DNA of 64,000 nt from Rhodopirellula sp. (GTDB lineage: Bacteria; Planctomycetota; Planctomycetia; Pirellulales; Pirellulaceae): NCBI GenBank assembly GCA_002689655.1, contig NZHC01000076.1:1-64000 (forward strand), read 5' to 3'. The notes beneath the pieces were generated by a model that saw only the letters and a list, made by a program, of their open reading frames with translations, did no database searches and was not told the origin of the DNA. Positions 1-64,000 of this stretch are shown piece after piece. A program made the translations under genes and the position numbers. Positions within the stretch are counted from its first letter, which is position 1. Every line of letters begins with the position of its first letter.

Positions 1-698
1 ACCCCAAATATGCTGCGATGGTGACCAGCATGGACGACAGCGTTGGCCGCCTACTTGGACGATTGGAACACCACGGCATTACTGATAATACGCTGGTGAT
101 CTTTACGTCTGACAACGGTGGACTGACACAACGCTACGGTAAGCTCGACGGGTTCACGGACAACTATCCACTGCGTCGTGGCAAAGGTTCAGCCTATGAA
201 GGCGGGGTTCGAGTACCCGCCATCATCCGATGGCCTGGAGTGACACCAGCGGCAAGTCAATGTGATGAACCCATCAGTACGATCGACTACTATCCAACAC
301 TCCTTGAGGCTGCGCGTTGCGATGGAAGTGGAACCCACAATCAAAAGATTGACGGCACAAGTCTGGGAACTCTTCTACGGGATCCGTCGCAATCGCTGGA
401 TCGCAATCTGTTTTGGCACTATCCCCATTATCACGCTGGCGGTGACAGTCCGTACGGAGCCATTCGCTCAGGTCCGTGGCGACTCATTGAGTTTTACGAA
501 GATGACGCGATCGAACTTTACGATCTGAATGCAGATCCAGGCGAAAATCATAATCTCGCCGGAGTACAGCCGGGCATTGCTGAGAAGTTGCATCAACAAC
601 TCGATTCATGGCGTGCAACCGTCAATGCTCAAATGCCAATTCCCAATCCCGACCATGATTCTGACAAAGCGCAGCAAGTCTCCAAAAAGCGAAAGTGA
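1..698 (+). CDS. sulfatase (arylsulfatase A-like), C-terminal part; 5' end outside window
   Basis: This is the C-terminal part of a type I sulfatase, which removes sulfate esters from polysaccharides, probably in the periplasm. The reading frame is open from base 3, so the gene begins upstream and the catalytic formylglycine motif is not in the window. Visible family features are the 'AAMVTSMDDSVG' helix, the 'TLVIFTSDNGG' strand with its metal-binding Asp-Asn pair, the 'YEGGVRVPAIIRWPG' segment and the C-terminal 'ELYDLNADPGENHNLA' block, all in normal sulfatase order. The ATG at 18 is internal to the protein and not a real start. The tail after the last block is Lys/Ser-rich. The next gene is convergent, with its stop at 774, and I see no clear terminator between the two. 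Family assignment is secure; substrate is unknown. Confidence 0.93.
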   Translation, partial: PKYAAMVTSMDDSVGRLLGRLEHHGITDNTLVIFTSDNGGLTQRYGKLDGFTDNYPLRRGKGSAYEGGVRVPAIIRWPGVTPAASQCDEPISTIDYYPTLLEAARCDGSGTHNQKIDGTSLGTLLRDPSQSLDRNLFWHYPHYHAGGDSPYGAIRSGPWRLIEFYEDDAIELYDLNADPGENHNLAGVQPGIAEKLHQQLDSWRATVNAQMPIPNPDHDSDKAQQVSKKRK

Positions 699-773
699 GA
701 CCGGATCGTCGTGCGAAGGTATTTTTTGTGCTGCAAGCTGATTTGGTAAAACGAAGTGATGGTTCTGGCAGCA

Positions 774-3700
774 CTACATTTTCCTGAGCACAAACCATGC
801 AGACTTCCAGCCTGGCTTTTGCCGAAGGCTGAAACCACCGGCTTCAACAAACAGATACTCAACCTCGTCAATCTTCTTCACTTGCATTTTGAGCGCTTGA
901 TAGCGGTCAAGATCCATCAACACATTGCCGGACCACGCCCAGACTGGCTCACTTATCCTGCCATCTGTTTTGAAAGTGATCGCTGAGAATGGAGCATTGC
1001 GTGCTTTTGCGTTTTTCGCAGCTGGATGGAAATCCTTGATGTCTTCGACACGTGAAATGACCTGCCACGAACCCGGAATGTCAGGATGCGCGACAAACTT
1101 TCCATCCCAGCGGAACAGGTTCTCATTCGGATCCTGGGATGCGTCTTCGGGATTGATTCGATCCTGCCAATGTGATGATAACATCGAAACGGTCGATGCC
1201 GATTTGAAGACCAGTTTATCATCCATGGGTGGCAGTTTCTGCTCGGCAAGATGAAGACTGATTTTTCCCTGCGGCAGACGACTGGAAGGTTTCGTGCTGT
1301 ACTTGTCGTTGTAGCGAATGAATGCCTTGACTGCGATTGTTACTTCACCACTATTGAAGTCATCACGAAATTCACGTGTGACAAAAGCGCCTTTTGGCAA
1401 ACCTCCAGATCCCCGACCACCACCCTGTTTGGTTTCAATCAGCGGCTTGCCATTGATATAAATCATGTGCCCTCCGCCAGAACCAACGTGATCACCGGAA
1501 TTGACCCGCAGGCGATAACGGTGTCCCTGTTTCAAGGATGGAATTTTGAACGTACCGCGCATCAGCAGTACTTCCTTCTCCCACAAAGTGTTGACGCGTG
1601 TAGCGCCGTAACAGCCTGGCCCCACACAGCCCTCTGAGCATTTGGTGATGGGGCGTTTGGGTATTGCCCCATCGTAGTTTCCAAAAGGACTTTTGCCCGT
1701 CTTCCAACCCGCTTTGGCAGCATCAAACTCGGGCTGGACCCAGGTCTCCATCCCTCGGGGCAGCGTGATTTCACGATAACGGGAAATCAGCTGATCGAAT
1801 GGCACCTGCTCAGCAGCAATCGGATCAAAACTGTGGTAGGACCACTCGGCATCACGCAAATCAACAAACATTTTCCAGTCGTACTGATCATGCCCGGCGC
1901 GGCGATAAAGCGCCGCGAGCTCATCAATCGGTTCGCCTCGACCTCCGGGACGTTGTGATTGCACATCGTTGGCGGCCAGCGGCAGCAGTTTTCGACGATT
2001 CCTACCAACAAACTCAGGAACGAGTTCATCCATGATAATGGGAACAATTGCCTGTTTCAGTTCGGGTCCAAAACTGCTCGGATCCGCCCGGAGAAACAAA
2101 TTTTTGTAAGGCAGGATCTCTCCCGGGTACTTCTTGCGAGCGATCTCGTAAACCACATCAAGTCCTCCTGGGACGTCCGCCAGGGATTCGGCAATGGCTT
2201 CGAGGTGATAATCGTAAGTTGATGATGTATTCAGACCGCCAGGTGCAACCTTGGCACCCGCATAGCCCGTGAACGTCTCCTTCAAAGTTTCTGTCGCGAG
2301 CTTCTGTACAGCGGGAGATGCCTTTTTTATTTCAGCACGAATGGCTGGTGCGAATCCCAGTGTGACCGAAACACGTTGATTGCTCCGAATCAGTTCACCC
2401 ATGGCAGGCAACACCCGTTGGTAACAGCGTTCGTCAGCCGCCACGGAAGTCAATGCGCTCAGCGCCGCATTACGCAGCCATGCTTCTTCATGCTTGAGAT
2501 AGGGGATCAGCAGATCAACCAGCGAAACAATCTCATCAGCTTGACTGTGACCAATGATTTGGATGGCTGCGTCTTTGACCCACCATGACTCATCCTGATC
2601 ACGAATCGCTTTTACAGCAAGCGTCTGAATTTCGGGATTCAGAACATCGGTACGTTGCAACAATGCACCAAACATCGCTCGCCGAATACGAGGATCCTCA
2701 TCACGTAAAAACTCCATCACCAGATCCAAACGAACCTGTCCTCCTGGAGCTCGCCAACCGATATATCCGCTGTTGATACCAAGTGCCTTGAATGCTGCAA
2801 TATTACGGATACTAAAATCTTGATGGTGCATGTATCGACGAATCTCATCGTCACTGGGTTGATCTGCACCGTGAAACCTTCTTATGAATGGCCGGCTAGA
2901 ATCCCGAGCCAACGTCTCGTCAGAAAGATCCTGTTGCCGACCATCCCTGTCTGGGACAGCATCAAGAGAAAGGAATGCCTCGTCAGCGCTGTTTCCCCAA
3001 GGCTGTGCGGGAAGTTCATAGCGTTTCGAGAACTTTGGCGGTGGTGCACCCGTGATACGAAGCGTCTTTCGCGGGATCGTGTAAGCCAACGGATACGCGA
3101 CTCCCCACAATTCCTTGTCATAACCTGCACCACCAAGGATGCCAAACGACCCATCAAATCGTCGGGATAAATCATAGTGCCACTTACGACTGTCCATGAA
3201 GTCGCGGTACTGCTTTGGTTTCTTGTCGTGCAACAAACCCATTGCTGCACTCCGCCAGATTTCACCAATCCCGCCACCCGTATGTCCGTGCAACATGAAT
3301 GTTGTCGTGTAAAAGCTCTGCATCGCACAGACATCACGGGCTTTGGCATACACCGAGTCTTCACCTTGGGGAGTAAGTGCTGCTGCTGCTGCCATGGCAA
3401 AGGCGAGCTTTCCGTTTTTTCCATTGTCCACAAAGCCTGTGAACGGCCGATCGTCCCCGTACGGATTGTTGCCCCGTCCCGCGTACCGGTAAAAGTGTCT
3501 CAGGGCCCGATCGAGTGTGTGATAGGGAACCTCAGCACCACACTCTCTTGCCAACAGAAGAAACGTGACCACGTGTGTGCCTGCTGCATTGAGGTGTCCG
3601 TTTCCGTAACCCGTCAGTGCGGACCCACGGCCAGCCCACGCATCATTGTGCTGCGACTTCGAGGCGTTATCGACCCACTTCTGTATATTCGCGAGGATCT

Positions 3701-4364
3701 CGGGATCGCCGGTGCGTAGATAACACTCTGCAAGCGGGATACCGCCATAACCGATATACCAAGGGTAGGTATGTGCTGGCGCTCTTCTTGCCCATTCGCG
3801 TACAACCTCGAGATCTTGATCCTCTCCCGTCGAAAGCAGGAACAGCATACCTATGCCGCCCAAGCCTTCAGTCGCTCCGGGTTGTGAAAGATAATCAGCG
3901 ACTTGGCGGACGATCCTGTCACTTTTGGGGCAATCGAGAGGCCAGGTGCTGCTGTACTTTCCCAATACAGGAACCGTCACGATCACGGGCTGAGCTTCAC
4001 CCTGGATCACAAATTTTAGTTCTCCATCGCTTGCTTCTGCCTGTGCAAGAATTTGCCCCAGTTGGATTCGAGGATCGATATCCTTCAGAATCTGTCCGTT
4101 AATGGACTCAATGATCTGGCCCTTCTTCAGCCTTTCGGTGGCCGCTGCCGGTGAGCCTTCTTCAACATTAGAAATCCGCATCACAAAGGCTGGCTGGATC
4201 AAGTCGATGCCCAACCCCACAGGACCAAACCGCTTGATTGTCTGTAACGACTTAGTTTCACTTGGCCGTGTTGAGAACAGCCCGGGACCACGATAGAAAG
4301 AACTTTCCTGAGCCAACACAACGCCGCTCGATAAGATCATGGCGATCAAGGAGAAAAATCTCAT
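774..4364 (-). CDS. secreted DUF6288-type protein with PDZ domain and HEAT-like repeats
   Basis: This is a large exported protein of 1196 aa. It has a signal peptide (residues 1-19, ending VLAQ), a PDZ-like domain at about 48-125 ('GPVGLGIDLIQP', 'GQIIESINGQ'), and a long alpha-helical region at about 130-450 that resembles an alpha/alpha toroid ('YGGIPLAECYLRTGDPEIL', 'GYGNGHLNAAG'). HEAT-like helical repeats follow at about 520-700 ('RDEDPRIRRAMFGALLQR', 'KHEEAWLRNAALSALTS'), then a C-terminal beta-rich part. This architecture matches DUF6288 proteins as I recall them, common in planctomycetes and of unknown function. The start ATG (4362-4364) overlaps the stop of the upstream YdjY-like gene by 4 bp, so the pair is probably translationally coupled. 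A role in binding or degrading extracellular polymer is inferred only from the sulfatase neighbourhood. Confidence 0.75.
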   Translation of the reverse strand: MRFFSLIAMILSSGVVLAQESSFYRGPGLFSTRPSETKSLQTIKRFGPVGLGIDLIQPAFVMRISNVEEGSPAAATERLKKGQIIESINGQILKDIDPRIQLGQILAQAEASDGELKFVIQGEAQPVIVTVPVLGKYSSTWPLDCPKSDRIVRQVADYLSQPGATEGLGGIGMLFLLSTGEDQDLEVVREWARRAPAHTYPWYIGYGGIPLAECYLRTGDPEILANIQKWVDNASKSQHNDAWAGRGSALTGYGNGHLNAAGTHVVTFLLLARECGAEVPYHTLDRALRHFYRYAGRGNNPYGDDRPFTGFVDNGKNGKLAFAMAAAAALTPQGEDSVYAKARDVCAMQSFYTTTFMLHGHTGGGIGEIWRSAAMGLLHDKKPKQYRDFMDSRKWHYDLSRRFDGSFGILGGAGYDKELWGVAYPLAYTIPRKTLRITGAPPPKFSKRYELPAQPWGNSADEAFLSLDAVPDRDGRQQDLSDETLARDSSRPFIRRFHGADQPSDDEIRRYMHHQDFSIRNIAAFKALGINSGYIGWRAPGGQVRLDLVMEFLRDEDPRIRRAMFGALLQRTDVLNPEIQTLAVKAIRDQDESWWVKDAAIQIIGHSQADEIVSLVDLLIPYLKHEEAWLRNAALSALTSVAADERCYQRVLPAMGELIRSNQRVSVTLGFAPAIRAEIKKASPAVQKLATETLKETFTGYAGAKVAPGGLNTSSTYDYHLEAIAESLADVPGGLDVVYEIARKKYPGEILPYKNLFLRADPSSFGPELKQAIVPIIMDELVPEFVGRNRRKLLPLAANDVQSQRPGGRGEPIDELAALYRRAGHDQYDWKMFVDLRDAEWSYHSFDPIAAEQVPFDQLISRYREITLPRGMETWVQPEFDAAKAGWKTGKSPFGNYDGAIPKRPITKCSEGCVGPGCYGATRVNTLWEKEVLLMRGTFKIPSLKQGHRYRLRVNSGDHVGSGGGHMIYINGKPLIETKQGGGRGSGGLPKGAFVTREFRDDFNSGEVTIAVKAFIRYNDKYSTKPSSRLPQGKISLHLAEQKLPPMDDKLVFKSASTVSMLSSHWQDRINPEDASQDPNENLFRWDGKFVAHPDIPGSWQVISRVEDIKDFHPAAKNAKARNAPFSAITFKTDGRISEPVWAWSGNVLMDLDRYQALKMQVKKIDEVEYLFVEAGGFSLRQKPGWKSAWFVLRKM

Positions 4365-5164
4365 TTCTTATTCAATTCCGGGCGGAGGGATTTTTTACGA
4401 GGACGAAGACGGAGCGTGACCATGGTGCCAACTTTGGGTAAGGCGTCAGATTTCACCTGCCACATCAAAGCACTGTTTTGTTGAGTCTGATGCGACGGCA
4501 AGCACAGCACCTCATCGCCAAATGTTGCAATCGATACGATGTTGCCACTCAAATCCGCGAGGTATTGCTTTGGACCGGTGCCTGCATCACGTAATCGAGA
4601 ACCGGAAAAGAGAAACACCTTGGGAAATTCCACCGACGGCCCCTCACCTGGCTTCACGTTCTCACTGGGATCTGACAACACATTTCCACTCACCTCGTCC
4701 AAACGGCCAGTCGACCGCTCAACAAAGTTACGTATGGGTCTTTCAGTCGGCTTACCATTTGAATCTGGCAAGACCAGCATCACCTCAACTGGATCGCCAC
4801 GAGGCGCAAGATTGACCCACCGCTGGTTCTTTTCGTCCACTAACGTTGGCATCTCCGGATGTCCGTTATCTGCACCCAACAACAGAAGAGCGGTATGGAT
4901 GTGCAACGCTTTACTGGAAACTGAGACAATCGACTCGTGCTCCTTGCTGCCCTTTGTACAAGCAATCAATTCCAGATAGCCTGCATCCAGACAGACCTTT
5001 GCTTCCAGATCCACGCATCGTTTTTGAAAATCAACCACCAAACCCGGTAAGACAACGGGCTTGCGAACTGACTTCACCACCGCAGTCTCCTCGGCGCACA
5101 CCACGGATGTGGTAATCAACACGATGGAAACGAAAGCGAGAGCCTTGCAGGAAATGGTTTTCAT
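4361..5164 (-). CDS. secreted YdjY domain-containing protein
   Basis: This is an exported protein of 267 aa with a signal peptide (residues 1-24, ending VVCAEE). The core at about 40-150 contains 'VDFQKRCVDLEAKVCLDAG', 'LELIACTKGSKEHESIV' and 'HTALLLLGADNGHPE', the pattern I recognise from YdjY-domain proteins of planctomycetes and some other bacteria; function is unknown. A second beta-rich stretch (about 155-255) includes 'PKVFLFSGSRLRD' and ends in a basic tail. It is the first gene of a two-gene minus-strand unit: its TGA overlaps the ATG of the DUF6288 gene (ATGA, 4361-4364), which suggests the two products work together. Gene call is secure; family name is moderately secure. Confidence 0.75.
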   Translation of the reverse strand: MKTISCKALAFVSIVLITTSVVCAEETAVVKSVRKPVVLPGLVVDFQKRCVDLEAKVCLDAGYLELIACTKGSKEHESIVSVSSKALHIHTALLLLGADNGHPEMPTLVDEKNQRWVNLAPRGDPVEVMLVLPDSNGKPTERPIRNFVERSTGRLDEVSGNVLSDPSENVKPGEGPSVEFPKVFLFSGSRLRDAGTGPKQYLADLSGNIVSIATFGDEVLCLPSHQTQQNSALMWQVKSDALPKVGTMVTLRLRPRKKSLRPELNKK

Positions 5165-5687
5165 CCATTCGCCGGTGAATAAAAAACAACAGGGAGGACG
5201 CCCGTGAAGGGCAGGGCAGTCGGATCACCAGTCTACCGCCAATGCATCTCGTTTTTGCGCAAATCTACCACGTTTATGAGATTGCTCAGAGTTTCAATCA
5301 CTGAGCGTCTTCACCCTACTTTTATCGCAGCAAGAATTCACAGCCTCAGACTCGCTACCATCAGCAGACAACCCTGGTGCACAGCCTTTGGATCACAGTA
5401 CAGCAACCCTAATGTGTCGAAGGCGTTAAACTGAATTCAATGGCCCATCTGTAGCGACCACCGGAAACGTGAATTTTTACCCGCAGTAGGACAGGGATTC
5501 GCTCACTACAATTTTCCAGCCGATAAGATACGCCCACCCAGAATACCCACACGCAGAATCCCGCCGGATCAGAACGCATAATACCGGGTCTGCAACCACC
5601 GTGCAGACACAATTCTGGCCAATCACCATCCTTACGACTCCAGCAGCACAGGATGACCCACCCAGTCGCTTGACCAACACAACCATC
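5165..5687. other. divergent intergenic region, no gene seen
   Basis: About 520 bases lie between the divergent YdjY-like gene (minus) and the sialidase-like gene (plus). Short open frames here lack ribosome sites and protein-like composition. It presumably holds both promoters, but I could not identify a convincing -35/-10 pair or a dyad. Confidence 0.5.
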
Positions 5688-6872
5688 ATGAAAAAAACCA
5701 CTCGCATTTTGCTCCTTCTCTTGGCATTCACCTGTGCTTCATCGCTGACTCTGTCGACAACCAGTTTGGCTGCGGACAAGACAGTCGACTATCCAAAAAC
5801 GATTGACCTGAGCGACGAGAGCCACCGGCAAGTGGTTGTGGATCGGGAACCAGGCCAATATTTGGGCCACCCGACCACATGCCTGCTGGAAGATGGCAAG
5901 ACCATGCTGTGTGTTTATCCAAAAGGGCATGGTCGGGGCGCCATCATCTACAAACGGAGTGATGACGGCGGCTTGACCTGGAGTGATCGACTACCAACTC
6001 CAGCGAGTTGGTCAAGCTCACAGGAAGTGCCAACCTTGCATCGCGTGGTGGATTCCAATGGAAAAAAACGCATCATCATGTGGTCAGGTCTATACCCCGC
6101 ACGTCTGGCAATGACCGAAGACGACGGCGTCAACTGGAGTGAACTGGAACCAGTTGGCAATTGGGGTGGCATTGTGGTGATGGGATTTGTCGAGCCATTG
6201 AAAACTGGCAAGGGTCATTACATGGCAATGTTCCATGACGATGGCAGATTCTTCTCAAAAAACGCAAAGCGGACAGGAACTTTCACACTTTTCAAAACAC
6301 TTTCCATGGATGGCGGCCTGACATGGTCGAAACCGCAAGCGGTCTACGAATCTTCAGAAATCCATCTTTGTGAACCCGGGTGCATTCGGTCTCCAGACGG
6401 CAGTAAGTTAGCTGTCCTTCTGCGAGAGAATTCACGACGCAAGAACTCGCACGTGATCTTTTCCGAGGATGAGGGTAAGACATGGACGGCACCCCGCGAG
6501 TTACCGCTTTCACTAACGGGTGACCGTCATACTGGAAAGTACTCAGCGGACGGAAGATTGCTGATCAGCTTTCGCTGCAACTCGCCAACGGCCAGTCGCA
6601 AAGGACGCCCATTTGAAGGTGACTGGGTCGCCTGGGTGGGTACTTGGGACGACATTGTCGATGGCCATCACGGCCAGTACTCGGTTCGATTCAAAGATAA
6701 CACAAAAGGCTACGACACCACCTATCCGGGTGTTGAGGTTCTGCCGGACGATACGTTTGTGGTCACCACGTATGGCCATTGGGTTCAAGACGAAGCTCCC
6801 TACATCCTCAGCGTGCGACTGAAACTCAGTGAACTGGATGAAATCGCAAGTCATTCCGATCTCGAAAAGTGA
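5688..6872 (+). CDS. secreted BNR-repeat sialidase-like (exo-alpha-sialidase family) protein
   Basis: This is an exported six-bladed beta-propeller protein of 394 aa from the ATG at 5688, chosen because it opens directly into a signal peptide ('MKKTTRILLLLLAFTCAS...', ending SLAAD); the longer frame from 5601 lacks one. Four Asp-box (SxDxGxTW) turns are visible: 'SDDGGLTW' (about 91), 'TEDDGVNW' (about 143), 'SMDGGLTW' (about 206) and 'SEDEGKTW' (about 258), spaced as in BNR propellers. A 'GRGAIIYKRS' segment before the first box may supply an arginine of the carboxylate-binding site. Proteins of this type are often called exo-alpha-sialidases, but planctomycete members may act on other sugars. 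It lies upstream of the sulfatase cluster, which has its own promoter at about 6950. Confidence 0.8.
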   Translation: MKKTTRILLLLLAFTCASSLTLSTTSLAADKTVDYPKTIDLSDESHRQVVVDREPGQYLGHPTTCLLEDGKTMLCVYPKGHGRGAIIYKRSDDGGLTWSDRLPTPASWSSSQEVPTLHRVVDSNGKKRIIMWSGLYPARLAMTEDDGVNWSELEPVGNWGGIVVMGFVEPLKTGKGHYMAMFHDDGRFFSKNAKRTGTFTLFKTLSMDGGLTWSKPQAVYESSEIHLCEPGCIRSPDGSKLAVLLRENSRRKNSHVIFSEDEGKTWTAPRELPLSLTGDRHTGKYSADGRLLISFRCNSPTASRKGRPFEGDWVAWVGTWDDIVDGHHGQYSVRFKDNTKGYDTTYPGVEVLPDDTFVVTTYGHWVQDEAPYILSVRLKLSELDEIASHSDLEK

Positions 6873-6948
6873 CTGCGGCATGCATTCATGCGTGATTCCA
6901 TTGCGTCACCACCGGGGAATGCGATTTCTACGCTGCATTAAAACCTGC

Positions 6949-6957
6949 TGGTATAAT
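6949..6957 (+). promoter_or_regulatory. extended -10 promoter for the sulfatase cluster
   Basis: The sequence TGGTATAAT is a perfect extended -10 element (TGn followed by consensus TATAAT). It sits 41 bases before the sulfatase ATG at 6999, implying a short leader. No good -35 is visible, as is usual for extended -10 promoters. It could drive the whole plus-strand run to 10873 or beyond. Inferred by pattern only. Confidence 0.55.
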
Positions 6958-6998
6958 GCAAACCTCAGACGCTCAAAACAACAGAAGAAACTTGGACC

Positions 6999-8549
6999 AT
7001 GATGACTAGAATAATTGTTTGTATCCTCTGTCTTGCCAGTCTTTCGCTTCATGCTGCAGAGACTAAAAAAGCACCCAATGTCATCTTTGTCATGGCAGAT
7101 GACTTGGGGATCGGGGATCTGCAACCCACCAATCCTGACTGCAAAATCAAGACGCCTCATTTGCTGAAGATGGCTCAGGAGGGCATTACGTTTCTCGATG
7201 CACATTCGCCCAGTTCCGTGTGCACTCCGACCCGATACGGGGTACTAACCGGAAGGTACAACTGGCGATCCCGACTAGCGAGGGGAGTACTCAGCGGCAC
7301 AAGTGAGCACCTGATCCCGGCGGACCGCGCCACCGTTGCACATCTGATGCGTGCAGCGGGTTACCACACTCAGATGATTGGAAAATGGCACTTGGGTTGG
7401 GATTGGACCAAAATCCCCGCTGCCAATGGCAAAGGCAAGAAGATCGACTTTACGCAGCCTGTCAAAAATGGACCCGACATCAATGGGTTTGATGGTTACT
7501 ACGGACACTGCGGATCTCTCGACATGCCACCCTATGTGTGGGTAGACACGGGAAAGATCACAGCGGTTCCAGAACGCGAGGAAGGAGTCACCAGTCAAGA
7601 AGACGCCTATGGTTGGTATCGAAAAGGACCAATCGGACCGGATTTCAACATCGACGAAGTCTTACCCCACCTCTTTCAAAAAAGCCTTGACCATATCAAG
7701 ACTCGTGCCGCAGACGAGAAGCCTTTCTTTTTGTATTTACCGCTGCCAGCACCACACACACCCATTGTTCCTGTTCCACCTTTCAAAGATGCAAGTGGAA
7801 TCAATCCCTATGCGGATTTTGTGATGCAAGTGGACCACCACATGGGTCAGTTGCTCAAGACATTGAAAGATGCAGGAATCGATGATAACACGATGGTATT
7901 TTTCACAAGCGACAATGGTTGTTCACCTCAGGGAAATTTCAAAGTTCTGGCAGAATATGACCACGACCCGAGTGCCGGTTATCGTGGACACAAAGCCGAT
8001 ATCTACGAAGGGGGGCATCGAGTTCCCTTCATTGTGCGTTGGCCAGCGGGTATCAATGCTGGACAAAAAACGAATACACTTGCCTGCCTGACAGATCTGT
8101 ATTCCACCATGCGAGAGCTGACAAGTCAGGCAGCCAACGACAATGGCGGTGAAGACTCCTTCAGTCTCATGCCAGCTTTCAAGGGCCAGCCCACCGGTCG
8201 TGAAAGTCTGATTAGCCACTCCATCGGTGGTTCGTTCTCAATTCGCGAGGGTGATTGGAAACTATGCCTTGCTGCCGGCAGTGGTGGCTGGAGCACTCCA
8301 CGCGAACCAGAGGCCAAAAAACGGGGTTTACCGCCCATGCAATTATTCAATCTGAAAGCTGACCGAGGCGAACAGACAAACCTGTTGCAGAAAGAACCAG
8401 AGCGAGTTTCATCACTGCTCAACTTGTTGAGTGAACAGGTCGTTCAGGGTCGCTGCACCCCTGGCAAGCAAGTATCCAATGACCGTCAAGTTTCATTTTT
8501 GCCCAAGGGTGTTTCGCTACCCGGACCACACGGTAAACCTGAAAAGTAA
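6999..8549 (+). CDS. secreted arylsulfatase (type I, formylglycine-dependent)
   Basis: This 516-aa exported sulfatase hydrolyses sulfate esters of carbohydrates. It has a signal peptide (1-20, ending LHAAE), metal-binding 'VMADDLG' (Asp34-Asp35), the formylglycine motif 'VCTPTRYGVLTGR' with Cys75 as the residue to be oxidised, 'MIGKWHLGW', the 'FFTSDNGCSPQG' metal site and the C-terminal 'LFNLKADRGEQTNLL' block. Length and order are complete for the family. Cys-Thr-Pro-Thr-Arg is an accepted variant of CxPxR. It begins 41 bases after an extended -10 promoter, and the next likely ATG lies 44 bases after its stop. A formylglycine-generating enzyme must be encoded elsewhere. Substrate cannot be read from the sequence. 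Confidence 0.95.
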   Translation: MMTRIIVCILCLASLSLHAAETKKAPNVIFVMADDLGIGDLQPTNPDCKIKTPHLLKMAQEGITFLDAHSPSSVCTPTRYGVLTGRYNWRSRLARGVLSGTSEHLIPADRATVAHLMRAAGYHTQMIGKWHLGWDWTKIPAANGKGKKIDFTQPVKNGPDINGFDGYYGHCGSLDMPPYVWVDTGKITAVPEREEGVTSQEDAYGWYRKGPIGPDFNIDEVLPHLFQKSLDHIKTRAADEKPFFLYLPLPAPHTPIVPVPPFKDASGINPYADFVMQVDHHMGQLLKTLKDAGIDDNTMVFFTSDNGCSPQGNFKVLAEYDHDPSAGYRGHKADIYEGGHRVPFIVRWPAGINAGQKTNTLACLTDLYSTMRELTSQAANDNGGEDSFSLMPAFKGQPTGRESLISHSIGGSFSIREGDWKLCLAAGSGGWSTPREPEAKKRGLPPMQLFNLKADRGEQTNLLQKEPERVSSLLNLLSEQVVQGRCTPGKQVSNDRQVSFLPKGVSLPGPHGKPEK

Positions 8550-8593
8550 AATTGTACTTGGGACAGCCACGCAGCACTCACCCTGACATCTGT

Positions 8594-9466
8594 ATGCAAA
8601 CACCCTTCAAATCTTCTCAGAAACTGGTGTTTCTGATCGTTCTTGGCTGCTGGCTCGTGGCACCACTTGGTAACACACCATCTCGTTCGGCTGAACCGAA
8701 TGAAGCTGGGAAATCGCGCACAACGCCTGTCGATACATGGCTCGCAAAGCGTGGTGCCCTGATTCTGGATGACGATGGCTCATTACAACGTGGCGGCAAA
8801 ACCATTGCCAGATTTTCCGAAGCCACCAAAGCACAAGCCTCTGCCGGTCTCTGGACCAGATCCGGAAAACAGAATATCTGGCGCTCAACTTGGAAGCCTG
8901 GAATGGGTCACACACCCGTTGCTTCCTATCGAGGGATCAACGCGGACGATTTAGTCATCGAGGTTACGTTTCGCTATGGAGAGATGACTGAACCGTGGCA
9001 CCACCAGTGCTTTCGCATTGCCGTAGACGACCGACCTGAAGTCACTGGTCACATCGTTTCCGCATGGGCGAACCCCAACAACGACTTCATCGAACAGGGT
9101 TTTCTACTGCAACACATCCGAAAGCATAAAGACAAAACCATTATCGAAGACCTGTTGTTGGACCAACAATCACTGCAGGTCCAGGCACATCAATGGTACA
9201 CCGCTGTACTGGAAATTGTGGACGATGAAGCTCTATTCCGAATGGGACATCACGTGGCGTACGCCAAAGCAACGCAAATCGGAATGCCCAAGAACCTTGT
9301 CTCGCTGACTCTGGGCACCACGTGGCATGAAATCAAACGCGTACGAATCTGGCAAGCAACGTCAAACTCATCGTGGCTTTCACGCAAAAAAAAGAGTCTT
9401 GAATCACGAACAGAATTCACACCCCACATTCACGATTACAATCGGGACAATGAATCCCAACGATAA
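8594..9466 (+). CDS. secreted protein of unknown function, possible ConA-like/DUF1080-like fold
   Basis: This is an exported protein of 290 aa. The frame can open at a TTG (8552), but the ATG at 8594 fits better because it leads into the signal peptide ('SSQKLVFLIVLGCWLVAPLG', then SRSAEP). The mature part alternates beta strands with conserved-looking aromatic residues ('DLVIEVTFRYGE', 'HQCFRIAVDDRPEV', 'WYTAVLEIVDDEALFRMG', 'LVSLTLGTTWHEIKRVRIW'). That resembles the jelly-roll of 3-keto-disaccharide hydrolase (DUF1080) or LamG-like proteins, but no catalytic motif is evident. It sits between two sulfatase genes with gaps of only 44 and 24 bases, so it probably binds or cleaves the same polymer. 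The C-terminus is Lys/Arg-rich. Function is inferred from context only. Confidence 0.6.
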   Translation: MQTPFKSSQKLVFLIVLGCWLVAPLGNTPSRSAEPNEAGKSRTTPVDTWLAKRGALILDDDGSLQRGGKTIARFSEATKAQASAGLWTRSGKQNIWRSTWKPGMGHTPVASYRGINADDLVIEVTFRYGEMTEPWHHQCFRIAVDDRPEVTGHIVSAWANPNNDFIEQGFLLQHIRKHKDKTIIEDLLLDQQSLQVQAHQWYTAVLEIVDDEALFRMGHHVAYAKATQIGMPKNLVSLTLGTTWHEIKRVRIWQATSNSSWLSRKKKSLESRTEFTPHIHDYNRDNESQR

Positions 9467-9490
9467 CGACAACTTACAGGGATTGAATAC

Positions 9491-10873
9491 ATGCATGTTC
9501 AAATGAAAGAGCAAAACAAGCCGAAGCCAGCCACCCCTATCTTCCTCAGCGGATGCTTCCTGCGCCGTTCGATGATTTTAAAGGTTCTGCTTGTACTGGT
9601 GTCGGCAACGGCAAGTGCAGCTGAAAAGCCGAACATCCTGATCATTTTCACTGATGATCAGGGCTATGGAGATATGGGCTGCTATGGAAGCACACTCAAC
9701 AAAACACCACGACTTGATCAACTTGCCGTTGAAGGCACGCGGTTCACCTCATTCTATTCACAGACTGTTTGTGGTCCTTCCCGCTCAGCGTTGCTCACTG
9801 GCCGACATCCCATCCGCAGTAAAGGTTGGGGCATGCCAGCCAGCGAAATCACCTTCGCTGAAAAATTGCGGGATGTGGGTTACCAAACCGCTTGCATTGG
9901 AAAGTGGGATGTTTCCAATCGCAAGCCGATCATCGAACGCATGCCTAACGCGCAAGGTTTTGAATATTACTTTGGCACACTTGGGGCGAACGATGGCGGC
10001 GGGGTGACATTTCACGAGAACGATGAGAAGGTGGGATCGACTCGGGACATGGGTAGCCTGACCACGCTCTATACGGACAAGGCAATCGACTACCTCGAAA
10101 ATCGCCGCGATTCCGGGAAACCATTTGTGTTGTATGTGGCACACACCATGATGCACACCATCATAGATGCTTCAGAGCGATTTCGCGGGAAATCAAAGGG
10201 AAACCTGTATGGTGATGTTGTGGAAGAATTTGATTACGAAACAGGCCGCCTACTTGATACCGTTGATGAACTTGGCTTACGTGAGAACACGCTGGTAATC
10301 TACACAAGCGATAACGGCCCATGGAATCAGGACAAGTACACAAAGAAAAAGAAGGGGCATCCCGAGGGATCGATTTTCTGGGGTGACGCAGGGCCACTGA
10401 GAAATGGAAAAGGTTCGCCCTATGAAGGTGGTTATCGCTTGCCGTGCATCGTTCGCTGGCCGGGCAAGATTCCTGCGGGAAGAACTTCGGATGCCATCTT
10501 TGCGACAATTGACTTCATGCCAACCTTTGCGGCTCTGGCTGGTTTCACAACACCTGCAGACCGTTACATCGATGGTATCAATCAAACACCACTCCTTTTG
10601 GGCAAACAGGAATTCGGGCGCGATCGGTTTTATTTCCAAGGTGCGGGAATCCGTCTGGGTAAGTGGAAGTACCTGAAACCCAAGGCGTTCTTCCATGGCT
10701 ATGCCGTGGAGGATGATCGTCAGAAGGTCGATGAACTTTACGACTTGGAAAACGATATTGGAGAAACAACAAACCTCGCTTTGAAACATCCTCAAAAGGT
10801 CACAGAGCTGAAAGAGTTGATGATCTCAGTGGAGGGATCCGATCGACTTCGCCCCGCAGATAGCAGCCGATAG
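9491..10873 (+). CDS. secreted sulfatase (type I, formylglycine-dependent)
   Basis: This is a 460-aa sulfatase. The first ATG (9491) has an AGGGA sequence 8 bases upstream. It gives a long N-region before the hydrophobic signal core at about 29-43 ('ILKVLLVLVSATASA'), so a start at 9506 or 9572 is also possible. Catalytic features are 'IIFTDDQGYGDMG' (Asp55-Asp56), 'VCGPSRSALLTGR' (Cys94, canonical CxPSR), 'CIGKWDV', 'VIYTSDNGPWNQ', 'SPYEGGYRLPCIVRWPG' and the closing 'ELYDLENDIGETTNLA'. Asp replaces the usual His in the G-K-W-H motif ('GKWDV'); in well-studied sulfatases that His contacts the sulfate, so specificity may differ. It is the third sulfatase of the locus and follows the unknown secreted protein by 24 bases. 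Confidence 0.93.
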   Translation: MHVQMKEQNKPKPATPIFLSGCFLRRSMILKVLLVLVSATASAAEKPNILIIFTDDQGYGDMGCYGSTLNKTPRLDQLAVEGTRFTSFYSQTVCGPSRSALLTGRHPIRSKGWGMPASEITFAEKLRDVGYQTACIGKWDVSNRKPIIERMPNAQGFEYYFGTLGANDGGGVTFHENDEKVGSTRDMGSLTTLYTDKAIDYLENRRDSGKPFVLYVAHTMMHTIIDASERFRGKSKGNLYGDVVEEFDYETGRLLDTVDELGLRENTLVIYTSDNGPWNQDKYTKKKKGHPEGSIFWGDAGPLRNGKGSPYEGGYRLPCIVRWPGKIPAGRTSDAIFATIDFMPTFAALAGFTTPADRYIDGINQTPLLLGKQEFGRDRFYFQGAGIRLGKWKYLKPKAFFHGYAVEDDRQKVDELYDLENDIGETTNLALKHPQKVTELKELMISVEGSDRLRPADSSR

Positions 10874-10932
10874 CAAAAGATCGTTCATCAAGCAGTGGGC
10901 AAAATGGTATTCAATCCGGAAATACAATCTCC

Positions 10933-12513
10933 ATGACAAAACACACCAAGAAAACAACTCAGCGTCGCTACGGCATCGAGCGTCGAAATTTCATCCAGTA
11001 CATGGCAGCGATATCGGCCATTCCCTCTTTTGCAGCCATGGCCGATGAAATCCCTGGCAAGAGTCACGAATTCCGTGATAACCCGTTCACTCTGGGCGTG
11101 GCTTCAGGAGACCCGGAACCGGACGGTGTTGTCATCTGGACACGTCTTGCGCCATCACCGCTGACTGGAGACGATCTACCCAACGCGCCCATTGCAACCA
11201 TGTGGGAAGTTGCCACCGATGAGTCTTTTACCAACATCGTCCGTCGTGGACACAAAAGTGCCATGCCACAACTCGGCCATTCAGTGCACGTTGAGGTGAC
11301 GGGACTAAAACCGTACCGTTGGTACTTCTATCGATTCCACGTGGGCAAGCAAACGAGCCCCACAGGGCGCACTCGGACCGCCCCCGCACTTCAAGCGATG
11401 CCAGATCGTGTCCGTTTTGCATTCACAAGTTGCCAACACTACGAGAGTGGTTACTTCAACGGTTACCCCCACATGCAGCAAGAGGATCTCGACCTCGTCA
11501 TTCACCTGGGAGATTACATATACGAGTACGGTGGTCAAAGCAATCGACCCCGGAAACACATCGGCAATGAGATCAAAACACTACAGGATTATCGCACTCG
11601 GTACTCTCAATACCGGCTCGATCCCATGCTACAGGAAACGCACCGACTGTTTCCATGGATCGTCACCTGGGACGATCACGAGTTTGACAACAATTATGCC
11701 AATCTTGTTTCAGAAGAGCAGGGGATCTCACCCGAATCTTTTTTGATGCGACGCAAGAATGCTTATCAAGCTTATTACGAATTCATGCCACTGCGGCGGC
11801 GATCATTTCCACAGGGCCCTGACATGACTCTGTATCGTGGTTGCCAATATGGAAAACTAGCGAATTTCCAGGTGCTCGATACCAGACAGTATCGAACGGA
11901 CCAACCGAATGGTGATCACCAAAAACCGATGACAGGAAAAGTCTTCGACACCAATGCAACCATGCTTGGCAAGAAGCAGGAAAACTGGCTGATGTCCAAC
12001 CTTGCTCAATCAGAAGCGACGTGGAATGTGCTGGCCCAACAGGTCATGATGGCACCGCTGAATCGTGGTGAAGGAGAAGATCGACGGTACAGCATGGACC
12101 AATGGCCGGGCTACGAAATCAGTCGTCGCCGACTATTAAGATTTTTCCATGACAAGAAAATCTCCAATCCCGTTGTTCTGACAGGTGACATTCACGTGAA
12201 TTGGGTCAATGACCTGCAACTGGACTTTGAAAAGGCTGATTCTCCAATCGTAGGGACCGAACTTGTTGGTACATCGATGACTTCCGGTGGGAACGGGGGC
12301 AAGCCAATTCGTGAATACGAACGAGCAGCATCACAGAATGACTTTGTGAAGTGGCACAATACAAATCGTGGCTATGTATCCTGCGAAGTCACACCCACAG
12401 CATGGACCACCCATTTCCGAGCAACGCCTCAAGTGGAAACACGTGACTCTTCAATCACAACCGCTGGTTCCTTTGTGATTGAAACGGGAGAACCAGGTGC
12501 AAAGCCTGCCTGA
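10933..12513 (+). CDS. PhoD-like alkaline phosphatase, Tat-exported
   Basis: This is a 526-aa metallophosphatase that hydrolyses phosphate mono- or diesters outside the cytoplasm. The N-terminus has a twin-arginine signal ('ERRNFIQYMAAIS'), as PhoD enzymes do. The PhoD N-domain ('FTLGVASGDPEPDGVVIWTRL') is followed by the catalytic domain with 'FTSCQHYESGYF', 'VIHLGDYIYEYG', 'VTWDDHEFDNNYA' and 'VVLTGDIHVNWV', which together supply the metal-binding Asp, Asn and His residues. It follows the last sulfatase by 59 bases on the same strand and may be cotranscribed, suggesting that the polymer attacked by this locus carries phosphate as well as sulfate, or that phosphate scavenging is coupled to its use. 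The downstream neighbour is convergent 36 bases away. Confidence 0.92.
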   Translation: MTKHTKKTTQRRYGIERRNFIQYMAAISAIPSFAAMADEIPGKSHEFRDNPFTLGVASGDPEPDGVVIWTRLAPSPLTGDDLPNAPIATMWEVATDESFTNIVRRGHKSAMPQLGHSVHVEVTGLKPYRWYFYRFHVGKQTSPTGRTRTAPALQAMPDRVRFAFTSCQHYESGYFNGYPHMQQEDLDLVIHLGDYIYEYGGQSNRPRKHIGNEIKTLQDYRTRYSQYRLDPMLQETHRLFPWIVTWDDHEFDNNYANLVSEEQGISPESFLMRRKNAYQAYYEFMPLRRRSFPQGPDMTLYRGCQYGKLANFQVLDTRQYRTDQPNGDHQKPMTGKVFDTNATMLGKKQENWLMSNLAQSEATWNVLAQQVMMAPLNRGEGEDRRYSMDQWPGYEISRRRLLRFFHDKKISNPVVLTGDIHVNWVNDLQLDFEKADSPIVGTELVGTSMTSGGNGGKPIREYERAASQNDFVKWHNTNRGYVSCEVTPTAWTTHFRATPQVETRDSSITTAGSFVIETGEPGAKPA

Positions 12514-12549
12514 GCGGAGTCGAGATCGTGAGGCAGATCAGCGTCTCGT

Positions 12550-12996
12550 TCAGTCCATACGAACGCCAATCTGCAGCAAAATATTTGCATACCGCTGTTG
12601 ATCGGCAGTCTGAATGGTCAGCACGTGATCGGGCGTACTGACAGCCTCGTAGAACTTCCACTTATCAATGGGCTCCAATTCCAGATCGATACCTGCATCC
12701 GTGATCGTTTTGCGATAGTCATCCCAAACTGGAGGATCCCCATCGAGTGCGTACGGACCGCTTGTTTCAGTCTCCATGGTTTGGATCGTTTCCACGGGAA
12801 CGGCTGACAGAACCGCTTCCAGAACCTGATTGCAAGTCGGAACACCCGGCATCAAATTAAGGCTGATCAATTCAGCACGTGGCCCCCGTTTACTGGCTGC
12901 GGGATAATTTCCGTCAGCGATCAGGACGGTACTGTGATGTCCGGAGGCGGCCAAAATGGCGTTGATTTGTGGATGAATCAGCTTGTGACGTAGCAT
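12550..12996 (-). CDS. RbsD/FucU family sugar mutarotase
   Basis: This is a cytoplasmic protein of 148 aa from the ATG at 12996; a GTG at 13005 would add three residues but sits on top of the GAAGAG sequence that could serve the ATG. Family motifs are 'INAILAASGHHSTVLIADGNYPA' at the N-terminus and a C-terminal 'IQTADQQRYANILLQIGV', close to FucU ('ALARLGHGDEI..ADANFP' type). Members interconvert pyranose/furanose or alpha/beta anomers of ribose or fucose. Fucose is common in sulfated algal polysaccharides, so a fucose mutarotase would suit the adjacent sulfatase locus; that link is inference. It is convergent with the PhoD gene and divergent from the site-2 protease gene. Confidence 0.85.
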   Translation of the reverse strand: MLRHKLIHPQINAILAASGHHSTVLIADGNYPAASKRGPRAELISLNLMPGVPTCNQVLEAVLSAVPVETIQTMETETSGPYALDGDPPVWDDYRKTITDAGIDLELEPIDKWKFYEAVSTPDHVLTIQTADQQRYANILLQIGVRMD

Positions 12997-13064
12997 TTCA
13001 GGCACACTCTTCGTGAAAGTAGGTAAGGACGGTGAACGGCCGCATCTCGTCTCATCGGATGTTT

Positions 13065-13082
13065 TCGCTACGATAGTAGCGA
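13065..13082. promoter_or_regulatory. perfect dyad in divergent promoter region
   Basis: TCGCTAC and GTAGCGA flank a GATA loop: a perfect 7-bp inverted repeat, between the RbsD-like gene (minus) and the site-2 protease gene (plus), 68 bases before the latter's start. It could be an operator or an RNA hairpin. Function not established. Confidence 0.35.
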
Positions 13083-13149
13083 CTAGCGTCCCTTCGCGGT
13101 TACGATTCGGAGAGCCGCATTGTGACGGAGACGCGTTTTATCGGAAAGT

Positions 13150-14436
13150 GTGTTGAATCGAAGACTAAAACTTGGCACGTTCCTCGGGATCGGACTCTAC
13201 ATCCACTGGTCCTTTGGGCTCATGATCGCCTACATCGCTCTGAGTGCATCTGGTGATGGAATCGTGGGCATCCTGTATTCCGTTGCACAATTACTGGGTG
13301 TTTATTTTTGCGTCACATTGCATGAATATGGGCACGTCTTGGCAGCCAGACGGTTCGGCATCGGAGCGGTCGACATCACATTGCTGCCAATCGGTGGTGT
13401 TGCCCGACTAAAATCCATGCCCCGAATCCCATGGCAAGAGCTCGTCGTCGCGGTCGCGGGCCCTGCGGTGAACGTGGTGATCGTAACTCTGCTGCTGTGT
13501 GGATTCCTTGCGTTTTCCAATGAAGCACTTCTGTACGCTTTCAAAGGTGCCTTAACCTCAGCAATCTCGGGACAGGGTATGGACGAACAGACGCTCCGGA
13601 CCATGGAGACTGTCCTGATGCGTCCCTCCTTGACGGGTTACGCAATGATGTTGGTGGGCGTCAATTCAATGCTAGTCCTGTTCAACATGCTGCCAGCATT
13701 TCCGATGGATGGTGGGCGTGTTTTTCGTAGCCTCTTGGCAATGTTCCTGAGTTACCGCCGAGCGACTTGGATTGCTTCACGGGCGGGACTTCTATGTGCA
13801 GCGGGGATGGCCTTTTTCGCATTGAATTCCACTCCAATCCTTTGGATTCCTGTCTTGATTGCAGTCTTCATTGGATACGCCGGCCTTGCGGAAGCAAAGC
13901 AGGTCGACACCATGGAGTCGGTTCGCGGTTTGACCGTTCGACAGGCCATGATCCCAACCAATGTCAGCATCCCCATGGACACACCGCTGGCACAAATTTT
14001 TCGTGTTTGGCAATCCCATCCAATGCATGCGCTACCCGTCGTTAATGATCATGGACTAGTCGTCGGGATGCTTCACCTTCGAGATGTCAAACTCGCAATC
14101 ACAACTAAGCAGGATGTGCTTACAACCGCCAGCGAATTGGTTGATCGCAAACACTACCTTGGCCCGGCAAGGATCGATGAACCACTTGAAAACGCGATCC
14201 AGCGTGGCAGTCGACAAGTACGGCAGATTCCGGTGGTCGATCCTGGTGGATTTCTGATGGGAATACTTGACTTGGATTCGATGCTAATGCGCGCCGAATT
14301 GGCAACCGATGATCTACTCCGTCGCGATAGCGAAGCTTCGATCGAGCCAGAGGACCTGATCAACGGCAAGATGCTAACCCCTCCGAACTTGCCGGAACGT
14401 CCAAATGATTTCAGTCACTTTGATCAAACGAACTGA
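13150..14436 (+). CDS. site-2 protease (M50B-type) with C-terminal CBS domain pair
   Basis: This is an intramembrane zinc metalloprotease of 428 aa. It starts at GTG (13150; TTG at 13153 is the alternative) and has about six membrane segments. The zinc site is HEYGH (His58, Glu59, His62) inside a membrane helix, and the second metal motif is 'NMLPAFPMDGGR' with Asp187. After the membrane domain (to about 255) two CBS domains follow ('LTVRQAMIPTNVSIPMDTPL', 'HALPVVNDHGLVVGMLHLRD', 'QIPVVDPGGFLMGILDLDS'). This S2P-CBS arrangement is known in bacteria and archaea; the CBS pair is expected to bind adenosyl ligands and gate cleavage of a membrane-bound regulator. No anti-sigma factor substrate lies nearby. 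Confidence 0.93.
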   Translation: MLNRRLKLGTFLGIGLYIHWSFGLMIAYIALSASGDGIVGILYSVAQLLGVYFCVTLHEYGHVLAARRFGIGAVDITLLPIGGVARLKSMPRIPWQELVVAVAGPAVNVVIVTLLLCGFLAFSNEALLYAFKGALTSAISGQGMDEQTLRTMETVLMRPSLTGYAMMLVGVNSMLVLFNMLPAFPMDGGRVFRSLLAMFLSYRRATWIASRAGLLCAAGMAFFALNSTPILWIPVLIAVFIGYAGLAEAKQVDTMESVRGLTVRQAMIPTNVSIPMDTPLAQIFRVWQSHPMHALPVVNDHGLVVGMLHLRDVKLAITTKQDVLTTASELVDRKHYLGPARIDEPLENAIQRGSRQVRQIPVVDPGGFLMGILDLDSMLMRAELATDDLLRRDSEASIEPEDLINGKMLTPPNLPERPNDFSHFDQTN

Positions 14437-14517
14437 TATCAATAAGCTTCTTTGCTAGTCTGATGCACCGCTAGCGGCAAGCGAAGGCACTTTCTATTAA
14501 CGAAAGTGAAATCCGAT

Positions 14518-15426
14518 CTAGAGCGTTCCTTCTTTGGCTTGTCCACAATCCGCGTCGCTGACAGACCTTTCAATCTGGATCGTCGTGTGATCGATATTGA
14601 ATTGTGAGTGCAATATCTCGCTCGCCTCTTTCAGCATCTGGTCATCATTCTCCAGATTCGGCCGTACTAGATGCGCTGTCATGGCAACTTCAGTTGTGCT
14701 CACCGCCCACACATGCAGATCATGCACTTCAGTGACATTGGGTAATTCCGCCAACGCATTATGCACTTCTTTGAAATCGATATCGGGTGGCACAGCCTGC
14801 AGGGCCAGATGAACTGAATCTTTGAGCATGCCCCAAGTGCCGAGAAAAATAACAGCAGCAATCACAAGACTCGAAACAGGATCAACCCAACGCCATTGTG
14901 TCCACATGATCACAAAACCCGCGCACACCACGCCAAGTGACAGCAGAGCATCGGCAGCCATATGTAGATAAGCTCCACGAAGATTCAGATCTGTCTTGCT
15001 TCCGCGGACGAACAGTAACGCCGTGCCAGTGTTGATAATCACACCGACCGTGGCCACCGCAATCACCATACCAGCAGGAACCTGAGTCGGCTCTGAAAAT
15101 CGCCCGAGTGCTTCCCACGCGATTCCACCCACCGCGACAAGTAAAAGCAATCCATTGAATACAGCCCCCAAGATTGTCGAACCACGCCACCCATAAGTCC
15201 GCTGCGGACTGGGTGGCAATTTTGCGAGTGCATAACCACCCCAAGCAACCAACAATCCAAGAACATCACTCAAATTGTGACCTGCATCGGCCAGCAAGGC
15301 GAGTGATCCGGTATACCATCCAAAGAACGCCTCCACACCAACAAAACCAAGATTCAAAATGACGCCGGTGGCAAATGCCCATCCATAAGACTGACCTGGT
15401 GGGTGATGATGAGAACATTGATGCAT
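14518..15426 (-). CDS. cation diffusion facilitator (CDF) heavy-metal transporter
   Basis: This is an inner-membrane Zn2+/Cd2+/Co2+ proton antiporter of 302 aa. The ATG at 15426 was chosen over the GTG at 15456 because an AGGCAGG ribosome site precedes it. A His-rich N-terminal tail ('HQCSHHHPPG') is typical of CzcD/ZitB-like CDF proteins. Six membrane segments are present. The transport-site pairs are 'LLADAGHNLSDVLGL' in TM2 (HxxxD) and 'HMAADALLSLGVV' in TM5. The C-terminal cytoplasmic ferredoxin-like domain begins near 'VPPDIDFKEVHNALAELPNV' and includes 'HDLHVWAVSTTEVAMTAHLV', a classic CDF motif. The upstream gene is convergent; the 80-base gap holds a CACTTTC/GAAAGTG hairpin (14488-14508) without a T-run. 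Confidence 0.95.
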   Translation of the reverse strand: MHQCSHHHPPGQSYGWAFATGVILNLGFVGVEAFFGWYTGSLALLADAGHNLSDVLGLLVAWGGYALAKLPPSPQRTYGWRGSTILGAVFNGLLLLVAVGGIAWEALGRFSEPTQVPAGMVIAVATVGVIINTGTALLFVRGSKTDLNLRGAYLHMAADALLSLGVVCAGFVIMWTQWRWVDPVSSLVIAAVIFLGTWGMLKDSVHLALQAVPPDIDFKEVHNALAELPNVTEVHDLHVWAVSTTEVAMTAHLVRPNLENDDQMLKEASEILHSQFNIDHTTIQIERSVSDADCGQAKEGTL

Positions 15427-15556
15427 GATCGCCTGCCTGGGAAATAGCTGAATCACGAGATGAGTGATTGTTCAATCACGTATATAACAGAAATTTGTGG
15501 CATCGCGCCTAGCACGATGTGATTCCATCAGCCGCACTTCCGAAATGCCAACACTT

Positions 15557-16594
15557 TTAAATCGGCTCGAATGCTTGTTCATAGAATCCGAACACGACGG
15601 ACATGATTCGGAACATCGCGTAAAGCAAAAGAAATGCTACCGAAACGAGAATCACCCCGGCGATGGTTCGGGAGATCACCTTCATTGCTTTTTGCGCTCG
15701 CTCATCATACTCAGCCGCAAGAAAAGCAATGGACTCGGAATCTGTTCCTGAATGTTCTGCGATCTCGATCTTGCCGATAAAATCGTCAGGAAAAATCCTG
15801 GTCTTATCCAAGGCGTTAGAGAGAGTCGCGCCCTCCAAAATTGACTGTTCCGTATCGTCCCGAGCGGCACGATAGTAATCGCTATCAGTTGCATCGAGTG
15901 CTAATGCGATTGATGCTGTTGGCTCAAGCCCTGCTCCTAACGCAATTGACAATGCTCGACAAAATCGAGCGATTGTGATCGTCTGAATCGACGGGCCAAG
16001 CTTGGGAATCATGTAAATCAATGGCACCATGTTCTGCACACCAGCCACATTTCGGAAGAAACAATAAATTGCACCTCCAAAGATTCCAAAGAAGAGCAAT
16101 AAATATCCCCAAAAGATCAAAACACCTGTTCCCCCACGCAAGCCCCAACCGAGCAGATCAGTCATTTGACCGCCACTAGGTGGTGTGAGAATCCCCATCA
16201 GATAGATCAATAAGGAGATAATGCCAATGCCAGCCGTAAGCATGAAGGCAGGATAGGCGATAGATGCCAAGAATCCACGACGCAATTGTTGCTGTCGTTG
16301 GTAATGCTCACTGAGTAAAGAAAGTAGGTATTCCAGCTTGCCAGTTAATTCCCCAACCCTCACCATCGTCGTCATCAATGCGGGGAAAAATTTGTCTTCA
16401 CCCATGAGCACATGCAACTGCTCACCCTGTTTCACTCCAACAATGAGTTGCTTGACTGAAGCCTTCTGTCGCGCGGAGCCAATCCTGCTTTCGCTTGCCA
16501 ACAAAACAAGAATGTCTGCACCTGCATGCAACCCTGTACCGAATCGATAGCAGAAGGCAGCAGCTGCGGAGAAGGACATTCGATTAGAAAACAC
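15557..16594 (-). CDS. type II secretion system F family (GspF/PilC-like) membrane protein
   Basis: This 345-aa protein has two cytoplasmic GspF helical-bundle domains and three membrane segments. The start is GTG (16594) preceded by GAGG at about 10 bases; an ATG at 16579 is the alternative without a ribosome site. The first domain has 'FCYRFGTGLHAGADILVLLASES', 'FFPALMTTMVRVGELTGKLEYLL' and the second 'ARFCRALSIALGAGLEPTASIALALDATDSDYYR' and 'FIGKIEIAEHSGTDSESIAFLA', the duplicated signature of the platform protein of type II secretion and type IV pilus assembly. No GspE ATPase or pseudopilin gene is adjacent, so it either serves machinery encoded elsewhere or belongs to a reduced secretion system. 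It may be cotranscribed with the small gene upstream (gap about 90 bases). Confidence 0.9.
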   Translation of the reverse strand: MFSNRMSFSAAAAFCYRFGTGLHAGADILVLLASESRIGSARQKASVKQLIVGVKQGEQLHVLMGEDKFFPALMTTMVRVGELTGKLEYLLSLLSEHYQRQQQLRRGFLASIAYPAFMLTAGIGIISLLIYLMGILTPPSGGQMTDLLGWGLRGGTGVLIFWGYLLLFFGIFGGAIYCFFRNVAGVQNMVPLIYMIPKLGPSIQTITIARFCRALSIALGAGLEPTASIALALDATDSDYYRAARDDTEQSILEGATLSNALDKTRIFPDDFIGKIEIAEHSGTDSESIAFLAAEYDERAQKAMKVISRTIAGVILVSVAFLLLYAMFRIMSVVFGFYEQAFEPI

Positions 16595-16625
16595 GCGAAG
16601 GACGCCTCAAGAGATCAGGGTAAAT

Positions 16626-16684
16626 GAAACAGGTGCCCCATTGTGGCCATAATCACTGATGCATTGGTAGAGGCTACCTGTTTC
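16626..16684. repeat. 9-bp inverted repeat between small unknown gene and gspF-like gene
   Basis: GAAACAGGT (16626-16634) and ACCTGTTTC (16676-16684) are perfect inverted copies 41 bases apart; the second overlaps the stop codon of the small gene. On the minus-strand transcript this could form a large hairpin before the gspF-like start (attenuator or processing site) or be chance. Confidence 0.3.
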
Positions 16685-16991
16685 ACGCCGCTCGTTTCCC
16701 AATATCTTCTGCATCATTGAGTTCGCGGCCTGAGCAACCTTCATAGGCACTCAACGTTTCCTCGACCTGCTGAAGCTGCTCGGATGCCGTTTGCGACAAA
16801 TCGACAAAGAGTGTGAGGACGCCCGAAATGACACACCATGAGGCCTGCTCGTCATCAAGCACCTCCATTCGGACTTTGAAACCCGTTGCCCGGGCATCAT
16901 GAAGGCGTTGCCTCAGCCTTGAAACCACATTATCCGTGGTCAAATTGCCATTTTGTGATCCAACGTCGGCAAATTTTCCCTTTGCAATCAT
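16683..16991 (-). CDS. small protein of unknown function
   Basis: I do not recognise this 102-aa protein. The ATG at 16991 was chosen because the frame can extend to 17054 only through residues with no family look, and because it leaves a normal divergent promoter region before the histidine kinase (17205). It has no signal peptide or membrane segment. The N-terminal half is basic ('NVVSRLRQRLHDARATGFKVRMEVLDDEQASWC'), and the C-terminal half is acidic and helical ('QTASEQLQQVEETLSAYEG', then a basic end). The layout suggests a small cytoplasmic alpha/beta protein that may dimerise. It precedes the gspF-like gene on the same strand, so a role linked to that membrane protein is possible but unproven. 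Confidence 0.55.
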   Translation of the reverse strand: MIAKGKFADVGSQNGNLTTDNVVSRLRQRLHDARATGFKVRMEVLDDEQASWCVISGVLTLFVDLSQTASEQLQQVEETLSAYEGCSGRELNDAEDIGKRAA

Positions 16992-17204
16992 CGGGTACCC
17001 TGTGATTTGACGGGCCAGGCAGCGCAGCCACTGCAAACAAAACAAATTACCCACCCACCGAGGTCAGACGCTGCCGTGGCAAACTGTGCGGGATCGATTT
17101 TTCCATCTGTAGCAAATGAACCAGCTTCGACGATAGATCAGGTCAGGGACACGGCGAGTACGTGCCATTGTCAAACTTCTTTTTTCCGGGCCGGCCAAGT
17201 AAAC

Positions 17205-18035
17205 ATGCAGTCGCAGCATTCCAGCAATACAAGTCACTTGCCATCCAGCCTCGTCACCCCCCAAGCGACGGCCGCTGAAGTCGTCGACCCACAGCATCAG
17301 ATCCAGTATCTGAAGAACGAACTGAAGAAGGCTCAGGCGCTCGCGGCGCTCGGTGAATTGACTAGCACTGCGACGCACGAATTCAATAATGTGCTGATGA
17401 CCATCATCAACTACGCACGACTTGGTATCCGAAATCGAGATGATGCCAGCCGCGATAAAGCTCTCAGCAAAATTCTGGAAGCTTCAGAGCGAGCAGCAAA
17501 AATCACAGCAACGATCCTGGCGCAGGCCAAGAATCGAAGCGAAAGCATGGAACCCACGGATTTAGCATCCATCGTCAGTGATTCGCTGGTATTGCTGGAA
17601 CGGGAAATGCGCAAATACCGTATCGCAATTGAGACTCAACTTGCCCCGGATGTCCCCAAAGTCGTGGCTAGTGGTAATCAGATTCAGCGCGTGCTGCTGA
17701 ATCTCTTGATTAATGGACGACAGTCCATGCCAGAGGGAGGTACTATCTTGATCCGCTTGAATACAAGCAGCGATGGTAAGTTTGTGGAATTGGTCATTCG
17801 CGATTCCGGATCGGGCATCCCGCGCGAGGCCCTGCCACACATCTTTGACGCCTTCTACACCACAAAAGATGGCCCTGATGAGTCTGGTAAGGGTGGCACA
17901 GGCTTAGGGTTAGCAGCGTGCAAAGAGATTATCGATAGTCATCAGGGACGCATCCGCGTGGAGAGCACCTTGGGACGCGGCACGGCCTTCATCATCCGCC
18001 TCCCTTTGAGCAATGATGCCAAAGCTGCAGGCTGA
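17205..18035 (+). CDS. soluble sensor histidine kinase without a recognisable sensor domain
   Basis: This is a cytoplasmic two-component histidine kinase of 276 aa from the ATG at 17205; the frame opens at 17007, but that stretch overlaps the divergent gene and has no family features. A short coiled-coil-like segment at about 30-50 ('IQYLKNELKKAQALAALGEL') leads into the dimerisation domain with phosphoacceptor His58 ('TATHEFNNVLMTI'). The ATPase domain has the N box ('RVLLNLLINGRQSMPEGG'), G1 ('IRDSGSGIP'), F box ('FDAFYTTK') and G2 ('GGTGLGLAACKEI'). There is no membrane segment, PAS or GAF domain, so the signal must arrive through a partner. No response regulator is adjacent; the nearest single-domain regulator is at 46498-46926. 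Confidence 0.93.
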   Translation: MQSQHSSNTSHLPSSLVTPQATAAEVVDPQHQIQYLKNELKKAQALAALGELTSTATHEFNNVLMTIINYARLGIRNRDDASRDKALSKILEASERAAKITATILAQAKNRSESMEPTDLASIVSDSLVLLEREMRKYRIAIETQLAPDVPKVVASGNQIQRVLLNLLINGRQSMPEGGTILIRLNTSSDGKFVELVIRDSGSGIPREALPHIFDAFYTTKDGPDESGKGGTGLGLAACKEIIDSHQGRIRVESTLGRGTAFIIRLPLSNDAKAAG

Positions 18036-18139
18036 ATACCAACACGCATCGACTTCAGCGACTCCGCTAACTCGTAGAGAGACTCGAGAATATTCTTCGG
18101 TGGCTTGCATCTGCTGCTCGGTAACCCCGTCTGCAGCAT

Positions 18140-19363
18140 TCACTGGGCAAATCGAAAGATCCGCCCTCCGCCGGACATTGTGCTCATCAAGACTTCTCCG
18201 TCGTCGGTTTGACCGAAGGTAAATACTGGCAGATTATCCCAGATGATTGGACGATTCTCGGCCACTGTTGACCTGGCGGAATCGTATTTCAATGCCCAGA
18301 TTCGCCCGCTGATGTAATCACCGTACAGATAGTAACCATCGAGAATTGGTGTCTGACTACCGCGATAAACAGCCCCACCTGTGATTGACTTACCCCAAGC
18401 TTCAGTGTGAGGGTACTCGACAATGGGCTCGCTCAACTCAGCATTTGGACCTGAACCCGGCCCACCTGCAAGCTTAAAGGCATGAGCAGCCTCTCTCAGA
18501 TTCCAACCGTAGTTCCCACCGGCACGGATCAGATTAATTTCTTCCCATTCGTTCTGCCCCACATCTGCTGCCCACAAATCACCTGTCATTTGGTCGAATG
18601 CCATTCGCCAAATATTCCGGATGCCAAAGGCATAGATCTCAGGACGCGTTTCGGGCTTCCCCACCAGTGGATTATCACTCGGAATGGCATAGGGTATTTC
18701 GCCAGAAGTTTTGTCCACATCAATTCTCAGAACTGATCCAAGCAAAGTACTGACGTCCTGGCCACTGCCCAGAGGATCATTTGCTTTTCCTCCATCACCC
18801 AAAGCAATGTAAAGGTAGCCATCAGGACCAAAGACAATCGTCCCACCATTGTGATTCCAAAACGGTTGTTGGATCTCGAGTAATTTTACTTCACTACCCA
18901 AATCAACTGTCTTTCCAGCGATTGCTGAAAAGCGACTGATCACTGACGTATGAGGTCGCTCTCTGGTTGTGTAGTAAACAAAGAGATAGCCATTTTTCTT
19001 GAATTGTGGATGAAAAGTAAATCCAAGCAGTCCTTCCTCATTCTCACGATCTTTATACGATACGCGTTTTGATAAATCGCCGAACAAAGTCGGTCGCTGG
19101 ACATCCTGATCAGATGCATCGATGAAGAAAATTTTCCCTCGTTGTCCAGCAATGAAAAGCCGTCCACTACCATCACCTGCACCAGTGAGAACAATCGGAC
19201 GCTCCACTCGCAGACGAGGATAAGCGTCAACCACCTTCACGGGCAGCGGATTCGTATTCAGGGCTGTAGGGGGTTCGGCAAGATTAACTGTCGATTGTCC
19301 AAGCAAAGCCGCGCTTTGAATGATAGTCAGACCGACCAGAAGAAGGCACAAACGAAATTTCAT
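18140..19363 (-). CDS. secreted PQQ-dependent sugar dehydrogenase (glucose/sorbosone dehydrogenase family)
   Basis: This is an exported six-bladed propeller of 407 aa that, by family, oxidises aldoses or similar sugars with PQQ in the periplasm. It has a signal peptide (1-22, ending AALLGQ) and the family motifs 'ERPIVLTGAGDGSGRLFIAGQRG', 'ENEEGLLGFTFHPQFKKNGYLFVYY', 'WNHNGGTIVFGPDGYLYIALGDGG', 'IYAFGIRNIWRMAFD' and 'LWAADVGQNEWEEINLI', which carry the catalytic-site His and Arg positions of soluble glucose dehydrogenase homologues. The C-terminal 'GGAVYRGSQTPILDGYYLYGDY' is also typical. It stands alone between a convergent kinase gene and an upstream minus-strand gene. Many family members are not proven dehydrogenases, so the substrate is open. 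Confidence 0.9.
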   Translation of the reverse strand: MKFRLCLLLVGLTIIQSAALLGQSTVNLAEPPTALNTNPLPVKVVDAYPRLRVERPIVLTGAGDGSGRLFIAGQRGKIFFIDASDQDVQRPTLFGDLSKRVSYKDRENEEGLLGFTFHPQFKKNGYLFVYYTTRERPHTSVISRFSAIAGKTVDLGSEVKLLEIQQPFWNHNGGTIVFGPDGYLYIALGDGGKANDPLGSGQDVSTLLGSVLRIDVDKTSGEIPYAIPSDNPLVGKPETRPEIYAFGIRNIWRMAFDQMTGDLWAADVGQNEWEEINLIRAGGNYGWNLREAAHAFKLAGGPGSGPNAELSEPIVEYPHTEAWGKSITGGAVYRGSQTPILDGYYLYGDYISGRIWALKYDSARSTVAENRPIIWDNLPVFTFGQTDDGEVLMSTMSGGGRIFRFAQ

Positions 19364-19454
19364 TATAAGATCGTAAAGCGAGTAAGTGAAAATCAGATAC
19401 TATCCCGTGAAGCAGAATGAAAAGGTTAACGCCCACTTCGTTGTCTGCAAACTG

Positions 19455-21527
19455 TCACTTCGCAGAAACCGCTGGGATGATGTCGGGTAACTGGCGAACG
19501 ATAAATCTTGGCAACAACATCAACGCACGATCACTCGTGTCATCGATTGCCAATCGATATTGGAGCGGGGATAAACCTGCCGTGACTTTCTTCATTCTCG
19601 CTACAAAATCAGCTCGCGTCTGGCCCAGAGGTGGTGTCCAAACAAAAATCGGCAAACGGTCATAGGTGGCTTCCGTACCAAGCCACCAGTGTTTTGAATC
19701 CACTTGTCGCACTTGCAAACCCAAAGGAGACAATGTGTTCTGGAGGGTACTTCCCGCATCGATTTCTTTGTGAGGCATCAATAAATGCTCAGGTGGAACA
19801 CCACGACGAAGAGCATCCTGCCAATTAAAAACACACGTGGCATGATTTCGTTTCGCGGTGCGACGCATTAACCCGGCAACACTGATAGGTGAATCCAGCT
19901 GCGGCCCAAAATCGCCACCGGACAGCACCTTCCATTCTGCCTGCGCATTGTTAATCTCGCGGGCCCAACGGCCAAATCTCGTCTCCTCCATCTGGGGTGC
20001 GATCCCTCGCATCCGTCTCAAGGCTTCCGCTGAAAAACAGGCCAGTTGGCTGACTTCTCGTGGATTGGCATCACCATTCTCTCCGGCAAGAAATCCCTGC
20101 AAAAACTCCTGCGCTGAAGCACTGCCCGCCCCAAAGTCATCAACTGACTTCAAGCGACTGGCAGCTTCATCAAAGACGTTATCCCTTAACGTTAGCAGTA
20201 ACAAACTTTGCTGTTCACGAATTTCCGCATTCAAAACATCCGCTGCGTCATCAAGTAATTCTCTGGCAGAACGCCAAGCCTTGGTGGTAGGCACCTGCTG
20301 CTGAATATCTGCTCCAGCCAAATCAAATGACGGCCAGTCCATTTGAATGGGAACCCCAGTGACTTGGCTGACCAACGACATCAAATCACTGGCAGGATAT
20401 CCATCCGACGCAAGAGCAAGCCGAATCGCAAGATCGGCTCTCAAGTCGAGTTCTTGGGGAACGATCGGTATTCGCAGATCCTCATCCTCTTCCTCCGCGG
20501 CTGCTTCCAGCTTGACCTCTTCCATGGTCGGTGGAGCTTGCAGCGTCGGTGTTGCCTGAGCGCCATCTTCCAGCAGAAACTGAGTGTATTGCGCAAGTTC
20601 TGGAGGCAACTCCTGCATCCCGGGAAGTGCATCAGAATCTTCAGTTTTCTCAGCAGTTGTCAGACCAACACTGCCTGCATCATCATTCGAAGCAATTACA
20701 TCTGTATTACTTGGTGGATCGAGGACTGATGGCGGCAACAAATCACTCGGTATCGACTGTGCTGTATCTTGATTACCAGTTACTTCATTACTGGTCGTCG
20801 CACCCGGTATCATCGCGGTCACACTGTCACGTTTGCCTGGTGCATCATTCTCACCAGCACCGCTGGGTGACCCAGGTTCAATACCAGTGTCAACCGATTC
20901 TCCCACGTTTGCCTCGTTTGGAGTTATCGAAGGAGTCTGATCCTGCCCGTTTCCTATCTCAGTAGAGGGAGCTTCTTCATCCTCTTGAGCGATTTCATCG
21001 ATGCCTTTGGTCTGTGAATCATTGCCAGAATCGGTGGACGAATCGTCACCACTGTCATCGGGTCGAGTCCCGACCGTCGAGAGTTGCCGAACCTCCTGCT
21101 GCCCCCACGAAGTAACAAACCAGCCGAAGAACATGACTGCTGCAAGCAAACCCGTTGCGGAAAGAGCAATGACGAGGGCTATCTGACGTGATTTTTGGGT
21201 TTTCGCATTCTGCCAATCTGGGTGCATTGCTCCCGCGAGACCATCGCTACTTTCTGGAAGAACAGAATCTGAACCTGCAAAGCCTTCTTCATTGGCGAGT
21301 TGTACCGCACCGGTGGCAAGTCCAGAATCAGCAGCGATCGCTTCCTCAGTGATGGCCTGACTATCAACTCCGGAACGCCCAATTTCAACTTGGCTCTCAG
21401 GACGGTTGATCTCCACCATCGATCCGCACTTTGGACAGGCAGCAATCGTGCCAACGACTGCCGGGTCAGAGACCCGAAGCTGACTTGCACAGGTCAGACA
21501 TTGGACTGCAAATGGCTTAAAGGACAC
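19455..21527 (-). CDS. zinc-ribbon membrane protein with long acidic linker, unknown function
   Basis: This protein is about 690 aa from a GTG at 21527; a TTG at 21560 would add eleven residues but has no ribosome site. An N-terminal zinc ribbon has two CxxC knuckles (Cys10/Cys13 and Cys31/Cys34, 'CLTC' and 'CPKC'), resembling MJ0042-type ribbons. A single membrane helix follows at about 120-145 ('IALVIALSATGLLAAVMFFGW'), then about 220 residues of Asp/Ser/Glu-rich disordered linker, then a folded C-terminal half with 'LRADLAIRLALASDGYPASDLMSLVSQVTGVPIQMDW', reminiscent of secretin N1/STN-like domains, and a later alpha/beta part. The topology would put the ribbon in the cytoplasm and the rest outside. 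I infer an envelope-spanning, planctomycete-type protein. It lies downstream of the giant secreted protein, separated by a terminator. Confidence 0.7.
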   Translation of the reverse strand: MSFKPFAVQCLTCASQLRVSDPAVVGTIAACPKCGSMVEINRPESQVEIGRSGVDSQAITEEAIAADSGLATGAVQLANEEGFAGSDSVLPESSDGLAGAMHPDWQNAKTQKSRQIALVIALSATGLLAAVMFFGWFVTSWGQQEVRQLSTVGTRPDDSGDDSSTDSGNDSQTKGIDEIAQEDEEAPSTEIGNGQDQTPSITPNEANVGESVDTGIEPGSPSGAGENDAPGKRDSVTAMIPGATTSNEVTGNQDTAQSIPSDLLPPSVLDPPSNTDVIASNDDAGSVGLTTAEKTEDSDALPGMQELPPELAQYTQFLLEDGAQATPTLQAPPTMEEVKLEAAAEEEDEDLRIPIVPQELDLRADLAIRLALASDGYPASDLMSLVSQVTGVPIQMDWPSFDLAGADIQQQVPTTKAWRSARELLDDAADVLNAEIREQQSLLLLTLRDNVFDEAASRLKSVDDFGAGSASAQEFLQGFLAGENGDANPREVSQLACFSAEALRRMRGIAPQMEETRFGRWAREINNAQAEWKVLSGGDFGPQLDSPISVAGLMRRTAKRNHATCVFNWQDALRRGVPPEHLLMPHKEIDAGSTLQNTLSPLGLQVRQVDSKHWWLGTEATYDRLPIFVWTPPLGQTRADFVARMKKVTAGLSPLQYRLAIDDTSDRALMLLPRFIVRQLPDIIPAVSAK

Positions 21528-21790
21528 TGGAATCGCTCGAGAAAGAGTTCCGAAACGCAATCTAATTCAATCCAACACTTGGCAACCTCGAGACCGCGCC
21601 ACCCCAGAAACGCGGTTAACCGCCAATTCCCACAAAGATCCGCACTGAACCAAGTAGAATTCATTCTACGGGGCAATGAGCCAAGTTGCATCACTATCTG
21701 TCGGACACATTGCAAGGAAACAACGAAAGAAGCCGCATGGTTTCGCCAAACTAACACGATCAGTCAGTTATCAAGGACCGTTAGCATGCG

Positions 21791-21824
21791 AAAAAAATCG
21801 GACTGACCCTAATGGATCAGTCCG
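21791..21824 (-). terminator. Rho-independent terminator after the giant secreted-protein gene
   Basis: On the minus strand CGGACTGA and TCAGTCCG form a perfect 8-bp stem with a 10-base loop, followed directly by A and seven T. It lies 34 bases past the stop of the 21858-26861 gene. The rest of the 330-base gap to the next gene (21528-21857) shows nothing coding. Confidence 0.9.
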
Positions 21825-21857
21825 TGAAAGATTCAATCGTCGCCAAGAAAACGGAGC

Positions 21858-24800
21858 TTAGCTCCAGATTTGATCGATGTCACCTGCCAACAGATCGAGC
21901 AAGCCATTCTCTTCGTCGTCGTCTCGCACATCACCAGAGATAGCCGACTCCGTTGAATCCAGCACCTCCGGTGCCTTGGGACAATCCGTGATTGCAATTT
22001 TATCCACTGAGCTAAGATCGCCATTTCCTAAACCGGCAAAGACGTCGTCTGCAGGATTCGCAGTCACCGCATCATCCTTCACCTGACGAGCTAGTTCCTC
22101 ACCTTCACCTTCGTAGGAATTCTCCATCATGGCAATCAGCACCAGATTCGCATCCCCAGGGGTAACACGTCCGTCGCCGTTCACATCGGGATAAATCTTC
22201 GACGAAGAGTCATTTCCGCCGCTCTCGCCCTCTCCCACAAGGGACAATCGGTTGATGACGAGCAGAGCGTCGATTGGAGAAATAAATCCATCATTGTTCA
22301 CATCTGCATTATTGCCTTGATTCTGTTGTCCAGAGCCTGCGGAGCTGATTGTGATCGACAGCACATCATGCCGAATTTTATCAATCGCAACTGGGTCATC
22401 ATTTAAGAAGACAAGCGTATCATGTTGTGGCAACAAATCGGCGGGCGAACCCTTGAACTGTACTGTACCCGGTGCTGTTGCTTCAAAGTAAATCGTCGCT
22501 AGCTCCGCTGGATCATCGTTCGTGTAAGGGAAGTCGAAGCTGGTGCCAGTACGAAGACTTCCCACCTCATCGATGATGCCTGGTGTTGCTGCAGTACCAG
22601 AGCCTGTAGCAGTATTGAAGGCCGAACCAAAGTCCAGATCGAAGTTGTAATCACCACCAGTCGGTGCAACCGTCGCAAGATGACCAGCTGGGTACAAGAC
22701 ATCAAGGTATCCTGCGTAAACCAAGGTATTTGCAAAATCCTGTCGCAGATCGTCAACAATGATTTGCAGACCAATCTCATCTCCAACGGTGATCTGCGAT
22801 GGATCCAGTGACTCGCCAGCTCTGTTGACCAGCAGGAAGTCAAATGCGACTTCTGCATCACTGTTCTGGCTACCCAAGGCAATGGTCACATTGGCGGACG
22901 TAACGACACCCTCGCTGGTAACGATGAAGTAGCTAAACTCCTCTAACCCAGTCGCATTTGTGTTGGGCTGATAACTCAAGTAGTCATCGCCCAAATCATT
23001 TGGAGTGCCATTGTCTTCCACCAAGACAATGCCCTTGGAAGGACCATCCTGCAACCCAAACTCAGTGATGGTACCTGTGATGCCTAAGTTGTCGTTTTCA
23101 AGCACCTTCAAAACACTGCGTTCTGCTGACAAGTTACCGCTGTTGACGATAACATTTCCGTTGGAGTCAAGTCCGTCGGGAAATGAATCATCAACGGCCG
23201 CAGTTACAAAATCCGACGAAGGAAGAATTGTCAACTGAGTCGAATTAAAACCCAATTGCTGGATGGTTAACGCTTCATCTTCGTCGAAAAGCACGCACTC
23301 AGCTTGCGGCGTGTTAGCGGGATCACCCATGAACTGTGCAATACCTGCTGCATTGGCACGCATGGTCGCTTCGAAAAGAACCACTGAGCCAGCGTGCTGC
23401 TGAAGATTGCCAAAGTCCTGAGTGCTACCAACCTCATTCAAAACCCCAGGCACCGAAGCATCACCCAATCGGAATGCTCCCGAACCACTGAAGTACGGGC
23501 CGAACGTGACATCAAAGTCGAAACCGTCATTCGGATCGCTATCTACCGTCGACACTAAGGCTGAGGTGTACAGCAAGTCCAAAAAGGCAGAGGTAACTCC
23601 GTTTGGTGAACCTGCTCGCAGATCATCCACAGTGACACGGACGGTGAACTCGTCACCAACCGAAACATGATCGATCACGTTCCCGTTGACGGCATCCAGA
23701 ATCTCGACATCAAATTCAAGCAAGTCATCATCGGTCGCACCCGGCAACATGTTGACCGTTACGGTTGCCTGACTAACCAATCCAGCACCATCCTGAATGG
23801 TGTACAAAAACTGTTCAGTCCCCGAGAAACCACCTTGCGGGGTGTATCGAATCGATTGCCCGCCGGCAACAACCGCGATATTTCCGCCGTTTGTGCCGGC
23901 ACTGACACTTGTGATCGCCGATCCACCATTGATACTCGCGATGTCGTTGTCCAACACTGCCAGCGGTCGGTTTACCGAATTCGCCGGAACGTTATAGATG
24001 TCATCCACAGCGATTGGAACATTCGATTGGAATTTGACATTCACAAAAACAGATGCTGTGGCAAGATTGCCGAACTGATCCCGAACGGTGTAGCTGAACG
24101 AATCCAAGCCGATGAAACCGCTTGGTGGTGTGTAGAAGATTTGATTGTTAGTCGGCGGTGGCACAACACCAACAGTGCCGGTGGTATTCAGACTGTCAAT
24201 CGTCAATTGATTGCCGGCCAACTGGAAGTCATTCGCAAGCACGTCCAGATACACGCTTTTGGAATTCCGTGCTACGTCAAAGTAGTCGTCGTTCGCGATG
24301 TCTGAACCGCTGAGGATGGTGACTTTATGATCTTGGACCTCACCCGTGCCGGCGAATCCAGCAGCACCGAGATTCCCAGTTTTACTGAGTCTGAAACGAG
24401 CATAAGTTTCACCCGTCTGAGCACCAGAAGGCACGGGAACTGCGATCGAATAAATAACATTTTTCACACCATTACTGATCGCTCGATTGCTCAGAAACTT
24501 CTCACCGGCGTCATCGAAGTCACCGTCTTGATTGAAGTCAATAAAACCCTGAAGATAGGCTGTCGATCCGGTTGTATTGGTAACAGTCACATCGAAGTTG
24601 GACGTATCACCAGGTGCCAATGGAACCGTCTGGAGGACGCCATCTTCGTCGTTCACCAACTGGTTCAGGTCATCACTGTCAGCATCGATCGATGGAACCC
24701 CATCAACATCACGATCAGGTGCCGTACCGATCGACAGCCCGGTAACGATCCCATGTCGAGCACCATCAGGAAGTGATGTACCGTACGAATTCGGAGCATC

Positions 24801-26861
24801 CCCGAAATCGAGTGTTGAGCGGAAGCCAAAATTGTACTCGTTAGTGATCGCAATCCCATTGAAAGTAAACTTGTGCTCACCGCTCGTCGGAAACGAGACC
24901 TGATATCCCGGCGTTGGTACCGCACGGATTACATAATCTCCAATCTCACCAAAATTGAAGAAGTAACTTCCATCTTCGCCAGTGCGTGTACTGGCTTCAC
25001 CCAAGTCGGGTCGATCATCGCCGTCGCTGTCCAAGTAGATATAAACGTTTTCGAGAGGTGATTCATTTGCATCCATGATCCCATCACCATCGACGTCATC
25101 AAATGCCACACCCGTCTTCACACCACTGACGATACCAAATCCAAATTCAAGACCTGAAACCGACCCGGAAGGAGGTACCGTGACAGACTGCGATGTCGAA
25201 GTAGTGGCTAGGTATTGCGTTGGAGCAACAGCACGGATGTCCACAGTGCCGGCCTGCACGTTTAACGAAAAGGTGCCGCTTTGCTCAGTGACCACAGTAG
25301 GTTCACCGACCGTGTAAACGCCATTGGCATCAACATCGGCGAACACTGTCACACCCTGGAGCCCACCATCAGAGCTTCCACTACCGTCCAGATTTTCGTC
25401 AAAGAAAACCCGCCCGCTCACACCGCCGCCGACGGTACCAGTGGACAGGAGATTAGCCAGGGTGTTCGTGATCTCACTCTTACCAATAAACAGTGATTCC
25501 GCAACGCTGAAGAAATCGTCTTCGAACACTGGATCGATGTCATCACTGGTTCCAAAAACGAGATCGGGACCGATCCCCGTTCCGTAAATCAGAGCTGGAT
25601 CTCCACCCTCGTCTGACAGCGTCCCAATCGTGTTTGTTCCGTCCGTATGAGCCATTCCCAGAACGTGACCAGCCTCGTGTGCTGCAACACTACCGATGAA
25701 AAATCCAGCTAAATCGATCAAGCTCCTTGTTGGACTGATCGGAATGTCGGCCATGGCGATCGCTGTATCAACAAAATTTACAAAAGCAACTTCGCTCATA
25801 TCGAAGTTTCCGATATCAACCGTCTGAGCAATGCCAAACGCAGGAATCGTATCTTCGTTACCTCCAATAAAGATCCGGGTCAAACGTGGATCGTTCAACG
25901 CAATCTGTCCCCGATGATCCCGGCTGTTCAAAATGCGAATCCCGTATTCGCCCGGAATACCCGACTCGACAAAATCGCCATTCTCGCCAGTCTGTGTCAA
26001 ATCCTCGAATACATCGACAACCTGACCGACAACCCCGTCAATGACCTGATTAATGGCCGCGACATCCGTACTTTCAATCCCAATCTGCGGTAGCGACTCC
26101 GCCAGGCTTGGCACACGAATGAATCCAGTACCGCCCAAAAGATTCCCGTCAATCACGTCGCCGTCGAAATCCAGATAGACGATCTGGGCATCGCCAACCT
26201 CCAACGCCTCGGTGATTGGACGATAGGCACGAAGCCCAATCGTGTACGAACCACCCAACGACACAATGTCAGGAGCCACTGTCAAGAAATAGGTTCCTTC
26301 CCGGGGAACAACCCAAGCACCAGTTGCATTACCAACATCTTGCAAAGGAGCCTGCGGTATCGCAAACGGCGCAATACTCCCAAACACGGTCTGGCCGCGA
26401 GTGTCACGAACCACAAACTGATTTGCCGCTCCGGTAACAGCGACATCGAGGATATCTCCACCTCGCAAATCCATCTCGAAGGTATCAAGATCAGCGGTCA
26501 GGCCGGTCTGGGTCTGACCCGGTGCAGTTGGCAAGAAGCCGAAAATGTCGACGGTATCCTGCTCGCCAAAACCTGTTCCAACCGGGACCTTGTCAGCGTT
26601 GTAGATCGAGTCGTTGAATCCCGTTTGCTGAAAGCTCTCTGATTCATTGTACGTGAATGACTGTACCGCTCCGATATTTCTGGCAAATGAATACTCTGGC
26701 AGATCATCCGGCGCTGGAGCAGTAGGTATGTCCTGCATCACCGCGAGCAATCGGCGTTCTTCCAAACCCTCCATGTTCAAGCGGCGACGCTTCTGGGCGC
26801 GGCTTACACGGTTCTTGCTCTTGTTGGACTGAAGTTTTTTTGCTTGATTTCGTTTGATCAT
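21858..26861 (-). CDS. giant secreted multidomain protein: metzincin motif, SdrD-B-like, GEVED, cadherin-like, cohesin-like and dockerin regions
   Basis: This is a 1667-aa surface or secreted protein. The basic N-terminus with 'MEGLEERRLLAV' (about 30-41) is the planctomycete extracellular-protein signature. A pre-peptidase-like beta region precedes a zinc-protease site HEAGHVLGMAH (His395, Glu396, His399, His405), a perfect metzincin motif. Two SdrD B-like repeats follow (about 480-680, 'VSGRVFFDENLDGSG', 'GVAFDDVDGDGIMDANE'), then a 'DFGDAPNSYGT' link and a GEVED domain (about 740-860), two cadherin/Ig-like repeats (about 870-1045, each opening with an 'N/VDD.Y.V' strand) and two cohesin-like beta domains (about 1050-1215 and 1330-1507, 'VGDEFTVRVTVDDLR', 'VGDEIGLQIIVDDLR') with another cadherin-like unit between. 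A type I dockerin has two EF-hand loops ('DVNNDGFISPID', 'DVNGDGRVTPGD', about 1515-1575). The ATG has GAGA 8 bases upstream. Its own terminator follows. Confidence 0.88.
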   Translation of the reverse strand: MIKRNQAKKLQSNKSKNRVSRAQKRRRLNMEGLEERRLLAVMQDIPTAPAPDDLPEYSFARNIGAVQSFTYNESESFQQTGFNDSIYNADKVPVGTGFGEQDTVDIFGFLPTAPGQTQTGLTADLDTFEMDLRGGDILDVAVTGAANQFVVRDTRGQTVFGSIAPFAIPQAPLQDVGNATGAWVVPREGTYFLTVAPDIVSLGGSYTIGLRAYRPITEALEVGDAQIVYLDFDGDVIDGNLLGGTGFIRVPSLAESLPQIGIESTDVAAINQVIDGVVGQVVDVFEDLTQTGENGDFVESGIPGEYGIRILNSRDHRGQIALNDPRLTRIFIGGNEDTIPAFGIAQTVDIGNFDMSEVAFVNFVDTAIAMADIPISPTRSLIDLAGFFIGSVAAHEAGHVLGMAHTDGTNTIGTLSDEGGDPALIYGTGIGPDLVFGTSDDIDPVFEDDFFSVAESLFIGKSEITNTLANLLSTGTVGGGVSGRVFFDENLDGSGSSDGGLQGVTVFADVDANGVYTVGEPTVVTEQSGTFSLNVQAGTVDIRAVAPTQYLATTSTSQSVTVPPSGSVSGLEFGFGIVSGVKTGVAFDDVDGDGIMDANESPLENVYIYLDSDGDDRPDLGEASTRTGEDGSYFFNFGEIGDYVIRAVPTPGYQVSFPTSGEHKFTFNGIAITNEYNFGFRSTLDFGDAPNSYGTSLPDGARHGIVTGLSIGTAPDRDVDGVPSIDADSDDLNQLVNDEDGVLQTVPLAPGDTSNFDVTVTNTTGSTAYLQGFIDFNQDGDFDDAGEKFLSNRAISNGVKNVIYSIAVPVPSGAQTGETYARFRLSKTGNLGAAGFAGTGEVQDHKVTILSGSDIANDDYFDVARNSKSVYLDVLANDFQLAGNQLTIDSLNTTGTVGVVPPPTNNQIFYTPPSGFIGLDSFSYTVRDQFGNLATASVFVNVKFQSNVPIAVDDIYNVPANSVNRPLAVLDNDIASINGGSAITSVSAGTNGGNIAVVAGGQSIRYTPQGGFSGTEQFLYTIQDGAGLVSQATVTVNMLPGATDDDLLEFDVEILDAVNGNVIDHVSVGDEFTVRVTVDDLRAGSPNGVTSAFLDLLYTSALVSTVDSDPNDGFDFDVTFGPYFSGSGAFRLGDASVPGVLNEVGSTQDFGNLQQHAGSVVLFEATMRANAAGIAQFMGDPANTPQAECVLFDEDEALTIQQLGFNSTQLTILPSSDFVTAAVDDSFPDGLDSNGNVIVNSGNLSAERSVLKVLENDNLGITGTITEFGLQDGPSKGIVLVEDNGTPNDLGDDYLSYQPNTNATGLEEFSYFIVTSEGVVTSANVTIALGSQNSDAEVAFDFLLVNRAGESLDPSQITVGDEIGLQIIVDDLRQDFANTLVYAGYLDVLYPAGHLATVAPTGGDYNFDLDFGSAFNTATGSGTAATPGIIDEVGSLRTGTSFDFPYTNDDPAELATIYFEATAPGTVQFKGSPADLLPQHDTLVFLNDDPVAIDKIRHDVLSITISSAGSGQQNQGNNADVNNDGFISPIDALLVINRLSLVGEGESGGNDSSSKIYPDVNGDGRVTPGDANLVLIAMMENSYEGEGEELARQVKDDAVTANPADDVFAGLGNGDLSSVDKIAITDCPKAPEVLDSTESAISGDVRDDDEENGLLDLLAGDIDQIWS

Positions 26862-27330
26862 CGAGTGTCTCTACCAAATTCGCGACTGACGGCATTTCGG
26901 CGGTTTTGTCGGAACGGTTTATAAGGATGAACAGGGTCACAGATCGATCGGCCAAGTCCTCAGGATGGGTATTTACCCAGTCCTGGCGGAAGTTGGCAGC
27001 TTGCGCATTGTTTAGCATCGGTAAAAAGGTTCGCTAGCGTTTGCCAAACAGTCGGTAGCTCCCAATGCACCCATCAGGCAACATAGGAAGCCTAGGAAGC
27101 AAAGGCAGGCAGCGTGTGCGATTCTAATTACGCCCGTAAATGTGTCAACGAAACGCATGTTATCGGATGCATTGGAGGTGCCAAAGTTCCGACGAGTCAC
27201 CCAGAATCCCATTAATCGGACCAAACGGATTCTTGCCGGCACCCCACCAGAGGGTGTTTTTTTGTCCATCACAAAACAACCGTTATCAATCGTTCTCGCC
27301 CCGAAACGCCGGTTTTTCCGACGCTATTGA
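26862..27330. other. intergenic region upstream of the giant protein gene
   Basis: This stretch separates the BBP7 gene's terminator from the giant gene's start. No convincing gene is seen; small frames lack family features. A weak hairpin (CACCC/GGGTG, 27240-27256) followed by seven T lies on the plus strand but has no upstream plus-strand gene to serve. The promoter of the giant gene is presumably here, perhaps around a TTATAAAC sequence on the minus strand near 26920. Confidence 0.4.
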
Positions 27331-27333
27331 TGC

Positions 27334-27366
27334 AAAAAACCCGCCTCAGTGCACCGAGGCGGGTTT
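27334..27366 (-). terminator. Rho-independent terminator of the BBP7 gene
   Basis: AAACCCGCCTC and GAGGCGGGTTT form a perfect 11-bp stem around an 8-base loop, and the minus-strand transcript continues into six T. It lies about 43 bases past the BBP7 stop codon. Confidence 0.93.
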
Positions 27367-27408
27367 CAATGATGAACACAGAAATAATCTGGACAGTTCG
27401 ATAGCGGC

Positions 27409-28833
27409 TTACCAGTTGTACTCAGTACCGAACGAAATACCTTGCACGACCAGATCATCGAGTACATAAGCAGGATTTACGACATTGCCGCCAGCTTCCA
27501 AATTCAAAATCGTATTTTTATCGATTGAACCGAATCCGATATCTTCTGCAGCGATCACATAATATGCTGATCGAAATTTCCAGGAATGGTTGAATTGCCA
27601 AACGAACTTGAGTTCGAACTCGCCCATCAGGTCGCCGCCTCGTCGCGTCTCATTGATGGCAGTGTTAGCAATCGAATTGGCATCGACAATGAAAGAGCGT
27701 TTGATTTCATTTTGAACCCAAGCACCTTTCAGTCCCATGCCAAGTCTGACTCCGGAGTAAATGTTCCACCAAATGTCGCCACCCGCCTGAGCTCCGAACA
27801 TGTGGTTTCGAACTCTGTCTTGAGAGTTGAAAAAGCGAGAGGCGGAATTGAAAGCCGAGTAATTCAGTTCATTTTTGAACTGAAGGTAACGAAGACCAAA
27901 CAACCATGATCCTTGGAAACGACAACGGGGTCCCATGGTTCGCCGACGATAATTCAGCTCGATACTGTGCAGTGCACTCTCTGTGGCGATGCTCTGTGAT
28001 GACGATTGATCAACATCGTCCAGCACGATCGGATCGCCGAAATCACTAATGAATGAATACAAGTCATTCCCTGCGGATGTTACCTGAGCGTTGGCGTTCC
28101 ATTTATTTCCGCCCATGTAGGTTGCTTCGATGTTACCACCTACGCCGCAAATCAAAGCACCTGACAACCTCACACCTGCAGCGAGCTCGTCACCATCGTT
28201 TGCATCTCCAAGAGATAAAACAACGTCACTTGGAGGATTTCCTTGGCCTAAGGCGGTGATCGGCATATTACCGCCACCCTGCGTGTGCCCAAGGAAGACA
28301 GCCTCAGCGGAAAGATCATACCAGCGTAGCCCGCAGATCTCACCGTGGGGTCCCAAGTTGCTACCCAAACCTTGCAAGTTGCTGCCCAAATATCGTGGAT
28401 CAATCGACCAGTAGTCGCAGAAGGCTTCAAGGCATGTACCCCCACCCAGCAGACCGTGGCCGGCGTTACGGGAACCGAGTAACCCGCCTCGTGAAATACC
28501 ACCACATGAGCCAGCACCAGGATCACAAGAGCCGCAATTCCCGTCAAACTGGCCACCGGACATGAAGCCAACTGGCATGACACCTCCTGGGAACGCAGTC
28601 GGGCCGTTGCCTTGCATCCCGGGAGAGAACGCCATTCCTGCAGGAACAACACCACCCTGATACATGGAAGGGTGGGCCATACCGGCCGGCGTGACATACC
28701 CGCTAGCGTCGTAATCCGCATCTGCCATCGGCAGTTGTGCGGCGGCCGGCAGAGCAAACAGTGCTGCACATACAGCAATCGCCCTGAGGCTCGAAGAGCG
28801 TGTAAAAAATCGTGATTGAGTCATTCGGTGCAT
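27409..28833 (-). CDS. BBP7-family outer-membrane beta-barrel protein
   Basis: This protein of about 474 aa (ATG at 28833; a second ATG at 28824 is equally possible) resembles the planctomycete BBP7 family. It has a signal peptide ('SLRAIAVCAALFALPAAAQ'), then a Gly/Met/Pro-rich low-complexity stretch with a small Cys-rich knot ('GNCGSCDPGAGSCGG'). A long series of amphipathic strands follows ('YDLSAEAVFLGHTQGG', 'LHSIELNYRRRTMGPRC', 'SWLFGLRYLQFKNELNY', 'FGAQAGGDIWWNIYSGVRLGMGLKG'). The chain ends in an aromatic residue ('ISFGTEYNW'), the usual recognition signal for BAM-dependent outer-membrane insertion. Function of the family is unknown, probably a porin-like or structural barrel. A strong terminator follows at 27334-27366. 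A long 680-base region lies upstream. Confidence 0.85.
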   Translation of the reverse strand: MHRMTQSRFFTRSSSLRAIAVCAALFALPAAAQLPMADADYDASGYVTPAGMAHPSMYQGGVVPAGMAFSPGMQGNGPTAFPGGVMPVGFMSGGQFDGNCGSCDPGAGSCGGISRGGLLGSRNAGHGLLGGGTCLEAFCDYWSIDPRYLGSNLQGLGSNLGPHGEICGLRWYDLSAEAVFLGHTQGGGNMPITALGQGNPPSDVVLSLGDANDGDELAAGVRLSGALICGVGGNIEATYMGGNKWNANAQVTSAGNDLYSFISDFGDPIVLDDVDQSSSQSIATESALHSIELNYRRRTMGPRCRFQGSWLFGLRYLQFKNELNYSAFNSASRFFNSQDRVRNHMFGAQAGGDIWWNIYSGVRLGMGLKGAWVQNEIKRSFIVDANSIANTAINETRRGGDLMGEFELKFVWQFNHSWKFRSAYYVIAAEDIGFGSIDKNTILNLEAGGNVVNPAYVLDDLVVQGISFGTEYNW

Positions 28834-29513
28834 CGCAAACGTCTCCGCGGCATCCGCCGCATGGCTATGGGCCGATCATTCATTTGCGGGGTAACGCACT
28901 CAGAACCCAGATTCGCTCCAAGCACGCAATGAAAACCAGTAGACAGATCACGCCTACCTCGCTTTCTGACCTTGCATGCGTCCGACAACAACCACTGTTG
29001 CCGTGGCAAGCAAAGACACTCCCCCCCTGATTGTTTTGCTTCGAAGCGATTACTCAGCTTTTCGCGTGTGATTAGGACCTCGCCCAATCAACCAGCGTCT
29101 ACAGAACAACCGCGTCATGCGGATTTATCGGCACAAGTGGCCACCGGCATTTGGTTATTCCACTCGATCATCCTAGGAAAACTTTGCGGACATCAAATTT
29201 GGAAGACCCAAACAATCACGGCAAGCCGACGTGATGGCTCCTGAAATCGCGTAATTCGTTGGATTTGAGAGTTCAAGCTCTCGAACCCACGAAACCAATT
29301 GTCCTCTAGAAAAGCGGCGCGAAATCCTAGCTCAGGAGACGTGATCGCGTCGAAAACAAACAAATTCATCACTTCTGATCATGCTAGCAACCCGCTTTCC
29401 CAACCCGATGGGAACAGCGAAGAACAGGACGCCAAACAAGCCATGCTGAATCGAAGTTAGTGACCACGCCGACTGCGTTTGTCGCGCATCCATTCCCAGC
29501 CACGATCATATCC
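28834..29513. other. 680-base intergenic region with one possible small ORF
   Basis: This region must hold the BBP7 promoter (minus strand). No RNA gene is recognised. One plus-strand frame, GTG 29341 to TAG 29458-29460 (39 codons, extendable to a TTG at 29299), has protein-like composition ('SQPDGNSEEQDAKQAMLNRS'), but its AGGAG is too close to the GTG to be a normal ribosome site. A GAGAG/CTCTC hairpin near 29268-29283 lies just upstream. Confidence 0.35.
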
Positions 29514-30242
29514 TTAAAGAAGTTCTTCGAAACGGCGAAGCGTTACCCGGGTACTCGTCCTCGTTGCTTTGGCCCCGAGAGCAACAGCGCCCACATACCC
29601 GGGGCGGGGCTCAATTGAGATAAAACTCCAGCGCATCTCGGACTCGAGTTTCGGATTGAGAAATCGGATCTCGGGTTTGGCGGCGTCAATCTTTTCGAAT
29701 GCAAAATCAGCTAGTGGTGTTTGCAATCCTGTTCCAAGTGCCTTGATAAAGGCCTCCTTGAGTGTCCAAATTTTCAGAAAGGTATTTCGACGATCTGTTT
29801 CCGAGACACAATTCGCAAGGTGATCGATTTCTGGTTCGGAGAAATAACGTTGGGCGAGGCCAGGATCTGTTCGACGGCCCAGCTTTTCAACATCAACACC
29901 AAGTAGGTCGACACTGTGGCTATCAATCCCACACATTACCAGCCCATCAGTATGTGCAATATTGAACGCTCGGCGAGCCTCAGCGGGTTGGCTGACATAA
30001 GGCTTCCCATTTTTTTCGGTTGCAAAGGCAATGAGGGATGGGTCGATTTTATCACGTCCGAGTAGTCGCCGAGCCATCCCGCGACCAACGACGTGCTGGT
30101 TGCGGCTGGTCGCAATTCGAAATCGGTCCGCTCGATTCCGTTCATCTTGGCTGAGCCAGTTTTCACAGCATCGTTCCAGCATTCCCGGCTCGGAAGATGA
30201 ACTGCCTGCGTGCCAAACTTGAATACCGGGAGAATCTTCCAT
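29514..30242 (-). CDS. 4'-phosphopantetheinyl transferase (Sfp/AcpT superfamily)
   Basis: This 242-aa cytoplasmic enzyme moves 4'-phosphopantetheine from coenzyme A to a serine of carrier proteins. Motifs are 'NGKPYV' (79-83), 'FNIAHTDGLV' (93-102), the metal-binding 'GVDVE' (115-119) and 'WTLKEAFIKALGTGL' (159-173), all in the order of Sfp-type two-lobed transferases; length matches Sfp rather than the short AcpS. This type usually activates polyketide, nonribosomal peptide or polyunsaturated fatty acid synthases as well as fatty-acid ACP. No such synthase lies in this window, so its partner is elsewhere. It is divergent from the small coiled-coil protein gene and convergent with nothing evident downstream. 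Confidence 0.93.
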   Translation of the reverse strand: MEDSPGIQVWHAGSSSSEPGMLERCCENWLSQDERNRADRFRIATSRNQHVVGRGMARRLLGRDKIDPSLIAFATEKNGKPYVSQPAEARRAFNIAHTDGLVMCGIDSHSVDLLGVDVEKLGRRTDPGLAQRYFSEPEIDHLANCVSETDRRNTFLKIWTLKEAFIKALGTGLQTPLADFAFEKIDAAKPEIRFLNPKLESEMRWSFISIEPRPGYVGAVALGAKATRTSTRVTLRRFEELL

Positions 30243-30566
30243 ACTGATGACATCTAAAGTTCAAAGGGACTAATCACCGTTTCTGTGAAACACGAAACTC
30301 GACGAACTATCGGATTCATTGAAACCATCGGAACAGATTCAACCGAACAAGGCTTCCAGCCTGATAGTCCGAACAAACCTGAGTAACGTCAGAGCCAACA
30401 TAGTGTGAACAAAAAAAAAGAGCTTCCTGCCATGATAGCTCACGGTTCGATACTGAGGGATAACGAGCAATGTGCAATCAAAGCTGGCAAGCAGCACCGT
30501 CATACGCCAATGAAGATAGATGTGATCTCTCCGAATGTGATTGCTGAGACCTCTGAGGGGTCAACC
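30243..30566. other. divergent promoter region, no gene assigned
   Basis: About 320 bases between the phosphopantetheinyl transferase and the coiled-coil protein gene. The plus-strand frame is open from GTG 30405 and ATG 30432 (with AAGAG upstream) into the next gene, so part of this could be coding; its sequence lacks features, and a much better ribosome site exists at 30555-30560. Confidence 0.4.
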
Positions 30567-31025
30567 ATGCAAGCCGCCCAGTTTCTTATGGTTGGTGGAT
30601 TTGTGATGTTAGCATGGGTCTTGGCTCGACGAAAAATCCGAGCGGGAAAGAAGGTCCACGAAGAAACGAAACGCGCGAATCGGGAAATAAAATTGATGCG
30701 AGAGCACAAGGAACCCTCGGTTCCGCTGAGTGGTGCCCCTGCTGAAACACAACGCTGGCAGGCAGCGATGTTTGACCTGCAACGTGAACTCAAAGCCGAT
30801 CTGGATACGAGAATCGTTGTGGTTCAAACGCTGCTCAATCAGGTTGACGAGAAGATCGACCACTTGAATAGCTTGCAAACAGACCTTGAACCACCTCAGA
30901 TCGCTGATCCATCCTTAAGAACCAAGATTCAAGAGCTATTGCAGCGTGGTTTGAATGCGCGAGAAATAGCATTGAAGATGGGCATGCCTCTGGATGACGT
31001 AGAACTTACGATCGCCAAGCTGTGA
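30567..31025 (+). CDS. small membrane-anchored coiled-coil protein with C-terminal HTH-like motif (DUF6115-like)
   Basis: This is a 152-aa protein. The ATG at 30567 was chosen because GAGGGG lies 6 bases upstream and it begins a membrane helix at once ('QFLMVGGFVMLAWVLAR'); the frame can extend to 30405. A basic region follows the helix, then a predicted coiled coil ('LQRELKADLDTRIVVVQTLLNQVDEKIDHLNSLQ') and a C-terminal 'TKIQELLQRGLNAREIALKMGMPLDDVELTIAKL', which looks like the small helix-turn-helix end found in DUF6115-type proteins. Such proteins are bitopic with the coiled coil in the cytoplasm; their function is not known. It is divergent from the phosphopantetheinyl transferase and convergent with folC. 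Confidence 0.65.
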   Translation: MQAAQFLMVGGFVMLAWVLARRKIRAGKKVHEETKRANREIKLMREHKEPSVPLSGAPAETQRWQAAMFDLQRELKADLDTRIVVVQTLLNQVDEKIDHLNSLQTDLEPPQIADPSLRTKIQELLQRGLNAREIALKMGMPLDDVELTIAKL

Positions 31026-31136
31026 GCGAGACTCGAAATCCCAGCACACGTTCGTCAATAGGCGGACTCATTTAGCAAATGTTGTACTGAAACCACGAAT
31101 GACTTTCGCATTTGGGGACCGAAGTCTTACGACATT

Positions 31137-32573
31137 CTAATGCGATCTTGCAATGATCCACGGCCTGATTTCTGCTGCTAGAAAGAAAGACCCACAGACA
31201 ACCAGAATACCGCCTGGCGAGATTCTTGCTAACGCGTTTTCGCAGGCGACAATGGGATCCGTCATCACCTCAGCCGTTCCCGACCATCCCTCGGGTAACA
31301 TCGGTACAAGTTCATCCGGTTCGACGAATCGTGGATTACCGTGAAAACGGGTCAGGACTATTTCCTCACTGATGGAACTCAATTGCTTCAGCATCACTCC
31401 TGCTGACTTATCGACGCTGGTTCCGAAGACAACAGCGATGTTTCGATTGCCACGGCGATTTTGCAAACAGTCACACAAGGCGGCGACGGAATCTTCATTG
31501 TGGGCCACATCAACGACCGCCATCACACCATCCGACAGCGAAAAAGGCTCAATTCGGCCAAGGCAAGTCAAACCCGCCAACCCTTGATCGATTGCTGCAT
31601 CCGAGATTGGCCTTCCTTGCCTGCCCAAGGCTTCAACAGTTGCCAGCGCGATCGCCGCATTACGACATTGATGAGCCCCCTCAAGCGGCACGGAGGTTTC
31701 TATTTGCCTACCTGGATCGCCGGGCCCGGTGTAGACCAAACGTGAACCCCAACACGCTTCTTCAAAACCCTGAAACTGAAAATCACGCCCCAGTTGCCAA
31801 TAGGTGCATCGATGTTCGATAGCTGTCGACTCGACGACCTGCTGTGCGGCTGGGACCATCACTCCACTGACCACCGGCACACCTTGTTTGATGATCCCGG
31901 CTTTTTCAGCTGCAATCTGCGTCAAATCATTCCCCAGCACATGCTGGTGGTCGAGCCCGATGGAGGTAACAACCGAGATGCTCGGAGCACAGACATTGGT
32001 ACTGTCCAACCTGCCACCCAAACCAACTTCGAGCACAATGGCTTGACAATGCGAGCGTGCGAAATGCCGTAGTGCCAACGCGGTGGTGAGTTCAAAAAAA
32101 GAGGGATCGTCCTGAGGTAAAGGTGAGTCGTTGTTGAAGGATGGCGACACCACTGTTTGGCTGAGCTCCTCCACGAGCGTGATGAGCTGTTCGGGTGGGC
32201 AAGTCTCACCATCGACCCGGAATCGCTCTTCCAATCGATGTAGGTGGGGGGACGTGTAGAGCCCAGTACGGAGACCGCTGGCACTCAACATCGCGGCAAC
32301 CATGGCCGCTACCGACCCTTTTCCCTTCGTCCCCGCAATATGAATCAGTGGGATTGGTGGTTTTGGGGATGACGAGGAATACAGGTAATCCCCCAAACCC
32401 AGTTCTTGGAGAAGTTCAGACATTCTCTGAAGCCGAAATCGATAACGGTTCGCACTCGAGACAGTCATTTTCTCGTAGTTGATCTGCCCGTAGAGGAAGC
32501 TCAGAGCCTTCTCGTAGGCGTCATCCGGCGTAGATTGCCGAGGGGATATCAAATCGTTCAACGGAGCGGGCAA
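31137..32573 (-). CDS. folC: bifunctional folylpolyglutamate synthase/dihydrofolate synthase
   Basis: This 478-aa cytoplasmic ligase adds glutamate to dihydropteroate and to reduced folates using ATP. The P-loop 'HIAGTKGKGSVAAMVAAML' (Gly81-Ser87), the following 'GLYTSPHLHRLEERFRVDGE' and 'FFELTTALALRHF' are FolC signatures; 'VVLEVGLGGRLDSTNV' and 'SIGLDHQHVLGNDLTQIAAEKAGIIK' continue the Mur-ligase-like central domain, and 'VAVVDVAHNEDSVAAL' opens the C-terminal domain. The start is taken as TTG (32573), since no ATG occurs before residue 36 and the 'YEKALSFLYGQINYE' segment upstream of that ATG belongs to the family. It is a stand-alone gene, divergent from the ABC operon. Folate supply links functionally to glyA at 47001, though not by operon. 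Confidence 0.95.
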   Translation of the reverse strand: MPAPLNDLISPRQSTPDDAYEKALSFLYGQINYEKMTVSSANRYRFRLQRMSELLQELGLGDYLYSSSSPKPPIPLIHIAGTKGKGSVAAMVAAMLSASGLRTGLYTSPHLHRLEERFRVDGETCPPEQLITLVEELSQTVVSPSFNNDSPLPQDDPSFFELTTALALRHFARSHCQAIVLEVGLGGRLDSTNVCAPSISVVTSIGLDHQHVLGNDLTQIAAEKAGIIKQGVPVVSGVMVPAAQQVVESTAIEHRCTYWQLGRDFQFQGFEEACWGSRLVYTGPGDPGRQIETSVPLEGAHQCRNAAIALATVEALGRQGRPISDAAIDQGLAGLTCLGRIEPFSLSDGVMAVVDVAHNEDSVAALCDCLQNRRGNRNIAVVFGTSVDKSAGVMLKQLSSISEEIVLTRFHGNPRFVEPDELVPMLPEGWSGTAEVMTDPIVACENALARISPGGILVVCGSFFLAAEIRPWIIARSH

Positions 32574-33083
32574 TCCGGAAAAAGACAGAACGGGTGAAAA
32601 ACCAACATGATGGCGTTAGCAAATTGATTGATGATTCAGCCCTGATTTGCAAGCCCCATTCACCAAATGAGTCGATTTACAGGGCCAGAAACGATCCCTC
32701 AACATGCCGCAAATGTGAGAACACAACCGTCCGAACAGGCGCGATCGCCTCCATTTCGTTGCGTAGACAACCTTTAAAGACAACCATTTCGCGCCGGTCA
32801 GCGTAATACGCAGGTGGAAATGCTGGCACATCTCGGTTCAGATCAGGGCTGATAAGTCGGGTTGAAGGTCTCCGGCACAAAAATACGAACACTTCCCCCG
32901 GTGGCGGCGTAGCGTATCAATCTCTGGCTTTGGGTCTGCAAGCATCGCAGCACAGCAATTCGTGACACCCAGACATCGGAGACCTTGTCGCATCCCGGTG
33001 CCTAATCGGCTCGATTTATCTTAAATGACCGATTCTCCCTATGTTTGCCCAATTTTGCCCTCTCCTAACGGAAGTCTTTAACC
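32574..33083. other. divergent intergenic region between folC and the ABC operon
   Basis: About 510 bases with no supported gene. Open frames on both strands are short and without recognisable features. A GGAAG ribosome site for the GTG start of the ABC ATPase lies at 33070-33074. No clear promoter hexamers or dyads were found. Confidence 0.45.
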
Positions 33084-34100
33084 GTGGATACTGATTCAAC
33101 CGTGGTCGCCGAATCGGAGACCGCCGACGCAGCACAAGCTGGCAATGGCGAGTCCGACTCGGGCGTTGTCATTGAAACCCGCAACCTGAGCAAGATTTAT
33201 CGAGATTTCTGGGGTCGAAAGAAGGTCAACGCACTGAAGTCGCTCGACATCGAGGTCCGAAAGGGTGAAGTGTTTGGGTTATTGGGACCCAACGGCAGTG
33301 GTAAATCAACGACCATCAAGTTGATCCTCGGCTTGCTCTTCCCGAGCAGTGGCCGAGTGTTAGTTTTCGACAAAGACGCAAGCGAAACCAGCAAGAATGA
33401 GAGAATCGGCTACCTGCCGGAAGAATCCTATCTCTACAAATTCTTGACTGCGGAAGAAACGCTGGACTTTTACGGCCGACTGTTTGACATGTCGGGTGCG
33501 GCAAGAAAACAACGAGTCAGCGAGCTGATCCAGTTGGTGGGCCTTCAAGGTGCAAAACATCGCCAGCTCCGGGAATACAGCAAAGGAATGACAAGGCGTG
33601 TTGGCTTGGCTCAGGCGCTGATCAACGACCCCGATCTGGTCCTACTCGATGAGCCAACGACGGGCCTTGACCCGATTGGTTCCAGAGAGATGAAAGATCT
33701 GATCCTATCACTGAAAAAACAGGGCAAGACCGTTCTGCTTTGTAGTCACCAACTCGCTGACGTTCAGGATGTCTGTGACCGAGTAGCTATTCTAGATCAG
33801 GGTGAACTGAAAGAACTTGGACGCGTGACCGACCTGCTAAAGGTCCAGGATGTCACTGAAATACATACCAAGCGATTGAAGCCTGAGGTGGAAGCCGAGA
33901 TCAGAGCCATCATTGAACGCGAGGGTGGTACTTGCACCATCGATAATCCAACTGCGACGATGGAAGACTTATTCTTGAACATCGTGCGCGAGAGTGAAGC
34001 CCGCCCCGGTGCAAGGCGTGTTTCCGGGACAGGCCCTCAGCAAGGAGCAGCAAAAGAAGACCAAAAGGCTGAAGAGAGCCAGGGAGAAGCTGGTCAATGA
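33084..34100 (+). CDS. ABC transporter ATP-binding protein (ABC-2/drug-export type)
   Basis: This is a 338-aa ATPase subunit. It starts at GTG with GGAAG 9 bases upstream. Walker A is 'GPNGSGKST' (68-76), the signature is '[15 protein letters not shown]' (Ser-Lys-Gly-Met in place of Ser-Gly-Gly-Gln), Walker B is '[13 protein letters not shown]' and the switch His is in '[18 protein letters not shown]'. The C-terminal '[11 protein letters not shown]' is usual in CcmA/NatA-like exporters. An acidic N-terminal extension (1-28) and an Arg/Glu/Gln-rich C-terminal tail are extra. Its stop overlaps the permease start by 4 bp (ATGA at 34097), so the two are translationally coupled. Substrate is unknown. 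Confidence 0.95.
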
Positions 34101-36013
34101 TTCTGCAACCTGAAGATTTCTGGTCATTCTATGAATGGCTTATGCGTCCCGAGTCATTTCTCGAGAGCGCCTTCCTGCAAGGAATCGTGCTATTCGTTCT
34201 TGCAATCGTCATTGGCCTGATGGTTGGTTACATCGTCTCCGCCAATCGCTATGGTCCAGGCGAAGGTTTTTACGCCGTCGCACGAGCGGTCCGCGATCTG
34301 GTGCGTTTCGATCTGCCCGGAACCTCCGCGCACCGCATATTCGCACTCGCGAAACTCGCTTTCAAAGAAGCGATCCGTCGGCGGGTGCTGTTTGTGGTGG
34401 GCTTGTTCGTTGCCCTGCTTTTGCTTGCTGGATGGTATCTGAACCCAGAGAGCAGTGACCCTGCAAGGCTCTACATCAGTTTCGTTCTGACAGCAACCAA
34501 CTATCTGATTCTGGCTTTAGCGTTATTCATCAGTGCTTTTTCGCTACCGAACGACATCAAAAGTCGAACGATCTACACGATTGTCACAAAGCCGGTAAGA
34601 GCAACCGAAATCGTACTGGGTCGTATGCTTGGCTTCATGGCGGTCGGAACCGTGATGCTTGTCCCCATGGGCCTCGCCAGCTATCTGTTTGTCACTCGTG
34701 GCCTCAGCCATCAGCACCTGGAAGTGGTCGACGTTGTCGAAAAGGCCGATGGGACATTGGTAGGTGAAACAGACTTTGTCCAAGATCACAAACACGGCTT
34801 CACTCTCTACAGCGACATCGATGCCGATGGAAACTCCTTGGGGACCTACTCAGGGCTGACCGACGTTGTTCGGGGTCATCGTCACATTGTAAAACGGGAT
34901 GCGAACGGAAATTTCGAAATACTGTCTCCTGAGCCACTGCGGGCAAGAATCCCCTCGTACGGTGAGATCGAGTTCTATGATCGTGGCGGAAACAACAAAG
35001 AGGCCGGTGTGGACATCGGTGCTGAGAGACTGCCTGGTGGGTACGGCAGTGCAGGTATTTCACGCGTGATTGGTTTGTCAGGCGGAAGTCGAAAAATACA
35101 GCATGGCTATGTCGAGGGCGGAACTCTTGGCAAAGCCGAATTCACGTTTCAAAATGTAACGCCCGAGCGGTACCCGAATGGTCTCCAACTCGATTTGTCC
35201 CTCCGAGCTTACCGTTCCTACAAAGGTGATATCGAATCTGGAATTCGTGGTTCAGTGACCATGAAGCATCCGACAAAGGACATCGAGAGCAATCCTAAAA
35301 ACTTTGTCATCAACGAGTACGAGGTTGATGAGCTCAATCTGGACACTGAGGTTCAGGGGACCGACAATAACAAGACGCGTGACCTGAACGTCTTCGAGGA
35401 TCTAGTGGACGAGAATGGGCAACTCCTGATTGTGATCAAGTGTCTCGATCGCAGTCAATATGTGGGAGTGACCCAGAGTGGCGTTTATCTTCGTGCAGGC
35501 GAAAATCCTTTCTGGTGGAATCTCACGAAGGCCTATGTCTCGATTTGGCTACAGATGGCGATGGTGGTCGCCTTTGGCGTGATGTTCAGTACGTTCCTAA
35601 GTGGACCTGTCGCAATGGTGGCAACCTTCGCGTGTGTCCTGCTCGGGTTTTCTGCTGAACAGGTTTATGACACGCGGCACTTCATTGACAGTGGCATTGA
35701 AAGAGGTGGGGGACCGATCGAATCGATGGTCCGTTTGCTACGGCAAGACGCTATGACAACGCAGTTGGATGTTGATACTACGGCAGCAAAAGTGATCAAG
35801 ACGACTGACGCCGGCATCGTTTACTCGCTCGATGCAATCGCAACGGCCTTACCCAACCTGCCCAAGATGGTTGGGACGGCGGAATACGCAGCTAGCGGTT
35901 TCGACATTTTTGGAGCCCTCCTGTTACGACACGCAGCGGCGACCCTCGGGTACTGTCTCTTGGCGTTCATCATCAGTTACTTCTTCCTGAAATCGCGTGA
36001 GATCGCGGCATGA
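34097..36013 (+). CDS. ABC-2 type permease with large extracytoplasmic domain
   Basis: This is a 638-aa membrane subunit of the same exporter. Hydrophobic segments occur near 28-48, 95-115, 125-150, 175-200, 480-540 and 605-630. Between about 205 and 470 lies a large hydrophilic region ('[19 protein letters not shown]', '[17 protein letters not shown]', '[21 protein letters not shown]') that looks like a beta-rich ectodomain inserted between membrane helices. ABC-2 permeases of the NosY/ABC2_membrane type have this gap but usually a much smaller one. A further hydrophilic stretch at about 545-590 precedes the last helix. The gene overlaps both neighbours by 4 bp (ATGA at 34097 and 36010), so stoichiometric production of the three is expected. 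The ectodomain may capture or shape the exported substrate; this is inference. Confidence 0.85.
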
Positions 36014-37902
36014 ATCGTACAAAAAGCCTTTGGCGAAAACTTACCTACTTGGCAATTCTGTTAGCCATGTTGATTCCCTTGTTCTTGCTGGGACAGCCGT
36101 CCGGTGGCAAGGGTGATCCAGGCGGACAACTGTCCGTGATGAGACATGAATACAACATTGCGGAAAGTGATCTCGGTGAAATCAGCCCCGCCAGTGAGAC
36201 CATGAAACTCGCATCGCTCGGGATGCGTGGGGTCGCGGCAACACTTTTGTGGAATAAGGCACACACCTACAAAGTGATGCATGAATGGGATCGCTTGAAG
36301 GCAACGCTGAATAACATCGCCCTGCTCCAGCCTCACTTTGACAAAGTATGGGAACATCAGGCACATAACCTCGCGTACAACGTTTCCACAGAGTTCGACG
36401 ATTACCGGCAACGGTACGAAATGGTCCGGGAGGGAACTGAGTTCCTGACGCGTGGAGTGCGACAAAATACCAATGCCCCACGACTGGTTTGGTACACCGG
36501 TTGGTTTTATGGGCAGAAACTGGGAATGGCTGATGAGAAGGTGCAATTCCGACGTTTATTTTCTGACGATGAAATGCTCCACGATGCTCTTCTAGCGGAA
36601 GAGATCGCTGTCGACAGTCCGGAGGCCAGAGGACCATTAGGAAAGCCTGACAATTGGCTGGTCGGTCGACTCTGGTTGAATCACGGTTACGAGATTGTTG
36701 ATAGCGGAGTAAAAATCCGCCGACAAACCCCACTCAATTTCTACGAGACCGGGCCTAAGTGGCGTATCAAACACGCTGAGTCAATCGAGTCTGAAGGAAT
36801 TCTTGATGAAAGAGCCCAGAATGCCTGGCAAATGGCCGATGATGATTGGCTCGCTTTCGGGACCAGAAGCATCCCTACGACATCGCCATTTACGATCAAG
36901 CTGGATCAACTGGAAGATCTGGAAGCTCAGAGAGATGAAAAAATCGAAGAGTTCCGGCAACTCAACGAGAAAGCTTTTGCTGCCGCCCGACAAGCCAGAA
37001 TTGACACACTGCCAGCCGAGATCGCTGAATACTGGCAGAAACCTGAATCGGAAATGACACCCGAACAGCGACAGTTAATGCCGTCCATTCTAAAAGGACT
37101 GATCCCCGACTTGACTGCTCTAGCAAAAACGTCGGATGAATCCGTCCGACTAGAATCGGTGAACATCGCCGGCCAGGTGAGGGATTTAAACGCGCGGATT
37201 CAGAAAACCATCGGTTATCGAACCCAAATCAATTATTCCTACTGGAAAACGCTTGCACAAGCAGAACAGGAAGAACGAACCGTAACCGCCAGAAGGTTAA
37301 TTTACGAAGCTGAACGAGCCAACAACAATGCTGAACTCGATAAGGCTATTGAACTTTATGAACAAGCTTTTGTGGTCTGGGCTGAGATTTTTGATGACTA
37401 CCCGCTGCTAACCATTGATGACACTGCTGAGGACCTCTTCAATTCAGTAAGACGTTACATGGTCGCAATTGACTCGCAGGAGATTCCTGAGGATTTCCCG
37501 CTGGCGACTTTTGTCAGCTTGATGGGTGAGTTTGGCCAAGTCGACGCCCGGATGTACGAGACGATCCGTCAAGAGAGCAAAATTGCTGCTGAAAAACGTC
37601 GCATGGAGTTGGAAGAAGAGGAGAAGAAGCGGCAGGATGAGGCAGACAAGATTGACGCGGCGGCTGAGGACAGTGCGGCTGAGGACAGTGCGGCTGAGGA
37701 CAGTGCGGCTGAAGACAGTGCACCTGAAAAGAGCGAACCCGAGAGTGCCGAACAGCCTTCCACTCCTGGCCAAGACGCATCTGTAGGACTTGAACAGTCC
37801 GGCTCAGATGGGGATGCCAACAGCGGTGATGCAGGTAGCGCAGGAGACCAAGCGGCTGCTGATGACGTGACAAAGCCGGCGGAGATAGCGGAGGAGGAGT
37901 GA
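36010..37902 (+). CDS. membrane-anchored helical-repeat protein of the ABC operon, unknown function
   Basis: This is a 630-aa protein coupled to the permease by an ATGA overlap. An N-terminal signal anchor (10-29, 'LTYLAILLAMLIPLFLLGQ') is followed by an extracytoplasmic alpha-helical body with TPR-like helices ('KVWEHQAHNLAYNVSTEFDDYRQRYEMVREG', 'ERANNNAELDKAIELYEQAFVVWAEIF'). Conserved-looking motifs include 'LASLGMRGVAATLLWNKAHTYK'. A coiled coil (about 525-550, Glu/Lys/Arg-rich) precedes a disordered acidic tail that contains four copies of Ala-Glu-Asp-Ser-Ala (37660-37719). I do not recognise a named family. Its strict coupling to the exporter suggests a structural partner reaching across the periplasm. 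A strong bidirectional terminator follows at 37943. Confidence 0.8.
   Translation: MNRTKSLWRKLTYLAILLAMLIPLFLLGQPSGGKGDPGGQLSVMRHEYNIAESDLGEISPASETMKLASLGMRGVAATLLWNKAHTYKVMHEWDRLKATLNNIALLQPHFDKVWEHQAHNLAYNVSTEFDDYRQRYEMVREGTEFLTRGVRQNTNAPRLVWYTGWFYGQKLGMADEKVQFRRLFSDDEMLHDALLAEEIAVDSPEARGPLGKPDNWLVGRLWLNHGYEIVDSGVKIRRQTPLNFYETGPKWRIKHAESIESEGILDERAQNAWQMADDDWLAFGTRSIPTTSPFTIKLDQLEDLEAQRDEKIEEFRQLNEKAFAAARQARIDTLPAEIAEYWQKPESEMTPEQRQLMPSILKGLIPDLTALAKTSDESVRLESVNIAGQVRDLNARIQKTIGYRTQINYSYWKTLAQAEQEERTVTARRLIYEAERANNNAELDKAIELYEQAFVVWAEIFDDYPLLTIDDTAEDLFNSVRRYMVAIDSQEIPEDFPLATFVSLMGEFGQVDARMYETIRQESKIAAEKRRMELEEEEKKRQDEADKIDAAAEDSAAEDSAAEDSAAEDSAPEKSEPESAEQPSTPGQDASVGLEQSGSDGDANSGDAGSAGDQAAADDVTKPAEIAEEE
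37660..37719 (+). repeat. 15-bp tandem repeat, four copies, in frame
   Basis: The unit GCGGCTGAGGACAGT is repeated four times without gaps; the last copy has GAA for GAG. It encodes (AAEDS)4 in the acidic tail of the preceding membrane-anchored protein. Near-identity of the copies implies recent slippage, so copy number may vary between strains. Confidence 0.95.
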
Positions 37903-37942
37903 GGAAGGTTGCCAATTGGCAAACGATCTCAGAAACATTCGC

Positions 37943-37983
37943 AAAAAAACGCGGCTCACCAACAAGGGTGTACCGCGTTTTTT
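37943..37983. terminator. bidirectional Rho-independent terminator
   Basis: A-run, CGCGG, inner CACC/GGTG, CCGCG and a run of six T form a hairpin with A/T tracts on both sides. It sits between the convergent ABC operon (stop 37902) and the FKBP gene (stop 38023) and can serve both. Confidence 0.92.
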
Positions 37984-38022
37984 GTTATCAATAGAAATTC
38001 AGCTGGCAAAACTCAGCTGGGC

Positions 38023-38733
38023 TTACTGAATACCGAGCAGTTCGACTTCGAACACAAGCACTTCGTTAGGCCCGATAGCCGGCTGGCTACCACGCTCGCC
38101 GTAGGCAAGATCGGAAGGGATGTAAAGCATCCACTTATCACCGACCTTCATCTTCTGCAAAGCCATTTGCCAACCTTTGATGACTTGATTGGCCTGAAAG
38201 CTCGCCGGCTGTCCTCGTTGCACTGAACTGTCGAAGACACTTCCATCGATTAGTTTTCCTGTGTAGTGCACTTGCACAGTATCGTCTGGTTTCGGAGAAG
38301 GACCACTTCCAGCTTTCAATACTTTGTACTGAACGCCACCATCCATGGTTTTTACGCCTTCCTTTTTGGCATTCTCGGCGAGGAACTGAACCCCCTTGGC
38401 TTTCTGAGCAACTGACATCTCGGCTTGTCGCTTGGTGAGCAATGCCTGAATTTTTGCTTGAGTCGCCTGCAGTTGCTCATTTGTCAAAGTGGGTTGCTTC
38501 AGTGCAACACCCTCCTGAAAACCTTTCAGAAAAGCTTCCAGCTTCATGTCTTCTGCCTTGAAGCCGCTTTGGCCCATATTCTGACCAACGGAGTAGCCGA
38601 GGAAATAACCTATCAGCTCGTTGTCAGACATGCCAGCATTAGGGGCGGGCGGGGTTTCTTGTGCCATAACAGACTGGACAATTGCACCTTGGCAAATTGT
38701 CATTGCTCCTGCGATCAGGAATGATTTGAACAT
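38023..38733 (-). CDS. secreted FKBP-type peptidyl-prolyl cis-trans isomerase (Mip/FkpA-like)
   Basis: This 236-aa exported folding catalyst accelerates cis-trans isomerisation of prolyl bonds. It has a signal peptide (1-24, ending SVMAQ), an N-terminal dimerisation domain with 'NELIGYFLGYSVGQNMGQSGF' and a long helix ('NEQLQATQAKIQALLTKRQAEMSVAQKAKG'), and a C-terminal FKBP domain with 'DDTVQVHYTGKLIDGSVFDSS', 'VIKGWQMALQKMKVGDKWMLYIPSDLAYGERG' and 'LVFEVELLGI'. All are Mip/FkpA features, including the aromatic pocket residues. The ATG has AGGA 7 bases upstream. It probably assists outer-membrane and secreted proteins, of which this region encodes many. It shares a terminator with the convergent ABC operon. 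Confidence 0.96.
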   Translation of the reverse strand: MFKSFLIAGAMTICQGAIVQSVMAQETPPAPNAGMSDNELIGYFLGYSVGQNMGQSGFKAEDMKLEAFLKGFQEGVALKQPTLTNEQLQATQAKIQALLTKRQAEMSVAQKAKGVQFLAENAKKEGVKTMDGGVQYKVLKAGSGPSPKPDDTVQVHYTGKLIDGSVFDSSVQRGQPASFQANQVIKGWQMALQKMKVGDKWMLYIPSDLAYGERGSQPAIGPNEVLVFEVELLGIQ

Positions 38734-38931
38734 CTTGGTTTCCTAGGGAACGCTCGGTCACCGTGTCCACGATGCCCGATCCGGGGAGAGGATAGCGACC
38801 CGATCATGGCCGCAACATCAAAATGGCACTTCCGAGGCCATCAACCTGACAGCAGGATAACAACGTGGCAAGAACCGAACATAGCCCCCAAACCGCGGTT
38901 TCGATCTCAAAAAAACTATTCGAAGCGTTTA

Positions 38932-38976
38932 AGCCGGTAGGATCGCAGAAAACCTTCTACAAAGGCCCTACCGGCT
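38932..38976 (-). terminator. hairpin at the 3' end of the Ser/Thr kinase gene
   Basis: AGCCGGTAGG and CCTACCGGCT are perfect 10-bp inverted copies around a 25-base loop that itself contains CCTT/AAGG. The structure overlaps the kinase stop codon (38968-38970). No T-run follows immediately, so it may be a Rho-assisted terminator or an mRNA-stabilising stem. Confidence 0.5.
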
Positions 38977-39993
38977 CAGCAGCGAGGCACACACGATCAC
39001 AGCCATTACGACAGCAACCATGACAACCAACCGCCCCCAACTCACCTCGTCTGAATGTGTGCTCCCTGCCTGACGAATTTCTTGGCGCAAGAGCTCCTTC
39101 CCGCGAGCGACCACATCGTCGGCACCAACATCGTCGTCGGGTTGATTACCCGTTTTACCCTGATCAGTCTCAGAATTTTCATCCAACTGCAGCATCAATG
39201 CCTGTACCTGCCGAGCATTGAATGGGCGATCTTCGGGATTCTTTTCCAGCAACCGGCTAACAAGGGCGTCCAAGTCGAGCGGACAAGAACCAACAAAATC
39301 GCGCACATGAGGAGCCTCAGTGCGCAGGTGCTGCTCAAAAAGCTGAGCAAAATTATCGCCCTGAAATGGGGTCCTACCAACCAGCATTTCGAACAGACAA
39401 CAACCAAGTGAATACAAATCGGCCTTGCCTGAAACAGCCTCGTCGCCTGTGATTTGCTCAGGTGCCATGTAAGCATGGGTTCCAACTGTCATCCCACTGG
39501 CTGTGATATCACTTCGATCCAGATCGCGTGCAATTCCAAAGTCACCGAGCTTAATCTCACCTGATTTGGTCAGAAACAAGTTACTCGGTTTGAGATCACG
39601 ATGAATGACTCCATTGTTGTGGGCATACTGGAGAGCCGAGCAAATTTGGCGAGTCACTTCAACAACGATTGGCCAGTCAAATGCACCTTTGATCTGCAGC
39701 AATCCCTTGACAGTACCTCCGTCGACAAGCTCCATGACATAGAACAGTGTCCCGTCATCTTCACCCCCACCGTGGTAGCGCACGATATTCGGGTGGTTCA
39801 AGCGTTCCAGAATCGCCATTTCACGACGGAAGCGAGCACGAATCAACTGATCCTGACAAACTCCAGGATGCAGTTTTTTGATCGCAAAATGCTTCTGGGA
39901 TGACTTCTCGATACCTTGATAGATCGTCCCAACGGTTCCGACACCAAGGACGTCACCCAATTCAAATTCGGAAATCTGTCGGAACGTCTGCAT
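38968..39993 (-). CDS. membrane-anchored eukaryote-like Ser/Thr protein kinase
   Basis: This is a Hanks-type kinase of 341 aa. Gly-rich loop 'GVGTVGTIYQG' (about 16-26), 'FAIKKLHPG' with the ATP-binding Lys, 'VIHRDLKPSNLF' catalytic loop, 'IKLGDFGIARDL', 'GTHAYMAPEQI' and 'DLYSLGCCLFEMLVGRTPF' are all intact, so the enzyme should be active. A hydrophilic linker follows and then a single C-terminal membrane helix (about 320-341, 'GRLVVMVAVVMAVIVCASLLS') with only a couple of residues beyond, so the kinase faces the cytoplasm without an external sensor domain. This tail-anchored arrangement is common among planctomycete kinases. GGAGA lies about 11 bases before the ATG. Substrate unknown. Confidence 0.95.
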   Translation of the reverse strand: MQTFRQISEFELGDVLGVGTVGTIYQGIEKSSQKHFAIKKLHPGVCQDQLIRARFRREMAILERLNHPNIVRYHGGGEDDGTLFYVMELVDGGTVKGLLQIKGAFDWPIVVEVTRQICSALQYAHNNGVIHRDLKPSNLFLTKSGEIKLGDFGIARDLDRSDITASGMTVGTHAYMAPEQITGDEAVSGKADLYSLGCCLFEMLVGRTPFQGDNFAQLFEQHLRTEAPHVRDFVGSCPLDLDALVSRLLEKNPEDRPFNARQVQALMLQLDENSETDQGKTGNQPDDDVGADDVVARGKELLRQEIRQAGSTHSDEVSWGRLVVMVAVVMAVIVCASLLSR

Positions 39994-40117
39994 GACTGGC
40001 TAAATCTCCATCACCTGCACGTGACTCGCAGAAGACCACACGCAAACAACTCTTCACCAGATGAGATCGGCCGGCTCGGGCTCAGGATGAACCTTTACCA
40101 GACATTAACGACCAAAC

Positions 40118-40432
40118 CTAAACGCCTGCAATCTTCTCGATGCGAACACGAGTATGGATCTGGCGATGACCCGTTCGGCGTCGGCTATTCTTACGACGTC
40201 GGAATTTCTGCACATAGATTTTCTTGTCCATTTTCGGACCGATAATCGACGCTGTTACCGACGCGCCATCCAAGGTCGGCGAGCCGAGCTTCAATCCCTC
40301 GTCGCCACTCACGGCCAGAACTTTTTCGAAAGTAAGGCTCTCACCTTGGGGGACATCTCGGTAATCGACATCGACCTCCATTCCAGGCTCGACTCGATAT
40401 TGGCGACCGCCGTCGACGATGATGGCGTACAT
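40118..40432 (-). CDS. rplU: 50S ribosomal protein L21 (bL21)
   Basis: This 104-aa protein binds 23S rRNA in the large ribosomal subunit. The N-terminus 'MYAIIVDGGRQYRVEPGMEVDVDY' and the end 'MDKKIYVQKFRRRKNSRRRTGHRQIHTRVRIEKI' are diagnostic, including the basic KxRRRKN..R..GHRQ motif. The length is normal. In most bacteria rplU is followed at once by rpmA (bL27); here the next gene downstream is the Ser/Thr kinase, 124 bases away, and no L27-like frame is present. The upstream region (40433-40770, 338 bases, no gene) contains a perfect hairpin that could be part of a leader. Confidence 0.97.
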   Translation of the reverse strand: MYAIIVDGGRQYRVEPGMEVDVDYRDVPQGESLTFEKVLAVSGDEGLKLGSPTLDGASVTASIIGPKMDKKIYVQKFRRRKNSRRRTGHRQIHTRVRIEKIAGV

Positions 40433-40570
40433 AGGACTATCTCTCTACAAGTTTGTTATCTGTTCTTTTCGGGCCGCGTAGTGTAACGCTCCCTGCCTCT
40501 GGCGCACAGGCCTTCCTAGGGGTCTTTTGTGGCGTTATCGATTTGTTTTCTCGTTAGATGGGGTGTTTTC

Positions 40571-40592
40571 CTGATTTCGCTGGTGAAATCAG
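40571..40592 (-). promoter_or_regulatory. hairpin in the upstream region of rplU
   Basis: CTGATTTC and GAAATCAG form a perfect 8-bp stem with a 6-base loop, about 140 bases before the rplU start and 180 bases after the enoyl-CoA hydratase stop. No T-run follows on the minus strand, so it is not an obvious terminator. It may be part of an rplU leader or an operator. The remainder of 40433-40770 shows nothing coding. Confidence 0.35.
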
Positions 40593-40770
40593 TGTGGGGC
40601 TTTGGGAGGACATGCCACAAGCCAACCCCTTGAATGTCAAGAAATGTCGGGATTTAGGCAAAAATCAAGGCAGTAACTCCCACTTCTCTCTTAAATCAAG
40701 AGCTTTGCCCATTTAGCCCTCCCTGAGGGTGACAGCCTGCGGTACCAGCTCGCATTCGACTCGGAAGACA

Positions 40771-41559
40771 CTATTTGGGCCAAATCGGCTCTCGATGTTC
40801 GAGAAATGATTGAATCCCCTCACGGGCAGATTCCGTTGTACAGGCGGTCGCACTCCCGGCCGCACCCGCCGACAGCTGGCTTAGCAGCAATTCACCCACA
40901 CTTTCGTTGAGCAAGCGTTTCGTCGCCTGCATTGCTTCCAGTGGTGCGGCGGCACATTGGGTAGCCAACTCGGTCGCCGCAACCCAAATTTGCTTGGGTT
41001 CCACCGGCGCATCACATAATCCCCAATGACTTGCCTGAGCCGCGTTGACCGTTTGCCCAGTCAAAACCATCCGGGCTGCGGTCGCCCCACCCAACCGAAA
41101 TGATAATAAAGCGGCAGTTGCACCACCCACCAGCCCACGACGCACAGCAATCGCTCCAAACATTGCCTGGTTTGAAGCCACAATCAGATCGGCGGCCAAA
41201 GCGAGCCCAAGTCCCGCACCCAATGCACCCCCATCCACTGCCGCAATAATCGGCTTCGGAAAGCGAAGCATCGCTTCATACAGCTCGGTTAGATTTCGCC
41301 ACACTGCCAACCACTCTGGCAGGGCCGGAGTTTCGGGCATTTGGGCAATCTCCGACATCACGTTGAGATCGATCCCAGAACAAAAATGATCTCCACTTCC
41401 GGTCAAAACAACTGAAGCCACTCGCTTTTCCTGATAGATATCAGAGAAAGCTGTCATCAAATCCTCAATCAACTGTGGATTCAACGCGTTTCGTGTTTGC
41501 GGGCGATCCATCAGGATCGTCGCCACATTGGCGTGAACTTTGACATCGACGTACTGCAA
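40771..41559 (-). CDS. enoyl-CoA hydratase/isomerase family protein
   Basis: This 262-aa crotonase-fold enzyme acts on acyl-CoA thioesters. The frame opens at 41742, but the first part includes the terminator of the upstream gene; a TTG at 41559 has a perfect GGAGG 6 bases upstream and gives the normal family length, so I take it as the start. 'VATILMDRPQTRNALNPQLIEDL', 'VVLTGSGDHFCSGIDLN' (first oxyanion-hole segment) and 'IAAVDGGALGAGLGLALAADLIVAS' (second oxyanion-hole glycine) are classical. 'GAIAVRRGLVGGATAALLSFRLGGATAARMVLTG' follows, where a hydratase normally has a catalytic Glu ('PE.G'); here 'RRGLVGG' suggests that Glu is missing, so the reaction may not be water addition. No beta-oxidation partner is adjacent. 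Confidence 0.88.
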   Translation of the reverse strand: MQYVDVKVHANVATILMDRPQTRNALNPQLIEDLMTAFSDIYQEKRVASVVLTGSGDHFCSGIDLNVMSEIAQMPETPALPEWLAVWRNLTELYEAMLRFPKPIIAAVDGGALGAGLGLALAADLIVASNQAMFGAIAVRRGLVGGATAALLSFRLGGATAARMVLTGQTVNAAQASHWGLCDAPVEPKQIWVAATELATQCAAAPLEAMQATKRLLNESVGELLLSQLSAGAAGSATACTTESAREGIQSFLEHREPIWPK

Positions 41560-41650
41560 AATGAGCCTCCGGTCACAGGGCCAGGATCGAAGAATATTCA
41601 AAGCGTTCATCATGCCGTAATTGAGAACAGCAAACCAGCCATGCAACGCC

Positions 41651-41693
41651 AAAAGAAAACCCCACGGGCCGTCTTCGCAGACAACTCGTGGGG
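41651..41693 (-). terminator. Rho-independent terminator after the YTV repeat-protein gene
   Basis: CCCCACG and CGTGGGG pair, with an inner GTCT/AGAC stem, and the minus strand then reads TTTTCTTTT. It lies 36 bases past the stop of the 41730-43733 gene and within the overlong frame of the enoyl-CoA hydratase, supporting the later start of the latter. Confidence 0.88.
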
Positions 41694-41729
41694 CTTGAAT
41701 CTCAAAATCAATCTCACAGATGATGCCAA

Positions 41730-43733
41730 TTACTTGCAGCAACCGCAGGAGACTTCAGTAGTCACAGGTTTGCACACACGAACCTGCACTTCTTTCATCG
41801 TGGTCACAGGAACACATACGCTGTATTCCTCTGGTACCTCCTCCGTAACTGTATCGTAGACAGTCACCTTACAAGTACGAGTCCGCTCCTCAGGGACACA
41901 CTGCGTGTACTTAATCTCGCGAGTCTTTTCCTGCATTTCCATGCGAGTCCGTTTCACGGCACGGGTCCGTTCTTCGGTCTTACAAGTGGTCTGCGAGACC
42001 ATGCGAGTACGATCTTCCACACGTGTCCTGGTAAGAGGAACTTTTCGAGTCCGTGTTTCCTTGACCATCTTTGTCACAGGAAACGTGCGTGTCTTCTCTT
42101 CAATACGACACTTGGTAACGTCACGAGTACGCTCTTCCTCGCGCGTCTTGCAGACGTTCACCATCCGCTTTCGCTCCTCTACTGCCATCTCACAGTAAGC
42201 TACCTGACGAGTCCGTGTTTCCATTCGTGTTTTACAAACAGGAACGGTCTTGGTGCGGGTTTCGCGACGATAAGTCGTGACAGGCACTTCGCGAGTCTTT
42301 TCTTCGACACGGATCTTGCAAACAGGAACTTCACGCGTTCGTTGCTCAGTGTGGTACTTAGTGACCACACAATCGCGGGTTCGCTCCTCAGTACGACACT
42401 TCTGGACTTTAACCATCCGTGTTCGCTGCTCAGGACGACATTTGGTAACGCTAACTTTGCGAGTTCGCGTTTCAGTCTTACAGTGCGTCACAGGCACCCT
42501 CCGGGTACGAGTTTCCGTTTTGCAACGAGTCACCGTGTACGTGTAGGGCACCTTGGTGGTTTGACGCTCGTAAGTTGTGCAAGCCACCTCTTCAGTTACA
42601 AGATTTGGGACGTGCACACGCTTGTAAACCGTTCTAGTTCCGCCACAGCCATCATTACAGCCATTGCGACAACCACGAGTACATCCACCGCAAGCAACTT
42701 GCACTGACTGGCATTCGTAGCCACCGCGATCGCGGGTCACCGTTCGCATCGTGGTCACAGGAACGCACTTGGTGACGGTTCGCTCCGCACTCACAGTTTC
42801 CTGTATCGGAACCTGCACCGTGTACGTTTGCTCCACCTCTTCGGTGTAGGGAACACGCACTTTGTAAGTCTGCTCAACTTGCTCGGTGTAGGGAACCATT
42901 ACCGTGTAAGTCTGCTCAACTTCCTCAACGTACGGGACTTTGACCTTGTAGGCCTTAGCCACTGTTTCCTCTACAGGTACACGACAAGTGTACGTCTGCT
43001 TAACCATCTCGGTGTAAGGAACACAAACCTTGTAGGTCTGCTTGGTCATCGTCGTCTCAGGAATACAAACGGTGTAAGTTTGCTCAACCTGTTCGGTGTA
43101 AGGAACACAAATCTGATACTCGACTTCACGAGTTTTTTTGACAGGAACCTTCACTCTGTAGATCTGCTCGACCTGCTCTGTGTAAGGAACCATCACTTTG
43201 TAAGTTTCCTTCTCTGTGTAAGGAACCATTACTCTGTAAGTTTCTGTCACTTCCTCAGTCTTGGGCACGCAAACGGTGTAGGTCTGCTGGACCTCCTCTG
43301 TGTAAGGCACACAAACCTGATAGGTCTGCTCGACCTGAGTCTTCACTGGAACTTGGACCTTGTAGGTCACTTCCTCTGTATACGGCACACAAACATTAAC
43401 CTTGTAGGTCTCAGTACGTGTTTTCTCGTGGGGAACATTGACTGTATATGTCTGTTCACGAGTTTCGACCTTAGCCACTCTCCGAGTGACATTTTTCACT
43501 CTCGTGCGTGTTTCGCTCTGATAGCTCGTGTGGGGAACGATCCGGGTCTCAGTGACATACTGAGTACGCGTCACCGTGCAGGTGCCGCACGCAGGTTTCA
43601 CTTCGCCACAATCCGTGGCGGAACCAGAGCTAGTGGTGCATTCGTTGCAACTACCGCGTGCCGCTTCGGCTCCTAAGCTACACAAAAACGCGGCCAAAAT
43701 CCCGAGCATAAAGTGCTTCAATCTCGATCTCAT
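41730..43733 (-). CDS. YTV-type cysteine-rich tandem-repeat cell-wall protein
   Basis: This is a 667-aa exported protein built almost entirely of 14-residue repeats. The ATG at 43733 is preceded by GGGAGGGAG and opens a signal peptide (1-25, ending GAEAARG). About 16 N-terminal units follow the pattern T-Y-x-V-x-V-P-Y-T-E-x-V-E-Q. A central Cys/Gly knot ('CGGCTRGCRNGCNDGCGG') is followed by about 16 units of R-T-R-x-V-x-V-x-x-C-x-x-E. The chain ends in 'SCGCCK'. The Tyr-Thr-Val repeats and high cysteine fit the YTV-domain proteins reported from the proteinaceous cell wall of Rhodopirellula baltica. A disulphide-crosslinked structural role is inferred. The N-half is acidic and the C-half strongly basic. 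A good terminator follows. Confidence 0.85.
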   Translation of the reverse strand: MRSRLKHFMLGILAAFLCSLGAEAARGSCNECTTSSGSATDCGEVKPACGTCTVTRTQYVTETRIVPHTSYQSETRTRVKNVTRRVAKVETREQTYTVNVPHEKTRTETYKVNVCVPYTEEVTYKVQVPVKTQVEQTYQVCVPYTEEVQQTYTVCVPKTEEVTETYRVMVPYTEKETYKVMVPYTEQVEQIYRVKVPVKKTREVEYQICVPYTEQVEQTYTVCIPETTMTKQTYKVCVPYTEMVKQTYTCRVPVEETVAKAYKVKVPYVEEVEQTYTVMVPYTEQVEQTYKVRVPYTEEVEQTYTVQVPIQETVSAERTVTKCVPVTTMRTVTRDRGGYECQSVQVACGGCTRGCRNGCNDGCGGTRTVYKRVHVPNLVTEEVACTTYERQTTKVPYTYTVTRCKTETRTRRVPVTHCKTETRTRKVSVTKCRPEQRTRMVKVQKCRTEERTRDCVVTKYHTEQRTREVPVCKIRVEEKTREVPVTTYRRETRTKTVPVCKTRMETRTRQVAYCEMAVEERKRMVNVCKTREEERTRDVTKCRIEEKTRTFPVTKMVKETRTRKVPLTRTRVEDRTRMVSQTTCKTEERTRAVKRTRMEMQEKTREIKYTQCVPEERTRTCKVTVYDTVTEEVPEEYSVCVPVTTMKEVQVRVCKPVTTEVSCGCCK
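41840..43460 (-). repeat. 42-bp (14-codon) degenerate tandem repeats in two blocks
   Basis: Block 1 (about 42795-43460) encodes TYxVxVPYTExVEQ units and block 2 (about 41840-42540) RTRxVxVxxCxxE units; both have a 42-bp period. The periodicity keeps several antisense frames open, which explains the long plus-strand open frames here. The copies differ at DNA level, so expansion is not recent. Confidence 0.88.
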
Positions 43734-44659
43734 TTTCGAATACTCCCTCCCAATATTGCCGGCAGAATGCAAGCAAACAAGACTTTCCGATGGCAAATTC
43801 TAACAACTGCGCAGCTTAGGCAGAGATCCACCGAGTGTTATGAGTCTAGGGGTTGCAGATCACGTGTCAATCTGCGCCAATACGCAAGCCTAGGAAAACG
43901 AGGAGGTTTGAGTCAGCTTGTCTCGGGCTACACGCTTGGGGGGTTAGGTAAATCAGCTTTGGCTGCATGCAGCCGCCCTGAAGCACTTGCTCAAAGGGAG
44001 CGAGACAACGATCTTGAACTTAAGAGAGGACCAGAACTGAAGTTAAGGCTCAGACCTGTAGTTAATGCTCAGTAGGCTCCGCCTCATGTCAGTAAGCTCC
44101 ACCTCGTGTCTGCCGGGGTAATTAGCCGTAAGAAAGAGGCTAGGGCTGCCAGACTCCACCAAGTTCATGCCTTAATAGCGATGGCCATGGACCAGACGGA
44201 CCAGACCATGACTTCCTCGGCTTCTTGATCGGTCATGAGCCGAGCAGGTAAATTGCCCTCGCAATCAGGCAATTATGCCAACAGCGTTGTAGCCAACACA
44301 CCACTCAATCCCAGCAATCCGACCACTGTGACAGCCTACAGCGGAAGCAGGTAGTTTTCTTCATCGAAGGGGCAAGAATCGATTAGGAAGAGCCGATAGG
44401 CTCGAATGAGGGGTCGTTTTGTGAATATTATTTCCCACCTTCAGAAGTCGGCACCTGTGACAAAACATGCCTTGTTCCTTATGATTCAAACGGGTGGCAG
44501 AACTTTGGGCCTCCACCGATTCTCGAGGTTGGTCCATGGCGTGTCGATTGCTTTCTTCTGCCCCGGGCGGCAGCAGTCCAATCGTGACCAAACACGCTTC
44601 GGCTTAGTTGTGACTCCACGTTTTGGAGTGCCAAGACGGGTTGTGATAGGAGAGGGTCG
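43734..44659. other. 926-base intergenic region with short tandem repeat and possible small ORF
   Basis: No gene of normal size is supported. A 20-bp tandem duplication with three mismatches occupies 44069-44108 (TCAGTAGGCTCCGCCTCATG and its partner). A 39-codon frame from ATG 44235 to TAG 44352-44354 has protein-like composition ('GNYANSVVANTPLNPSNPTTV') but no ribosome site. The region must contain promoters for both divergent flanking genes. Confidence 0.4.
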
Positions 44660-46435
44660 ATGAATCGATCGCCTGAGGCGGTAACACAGTCCATGAGCGA
44701 ATCAGGCAAATTGATCTGCGTTGGAGATCCGACCACGCTTCCCGTTGAGATCGCGAGGGAAAGCGTGATTCTCGTCGATACCTCCAGTGCTGTGCTCGAT
44801 GCTTTGCATGAGCCAGCGATCAGTGGCGTATGGATTGCTCGGGACCAGTTGCCTCAAATCAGCGAACTGCGTGGCATTGCCCAGAGTGGGCTGATGCTAC
44901 GAGACATGCCAGAAGGCGTGGCGTTGATGGACTCGGACATGCGTGTGCTATGGGCGAATGACCGCCTGATTGAATGGGCTGGCACCGACAAAGCGCCGGT
45001 GGCAGGCAGGAATTTCTACGACTTGTTGTCCAACCCTGAAATCATGGGACCTGATTTCTGCCCATTTCATACCGCTTTGGCCACTAGCGAAGAAAGCACC
45101 AGCACGCTGCACAGTGATGGCAATCGGTACTATCAGATTCATGCCGCGCCGATCGTGCAAAGTAATCACTCACGGCAGTTGATCGTGACAGTCAGTGATG
45201 TGACCGATGAAATCCTCCAACAGCAAAAATTAGCTGCCATTCATCAGGCAGGTCGCGAGCTGGCAGACCTCCGTCCCACAGAAATTTTCATGATGGAGGT
45301 TGATGACAGGATCGACCTTCTGAAAGAGAACATACGCCATTATCTGAGCGATCTACTCAACTTCGAGGTCATCGAGATAAGACTGCTCGAACATGCGACA
45401 GGTAATCTCATTCCGCTGTTGAGCGTCGAGATTGATCAGGATGCATCTGATCGGCAACTCTTTGCACACCCCCAAGGGAACGGCATTACCGGCTACGTGG
45501 CAGCCAGCGGCATGAGCTACGTTTGCCACGACGTCGAGAATGATCCTTTATTCATTCCAGGGACAAGTACATCACGCAGCTCCTTAACAGCCCCTCTGAT
45601 TTTGCACGATCAGGTGCTTGGCACAATCAATGTCGAAAGCCCGGAACCCGCCGCATTCACCGACAGTGATCTTCAATTCCTGGAAATTTTCGCTCGCGAC
45701 GTTGCCTTTGCACTCAACACACTTGAGCTTTTGGTTGCACAAAAAGCCAACACTGCCCAGCAATCTTGTGATGCTATTCACAGCGCGGTGGCGATGCCGG
45801 TTGATGAAATCCTCAATGACGCAGTGAATGTCATGGAGGGTTACATTGGGCACAGTCCCGAAGTCGTCGATCGTTTGCGGCGAATTTTGCACAACGCCCG
45901 TGACATCAAACAGACCATTCAGCAGATTGGTCAACGAATGACACCTCTGGAAGCAGTCCCAGCTGGGGTGCAATCACCACAACACGCAGCGCTCAGGGAC
46001 AAACGAATCCTTGTGGTTGATGCTGATGAGCAGGTTCGTGAAGACGCACATCAACTGCTGGAACGGTACGGTTGCGTTGTCGAAACCGCACAAAAAGGTG
46101 CCGAAGCCGTGATGATGGTCCGCAGCAGTGGACGTTCGAGCGGCTATGACGTCATTATCAGCGACATTCGCTTACCCGACTTCAGCGGCTATCAACTCAT
46201 GTTGAGACTCAGTGACATCATTCACCGGGTGCCAATGGTTCTGATGACGGGATTCGGGTACGACCCGGGACATTCAATCGTGAAAGCCCGGCAGAACGGG
46301 CTCCACCCAAAATGTGTTCTGTTCAAACCGTTCAGGCTGGACCAGATGATCGACGTTATTAAAACGATACTGGACCTCAACAAAAACGATCCGCTACGCC
46401 CCACGTCTGATGCTGATCGCAAGCCAACATCCTGA
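44660..46435 (+). CDS. PAS-GAF-receiver signalling protein lacking a kinase ATPase domain
   Basis: This 591-aa cytoplasmic protein has a strong ribosome site (AGGAGA 6 bases before ATG). After about 75 N-terminal residues comes a PAS domain (about 78-200, 'MPEGVALMDSDMRVLWANDRLIEWAG', 'PDFCPFHTAL', 'YYQIHAAPI', 'IVTVSDVTDEI'), then a GAF domain (about 215-365, 'GNGITGYVAASGMSYVCHDVENDPLF', 'APLILHDQVLGTINVES'). A helical stretch (about 375-430) resembles a dimerisation helix pair but has no HE or HN phosphoacceptor motif. The C-terminus is a receiver domain with Asp502 ('IISDIRLPDFSGYQ') and 'VLFKPF'. There is no HATPase domain, so it cannot autophosphorylate. It probably accepts phosphate from another kinase and senses a small ligand through GAF/PAS. 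Convergent with the small response regulator. Confidence 0.85.
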   Translation: MNRSPEAVTQSMSESGKLICVGDPTTLPVEIARESVILVDTSSAVLDALHEPAISGVWIARDQLPQISELRGIAQSGLMLRDMPEGVALMDSDMRVLWANDRLIEWAGTDKAPVAGRNFYDLLSNPEIMGPDFCPFHTALATSEESTSTLHSDGNRYYQIHAAPIVQSNHSRQLIVTVSDVTDEILQQQKLAAIHQAGRELADLRPTEIFMMEVDDRIDLLKENIRHYLSDLLNFEVIEIRLLEHATGNLIPLLSVEIDQDASDRQLFAHPQGNGITGYVAASGMSYVCHDVENDPLFIPGTSTSRSSLTAPLILHDQVLGTINVESPEPAAFTDSDLQFLEIFARDVAFALNTLELLVAQKANTAQQSCDAIHSAVAMPVDEILNDAVNVMEGYIGHSPEVVDRLRRILHNARDIKQTIQQIGQRMTPLEAVPAGVQSPQHAALRDKRILVVDADEQVREDAHQLLERYGCVVETAQKGAEAVMMVRSSGRSSGYDVIISDIRLPDFSGYQLMLRLSDIIHRVPMVLMTGFGYDPGHSIVKARQNGLHPKCVLFKPFRLDQMIDVIKTILDLNKNDPLRPTSDADRKPTS

Positions 46436-46497
46436 GTCTGTTGATCCCCGAAAGCTGCTTTGATGTCGGAAGTGAACTCTGACGAACAGCAGCAGGG

Positions 46498-46926
46498 TCA
46501 GTTGCTTTCTTCCATGTCCTGAATGTACTGCCGCAAGCGTTCCAACTCGTCCGCGGTTCCCTTGAGCTTGAGCATATTCTCACCCCGCTTGAGCAACTCG
46601 ACCTGATTAACGGGTTTGCTGAGAAAGTCGTCCGTGCCGGCTGAAACAGCGCGCTCGATATCACCCAACTCATTCAACGCGGTGACCATCAGGATCATGA
46701 CACGACTGGTTTCGGGATTCCCTTTCAGCTTTTCACACACCTCAAATCCGCTCAACCGCGGCATCATGACATCCAGCAAAACCAGATCAGGGTTAAATGA
46801 TGCGACCTTGTCCAAGGTGTCTTGACCATCAATCGATGTCTCGATCTCGCAGTCAACATTCACCAGATAGGCTTCGAGCAATTCCCGATTAGCGTCGTTG
46901 TCATCAGCGATCAGAATTCTGTGCAT
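46498..46926 (-). CDS. single-domain response regulator (CheY-like)
   Basis: This 142-aa receiver has a short C-terminal helix. The ATG at 46926 starts exactly at the receiver ('MHRILIADDNDANREL'); the longer frame from 47055 runs into the glyA coding region. The acidic pocket (Asp8, Asp9), phosphoacceptor Asp52 ('LVLLDVMMPRLSG'), Thr82 and Lys104 ('FLSKPV') are all present, so it should be phosphorylatable. No DNA-binding or enzymatic output domain follows; the last 30 residues form a helix ('GTADELERLRQYIQDMEES') that may contact a partner. It lies 74 bases downstream of glyA on the same strand and is convergent with the PAS-GAF-receiver gene. Confidence 0.93.
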   Translation of the reverse strand: MHRILIADDNDANRELLEAYLVNVDCEIETSIDGQDTLDKVASFNPDLVLLDVMMPRLSGFEVCEKLKGNPETSRVMILMVTALNELGDIERAVSAGTDDFLSKPVNQVELLKRGENMLKLKGTADELERLRQYIQDMEESN

Positions 46927-47000
46927 TGAACGGATTGAGGGGTACGTCGGGTGAAAATTGTCCAGGACCAGCGAATCAGAAAATCTCACACGCAGGCGGA

Positions 47001-48263
47001 TCAGCAAGCAGGGGCGGTCGCGACTCGTCCCGCAGGAACAGGAAAGTCTTCGCACATGTCACGTACTTCGTCACGGATTTTTTGATGCATCGCTGAATCG
47101 TCTGAGTTGTTCAACGCCTGGTGGATCCAGCCCCCCACACGTTTCATTTCCTCTGACCCCATTCCGCGGGTGGTGATCGCGGGAGTTCCAATTCGGATCC
47201 CCGAAGGATCCATCGGTTTACGAGTGTCAAACGGAATCATGTTCATGTTGACGGTAATGCCACAGTTGTCCAAAACTGCCTCAGCCTTCTTTCCGCCAAG
47301 CCCCGCCGCCGTTACGTCGACGAGCATCAGATGATTCTCGGTCCCCCCACTTACCAAAGGCAACCCTTTGGACATCAGCGTGTCAGCGAGCACCTTGGCA
47401 TTGTCAATCACCGCCTGGCCATAGACCTTGAAATCGTCTGCCATCGCTTCACCAAAACAAATCGCCTTGGCCGCGACCACGTGCATGAGCGGACCACCCT
47501 GCGTTCCGGGGAATACATTGCGATTGACCAGTTTGAGGTGATCCTCTTTGCACAGAATCAGACCACTGCGAGGTCCCCGCAACGTTTTATGCGTCGTGGT
47601 AGTGACATAATCAGCGTACGGGACAGGGCTATTATGGACCCCAGCAGCGACCAAACCTGAATAATGAGCCATATCGACCAAGAGGCGGGCGCCGACTTCA
47701 TTTGCAATTTCAGCAAACTTGTCATGGGGAATTTCTCGAGGATAGGCACTTGCTCCCGCCACAATCAGTTTCGGTTTATGCTCTCTTGCCAATGATGCAA
47801 TTTGATCGAAGTCCAGTCGGTGATTTTCAGGATCGACTCCGTAGCTGTGGAAATTGTAGAGCCGACCGCTGATATTCAGCTTCATTCCATGTGTCAGGTG
47901 TCCACCTTGAGCCAAATCAAGCCCTAGGACGTGATCACCCGGTTCCAGACAGCTCAGGTAAACAGCAGTATTGGCCTGCGACCCGCTATGAGGCTGCACA
48001 TTGGCCGCTTCAGCGCCGAATAGCTGCCGAGCCCGCTCGAGAGCGATATTCTCGACGACATCGACGTGTTCGCACCCACCATAGTAACGGCGGCCAGGAT
48101 ATCCCTCCGCGTATTTGTTCGTCAGAACGCTGCCAGCGGCCTGCATGATCGCCAAACTGGTGTAATTTTCACTGGCAATCATTTCCAAGCCATCCTGCTG
48201 GCGGATCGCTTCGGCTTCAATTGCGTCCCAGACTGCTGGATCTTGCTGCTGCAAAGGATTCAT
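47001..48263 (-). CDS. glyA: serine hydroxymethyltransferase
   Basis: This is a 420-aa PLP enzyme that converts serine and tetrahydrofolate to glycine and methylene-tetrahydrofolate. The ATG at 48263 ('[22 protein letters not shown]') gives the standard length; the 48386 start adds a nonconserved tail. '[11 protein letters not shown]', '[22 protein letters not shown]', '[15 protein letters not shown]', '[16 protein letters not shown]' and '[19 protein letters not shown]' with the Schiff-base Lys226 are diagnostic. It supplies one-carbon units, working with FolC-made folylpolyglutamates. It may be cotranscribed with the downstream response regulator (gap 74 bases). The upstream region is shared with the divergent metzincin gene and holds a long dyad. 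Confidence 0.98.
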
Positions 48264-48468
48264 TCGGCCTATTCTCGATGATGAGGGTGGTGAACCGGGT
48301 CGGCCCGGCATCGGCACAGGTAAAAACGCCTGCACATGGATTGTTGACGTCAGTAGGCAGACCGTCAATGTCCGCCTCGCGATCACTTCTGAGGGCCGAA
48401 CTGACCAATTTTTCAGGCACCTTCCGTCGAATCAATGCGAAGAAGTGGGAAAGAATGTTTGGATTCCC

Positions 48469-48494
48469 CCTACTTTATCGGATAAAACGGTAGG
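48469..48494. promoter_or_regulatory. 26-bp interrupted palindrome in the glyA/protease divergent region
   Basis: CCTAC, TTTATC, G, GATAAA, ACG and GTAGG form two nested inverted repeats (5 and 6 bp arms) with a one-base centre. It sits in the 389-base divergent region (48264-48652), about 206 bases from the glyA start and 159 from the protease start. Operator for a dimeric repressor is the most likely reading; a transcript hairpin is also possible. Nothing else is seen in this gap. Confidence 0.4.
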
Positions 48495-48652
48495 TTGTGC
48501 TGAACTAACCACCCCACCCGCGCGTTCAACATAGTAGACATTTCCCGTCTAATCCAATTTCGTCTGAAAAAGGTGTTGCTTTTCCTTGCAACATTATGCT
48601 GTGACCTAACCTTTCTAAGGAATCCAATCCTTAATCATCTCGAGTGCCCGGA

Positions 48653-51631
48653 ATGAAATACCACTACAAACTCATTGCTCTCGCTCTCGCTCTCGCGCCC
48701 TTGGCGAATGCAGAGGCAGTTCTTGCCCCTTTTGACAAAGTGTCGGAGGGGTACACCAAGCTAGCCGTCAATGACCAGAAAAACCCCAGGGGTCTCTTTT
48801 CCCTTTGGAAAAACGACAAGGATGCCCAGTTACTGGGCGAATTGCCCAAAAACTTCATGGGGAAAAACTATTTCATTGCTTTGACTGTCAGTAGTGGTGA
48901 CAAATACGCTGGTCTGCAGTCGGGTGACTGGGTTGTTCAATGGCGTCGCTACGGGGATCGCTTGGCCCTGATTGCACCCAATTTGGACATCAGAGCCACA
49001 GGCGATGCTGAGAGCAAAGCATCCGTGAAGCGTTTGTTCACCGATCGCGTATTGCTGGATGTACCAATCCTTGCGTTGGGACCAACTGGTGGCCCCGTCA
49101 TCGACTTGGATTCATTGCTGATTGGTAACGCGAGCCGTTTCTTCGGATCGTCGGTTCGAATTAGCAATAGCCGTATCACGAAACTCGCCTCCGCAAAAGT
49201 ATTTCCGGGTAATGTCGAGATCGCCTTCGAGATTGTCGGTGGCAGTGGCCGCCTGCAGACGATTCACTACTCCTTCAGTGAGGTTCCCAGTGCCACAGCC
49301 GGCTACAAACCCCGGGAAGCTGATGAGCGCGTGGGTTACTTCACCACATCTTTCTCGGATTTGAGCCGCTACGAAGACGACGATACCCGCGTCCGTTACA
49401 TCAATCGCTGGAAGCTGCAGAAGCGGGACCCGAGCCTTCAACTCAGCCCTCCAAAAGAACCGATCCGCTTCTACGTAGAACACACCGCACCCGTCCGTTA
49501 TCGCCGTTGGATCAAAGCTGGTGTGGATTATTGGAACAAGGCATTCGAAAAAGTAGGTTTGATCGACGCAATCATGATCGAGTATCAGGACGCCCAAAGC
49601 GGTGTTCACATGGAAAAAGATCCTGAGGATGTTCGCTACAACTTCATTCGCTGGTTGAACAACGATGTGGGAACGGCGATTGGTCCCAGCCGCGTGCACC
49701 CATCCACCGGTGAAATCCTGGACGCCGATATCATTTTGACCGACGGCTGGATCCGGCACTTCAATTACAACTATGAAGATCTGATGCCGAAGCTGGCAAT
49801 GGAAGGCATGGCAGCGGAGACACTGGCTTGGCTTGGAAAGAACCCACGTTGGGACCCACGCGTACGCTTGGCTCCGGCAGAGAAAGCAAACTATCTTCGA
49901 AGTGAGTATCAGCGGCAGTCCCAGCTACCGATGGCGGGGTACCAATTTGCACAAGCGGACCCCGCATTGCTCGGAGACGATGAGTTCGACGGTCTCTACG
50001 GACATGTCAGCCAAAAGAATGGTCTTTGCATGGCTGCCAGCGGTCGCAACTTGGACCTCGCTTTGGCTCGAATGGATTGGGCCTTATCACTGATGGCAAC
50101 CGAAGAAGCCGAGAAGCAAAAGAAACGCAAGAAGAAGAAGCAGTCCGAGGAAGAGAAGGGCGACAAGAAAGCGGACGAAGCCAAGAAGGATGACAAGGAT
50201 GCAGAGGATGACAAGGATGCAGAGGCTGACAAGGACGACGATAAGGACGCCAAAGAGGAGAAAGAAGACAGCGAAGCTGTAGCTAAAAAGCCAGCAGCAC
50301 CTGCTGGTCCAATGCTTGATGGCATGCCTGAATGGTTCGTCGGTCCCCTGCTTGCTGATCTGGTTGCTCACGAAGTGGGACACACCCTCGGCCTTCGTCA
50401 CAACTTCAAAGCCTCCGGTTTGCTGACTCTCGACGAAATCAACAGCAAGGGCGTCAAAGGCAACAAGACCTTCACCGCTTCGGTGATGGATTACACACCC
50501 ATCAATTACCGACTTGAGTCCGGTGAAGTGCAAGGTGACTACGGGATGATTGATATCGGACCGTACGATTACTGGGCGATTGAGTACGGCTACACAGCCG
50601 ACGATAAAAAGCTCACGGAAATTTTGAAGCGTTGCAACGAACCTGAACTGCAATATGCCACCGATGAAGACACAAACGGTCCTGACCCTCTGGCTCGCCG
50701 GTACGACTTCTCGAAGGATCCTCTCGACTACGCCAATGAACAGCGAAAGCTAATCAAACTTTACCGAGAACGCATTCTTGACAAGTTTGTCAAAGATGGT
50801 GATAGCTGGGCAAAAGCCCGTCGTGGTTATGAGCTGACACTCAGCTTGCAAACACGCGCGGTGAATATGATGGCGAACTGGGTTGGTGGAGCATTCATCA
50901 ACCGAGACAAAAAAGGCGATCCAGGCAATCGCCCACCTGTGGAGGTAGTTCCTGCTGCCCAGCAGCGAGCTGCTTTACAATTCGTGATCGATACCTCATT
51001 CAATGACGACGCTTATGGGCTGACACCAAAGTTGCTCGAACGAATGAGTGTCGACAAATGGTTGGACACTGGCTCACGGGGCGCAATGTCCAATGAAGCA
51101 ACTTGGCCAATCCACGATCGGATTTTGGGTGTCCAAGCATCTGCTCTGACATTGTTGATGAACCCCACCACGTTGCGAAGGGTTTACGACAACGAGTTGC
51201 GACTGCCTGTCGAAGTCGACACGCTAACGCTTCCAGAGTTGCTGTCATCGATCAATGAAACGGTTTGGAGTGAACTGGAGGCGGAATGCCCCGATGGACG
51301 CAATGATCGCGAGCCAATGATCTCATCACTGAGAAGAAATCTTCAACGTGAGCACATGCAACGGCTCGTCGACCTCATCCTCGGATCATCAGATGACACG
51401 GCCGCACACAAGCCCATCAGCAATCTTGCCAGAATGGAATTGCGAGCGCTTTCCACCAAAATCCAAGGTTCTCTTGATAAGTGTGGAAAGAAGATGGACG
51501 CTTACACCAACGCTCACCTCACAGAGACCAAGGAGCGGATTGATCGCGCTTTGGAAGCTGGCTACACCTACAACGCTGCAGCTGCGTCAGGTCCGATCAT
51601 GATGATGCTTGGAAGAGAGACAAACGAGTAG
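48653..51631 (+). CDS. secreted zinc-dependent metzincin protease (DUF5117/DUF4953-like)
   Basis: This is a 992-aa exported protease from the ATG at 48653 (the frame also opens at a GTG three codons earlier). It has a signal peptide (1-23, 'HYKLIALALALAPLANAEA'). The N-terminal domain (about 25-275) is beta-rich and matches DUF5117-type pro-regions ('VHYSFSEVP'-like 'IHYSFSEVPSATAGYKPREADERVGYF'). The catalytic domain holds HEVGHTLGLRHNFKAS (His573, Glu574, His577, His583), a full metzincin zinc site, and 'SVMDYTPINY', which supplies the Met-turn. Just before the site a highly charged Lys/Asp/Glu insert of about 65 residues (about 485-548) is unusual for the family. The C-terminal region is helical. 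Function in the family is unknown; degradation of extracellular protein is likely. A strong terminator follows. Confidence 0.9.
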   Translation: MKYHYKLIALALALAPLANAEAVLAPFDKVSEGYTKLAVNDQKNPRGLFSLWKNDKDAQLLGELPKNFMGKNYFIALTVSSGDKYAGLQSGDWVVQWRRYGDRLALIAPNLDIRATGDAESKASVKRLFTDRVLLDVPILALGPTGGPVIDLDSLLIGNASRFFGSSVRISNSRITKLASAKVFPGNVEIAFEIVGGSGRLQTIHYSFSEVPSATAGYKPREADERVGYFTTSFSDLSRYEDDDTRVRYINRWKLQKRDPSLQLSPPKEPIRFYVEHTAPVRYRRWIKAGVDYWNKAFEKVGLIDAIMIEYQDAQSGVHMEKDPEDVRYNFIRWLNNDVGTAIGPSRVHPSTGEILDADIILTDGWIRHFNYNYEDLMPKLAMEGMAAETLAWLGKNPRWDPRVRLAPAEKANYLRSEYQRQSQLPMAGYQFAQADPALLGDDEFDGLYGHVSQKNGLCMAASGRNLDLALARMDWALSLMATEEAEKQKKRKKKKQSEEEKGDKKADEAKKDDKDAEDDKDAEADKDDDKDAKEEKEDSEAVAKKPAAPAGPMLDGMPEWFVGPLLADLVAHEVGHTLGLRHNFKASGLLTLDEINSKGVKGNKTFTASVMDYTPINYRLESGEVQGDYGMIDIGPYDYWAIEYGYTADDKKLTEILKRCNEPELQYATDEDTNGPDPLARRYDFSKDPLDYANEQRKLIKLYRERILDKFVKDGDSWAKARRGYELTLSLQTRAVNMMANWVGGAFINRDKKGDPGNRPPVEVVPAAQQRAALQFVIDTSFNDDAYGLTPKLLERMSVDKWLDTGSRGAMSNEATWPIHDRILGVQASALTLLMNPTTLRRVYDNELRLPVEVDTLTLPELLSSINETVWSELEAECPDGRNDREPMISSLRRNLQREHMQRLVDLILGSSDDTAAHKPISNLARMELRALSTKIQGSLDKCGKKMDAYTNAHLTETKERIDRALEAGYTYNAAAASGPIMMMLGRETNE
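50189..50224 (+). repeat. 18-bp direct tandem repeat inside the metzincin gene
   Basis: GATGACAAGGATGCAGAG occurs twice in a row, followed by a degenerate third copy. It encodes DDKDAE repeats in the charged insert before the zinc site. Confidence 0.9.
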
Positions 51632-51680
51632 GAATATTCGTCAAGACAGAGAACTGCTGGAAGGTAAGTTCCAATCCAAG

Positions 51681-51709
51681 GGTGTCCTGAAAACAGGACG
51701 CCTTTTTTT
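51681..51709 (+). terminator. Rho-independent terminator after the metzincin gene
   Basis: GGTGTCCTG and CAGGACGCC (one G-T pair) form a 9-bp stem with an AAAA loop, followed by seven T. It lies 50 bases past the stop codon. Confidence 0.95.
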
Positions 51710-51841
51710 GTGACTTCACCCCAATGAACAGAAGACTGCGTCAACGCGATTCACTGCTGGCCGCGGGCGAACTCGCTAGACTATCGACTCCACTTATATC
51801 ACTGGACCACACCGATACTGTGTATTTTCGGAGCCCACCCC

Positions 51842-53059
51842 ATGCATCGTTCAAACATTTTAGCACTCTCATTTTTGATGACGTTGCCCTTCGTACTTCC
51901 TCCTGAAAATTCATCCGCCGACCAACTGAACTTCGAAAAGCTCGTAATCGATCCCAATTTAGGGAAGGTCTGCTATGCAGTCACCGCTGCCGATGTTGAT
52001 GGCGATCATCGTCTGGATGTTGTCGCGATCAGCGAACGGGAAGCGATGTGGTATCGGAATCCTGACTGGAAAAAACACATCATGATCAGTGATGCTGTTA
52101 CAAAAGATCATGTCTGTATCGCCGCCGGTGACATCGACAAAGATGGGAAAGTCGACTTCGCGATGGGAGCAGGATGGCCGACGAGTGGTGGAGAAATTTT
52201 CTGGATCAACCGAGGCAAATCACTTCAGGAACCTTGGAACGTGCATGCAATTGGTGCCGAAGCGTGGACACATCGGATGCGATTTGCCGATGTTTTGGGA
52301 ACAGGCCGTGACCAAATTGTTGTCACACCGCTTAACGGTGATCCCAATGGTGGTATTCGCTTACTGGCCTATCCAATTCCTGACCGACCTGCCACCGCTA
52401 ATTGGACGCCAAAAATCTTGGCTCGTTCCCTGAATCGCGCTCACAACCATTGGCACATCAGCAACACCAAGACAGACCAACCCGAGAACACCATCGTGGC
52501 CAGTCAGGAAGGGTTAAGCTTGGTACAGCGTGCGGCTGACGGCAGTTTTTCAGTCACCGGAATCTCCAAAGGTGCCACCAGCGAGAAACCAACGCAGCGT
52601 GGATCAGGAGAAGTGAAAAAGGGTGTATTTGGACATCAGACCATGCTCGCCACCATCGAGCCCATGCACGGCAACCAGGTCGTGGTGTACCTCGGCAAAA
52701 CATTGAATAGCCAAATGCAACGAATCGTCTTGGATGATTCGTTTGCACAAGGACACGCTATCTGGTGTGCGGACTTCAATGGCGACGGTAAAGACGAGAT
52801 TGTTGCAGCTCACCGGCAACCAAAAGCCGATGGCACTCCCCCCGGTATCTATTTGTATTACGCAAAGGATGCAAGCGGAGAAAACTGGGAGCGCACTCAA
52901 CTAGATGCCCCCATGGCATGCGAGGACCTCTGGTGTGATGACATCAATGGCGATGGCAGGCTAGACATACTAGCAGGGGGTCGGGCCACACACGATGTGA
53001 ATCTATATCTCAACCAGACACCGCGGGAAATCGAGGGCAATAGTTCATCCGGAAATTAA
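51842..53059 (+). CDS. secreted FG-GAP/VCBS-repeat beta-propeller protein
   Basis: This is a 405-aa exported protein with a signal peptide (1-26, 'NILALSFLMTLPFVLPPENSSA'). Calcium-binding FG-GAP loops of the DxDxDGxxD type recur: 'AADVDGDHRLDVV' , 'AGDIDKDGKVDFAMG', 'CADFNGDGKDEIVAA' and 'CDDINGDGRLDILAGG', spread over the length as blades of an integrin-like propeller. Planctomycetes have many such proteins, often near sulfatases or cytochromes; their roles are mostly unknown (ligand binding or adhesion). There is no catalytic motif. It stands alone downstream of the metzincin terminator, with no obvious terminator of its own. Confidence 0.85.
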   Translation: MHRSNILALSFLMTLPFVLPPENSSADQLNFEKLVIDPNLGKVCYAVTAADVDGDHRLDVVAISEREAMWYRNPDWKKHIMISDAVTKDHVCIAAGDIDKDGKVDFAMGAGWPTSGGEIFWINRGKSLQEPWNVHAIGAEAWTHRMRFADVLGTGRDQIVVTPLNGDPNGGIRLLAYPIPDRPATANWTPKILARSLNRAHNHWHISNTKTDQPENTIVASQEGLSLVQRAADGSFSVTGISKGATSEKPTQRGSGEVKKGVFGHQTMLATIEPMHGNQVVVYLGKTLNSQMQRIVLDDSFAQGHAIWCADFNGDGKDEIVAAHRQPKADGTPPGIYLYYAKDASGENWERTQLDAPMACEDLWCDDINGDGRLDILAGGRATHDVNLYLNQTPREIEGNSSSGN

Positions 53060-53541
53060 TCACGACAAGTTACCACCTTCGGGAAATCTCAGCCCTTTAT
53101 GTGCAGGCAACACGAGAGAAATCTTTATCACGAACCGACACTTCAAGTCAGGATCAAAAGCATTACCCGACCATTACGTAATGGCTCCGGTCTACCAGTG
53201 GTTATCGATTTCACAAACGCACAATTGGCAGACGCACGAATCTTATTTTTCTAAGCCAATTCACAGCTTGTACAAACGGCTTTCTATCCTGGCACGCAAG
53301 AATTCAATAATCCTTCAAACCAGAAGGACGACACCATCAAACTGCTCGTCACCAGCCAGGCACTCAAATCAATTACTGGAGAGCTATGGATTTTTTTCAC
53401 AAACAGCGTCCAAATATCAGCTTCAACTGTTCGATAAGCTTGGCGTTCAACACGACCTTGAACTCGTCCAGTTGCTGATGTGGATTGACCCTGCACTTCC
53501 ATGGCACGATTACTGTGCAATCTGAACCAAGGCCCGTCTAT
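53060..53541. other. 482-base convergent intergenic region, possible decayed coding sequence
   Basis: No intact gene is supported. One plus-strand frame starting near 53198 reads protein-like sequence ('VVIDFTNAQLADARILFF', later 'LLVTSQALKSITGELWIFF') but is broken by a TAA at 53252 and ends soon after. The intact 114-codon frame at 53181-53525 on the same strand is a different frame with poor composition. This may be a gene remnant or chance. Confidence 0.3.
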
Positions 53542-54453
53542 TTACATCCGGCTCAAAATATCGCGGACTTCGGCCCGCTGCGGCGGCATGAAATGGTTGA
53601 AGGGCTCGGCCATATGGTCACTGCAGACACCGTTAATTGAAAGAGCACACTTGGTTGCCTTGATGAATCGACTGGCATATTTACCAACACTGTAGATCTG
53701 CTGCAGTCGATTGACGCGCTGACTAAGTACTTCTACCTGCTGAGGGTTCTCCGCCATGGCTGCGTGATACAAATCGACGAATAGTTGCGGATAGATGTTT
53801 GCGCCACCGTTGACCCCGCCATCACCCCCCATGGCAATGGCTTCGGCGGTCAGATGCTCTGGTCCGATGAACATCGACCAATCTGGTCGAACCTCTTTCA
53901 AACTCAGCATCTGCTGAAAGTATTTCATATCGCCACTACTATCTTTGACACCAATAATCTTTTGGTGCTGAGCCAATGATCGTAGCGTATCAATTTCAAA
54001 CCAGACCTTTGTCAAACTGGGCATATTGTACAGCATCATCGGAAGCGGCACCTCTTCCACGATATCGGCGATGTACTGAATCAACTCTGTCTGGCCTGCC
54101 GGAAAATAATAGGGCGTCGAAAGAACAACCGCATCTGCTCCCGACTCTTTGGCAACCTCGGCTAGCTTCAGCGACTCAACAAGTGAGGTATCAGTGACAC
54201 CTACGAACACGGGCACCCGCTGAGCCACCGTCTCGCTAACTAGCTTTATGAACTCACGGCGCAACCGATAGCTGAGGCTCGGAGCCTCGCCAGTGGTTCC
54301 CAGAATGAACACTCCATGGACGCCTCCTTTGATGACATGTTCAAGCAATCTTTGCGTCCCGACGTGATCGATCTTGTCACGATCCGCCAACGGTGTGACC
54401 AGCGGAGGTACGATTCCGCGGTACAGCGGTTTGGCTGTTTGAAGAGTGGCCAT
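53542..54453 (-). CDS. DapA-like (dihydrodipicolinate synthase family) aldolase
   Basis: This is a 303-aa TIM-barrel lyase of the DHDPS/N-acetylneuraminate lyase family. The ATG at 54453 lies 8 bases after the stop of the upstream ATP-grasp gene; the alternative TTG at 54477 would overlap it. 'YRGIVPPLVTPL', 'GVFILGTTGEAPSLSYRLR' (the GTTGE substrate-binding loop), 'VVLSTPYYFPAGQTELIQYIADIV', 'LYNMPS' with the catalytic Tyr and 'IIGVKDSSGDM' with the Schiff-base Lys are all present. Members condense or cleave pyruvate-containing compounds. The family is broad, so lysine synthesis is only one option; its place in a peptide-ligase operon hints at making or breaking an unusual amino acid. Confidence 0.92.
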   Translation of the reverse strand: MATLQTAKPLYRGIVPPLVTPLADRDKIDHVGTQRLLEHVIKGGVHGVFILGTTGEAPSLSYRLRREFIKLVSETVAQRVPVFVGVTDTSLVESLKLAEVAKESGADAVVLSTPYYFPAGQTELIQYIADIVEEVPLPMMLYNMPSLTKVWFEIDTLRSLAQHQKIIGVKDSSGDMKYFQQMLSLKEVRPDWSMFIGPEHLTAEAIAMGGDGGVNGGANIYPQLFVDLYHAAMAENPQQVEVLSQRVNRLQQIYSVGKYASRFIKATKCALSINGVCSDHMAEPFNHFMPPQRAEVRDILSRM

Positions 54454-54461
54454 GCTTTTTT

Positions 54462-55490
54462 TCAAACCGTCATCCAAGCAGCTTTATAGTTCAGACCAAG
54501 GTTGAGAATTCGCTGTAGAAGTGCCTCGTAGCTAATCCCAACCGACTCAGCTGATTCCGCGAGATCTTCACCGAACTCAATATTGGGATTTGCATTTGCT
54601 TCAATGACATAGATCTCTCCCTTTTCTGTCATCCGCAAATCCATCCGTCCGTAGCCACTCATACTGAGTGCTCGGTAAACCCTTTTGCAGAGCTTTGAGA
54701 TGCGATCTTGTGTCGCTTCATCGAGATCCTTTGCAGCATGCGTCGTGATCTGGTGCTTCTCCTGATACTTGCGATCCCACTTGACTCGACTGGTAGCAAT
54801 GCGAGCAAGATCATCAGGCATACTACCAAAACTCATCTCCCAAGCAGGAAACGTCCGCAGTCGAGTATTACCCAACACACCCACGTACAGTTCCCGTCCT
54901 TCGATGTACTGCTCTGCTATCGCATCATCATTCGTTTTCTCATGAATGAACTTGACCCTCTCCGCCAAAGCTTCATCGGTGTGCACGATTGACGCTTGTG
55001 CGATCCCATAGGACGCGTCCTCGACAGTCGATTTCACAAACAGGGGAAACGACAATTTTTTCGGCCGATGAACCGTCCGCCCAATCGGAAAAACAGTGAA
55101 CCGTGGCGTGGGGATTCGATGGTAAGTCAGAACCTTCTTGGACAAAGCCTTATCTTTGGTCAAGAGTAAACCACGTGGATTACAGCCCGTGTAAGGCTGT
55201 TGCATGAGTTCCAGGTAACTGATCACTGCAAAGTCGTAAGTCACTACCCCGTGAAATTCCTCGAGCATCATAAATGTGATATTCGGTTGAAAATCTCGCA
55301 ACGCCTCCCGGATCGGTGCCAGATCATCATAGACTCCCAAAGGCAAAACTTGGTGCCCCAAGCGGCGCAGCGTCTCACAAACATCAAACTCTGCTTTCCA
55401 TGGGTCCATCTCGGCTTCTGAAACGCCATCAAGACTTTGAGGCGGCACATGGCCATCACGTACCAGCACCAGAACACGCAATTTGCTCAT
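54462..55490 (-). CDS. D-alanine-D-alanine ligase-like ATP-grasp enzyme
   Basis: This is a 342-aa ATP-grasp ligase from the ATG at 55490 (frame open to 55580 without family features). The N-terminal domain ('LRVLVLVRDGHVPP', 'EFDVCETLRRLGHQVLPLGVYDD', 'FMMLEEFHGVVTYDFAVISYLELMQQPYTGCNPRGLLLTKDK') follows Ddl topology. The ATP-grasp core has 'FPLFVKSTVEDASYGIAQASIV', 'AEQYIEGRELYVGVLGN' and 'GYGRMDLRMTEKGEIYVIEANANPNI' with the metal-binding Glu and Asn. True Ddl has 'HG..GED' near the N-terminus; here 'LEEFHGV' suggests related but altered first-substrate recognition. It probably forms an amide or peptide bond between unknown amino acids. It sits between a zinc peptidase gene (upstream) and a DapA-like gene (8 bases downstream). 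Confidence 0.88.
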   Translation of the reverse strand: MSKLRVLVLVRDGHVPPQSLDGVSEAEMDPWKAEFDVCETLRRLGHQVLPLGVYDDLAPIREALRDFQPNITFMMLEEFHGVVTYDFAVISYLELMQQPYTGCNPRGLLLTKDKALSKKVLTYHRIPTPRFTVFPIGRTVHRPKKLSFPLFVKSTVEDASYGIAQASIVHTDEALAERVKFIHEKTNDDAIAEQYIEGRELYVGVLGNTRLRTFPAWEMSFGSMPDDLARIATSRVKWDRKYQEKHQITTHAAKDLDEATQDRISKLCKRVYRALSMSGYGRMDLRMTEKGEIYVIEANANPNIEFGEDLAESAESVGISYEALLQRILNLGLNYKAAWMTV

Positions 55491-55613
55491 CGCTTGGCTC
55501 GGGGTTGGTGAGGATTGACTCGGTTCGTTGCAGAAGCGCATGAAAAAGCCAAGTTCAGGCATGATCCTGGCGAGCAACATTCCAACTGATATTCGTGACC
55601 AGTGCGAAAGAAG

Positions 55614-56636
55614 TTAAATGGCAAAGCGGTGCCGTCCCTCATGTATGAAACTCGTCGTCCGTACGGCGACCAAAATCATCGCATCACGCTTTGCATCCTC
55701 AGCAGATGCTCCCAACCGCAATTTAAGTTCACGACATCGCTGAATCATTTCCTGCACCACCTGATCAATCGTGTACGTGTACTCACCCGTCCAACGTGCG
55801 ACGGCGCGGCGCAATTCACCACGAACGCGCACCAAAAAAGCTGCAGCGGTTGGATTTCGCCGATGTGCAGGATCGCTCGAAAACAGTTTACGCAAATCGT
55901 TATCATAGATACTTGGAAAATCGAAACCGTATCGCTCCCGTTTGCGTTCGTAATGTGAGCGAAGCGTTTTTCGAATTTTTGAAATCGGTTCCGCTCTGGC
56001 TCGTGATTTGACATGAGCGTTTTTTCCATTAATCGACTTCATCAGATCATCGACCATATTCAGCTTATTGATCGCCGGCCAATTTCGATAACGAGTCCGC
56101 CACCGTGATCCTGGACGAAGCCAAACAGCGAACGTCTCTGCAAAATCTTCCAATGGATGTGCCTGAGCGTACCACATCTCGAGGTGCTGCACGAAGTTTC
56201 GACTGGAAGGCTTAGGTCGATAACAGTCTGGGTAAGGCTGAGAAGGCTTACCAAAGGCTTTCCGGTAGCGGACACGCCGTCTAAGACGATAGGCTGTGTC
56301 AATCGCGTGACCTGCCTCGTGCCTCAAGATTTTCATGCACCAAGCTTTGGTACCTCCCTCAACTTCCAGCAACTGCTTCCGCTCAAGACGCATCAACCTT
56401 GGGTGGGCCAGATAGAAGGGGATCGCGATCCCCGGAATCCCATCGGGTGAAAACCATTCATCACTCAACCAACAATGCGGTGAAAACTTGAGTCCGCGGT
56501 GTGCCAATTCGTGGTTAAGCTGTTGGATTCGGTCTTCCAGAGGAGTTCCACGAATCGTGAGCTTCAAATCGCAGATCCGCGCATCGAGCAACTCTTCGTC
56601 ACTCATCGAATTCAAATCTGTTTTTTTCGTCGACAT
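55614..56636 (-). CDS. putative zinc-binding metallopeptidase (Peptidase_Mx-like)
   Basis: This 340-aa protein has no signal peptide. A gluzincin-like site is visible: 'LRHEAGHAIDTAYRL' (His106, Glu107, His110) and 'HPLEDFAETFAVWL' with Glu163 and Glu167 as candidate third ligand, the combination seen in putative zinc-binding metallopeptidases (PF15887-like). The first 50 residues form a helical domain. The C-terminal half is very basic ('KSRARAEPISKIRKTLRSHYERKRERYG'). It is the first gene of a compact minus-strand cluster (gap of about 120 bases to the ATP-grasp gene) and is divergent from the MnmE-like gene. I infer that it processes a peptide made or used by the ligase. Confidence 0.75.
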   Translation of the reverse strand: MSTKKTDLNSMSDEELLDARICDLKLTIRGTPLEDRIQQLNHELAHRGLKFSPHCWLSDEWFSPDGIPGIAIPFYLAHPRLMRLERKQLLEVEGGTKAWCMKILRHEAGHAIDTAYRLRRRVRYRKAFGKPSQPYPDCYRPKPSSRNFVQHLEMWYAQAHPLEDFAETFAVWLRPGSRWRTRYRNWPAINKLNMVDDLMKSINGKNAHVKSRARAEPISKIRKTLRSHYERKRERYGFDFPSIYDNDLRKLFSSDPAHRRNPTAAAFLVRVRGELRRAVARWTGEYTYTIDQVVQEMIQRCRELKLRLGASAEDAKRDAMILVAVRTTSFIHEGRHRFAI

Positions 56637-56772
56637 ATTGCGATTGAAAAACTAAAAACTTGGGAACTACAGCCGAAGCGATCGCGACAGTTTATTCAAC
56701 AAACGACCAATGTCTTTACACAAAAACCACGAACTGGACAAAAGCATCTCATCGAAGAGAGGGAATCCCGTC

Positions 56773-57978
56773 ATGGGTGCACACATGCCTATGGCCTCAT
56801 TTACAAGATTAACTGGCCCCGGACGAAGTGCCATTGCTGTGCTGATGCTTCAGGGAGATGGTGCTGAGTCAATCATTCAACGCTGTTTTAAGCCGGCAAA
56901 TCACGTCCCATTCGAAGAGGGCCAGATCCGTTACGGGCTTTGGAGCGGGACTGAACTGAAGGCCACCGGAGACTCCAAAATACCAGCTCGATCCTTTGAG
57001 CAACCTGCTGAATCCGTCGTAATCACACCCATGGCAGGCCAAACTTTTGAAATTCACTGCCACGGTGGACCTGCTGCTGTCGCTCGAATTGAGGCCGATA
57101 TGCGGGCCTGTTGTGCAACCTCTGCCTCAAAGACCAATGACTCAAAGTCGTCAAAACACTCGTGTCTGATCCGTGAAGCCGAATCAGTCTTGCTGAAATG
57201 CAATACTCCCAGAACCGCCGGAATTGCAATGGACCAAGTCCGGGGTGCCCTATTTGATTGGGCCAAAGAGTGGCAGACATCGATGAAGTCGACCAACATT
57301 CCAGAATTTCGTGCTGAGCTGGAACCCCTCCTCAGTGCGGCAGCCACCACTGTGAGATTGACTGAACCTTTTCGCGTGGTTCTTACCGGCCCACCCAATG
57401 TAGGCAAGAGCAGCCTCCTCAACGCGTTAGTTGGATTTGACCGCAGTATCACGCTCGACATGGCTGGAACCACCCGGGATGTCCTGCATGCTAACACGGT
57501 CATCGCTGGGCTACCCATCCAATTCAGTGATACTGCCGGAATCCGTGACCACGCAGCCGTAGAGACGATCGAACGAGAAGGTATACGACAAGCTCAACTC
57601 GCTGCTGGCAAGGCCGACCTGTTGCTGCTCGTTCGCCAACCACTACCCAAGGGTGGCTACAGTAAAATGGAATCGCCATCACTTGAAATACCACAAATTC
57701 GCGTATTGAACAAAATCGATCAACAACTCGGGTCTCCCCAACTGACAGATCATCTGGACGACCAATTTGATGTCGGCACAAATGCTTTGACTGGTGAAGG
57801 CTTGGCGGAATTGATGGTTACAATTGGCGCACGGCTTGGCAAGAACCTGCCTGATGCTGGTAAACCGGCACTGCTCAACGAGCGGCAATGGAAAATCATG
57901 AATCAAAGCTCACTTGCGAATTCATCAGAACAGATATCCGAGCTTCTGGGAAACTTGATTGGTCACGACGATGGATAA
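56773..57978 (+). CDS. MnmE/TrmE-like GTPase lacking the C-terminal CxGK motif
   Basis: This is a 401-aa GTPase. The ATG at 56773 has AGAGGG about 9 bases upstream; the frame from 56710 is weaker. The N-terminal region keeps MnmE-like 'GPGRSAIAVLML' and 'FEIHCHGGPAAVARIEADM', a degenerate version of the folate-binding domain. The G domain has G1 'TGPPNVGKSSLLNAL' (about 204-218), G2 'AGTTRDV', G3 'DTAGIRD' and G4 'NKID', typical of TrmE-type GTPases. The protein ends with a short helical region; the catalytic 'C[IVL]GK' C-terminus of MnmE is absent. Wobble-uridine modification is therefore doubtful. It may be a paralogue with another role, or the authentic MnmE may be elsewhere. It lies 6 bases before the asparaginase-like gene. 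Confidence 0.8.
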   Translation: MGAHMPMASFTRLTGPGRSAIAVLMLQGDGAESIIQRCFKPANHVPFEEGQIRYGLWSGTELKATGDSKIPARSFEQPAESVVITPMAGQTFEIHCHGGPAAVARIEADMRACCATSASKTNDSKSSKHSCLIREAESVLLKCNTPRTAGIAMDQVRGALFDWAKEWQTSMKSTNIPEFRAELEPLLSAAATTVRLTEPFRVVLTGPPNVGKSSLLNALVGFDRSITLDMAGTTRDVLHANTVIAGLPIQFSDTAGIRDHAAVETIEREGIRQAQLAAGKADLLLLVRQPLPKGGYSKMESPSLEIPQIRVLNKIDQQLGSPQLTDHLDDQFDVGTNALTGEGLAELMVTIGARLGKNLPDAGKPALLNERQWKIMNQSSLANSSEQISELLGNLIGHDDG

Positions 57979-57984
57979 AACAAC

Positions 57985-59373
57985 ATGATGCGAACACTTC
58001 TACTATCGACAACTTTTCTGGGATTCATTTTCATGCCGTTTCTTACAAGTTCCGGAGACGAAAAACCGAATTGGGCAATTGTGATCCATGGTGGTGCTGG
58101 CAGTGATCCACAAAAGTGGAATGATGCCAAAACCAAAATTCGAGAAGCGGGACTTCATCGTGCTTTGACAGCTGGTCGTGATGCTCTGGCAAAGGGCAGT
58201 AATGCACTGGATACCGTGGAACTGGTGATCCGTATCCTGGAAGATGATGCCGCTTTCAATGCAGGGCGAGGTGCGGTCCTTACCAAAGAAGGTAAAGTTG
58301 AATTGGATGCATCAATCATGGATGGGAAAACTCGTGCGTGCGGTGCGGTCGCAGGGGTGACGGCCACCAGAAATCCCATCAATCTGGCTCGTCTCGTGAT
58401 GACTGAAACACCGCACGTGCTGCTCGCTGGAAAAGGTGCAAATCAATTTGCTGAACAACAGGAAGTACCGCTCGTCTCACCTGATTACTTTCTAAGCAAG
58501 GCGAGATTCCCCGAAAGCAAACCGCACTTCGGAACTGTTGGATGTGCCGCCCTGGATTCGGATGGAAATCTGGCTGCGGGCACGAGTACCGGAGGTACTT
58601 CCAAAAAACTACCTGGTAGAGTCGGGGACTCGCCAATTGTTGGAGCTGGAACGTATGCGGCCAATGATACCTGCGCCGTATCTGGGACTGGCGTAGGCGA
58701 GGAGTACATCCGCAACTCAGTTGCCTATGACGTGGCCGCGCGAATGCGTTATGCCAACGAAAGTATCGAAGATGCCGTCACCGTCATCATGCAGAAAACT
58801 TTGCAAACTGGCGTGGGTGGAATCATCGCGCTTTCCAAGGATGGAAAAATCGTCATGCAACACAACACCCCCGGGATGAGTTGCGGAGCCGCTGACAGCA
58901 CAGGAAGATTTGAAACTCACTTGATACTCAAGGACGGTGGTTCTCCACTGAGCAATGAACCCACAGATGCTACAAACCCATCCAGAACGCAAACCCAAAT
59001 CACGGACTTACTTCTGCAACAAGTGAAAGACTGGAACCAAGGCGATATCGATGCGTTCATGAAGCCCTACTGGAACAGTGATCAATTGACTTTTTCATCT
59101 GGAGGAAAAGTCACACGTGGGTATGCGAAAACATTACAAGGTTATAAAGAGCGATACCCCGATGCCAAAGCAATGGGAACGTTGGACTTCGAAAAACTTG
59201 AGTTCCAAGCACTAGGCAACGATGCCATGCAGGTGCTCGGCACATGGAAACTTGCCAGGGACAGCCAACCCATGGCAGGCCGCTTTACCTTGGTACTTCG
59301 CAAATTTCCTGAGGGTTGGAAGATCATCCATGACCATACCTCAAAAACACCGGAAGACGAGGTGCAGGAGTGA
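57985..59373 (+). CDS. secreted isoaspartyl peptidase/L-asparaginase fused to a DUF4440/SnoaL-like domain
   Basis: This 462-aa Ntn hydrolase opens with a signal peptide (1-24) and then 'WAIVIHGGAGSDP'. The autoproteolytic site is 'HFGTVGCAALDSDGNLAAGTSTGG', with cleavage expected between Gly183 and Thr184; Thr184 is the nucleophile. 'GRVGDSPIVGAGTYA' and 'CAVSGTGVGEEYIR' complete the family pattern. It hydrolyses asparagine or beta-aspartyl peptides. Residues about 335-460 form an extra domain ('QVKDWNQGDIDAFMKPYW', 'LTFSSGGKVTRGYAKTLQGYKERYP', 'GWKIIHDHTS') matching the DUF4440/SnoaL-like fold, an unusual fusion. The gene begins 6 bases after the MnmE-like gene, and its TGA overlaps the GTG of the pectate lyase gene. 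Confidence 0.92.
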   Translation: MMRTLLLSTTFLGFIFMPFLTSSGDEKPNWAIVIHGGAGSDPQKWNDAKTKIREAGLHRALTAGRDALAKGSNALDTVELVIRILEDDAAFNAGRGAVLTKEGKVELDASIMDGKTRACGAVAGVTATRNPINLARLVMTETPHVLLAGKGANQFAEQQEVPLVSPDYFLSKARFPESKPHFGTVGCAALDSDGNLAAGTSTGGTSKKLPGRVGDSPIVGAGTYAANDTCAVSGTGVGEEYIRNSVAYDVAARMRYANESIEDAVTVIMQKTLQTGVGGIIALSKDGKIVMQHNTPGMSCGAADSTGRFETHLILKDGGSPLSNEPTDATNPSRTQTQITDLLLQQVKDWNQGDIDAFMKPYWNSDQLTFSSGGKVTRGYAKTLQGYKERYPDAKAMGTLDFEKLEFQALGNDAMQVLGTWKLARDSQPMAGRFTLVLRKFPEGWKIIHDHTSKTPEDEVQE

Positions 59374-60893
59374 ACCGTTGCCATCGCACCCGTCAACACA
59401 CTGACCAGTCTCGGATACAACAGTGTCGGATCTCGTTGGCTTGCATCATTTTTTCAGTAGTCAACTTCTCGACAGCGCGCGGTGTGCAAAAGGATCCGCA
59501 ATTACTCCCCACGCGTCCGGTAGTCACAAAAGCTCTGCACCGTGCCGTCAGCTTTTTCAGAAACCATGCCTCGGCACACGGCGGTTATGTCTTCCAAATA
59601 AGTGCTGACCTCAGCAAAAGGGAAGGGGAAGGCAGGGTGACAGCGAACACTGCGTGGATTGAACCGCCTGGAACACCTGCTGTCGGCCTCGCATTCTTGC
59701 AAGCGTACCGCTTGTGCAAAGATCCCTTGCTTCTTGAAACTGCCAAAGAAACCGCCGAGGCCCTCCGGCAAGGGCAGTTGGAATCTGGAGGCTGGGACAA
59801 CCGCATCGAATTTGGCATAAAGGAACGAGCCAAATATGCGTATCGCACTGAAACTGAATCAAGACGCAAAGACAAACTTCGAAACACAACCACATTTGAC
59901 GACAATAAATCACAAGCAGCTATTCGGTTCCTGATGGAATTCGATGTCGAAATGGACTATGCCGATCAACCAGTCCACGAAGCAGTCCTGTATGCATTGA
60001 ACTCAGTACTCAAGTCCCAGTACCCCAACGGAGCATGGCCACAGCGATTCAGTAAGTTCCCCGATCCTGACCTTTATCCAGTAATGAAAGCCTCGATTCC
60101 TGAGCAATGGTCAAGAGAATATCCCGGGACAAGGTACAGTGATTTTTATACGCTGAATGACAATACAATCTGCGATTTGATCGACTTACTTCTTGATGCT
60201 GCGGATATTTATCAGTGTTCAGACTACCGGCGTGCTGCATGTCGAGGTGGGGACTTCCTGATCTTGGCACAGCTACCCAAACCCCAACCTGGATGGTCGC
60301 AACAGTACGACAAAAACATGCATCCCGCCTGGGCAAGAAAATTTGAGCCCCCTGCAATCACTGGCGGAGAATCGCAGCGAGTCATGCGGACGCTAATGCA
60401 TCTCTATCGCCGCACTTTGGGGCACGTTGAAGACGCTGAGCGTTTCCTTCAACCGCTGGACGCGGCAATCCCCTTTTATCAACGCTCCGAAATTGGAAAT
60501 GGAAAACTTGCACGCTTCTATGAGTTACACACAAATCGACCGCTATTCTTTACAAAACAATACAAGCTGACTTACTCCTCCGAGGACATGCCCACTCACT
60601 ACGCTTTTGTGGTCAGTTCAAAATTGAATTCCATTGAGAGAGAATTCGAAACGATTCGAACACGTTCGAAATCAGGCCCCCCGCGGTCAGCACCCAATAT
60701 CCTAAATAAACGCACAAAGGCTCTGGACACCAAAGTAGTGGCGATCCTGAATCAACTTGATGCCCGTGGTGCATGGGTGGAAACCGGAAGACTCCGATAC
60801 CATGGACCTGATGATGCAACGACACAAGTGATTCGTAGTGACACCTTTGTCAGTAACTTGATAAACCTCGCCACTTGGTTGGGAGCAGAATAA
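59370..60893 (+). CDS. secreted pectate lyase (PL10 family)
   Basis: This 507-aa enzyme cleaves polygalacturonate by beta-elimination. The GTG start at 59370 overlaps the previous stop (GTGA). The N-terminus has a basic lead and a hydrophobic stretch (about 21-33, 'ISLACIIFSVVNFS') compatible with export. The (alpha/alpha)-type PL10 core has 'HGGYVFQISADLSKREGEG', 'GTPAVGLAFLQAYRL', 'QYPNGAWPQRFS', 'YTLNDNTICDLIDLLLDA', 'QLPKPQPGWSQQYDKNMHPAWARKFEPPAITGGES' and 'RTLMHLYRRT', which match PF09492 pectate lyases. The last 80 residues are a separate less conserved part. Translational coupling with an asparaginase-like gene is odd and may be an accident of packing. A perfect AATTTTC-G-GAAAATT palindrome overlaps its stop codon (60892-60906). 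Confidence 0.88.
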   Translation: MNRCHRTRQHTDQSRIQQCRISLACIIFSVVNFSTARGVQKDPQLLPTRPVVTKALHRAVSFFRNHASAHGGYVFQISADLSKREGEGRVTANTAWIEPPGTPAVGLAFLQAYRLCKDPLLLETAKETAEALRQGQLESGGWDNRIEFGIKERAKYAYRTETESRRKDKLRNTTTFDDNKSQAAIRFLMEFDVEMDYADQPVHEAVLYALNSVLKSQYPNGAWPQRFSKFPDPDLYPVMKASIPEQWSREYPGTRYSDFYTLNDNTICDLIDLLLDAADIYQCSDYRRAACRGGDFLILAQLPKPQPGWSQQYDKNMHPAWARKFEPPAITGGESQRVMRTLMHLYRRTLGHVEDAERFLQPLDAAIPFYQRSEIGNGKLARFYELHTNRPLFFTKQYKLTYSSEDMPTHYAFVVSSKLNSIEREFETIRTRSKSGPPRSAPNILNKRTKALDTKVVAILNQLDARGAWVETGRLRYHGPDDATTQVIRSDTFVSNLINLATWLGAE

Positions 60894-60984
60894 TTTTCGG
60901 AAAATTCAATCGGCGAAAAAGCAATATTTTACAATGCCAGTCGGTTACCCTACCTAATTTCAACTCGAGCTAATTGTTGAAAGT

Positions 60985-61581
60985 ATGGCTGATTCTTCAT
61001 CACACACACACGAGACACCGGAGATCCCTGACCCGGATCAACGTCTACCGATTGTGTTGGTAAGTAACCCTCACCCAGCCATTCTGCATCCTGATCGGTT
61101 ACTTGAAATCTGCGGTTTGCGTACTCAGCGGCGAAGTGGTCCCGGAGGACAACATCGAAACAAGACCAGCAGTGGAGCCTTCCTGCATTATCCGCCAACC
61201 AATACTACGGCAGAAGCCACCGAGAGAAGGAGTCAGTCCGACAACCGCAGGATCGCCTTGGAACGGCTACGGTTTCGCCTGGCCGTTGAAGTGCGCAGCC
61301 CATCTCCCATCGATGGGCATGAAATACCTTCCGAAGAAGATAAACTGAGAAAACAATACCAGCACCAGTCGCTGAAGATCAGTGATCGCAACAGTGATAA
61401 ACCCGCAGTACTGGCCTTACTTCTGAATGACTTACACGTGTGTGGTGGGCAACCCAGCGCGGTTGGACCTGTCTGGGCAACATCCACGAGTGCCCTTGTG
61501 CGTCTGATCAAATCACACCCCAGCGCATTCGTATTTCTGAACCAGATCCGGGAACACCACGGTCGTCCGCCGTTACGGTAA
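60985..61581 (+). CDS. peptide chain release factor-like protein (GGQ domain)
   Basis: This 198-aa protein has a class I release-factor catalytic domain without a codon-recognition domain. The GGQ loop is 'RRSGPGGQHRNKTSSGAFLHYPP' (Gly54-Gly55-Gln56), intact with the flanking 'RSGPGGQ.RNK' context that drives peptidyl-tRNA hydrolysis. Unlike ArfB, the C-terminus lacks an obvious basic tail for the mRNA channel and instead has a globular alpha/beta part ('KPAVLALLLNDLHVCGGQPSAVGPVWATSTSALVRLIKSHPSAFVFLNQIREHHG'). Similar short RF-like proteins occur in planctomycetes and may rescue stalled ribosomes. It stands 92 bases after the pectate lyase gene, with its own likely promoter unclear. Confidence 0.85.
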   Translation: MADSSSHTHETPEIPDPDQRLPIVLVSNPHPAILHPDRLLEICGLRTQRRSGPGGQHRNKTSSGAFLHYPPTNTTAEATERRSQSDNRRIALERLRFRLAVEVRSPSPIDGHEIPSEEDKLRKQYQHQSLKISDRNSDKPAVLALLLNDLHVCGGQPSAVGPVWATSTSALVRLIKSHPSAFVFLNQIREHHGRPPLR

Positions 61582-61872
61582 GGCCACTTGAATGTGCATC
61601 CCGCAGGCAAGCTTGATTTTGTGAAGCCCACGCAGCGGATGAGCCAGTGCCTCGAAAACGCAGCTTGAAATACTTTCCAATGATATTGATTCTGTTTAGT
61701 CAACAGAAATGCACAACCATGTGATTTACGATCTCATTTAGGCTAAACTGTTGTTAATTCGTACACTTCGAGCGTGCCGAGCCTTGCATGATTAGCAGAG
61801 CTGCACAGTCGATCACTTCCCACCCAAAAACCCTCGGCTCGAATAGTCGACTGAATCCTAACGAGGTCCTCT

Positions 61873-64000
61873 TTGACTCGCTCGATTTTAAGTTACACCC
61901 TCCGTACATTCCTGTTACTTTTCTTTTGCTTCGCGCCGCTGATTGGTTCAACCGCAGAGGTATTTATTGAAGCCGAGAGTTTCCAAAAGCGCGGAGGCTG
62001 GAAGCTTGATACTCAGTTTATTCAACAAATGGGATCTCCCTATTTGCTGGCACATGGACTGGGACGACCCGTCGACGATGCGGTCACCAAATTCAATATT
62101 GGCGAATCAGGAAACTACCGTCTTTGGGTACGAACCAAAGACTGGGTCGCTCGGTGGAATGCCACGGCTTCCCCGGGCAAGTTCCAGATCATCATTGACG
62201 GAAAACCCGCGAATGCAACATTCGGGACGAATGGCGTTCAATGGGGTTGGCACGATGGAGGTATCATCGCGCTTGAGAAAGGAACCAACGAGCTACGCCT
62301 GAAAGATCTAACTGGTTTCGATGGACGGTGTGATTGCATTTACCTGACCACAGAAACTGATCAACCACCTCCTCCAGCTGACACTGTACTTTCTGAGTGG
62401 CGTCGTGAACAATTGGGACTGGCGGCGAACCCTGAAAATCGCGGTCCGTATGATCTTGTCGTGATCGGCGGAGGATACGCAGGCATGGGTAGCGCTCTGT
62501 CAGCAGCCCGCATGGGATGCCGCGTCGCTCTGGTGCAAGATCGACCGGTTCTTGGTGGTAATGGATCAAGCGAAGTGCGCGTGTGGGCCAAAGGAAACAT
62601 CCGTCGCGGCAAATTCCCGCGGATTGGTGAGATCATCGAAGAGATCTCCGACAACGCCAAAAAGTCTCCTGGCACTTACGAAGAATTTGGGGATGAACTG
62701 AAGGAAAGGGTCATCCGCGATGAACCCAACATCGACCTTCTATTGAACCATCACGCTCACCGCGTCGATATGGACGGGAATCGTATCACCGCCGTTCATG
62801 CTCTAGACACGCGTACAGGAAGCGAAGTCAAAATCATTGGCGACTACTTTGCCGACTGCACCGGCCATGGCTGGATTGGCACGTGGGCAAAAGCCGATCT
62901 CGACATGTCACCCAATGGTCGAATGGGTATGAGCAACATGTGGGCTTGGGATGAACTGGACACGCCCACAGCTTTTCCTGAGACCCCGTGGGCTCTCGAT
63001 CTGCAAATGGCTGATTTCCCCTACCCACGTGACCATCATGGCCAATGGTTTTGGGAAAGTGGCTTCGACAAGGATGCTATTGGCGATGCTGAGGGCATCC
63101 GAGACTGGAATCTCCGAGCGGTTTATGGTGCATTCAATGCAATGAAGAATCGTGACGGAGCAGCAAAGCATCCCAACGCGATCCTCACATGGGTTGCGTT
63201 CGTCGGTGGACCACGCGAAAGCCGACGCCTGATGGGAGATGTTGTTTTGACCGAAGACGATATCGTGGCAAAAAAGGAATTCCCAGATGGCTGCGTACCC
63301 AGCACTTGGTCGATTGACCTTCATTACCCAAAAGAGCAGTATGCAAAGAAATATGCTGACAACCCCTTCATTTCCAAAGCAGTACACGGCAAGGGTGTCG
63401 ATCGGTCTTATGGATACCCGGTTCCCTATCGCTGCTTCTACAGTCGAAACATCGACAATCTGTTCATGGCGGGTCGCTGTATCAGCGTGACTCACGAAGC
63501 ACTGGGCACGGTACGTGTCATGAAAACCTGTGGAATGATGGGCGAAGTGGTCGGAAAAGCTGCGTCGATATGCGCCATTAACGATTGCCAACCGCGCGAC
63601 GTCTATGAATCACACCTCGATGAACTCCTGACGTTATTGAAACTACCGGGCAAAGCTCACCGGAGTACACCCTCAGCGGAGATTATTATTCCGTCAGATG
63701 CTCTGCCACTGGCAGGACCCCGAGGACCAGCCAATGGCATGGAAATCAGCAAACTGGCTGGCATCGTCATTGACGATGAACTTGCAAAATTCACAGGGAA
63801 CTGGACCAGCGGAACCGGATTACCGAATTACGTCCGCTACAGCTACAAGTACACCGGACCGAACACCAATGCCACGGCAACCTTCAAATTCACCGTTCCC
63901 AAAGCAGGGCGATATTCAATCGAAGCATTCAGCCAAGCACACCCCAACCGTTCTACAAAAACTCCCGTAACCGTTCGCCACAACGACTCCATCAGCGAAT
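61873..64000 (+). CDS. secreted FAD-dependent oxidoreductase, 3' end outside window
   Basis: At least 709 aa; the frame is open to the window end. The start is taken as TTG at 61873: GAGG lies 6 bases upstream, an in-frame stop sits at 61852, and the TTG begins a clear signal peptide ('TFLLLFFCFAPLIGSTAE'). Residues about 28-170 form a CBM-like beta domain ('VFIEAESFQKRGGW', 'NYRLWVRTKDWVARW', 'FQIIIDGKPANATFG'). The FAD-binding motif is 'LVVIGGGYAGMGSALSAARMGC' (Gly199-Gly204), followed by 'VLGGNGSSEVRV' and 'NLFMAGRCISVTHEALGTVRVM', as in the PF12831 family. A second CBM-like segment starts near 650. Probable role: oxidation of a sugar or polysaccharide unit outside the cytoplasm. Confidence 0.9.
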   Translation, partial: MTRSILSYTLRTFLLLFFCFAPLIGSTAEVFIEAESFQKRGGWKLDTQFIQQMGSPYLLAHGLGRPVDDAVTKFNIGESGNYRLWVRTKDWVARWNATASPGKFQIIIDGKPANATFGTNGVQWGWHDGGIIALEKGTNELRLKDLTGFDGRCDCIYLTTETDQPPPPADTVLSEWRREQLGLAANPENRGPYDLVVIGGGYAGMGSALSAARMGCRVALVQDRPVLGGNGSSEVRVWAKGNIRRGKFPRIGEIIEEISDNAKKSPGTYEEFGDELKERVIRDEPNIDLLLNHHAHRVDMDGNRITAVHALDTRTGSEVKIIGDYFADCTGHGWIGTWAKADLDMSPNGRMGMSNMWAWDELDTPTAFPETPWALDLQMADFPYPRDHHGQWFWESGFDKDAIGDAEGIRDWNLRAVYGAFNAMKNRDGAAKHPNAILTWVAFVGGPRESRRLMGDVVLTEDDIVAKKEFPDGCVPSTWSIDLHYPKEQYAKKYADNPFISKAVHGKGVDRSYGYPVPYRCFYSRNIDNLFMAGRCISVTHEALGTVRVMKTCGMMGEVVGKAASICAINDCQPRDVYESHLDELLTLLKLPGKAHRSTPSAEIIIPSDALPLAGPRGPANGMEISKLAGIVIDDELAKFTGNWTSGTGLPNYVRYSYKYTGPNTNATATFKFTVPKAGRYSIEAFSQAHPNRSTKTPVTVRHNDSISE

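Follow-up and report, generated by a model that had tools for sequence, protein, structure and literature searches.

A conserved gene pair for a zinc peptidase and a Ddl-like ATP-grasp ligase in Planctomycetota and other phyla

In a 64,000-nucleotide stretch of Rhodopirellula sp. DNA (the window), a gene for a predicted gluzincin-type zinc metallopeptidase (PEP) is followed by a gene for an ATP-grasp amide ligase resembling D-Ala-D-Ala ligase (GRASP; Ddl), and the two form a conserved core pair rather than part of an old three-gene module. The pair recurs in the same order, frequently with overlapping genes, in at least seven phyla, and its ligase has a substrate pocket unlike that of Ddl. We propose, giving the proposal about an even chance, that PEP-GRASP is a stand-alone, translationally coupled cytosolic unit that would act on one peptide or protein, and for whose core function the neighbouring aldolase gene (ALD) would be dispensable.

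The locus and its conserved pair

The three genes lie on the minus strand, at the coordinates assigned to them by the first-pass annotation: PEP, the first gene of the pair, at 55614..56636; GRASP, the second, at 54462..55490; and ALD, a third gene encoding an aldolase of the DHDPS superfamily, at 53542..54453. The GRASP stop codon (54462-54464) and the ALD ATG at 54453 are separated by the 8 bases reported earlier, and this ATG is where the alignment with the aldolases of G303, G301 and G295 starts. The GRASP frame is open from 55580, and since most relatives begin at residue 31 of the open reading frame, ATG 55490 is the likely start as judged from the sequence. Pfam matches above the gathering score were obtained for all three products: PEP with Peptidase_Mx (3.9e-8), GRASP with Dala_Dala_lig_C (1.1e-26) and ALD with DHDPS (5.4e-58). 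The peptidase had been described as lacking a signal peptide, and inspection by eye likewise revealed no hydrophobic N-terminal stretch in either PEP or GRASP. As judged by pN/pS values of 0.16-0.27 (PEP) and 0.08-0.19 (GRASP), from four relatives each, and of 0.24-0.27 (ALD), from three, all calculated with almost saturated synonymous sites, the three genes are under constraint.

We analyzed the pairing in a wide scan of the best 80 of 579 PEP relatives in GTDB genomes, the rates of which hold for this close family. GRASP lies immediately downstream of PEP in 77 of the 80 loci, and in 46 of the 70 called pairs the two genes overlap by 4 bases; seven phyla are named, Planctomycetota, Nitrospirota, Acidobacteriota, Nitrospinota, Methylomirabilota, Myxococcota and Pseudomonadota. 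At one locus (L162) PEP occurs without GRASP within 6 kb, and at another (L139) no ligase start is present in the 385 bases remaining on the contig. Among 294 genomes of the phylum, 60 contain both genes, 5 GRASP only and 6 PEP only (Fisher p 2.8e-49); in this phylum sample PEP is immediately upstream of 48 of the 54 GRASP matches at E <= 1e-74, and upstream in 53 of 71 GRASP rows once weak ones are counted. PEP and GRASP distances are correlated (Mantel r 0.78 over 55 rows, with 0 of 2000 permutations as high) in a comparison confined to this gene pair, and mean between-phylum identities of 54% (PEP) and 57% (GRASP) compare with 60% within phyla. No PEP match was found among 72,556 plasmid records. 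In the trio proposed by the first-pass annotation, the peptidase and ligase do belong together; the aldolase, present in 3 of the 80 loci, falls outside the conserved unit.

Catalytic residues and substrate pocket

The Peptidase_Mx (PF15887) match of PEP, at 33.4 bits against a gathering score of 27, spans ~70 of 340 residues and leaves the helical C-terminal part (~residues 206-340) outside; the same family matches the zinc-site region of 59/59 PEP homologs at E <= 0.01. An HExxH motif at residues 106-110 is accompanied by E167, and H106, E107, H110 and E167 are invariant in 35/35 and 59/59 aligned rows, in agreement with the earlier description of a gluzincin-like enzyme. The HExxH motif and the downstream Glu place PEP among the predicted zincin peptidases of the gluzincin type. 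What PEP shares with the Peptidase_Mx family is the zinc-site region, and the close relatives of PEP are set apart by the adjoining ligase. In the structure model of PEP (pLDDT 84.6), residues ~24-205 give Z 9.6 with the catalytic domain of lethal factor and Z 7.7 with PPEP-3. With ~15% identity to the lethal factor/PPEP group, a best Foldseek E of 0.13 and middling Z values, the modelled resemblance to M34-type and PPEP-type gluzincins would be limited to a common arrangement.

The GRASP model (pLDDT 91.9) has Ddl structures (8evx, 3r5x, 1iow) as its top PDB matches. Seven columns, K114, K153, E200, R282, D284, E297 and N299, are invariant in 58/58 GRASP sequences and identical in 11/11 Ddl, and by this correspondence presumably serve in ATP and Mg binding. 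By these residues GRASP is a predicted member of the ATP-grasp superfamily with its catalytic residues intact. The substrate side of the pocket was compared in a table of 58 GRASP and 11 Ddl sequences (L267 left out), using the E. coli DdlB residues that hold the two D-alanines: E15, S150, Y216, S281 and L282. In GRASP the S281 column contains E (97%) or D (3%) and the L282 column D (100%); the E15 column is variable (E 17%), S150 is replaced chiefly by A (79%; S 3%), and Y216 is Y in 40%. The Lys preceding Y216 (79%) and the Asp of GEDG (91%) are retained. The majority of D-Ala-binding positions are substituted, as the first-pass annotation had suspected of this ligase.

Against the Ddl model TIGR01205, GRASP scores 107.7 bits and does not reach the curated cut-off of 245.65. 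In the GRASP/Ddl tree (L261 and L264 left out; wrong-strand sequences L257, L278 and L219 excluded, and L157 excluded from alignments), 10 Ddl rows lie behind one branch (97/96, starred) and 16 GRASP rows behind another (94/83, not starred). Canonical Ddl above the TIGR01205 cut-off is present in 11 of the 16 other GRASP carriers, and two more carriers have matches of 224 and 241 bits. The separation in the tree and the coexistence of the two ligases uphold the earlier view that GRASP is not the housekeeping Ddl.

Neighbourhood and competing readings

In the proposed unit, GRASP would convert a carboxylate into an acyl phosphate at the expense of ATP and then form an amide bond to an amine, the chemistry expected of its family. 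The same peptide or protein would be the substrate of PEP, which would either trim it ahead of ligation or take off what GRASP had attached, and the two gene products may bind each other. Because two acidic residues (E308 and D309, counted from ATG 55490) replace the carboxylate anchor of Ddl, the acceptor is probably not a free alpha-amino acid. Observations that count against the proposal include a gene neighbourhood without functional hint and divergent relatives of the two genes that occur alone or apart, such as the 6 PEP-only and 5 GRASP-only genomes of the phylum sample.

Apart from PEP and GRASP themselves, the families obtained by all-against-all clustering of open reading frames reach at most 7 of 61 stretches and at most 11 of the 80 loci. 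The largest extra family in the 61 stretches (F3) occurs in 7, and the ALD family found there stems from stretches collected for ALD. The larger families of the 80-locus clustering come chiefly from Nitrospirota loci, those with annotation being a PP-loop protein, an LMW phosphatase-like protein and an outer-membrane-like protein; F8, F13 and a few others occur in two phyla and in 5 to 7 loci. No PADLOC model for anti-phage defence matches PEP, GRASP or ALD at E <= 0.01. The Pup/UBact conjugation systems overlap PEP-GRASP in phylum range, and Pup_ligase occurs in 32 of the 294 phylum genomes; 13 of these belong to the 65 genomes with GRASP (Fisher p 0.012). This excess is weak and lies among distant homologs: where GRASP reaches E <= 1e-74 (54 genomes), 6 of the 32 are found (p 1.0), and the link was rejected for the close family.

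We also searched 54 loci for precursor peptides, using stop-to-stop frames of at least 20 residues in the 500 bases upstream and 600 bases downstream. Nine cross-phylum matches were obtained (one near-twin locus pair set apart), and the four sequences printed are PEP starts. These upstream candidates were rejected as the beginning of PEP itself, and no other small open reading frame appears to be common across phyla in the near flanks of the 54 loci; a precursor gene farther away is conceivable. A biosynthetic pair, in which a peptide freed by PEP from one of the cell's proteins would be ligated or capped by GRASP to yield a small peptide metabolite, is conceivable but doubtful. It would fit the gene order, with PEP preceding GRASP, and PMC8939145 links ATP-grasp enzymes and peptidases without a nearby precursor in graspetide branches 7 and 8; against it, the pair has no widely recurring neighbour that encodes a transporter, a tailoring enzyme or a precursor. 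An unlikely reading is a two-gene writer-eraser system, in which a widely conserved cellular protein would receive an amino acid or a short peptide from GRASP, at one end or on a side chain, and would lose it again through PEP. Such a reversible tag would be independent of ubiquitin-like proteins and Pup, and would have spread horizontally among diverse bacteria.

ALD adjoins GRASP in the same direction in 14 of the 20 GRASP-bearing genomes of the genus; two of the remaining genomes are contig ends and four have GRASP without adjoining ALD. Among the 15 GRASP-bearing family or order genomes outside the genus, none has the two genes adjoining. The seven GRASP-adjoining copies in the aldolase tree form one clade (100/100) together with that of G295, where adjacency is not judgeable, and an ALD homolog elsewhere (L106) is neighboured by an SSF symporter, an FGGY sugar kinase and a GntR regulator. 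ALD entered the operon recently and locally, within a single genus. A single three-gene pathway of the genus, with the aldolase making or splitting an unusual acid that GRASP would ligate, is improbable: the adjacency and the clade speak for it, whereas the genomes lacking the arrangement, within and outside the genus, and the sugar-kinase setting of the L106 homolog speak against it. ALD scores 182.7 bits with the DapA model TIGR00674, not reaching the cut-off of 206.15, and another gene of the window genome (C16) scores 330.7 bits and lies apart from ALD in the tree, which supports the earlier view that ALD is not the lysine-pathway DapA. The DapA arginine motif was dropped as a specificity marker, as the high-scoring planctomycete DapA lacks it too.

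A cell-wall role of the set had also been suggested. A review (PMC5147048) reports peptidoglycan in Rhodopirellula baltica and states that all planctomycetes studied possess the essential genes. The window genome yields GRASP as its sole TIGR01205 match at E <= 1e-15, with no other Ddl-like gene at that threshold, and no MurF was found in it at E <= 1e-10. None of 20 relatives has a TIGR01205 match above the cut-off, and the three Pirellulaceae-type carriers among the 16 have no Ddl close to it. At E <= 1e-40, GRASP is absent from G304, a genome of this genus that is 99% complete. With MurF and a second Ddl-like gene not found in the window genome at these thresholds, and canonical Ddl present in most other carriers, the suggested role is poorly supported. 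That GRASP is the true D-Ala-D-Ala ligase of planctomycetes without canonical Ddl, with PEP as a bystander, is very improbable: the lack of canonical Ddl in the window genome, its relatives and the three Pirellulaceae-type carriers, the reported R. baltica peptidoglycan and the few surviving Ddl positions favour it, but the substituted substrate residues, the carriers with Ddl above or near the cut-off, the tree, the lack of a MurF match and the absence of GRASP from G304 all argue against it. A Van-type unit remodelling cell-wall precursors, as in vanHAX, is scarcely credible: one operon does hold a Ddl-family ligase and a zinc peptidase, but GRASP obtains 49-83 bits with those of the 25 listed models that stand for Van or D-Ala-D-Lac/D-Ser ligases, against cut-offs of 495-775 (VanA, NF012217: 57.4 against 775), the Pfam match of PEP is to Peptidase_Mx with no VanX-type family among the matches, and the window genome has no MurF match.

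Relation to known systems

A tightly coupled pair that lacks a widely shared partner suggests that peptides or proteins are modified in a way so far unrecognised, in organisms that matter for nitrogen and carbon cycling. Genes annotated in these groups as "D-alanine--D-alanine ligase" may be misnamed, with consequences for what is concluded about the planctomycete cell wall. As the pair consists of two small genes, the hypothesis is directly testable. Full-text word searches revealed no paper recognisable as describing the PEP-GRASP pair, which may nevertheless have been mentioned before.

GRASP shares with Ddl the fold, the ATP/Mg catalytic residues and the presumed acyl-phosphate chemistry, and differs from it in model score, in the D-Ala-binding residues and in coexisting with Ddl in other carriers. 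The vanHAX operon, like PEP-GRASP, couples a Ddl-family ligase with a zinc peptidase; unlike it, PEP-GRASP has no adjoining dehydrogenase and no VanX-type match, and its ligase lies far under the Van cut-offs. Tubulin tyrosine ligase and its carboxypeptidases add and remove a residue by paired enzymes, and PEP-GRASP would follow the same logic, by analogy, if PEP takes off what GRASP has attached. In theme the pair resembles graspetide branches 7 and 8, which, as described in PMC8939145, combine ATP-grasp ligases and peptidases with no precursor nearby. PEP-GRASP is a variant of a known ligase-peptidase theme, distinct from the cell-wall Ddl and joined in one genus by an aldolase distinct from the DapA of lysine synthesis.

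Conservation of the peptidase–ligase pair

Three minus-strand open reading frames in the window exceed the Pfam gathering score: a zinc metallopeptidase (PEP, 55614–56636; Peptidase_Mx), an ATP-grasp ligase (GRASP, 54462–55580; Dala_Dala_lig_C) and an aldolase (ALD, 53542–54477; DHDPS). Codon-level constraint is clear in all three. The GRASP frame is open from 55580, and its residue 31 (ATG at 55490) is the first residue of most homologs; PEP and GRASP do not overlap here, the gap being 33 bases by ORF and 123 when counted to ATG 55490. Among the matches listed, the nearest records to PEP are from Rhodopirellula, Rubripirellula, Neorhodopirellula and Stieleria (69–81% identity), which places the window in this group.

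The first-pass annotation described a three-gene operon with 8 bases between ligase and aldolase. That spacing, from the GRASP stop to the ALD ATG, is correct, and PEP and GRASP are conserved together, whereas in the genomes compared ALD is adjacent only within the genus. In a phylum sample of 294 genomes (thresholds: GRASP, E ≤ 1e-40; PEP, E ≤ 1e-10), GRASP is present in 65 and PEP in 66, with both in 60, GRASP alone in 5 and PEP alone in 6 (Fisher p 2.8e-49). Same-strand PEP lies directly upstream of 48/54 GRASP matches at E ≤ 1e-74, and PEP is upstream in 53 of 71 rows once weak ones are counted too. Of the six among the 54 that lack it directly upstream, three (G003, G081, G131) carry a PEP homolog on a different contig; G196 has no PEP match, its contig extending only 902 bases upstream of GRASP, and G266 and G063 have none at E ≤ 1e-10.

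Scanning GTDB genomes with the PEP alignment identified at least 579 relatives, and the best 80 loci, mostly from metagenome-assembled genomes, were analyzed. By record title these represent Planctomycetota (47), Nitrospirota (17), Acidobacteriota (9), Pseudomonadota (2), and Myxococcota, Methylomirabilota and Nitrospinota (1 each), with two lacking a phylum. GRASP directly follows PEP in 77 of these best 80; L165, with 82 bases of contig remaining, is not judgeable, and L139, where the ligase start is absent from the remaining 385 contig bases, is probably a true miss. The acidobacterial PEP at L162:5959–7005 is a true miss, with GRASP absent over 6 kb and a peptidase M28 gene downstream of it. 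Among 70 pairs called using simple ORF starts, PEP and GRASP overlap by exactly 4 bases in 46, and a further 14 lie at −124 or −181, consistent with a ligase start called too far upstream. More divergent homologs remain close to one another in several genomes, with the same order in L085 and L086, intervening genes in L084 and different orientations in L088 and L104, and others are solitary; the association thus loosens with distance.

ORF clustering of 61 stretches, one from the window and 60 retrieved, and separately of the 80 loci, revealed no widely recurring families other than PEP and GRASP. The next-commonest reach at most 7/61 stretches and 11/80 loci, the largest in the 80-locus clustering belonging to Nitrospirota loci. 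Small ORFs in the flanks of 54 loci gave nine cross-phylum matches, one near-twin locus pair set apart; those whose sequence was inspected correspond to the start of PEP. Mean between-phylum identity is 54% for GRASP and 57% for PEP, and within-phylum identity 60% for each (55 rows). Over the same 55 rows, PEP and GRASP distances correlate (r 0.78; between-phylum pairs only, 0.52). Taken without an unrelated-gene control, the small drop in identity between phyla and this correlation fit joint horizontal transfer. A PEP search of a plasmid collection gave no match.

Divergent beside PEP lies a 422-residue TrmE-like GTPase (56710–57978) scoring 154.7 of 380 bits for MnmE, under the cut-off; the gene family in this position occurs in 8/80 loci, all Rhodopirellula-type records, and its annotated member is TrmE-like. 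The neighbouring Asparaginase_2 protein (57985–59373) carries a C-terminal SnoaL/DUF4440-like domain, a fusion that looks unusual.

The ligase in relation to Ddl

GRASP is distinct from housekeeping Ddl, as had been proposed, by score, substrate residues and phylogeny. It scores 107.7 bits against a Ddl cut-off of 245.65 and far under the Van models shown. Ddl structures are the best matches of its structure model (pLDDT 91.9). When 58 GRASP were aligned with 11 Ddl from carrier genomes, the ATP-grasp catalytic lysines, glutamates, arginine, aspartate and asparagine were retained in 58/58, while most Ddl-invariant residues near both D-alanines were substituted. In E. coli numbering and residue roles (E15, S150, Y216, G276, S281), the S281 column is E or D and the following L/M an invariant D; G276 is replaced mainly by N or Q and S150 mainly by A, while the E15 column varies. 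The D of GEDG (91%) and the lysine preceding Y216 (79%) are retained. Because an acidic pair occupies the former Ddl carboxylate anchor, a free D-amino acid is unlikely to be the acceptor; the residues would favour a blocked or cationic one, e.g. a peptide or protein.

A 46-protein tree places 10 Ddl (97/96) and 16 GRASP (94/83) in separate groups. A separate Ddl exceeds the cut-off in 11/16 GRASP-bearing genomes searched and falls just under it in G355 and G357 (224 and 241 bits); in G352–G354 (TBK1r, R. baltica, SV_7m_r) Ddl is absent or not near the cut-off. At E ≤ 1e-15, GRASP is the one Ddl-like match in the window genome; MurF gave no match at E ≤ 1e-10, and Mur_ligase_M occurs in two genes only, one FolC-like by its motif. 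GRASP may accordingly have been counted as Ddl in genomes of this kind. PMC5147048 reports peptidoglycan in R. baltica and essential peptidoglycan genes in all planctomycetes studied; the lack of further Ddl and MurF matches here needs reconciling with it, and divergent genes may have been missed. The window genome also encodes a Pup_ligase family gene (G000:C156:21551–23143, 236.9 bits).

Recruitment of the aldolase

The DapA-like aldolase ALD is distinct from lysine-pathway DapA: it scores under the DapA cut-off, and another gene of the genome, which reaches 330.7 bits, falls apart from it in a tree with very long deep branches. Its nearest PDB relative by sequence is 4xky. GRASP occurs in 20/22 genus genomes, with ALD directly downstream in 14, not directly downstream in four (G294, G296, G311, G314) and not judgeable at contig ends in two (G295, G297); of the remaining two genomes, G304 carries ALD without GRASP and G307 lacks both. 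These counts rest on GRASP and ALD; all three genes are present in L111, L112 and L114. Outside the genus, adjacency is 0/15 in GRASP-bearing genomes, the G317 GRASP match being partial. The seven adjacent ALD copies included in the tree and that of G295 form one clade (100/100). Elsewhere, an ALD homolog lies among an FGGY sugar kinase, a GntR regulator and an SSF symporter (L106), with similar surroundings by clustering in L108. This distribution indicates that ALD joined the operon within the genus.

The peptidase and comparison with known systems

All 35 diverse rows and all 59 closer ones retain the HExxH motif and downstream glutamate of PEP, and Peptidase_Mx is matched by 59/59 homologs. 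Elsewhere in the window, a 995-residue protein (48644–51631) contains a zinc-peptidase-like motif, HEVGHTLGLRHN, preceded by a long Lys/Glu/Asp-rich insert.

Because the two genes keep a fixed order, often overlap and have no other wide partner, PEP and GRASP are probably produced together and probably share one substrate that is common in cells. ATP-grasp enzymes of this kind form an acyl phosphate that an amine then attacks. GRASP would thus activate a carboxylate as the acyl phosphate for attack by an amine, and PEP would either prepare this ligation or reverse it.

A Foldseek search with the PEP model (pLDDT 84.6, pTM 0.74) gave no match at E ≤ 0.001. Within residues 1–208, the helical C-terminal part lying outside the aligned region, the model aligns with the lethal factor catalytic domain (Z 9.6, rmsd 3.1, 135 residues), PPEP-3 (Z 7.7) and 4l7a (Z 6.1). 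Ligase–peptidase links were reportedly noted in a 2009 survey. Word searches of the open-access literature, with subscription papers mostly outside their scope, found no recognisable description of the PEP–GRASP pair; links between ligases and peptidases are already a known theme, as PMC8939145 indicates.
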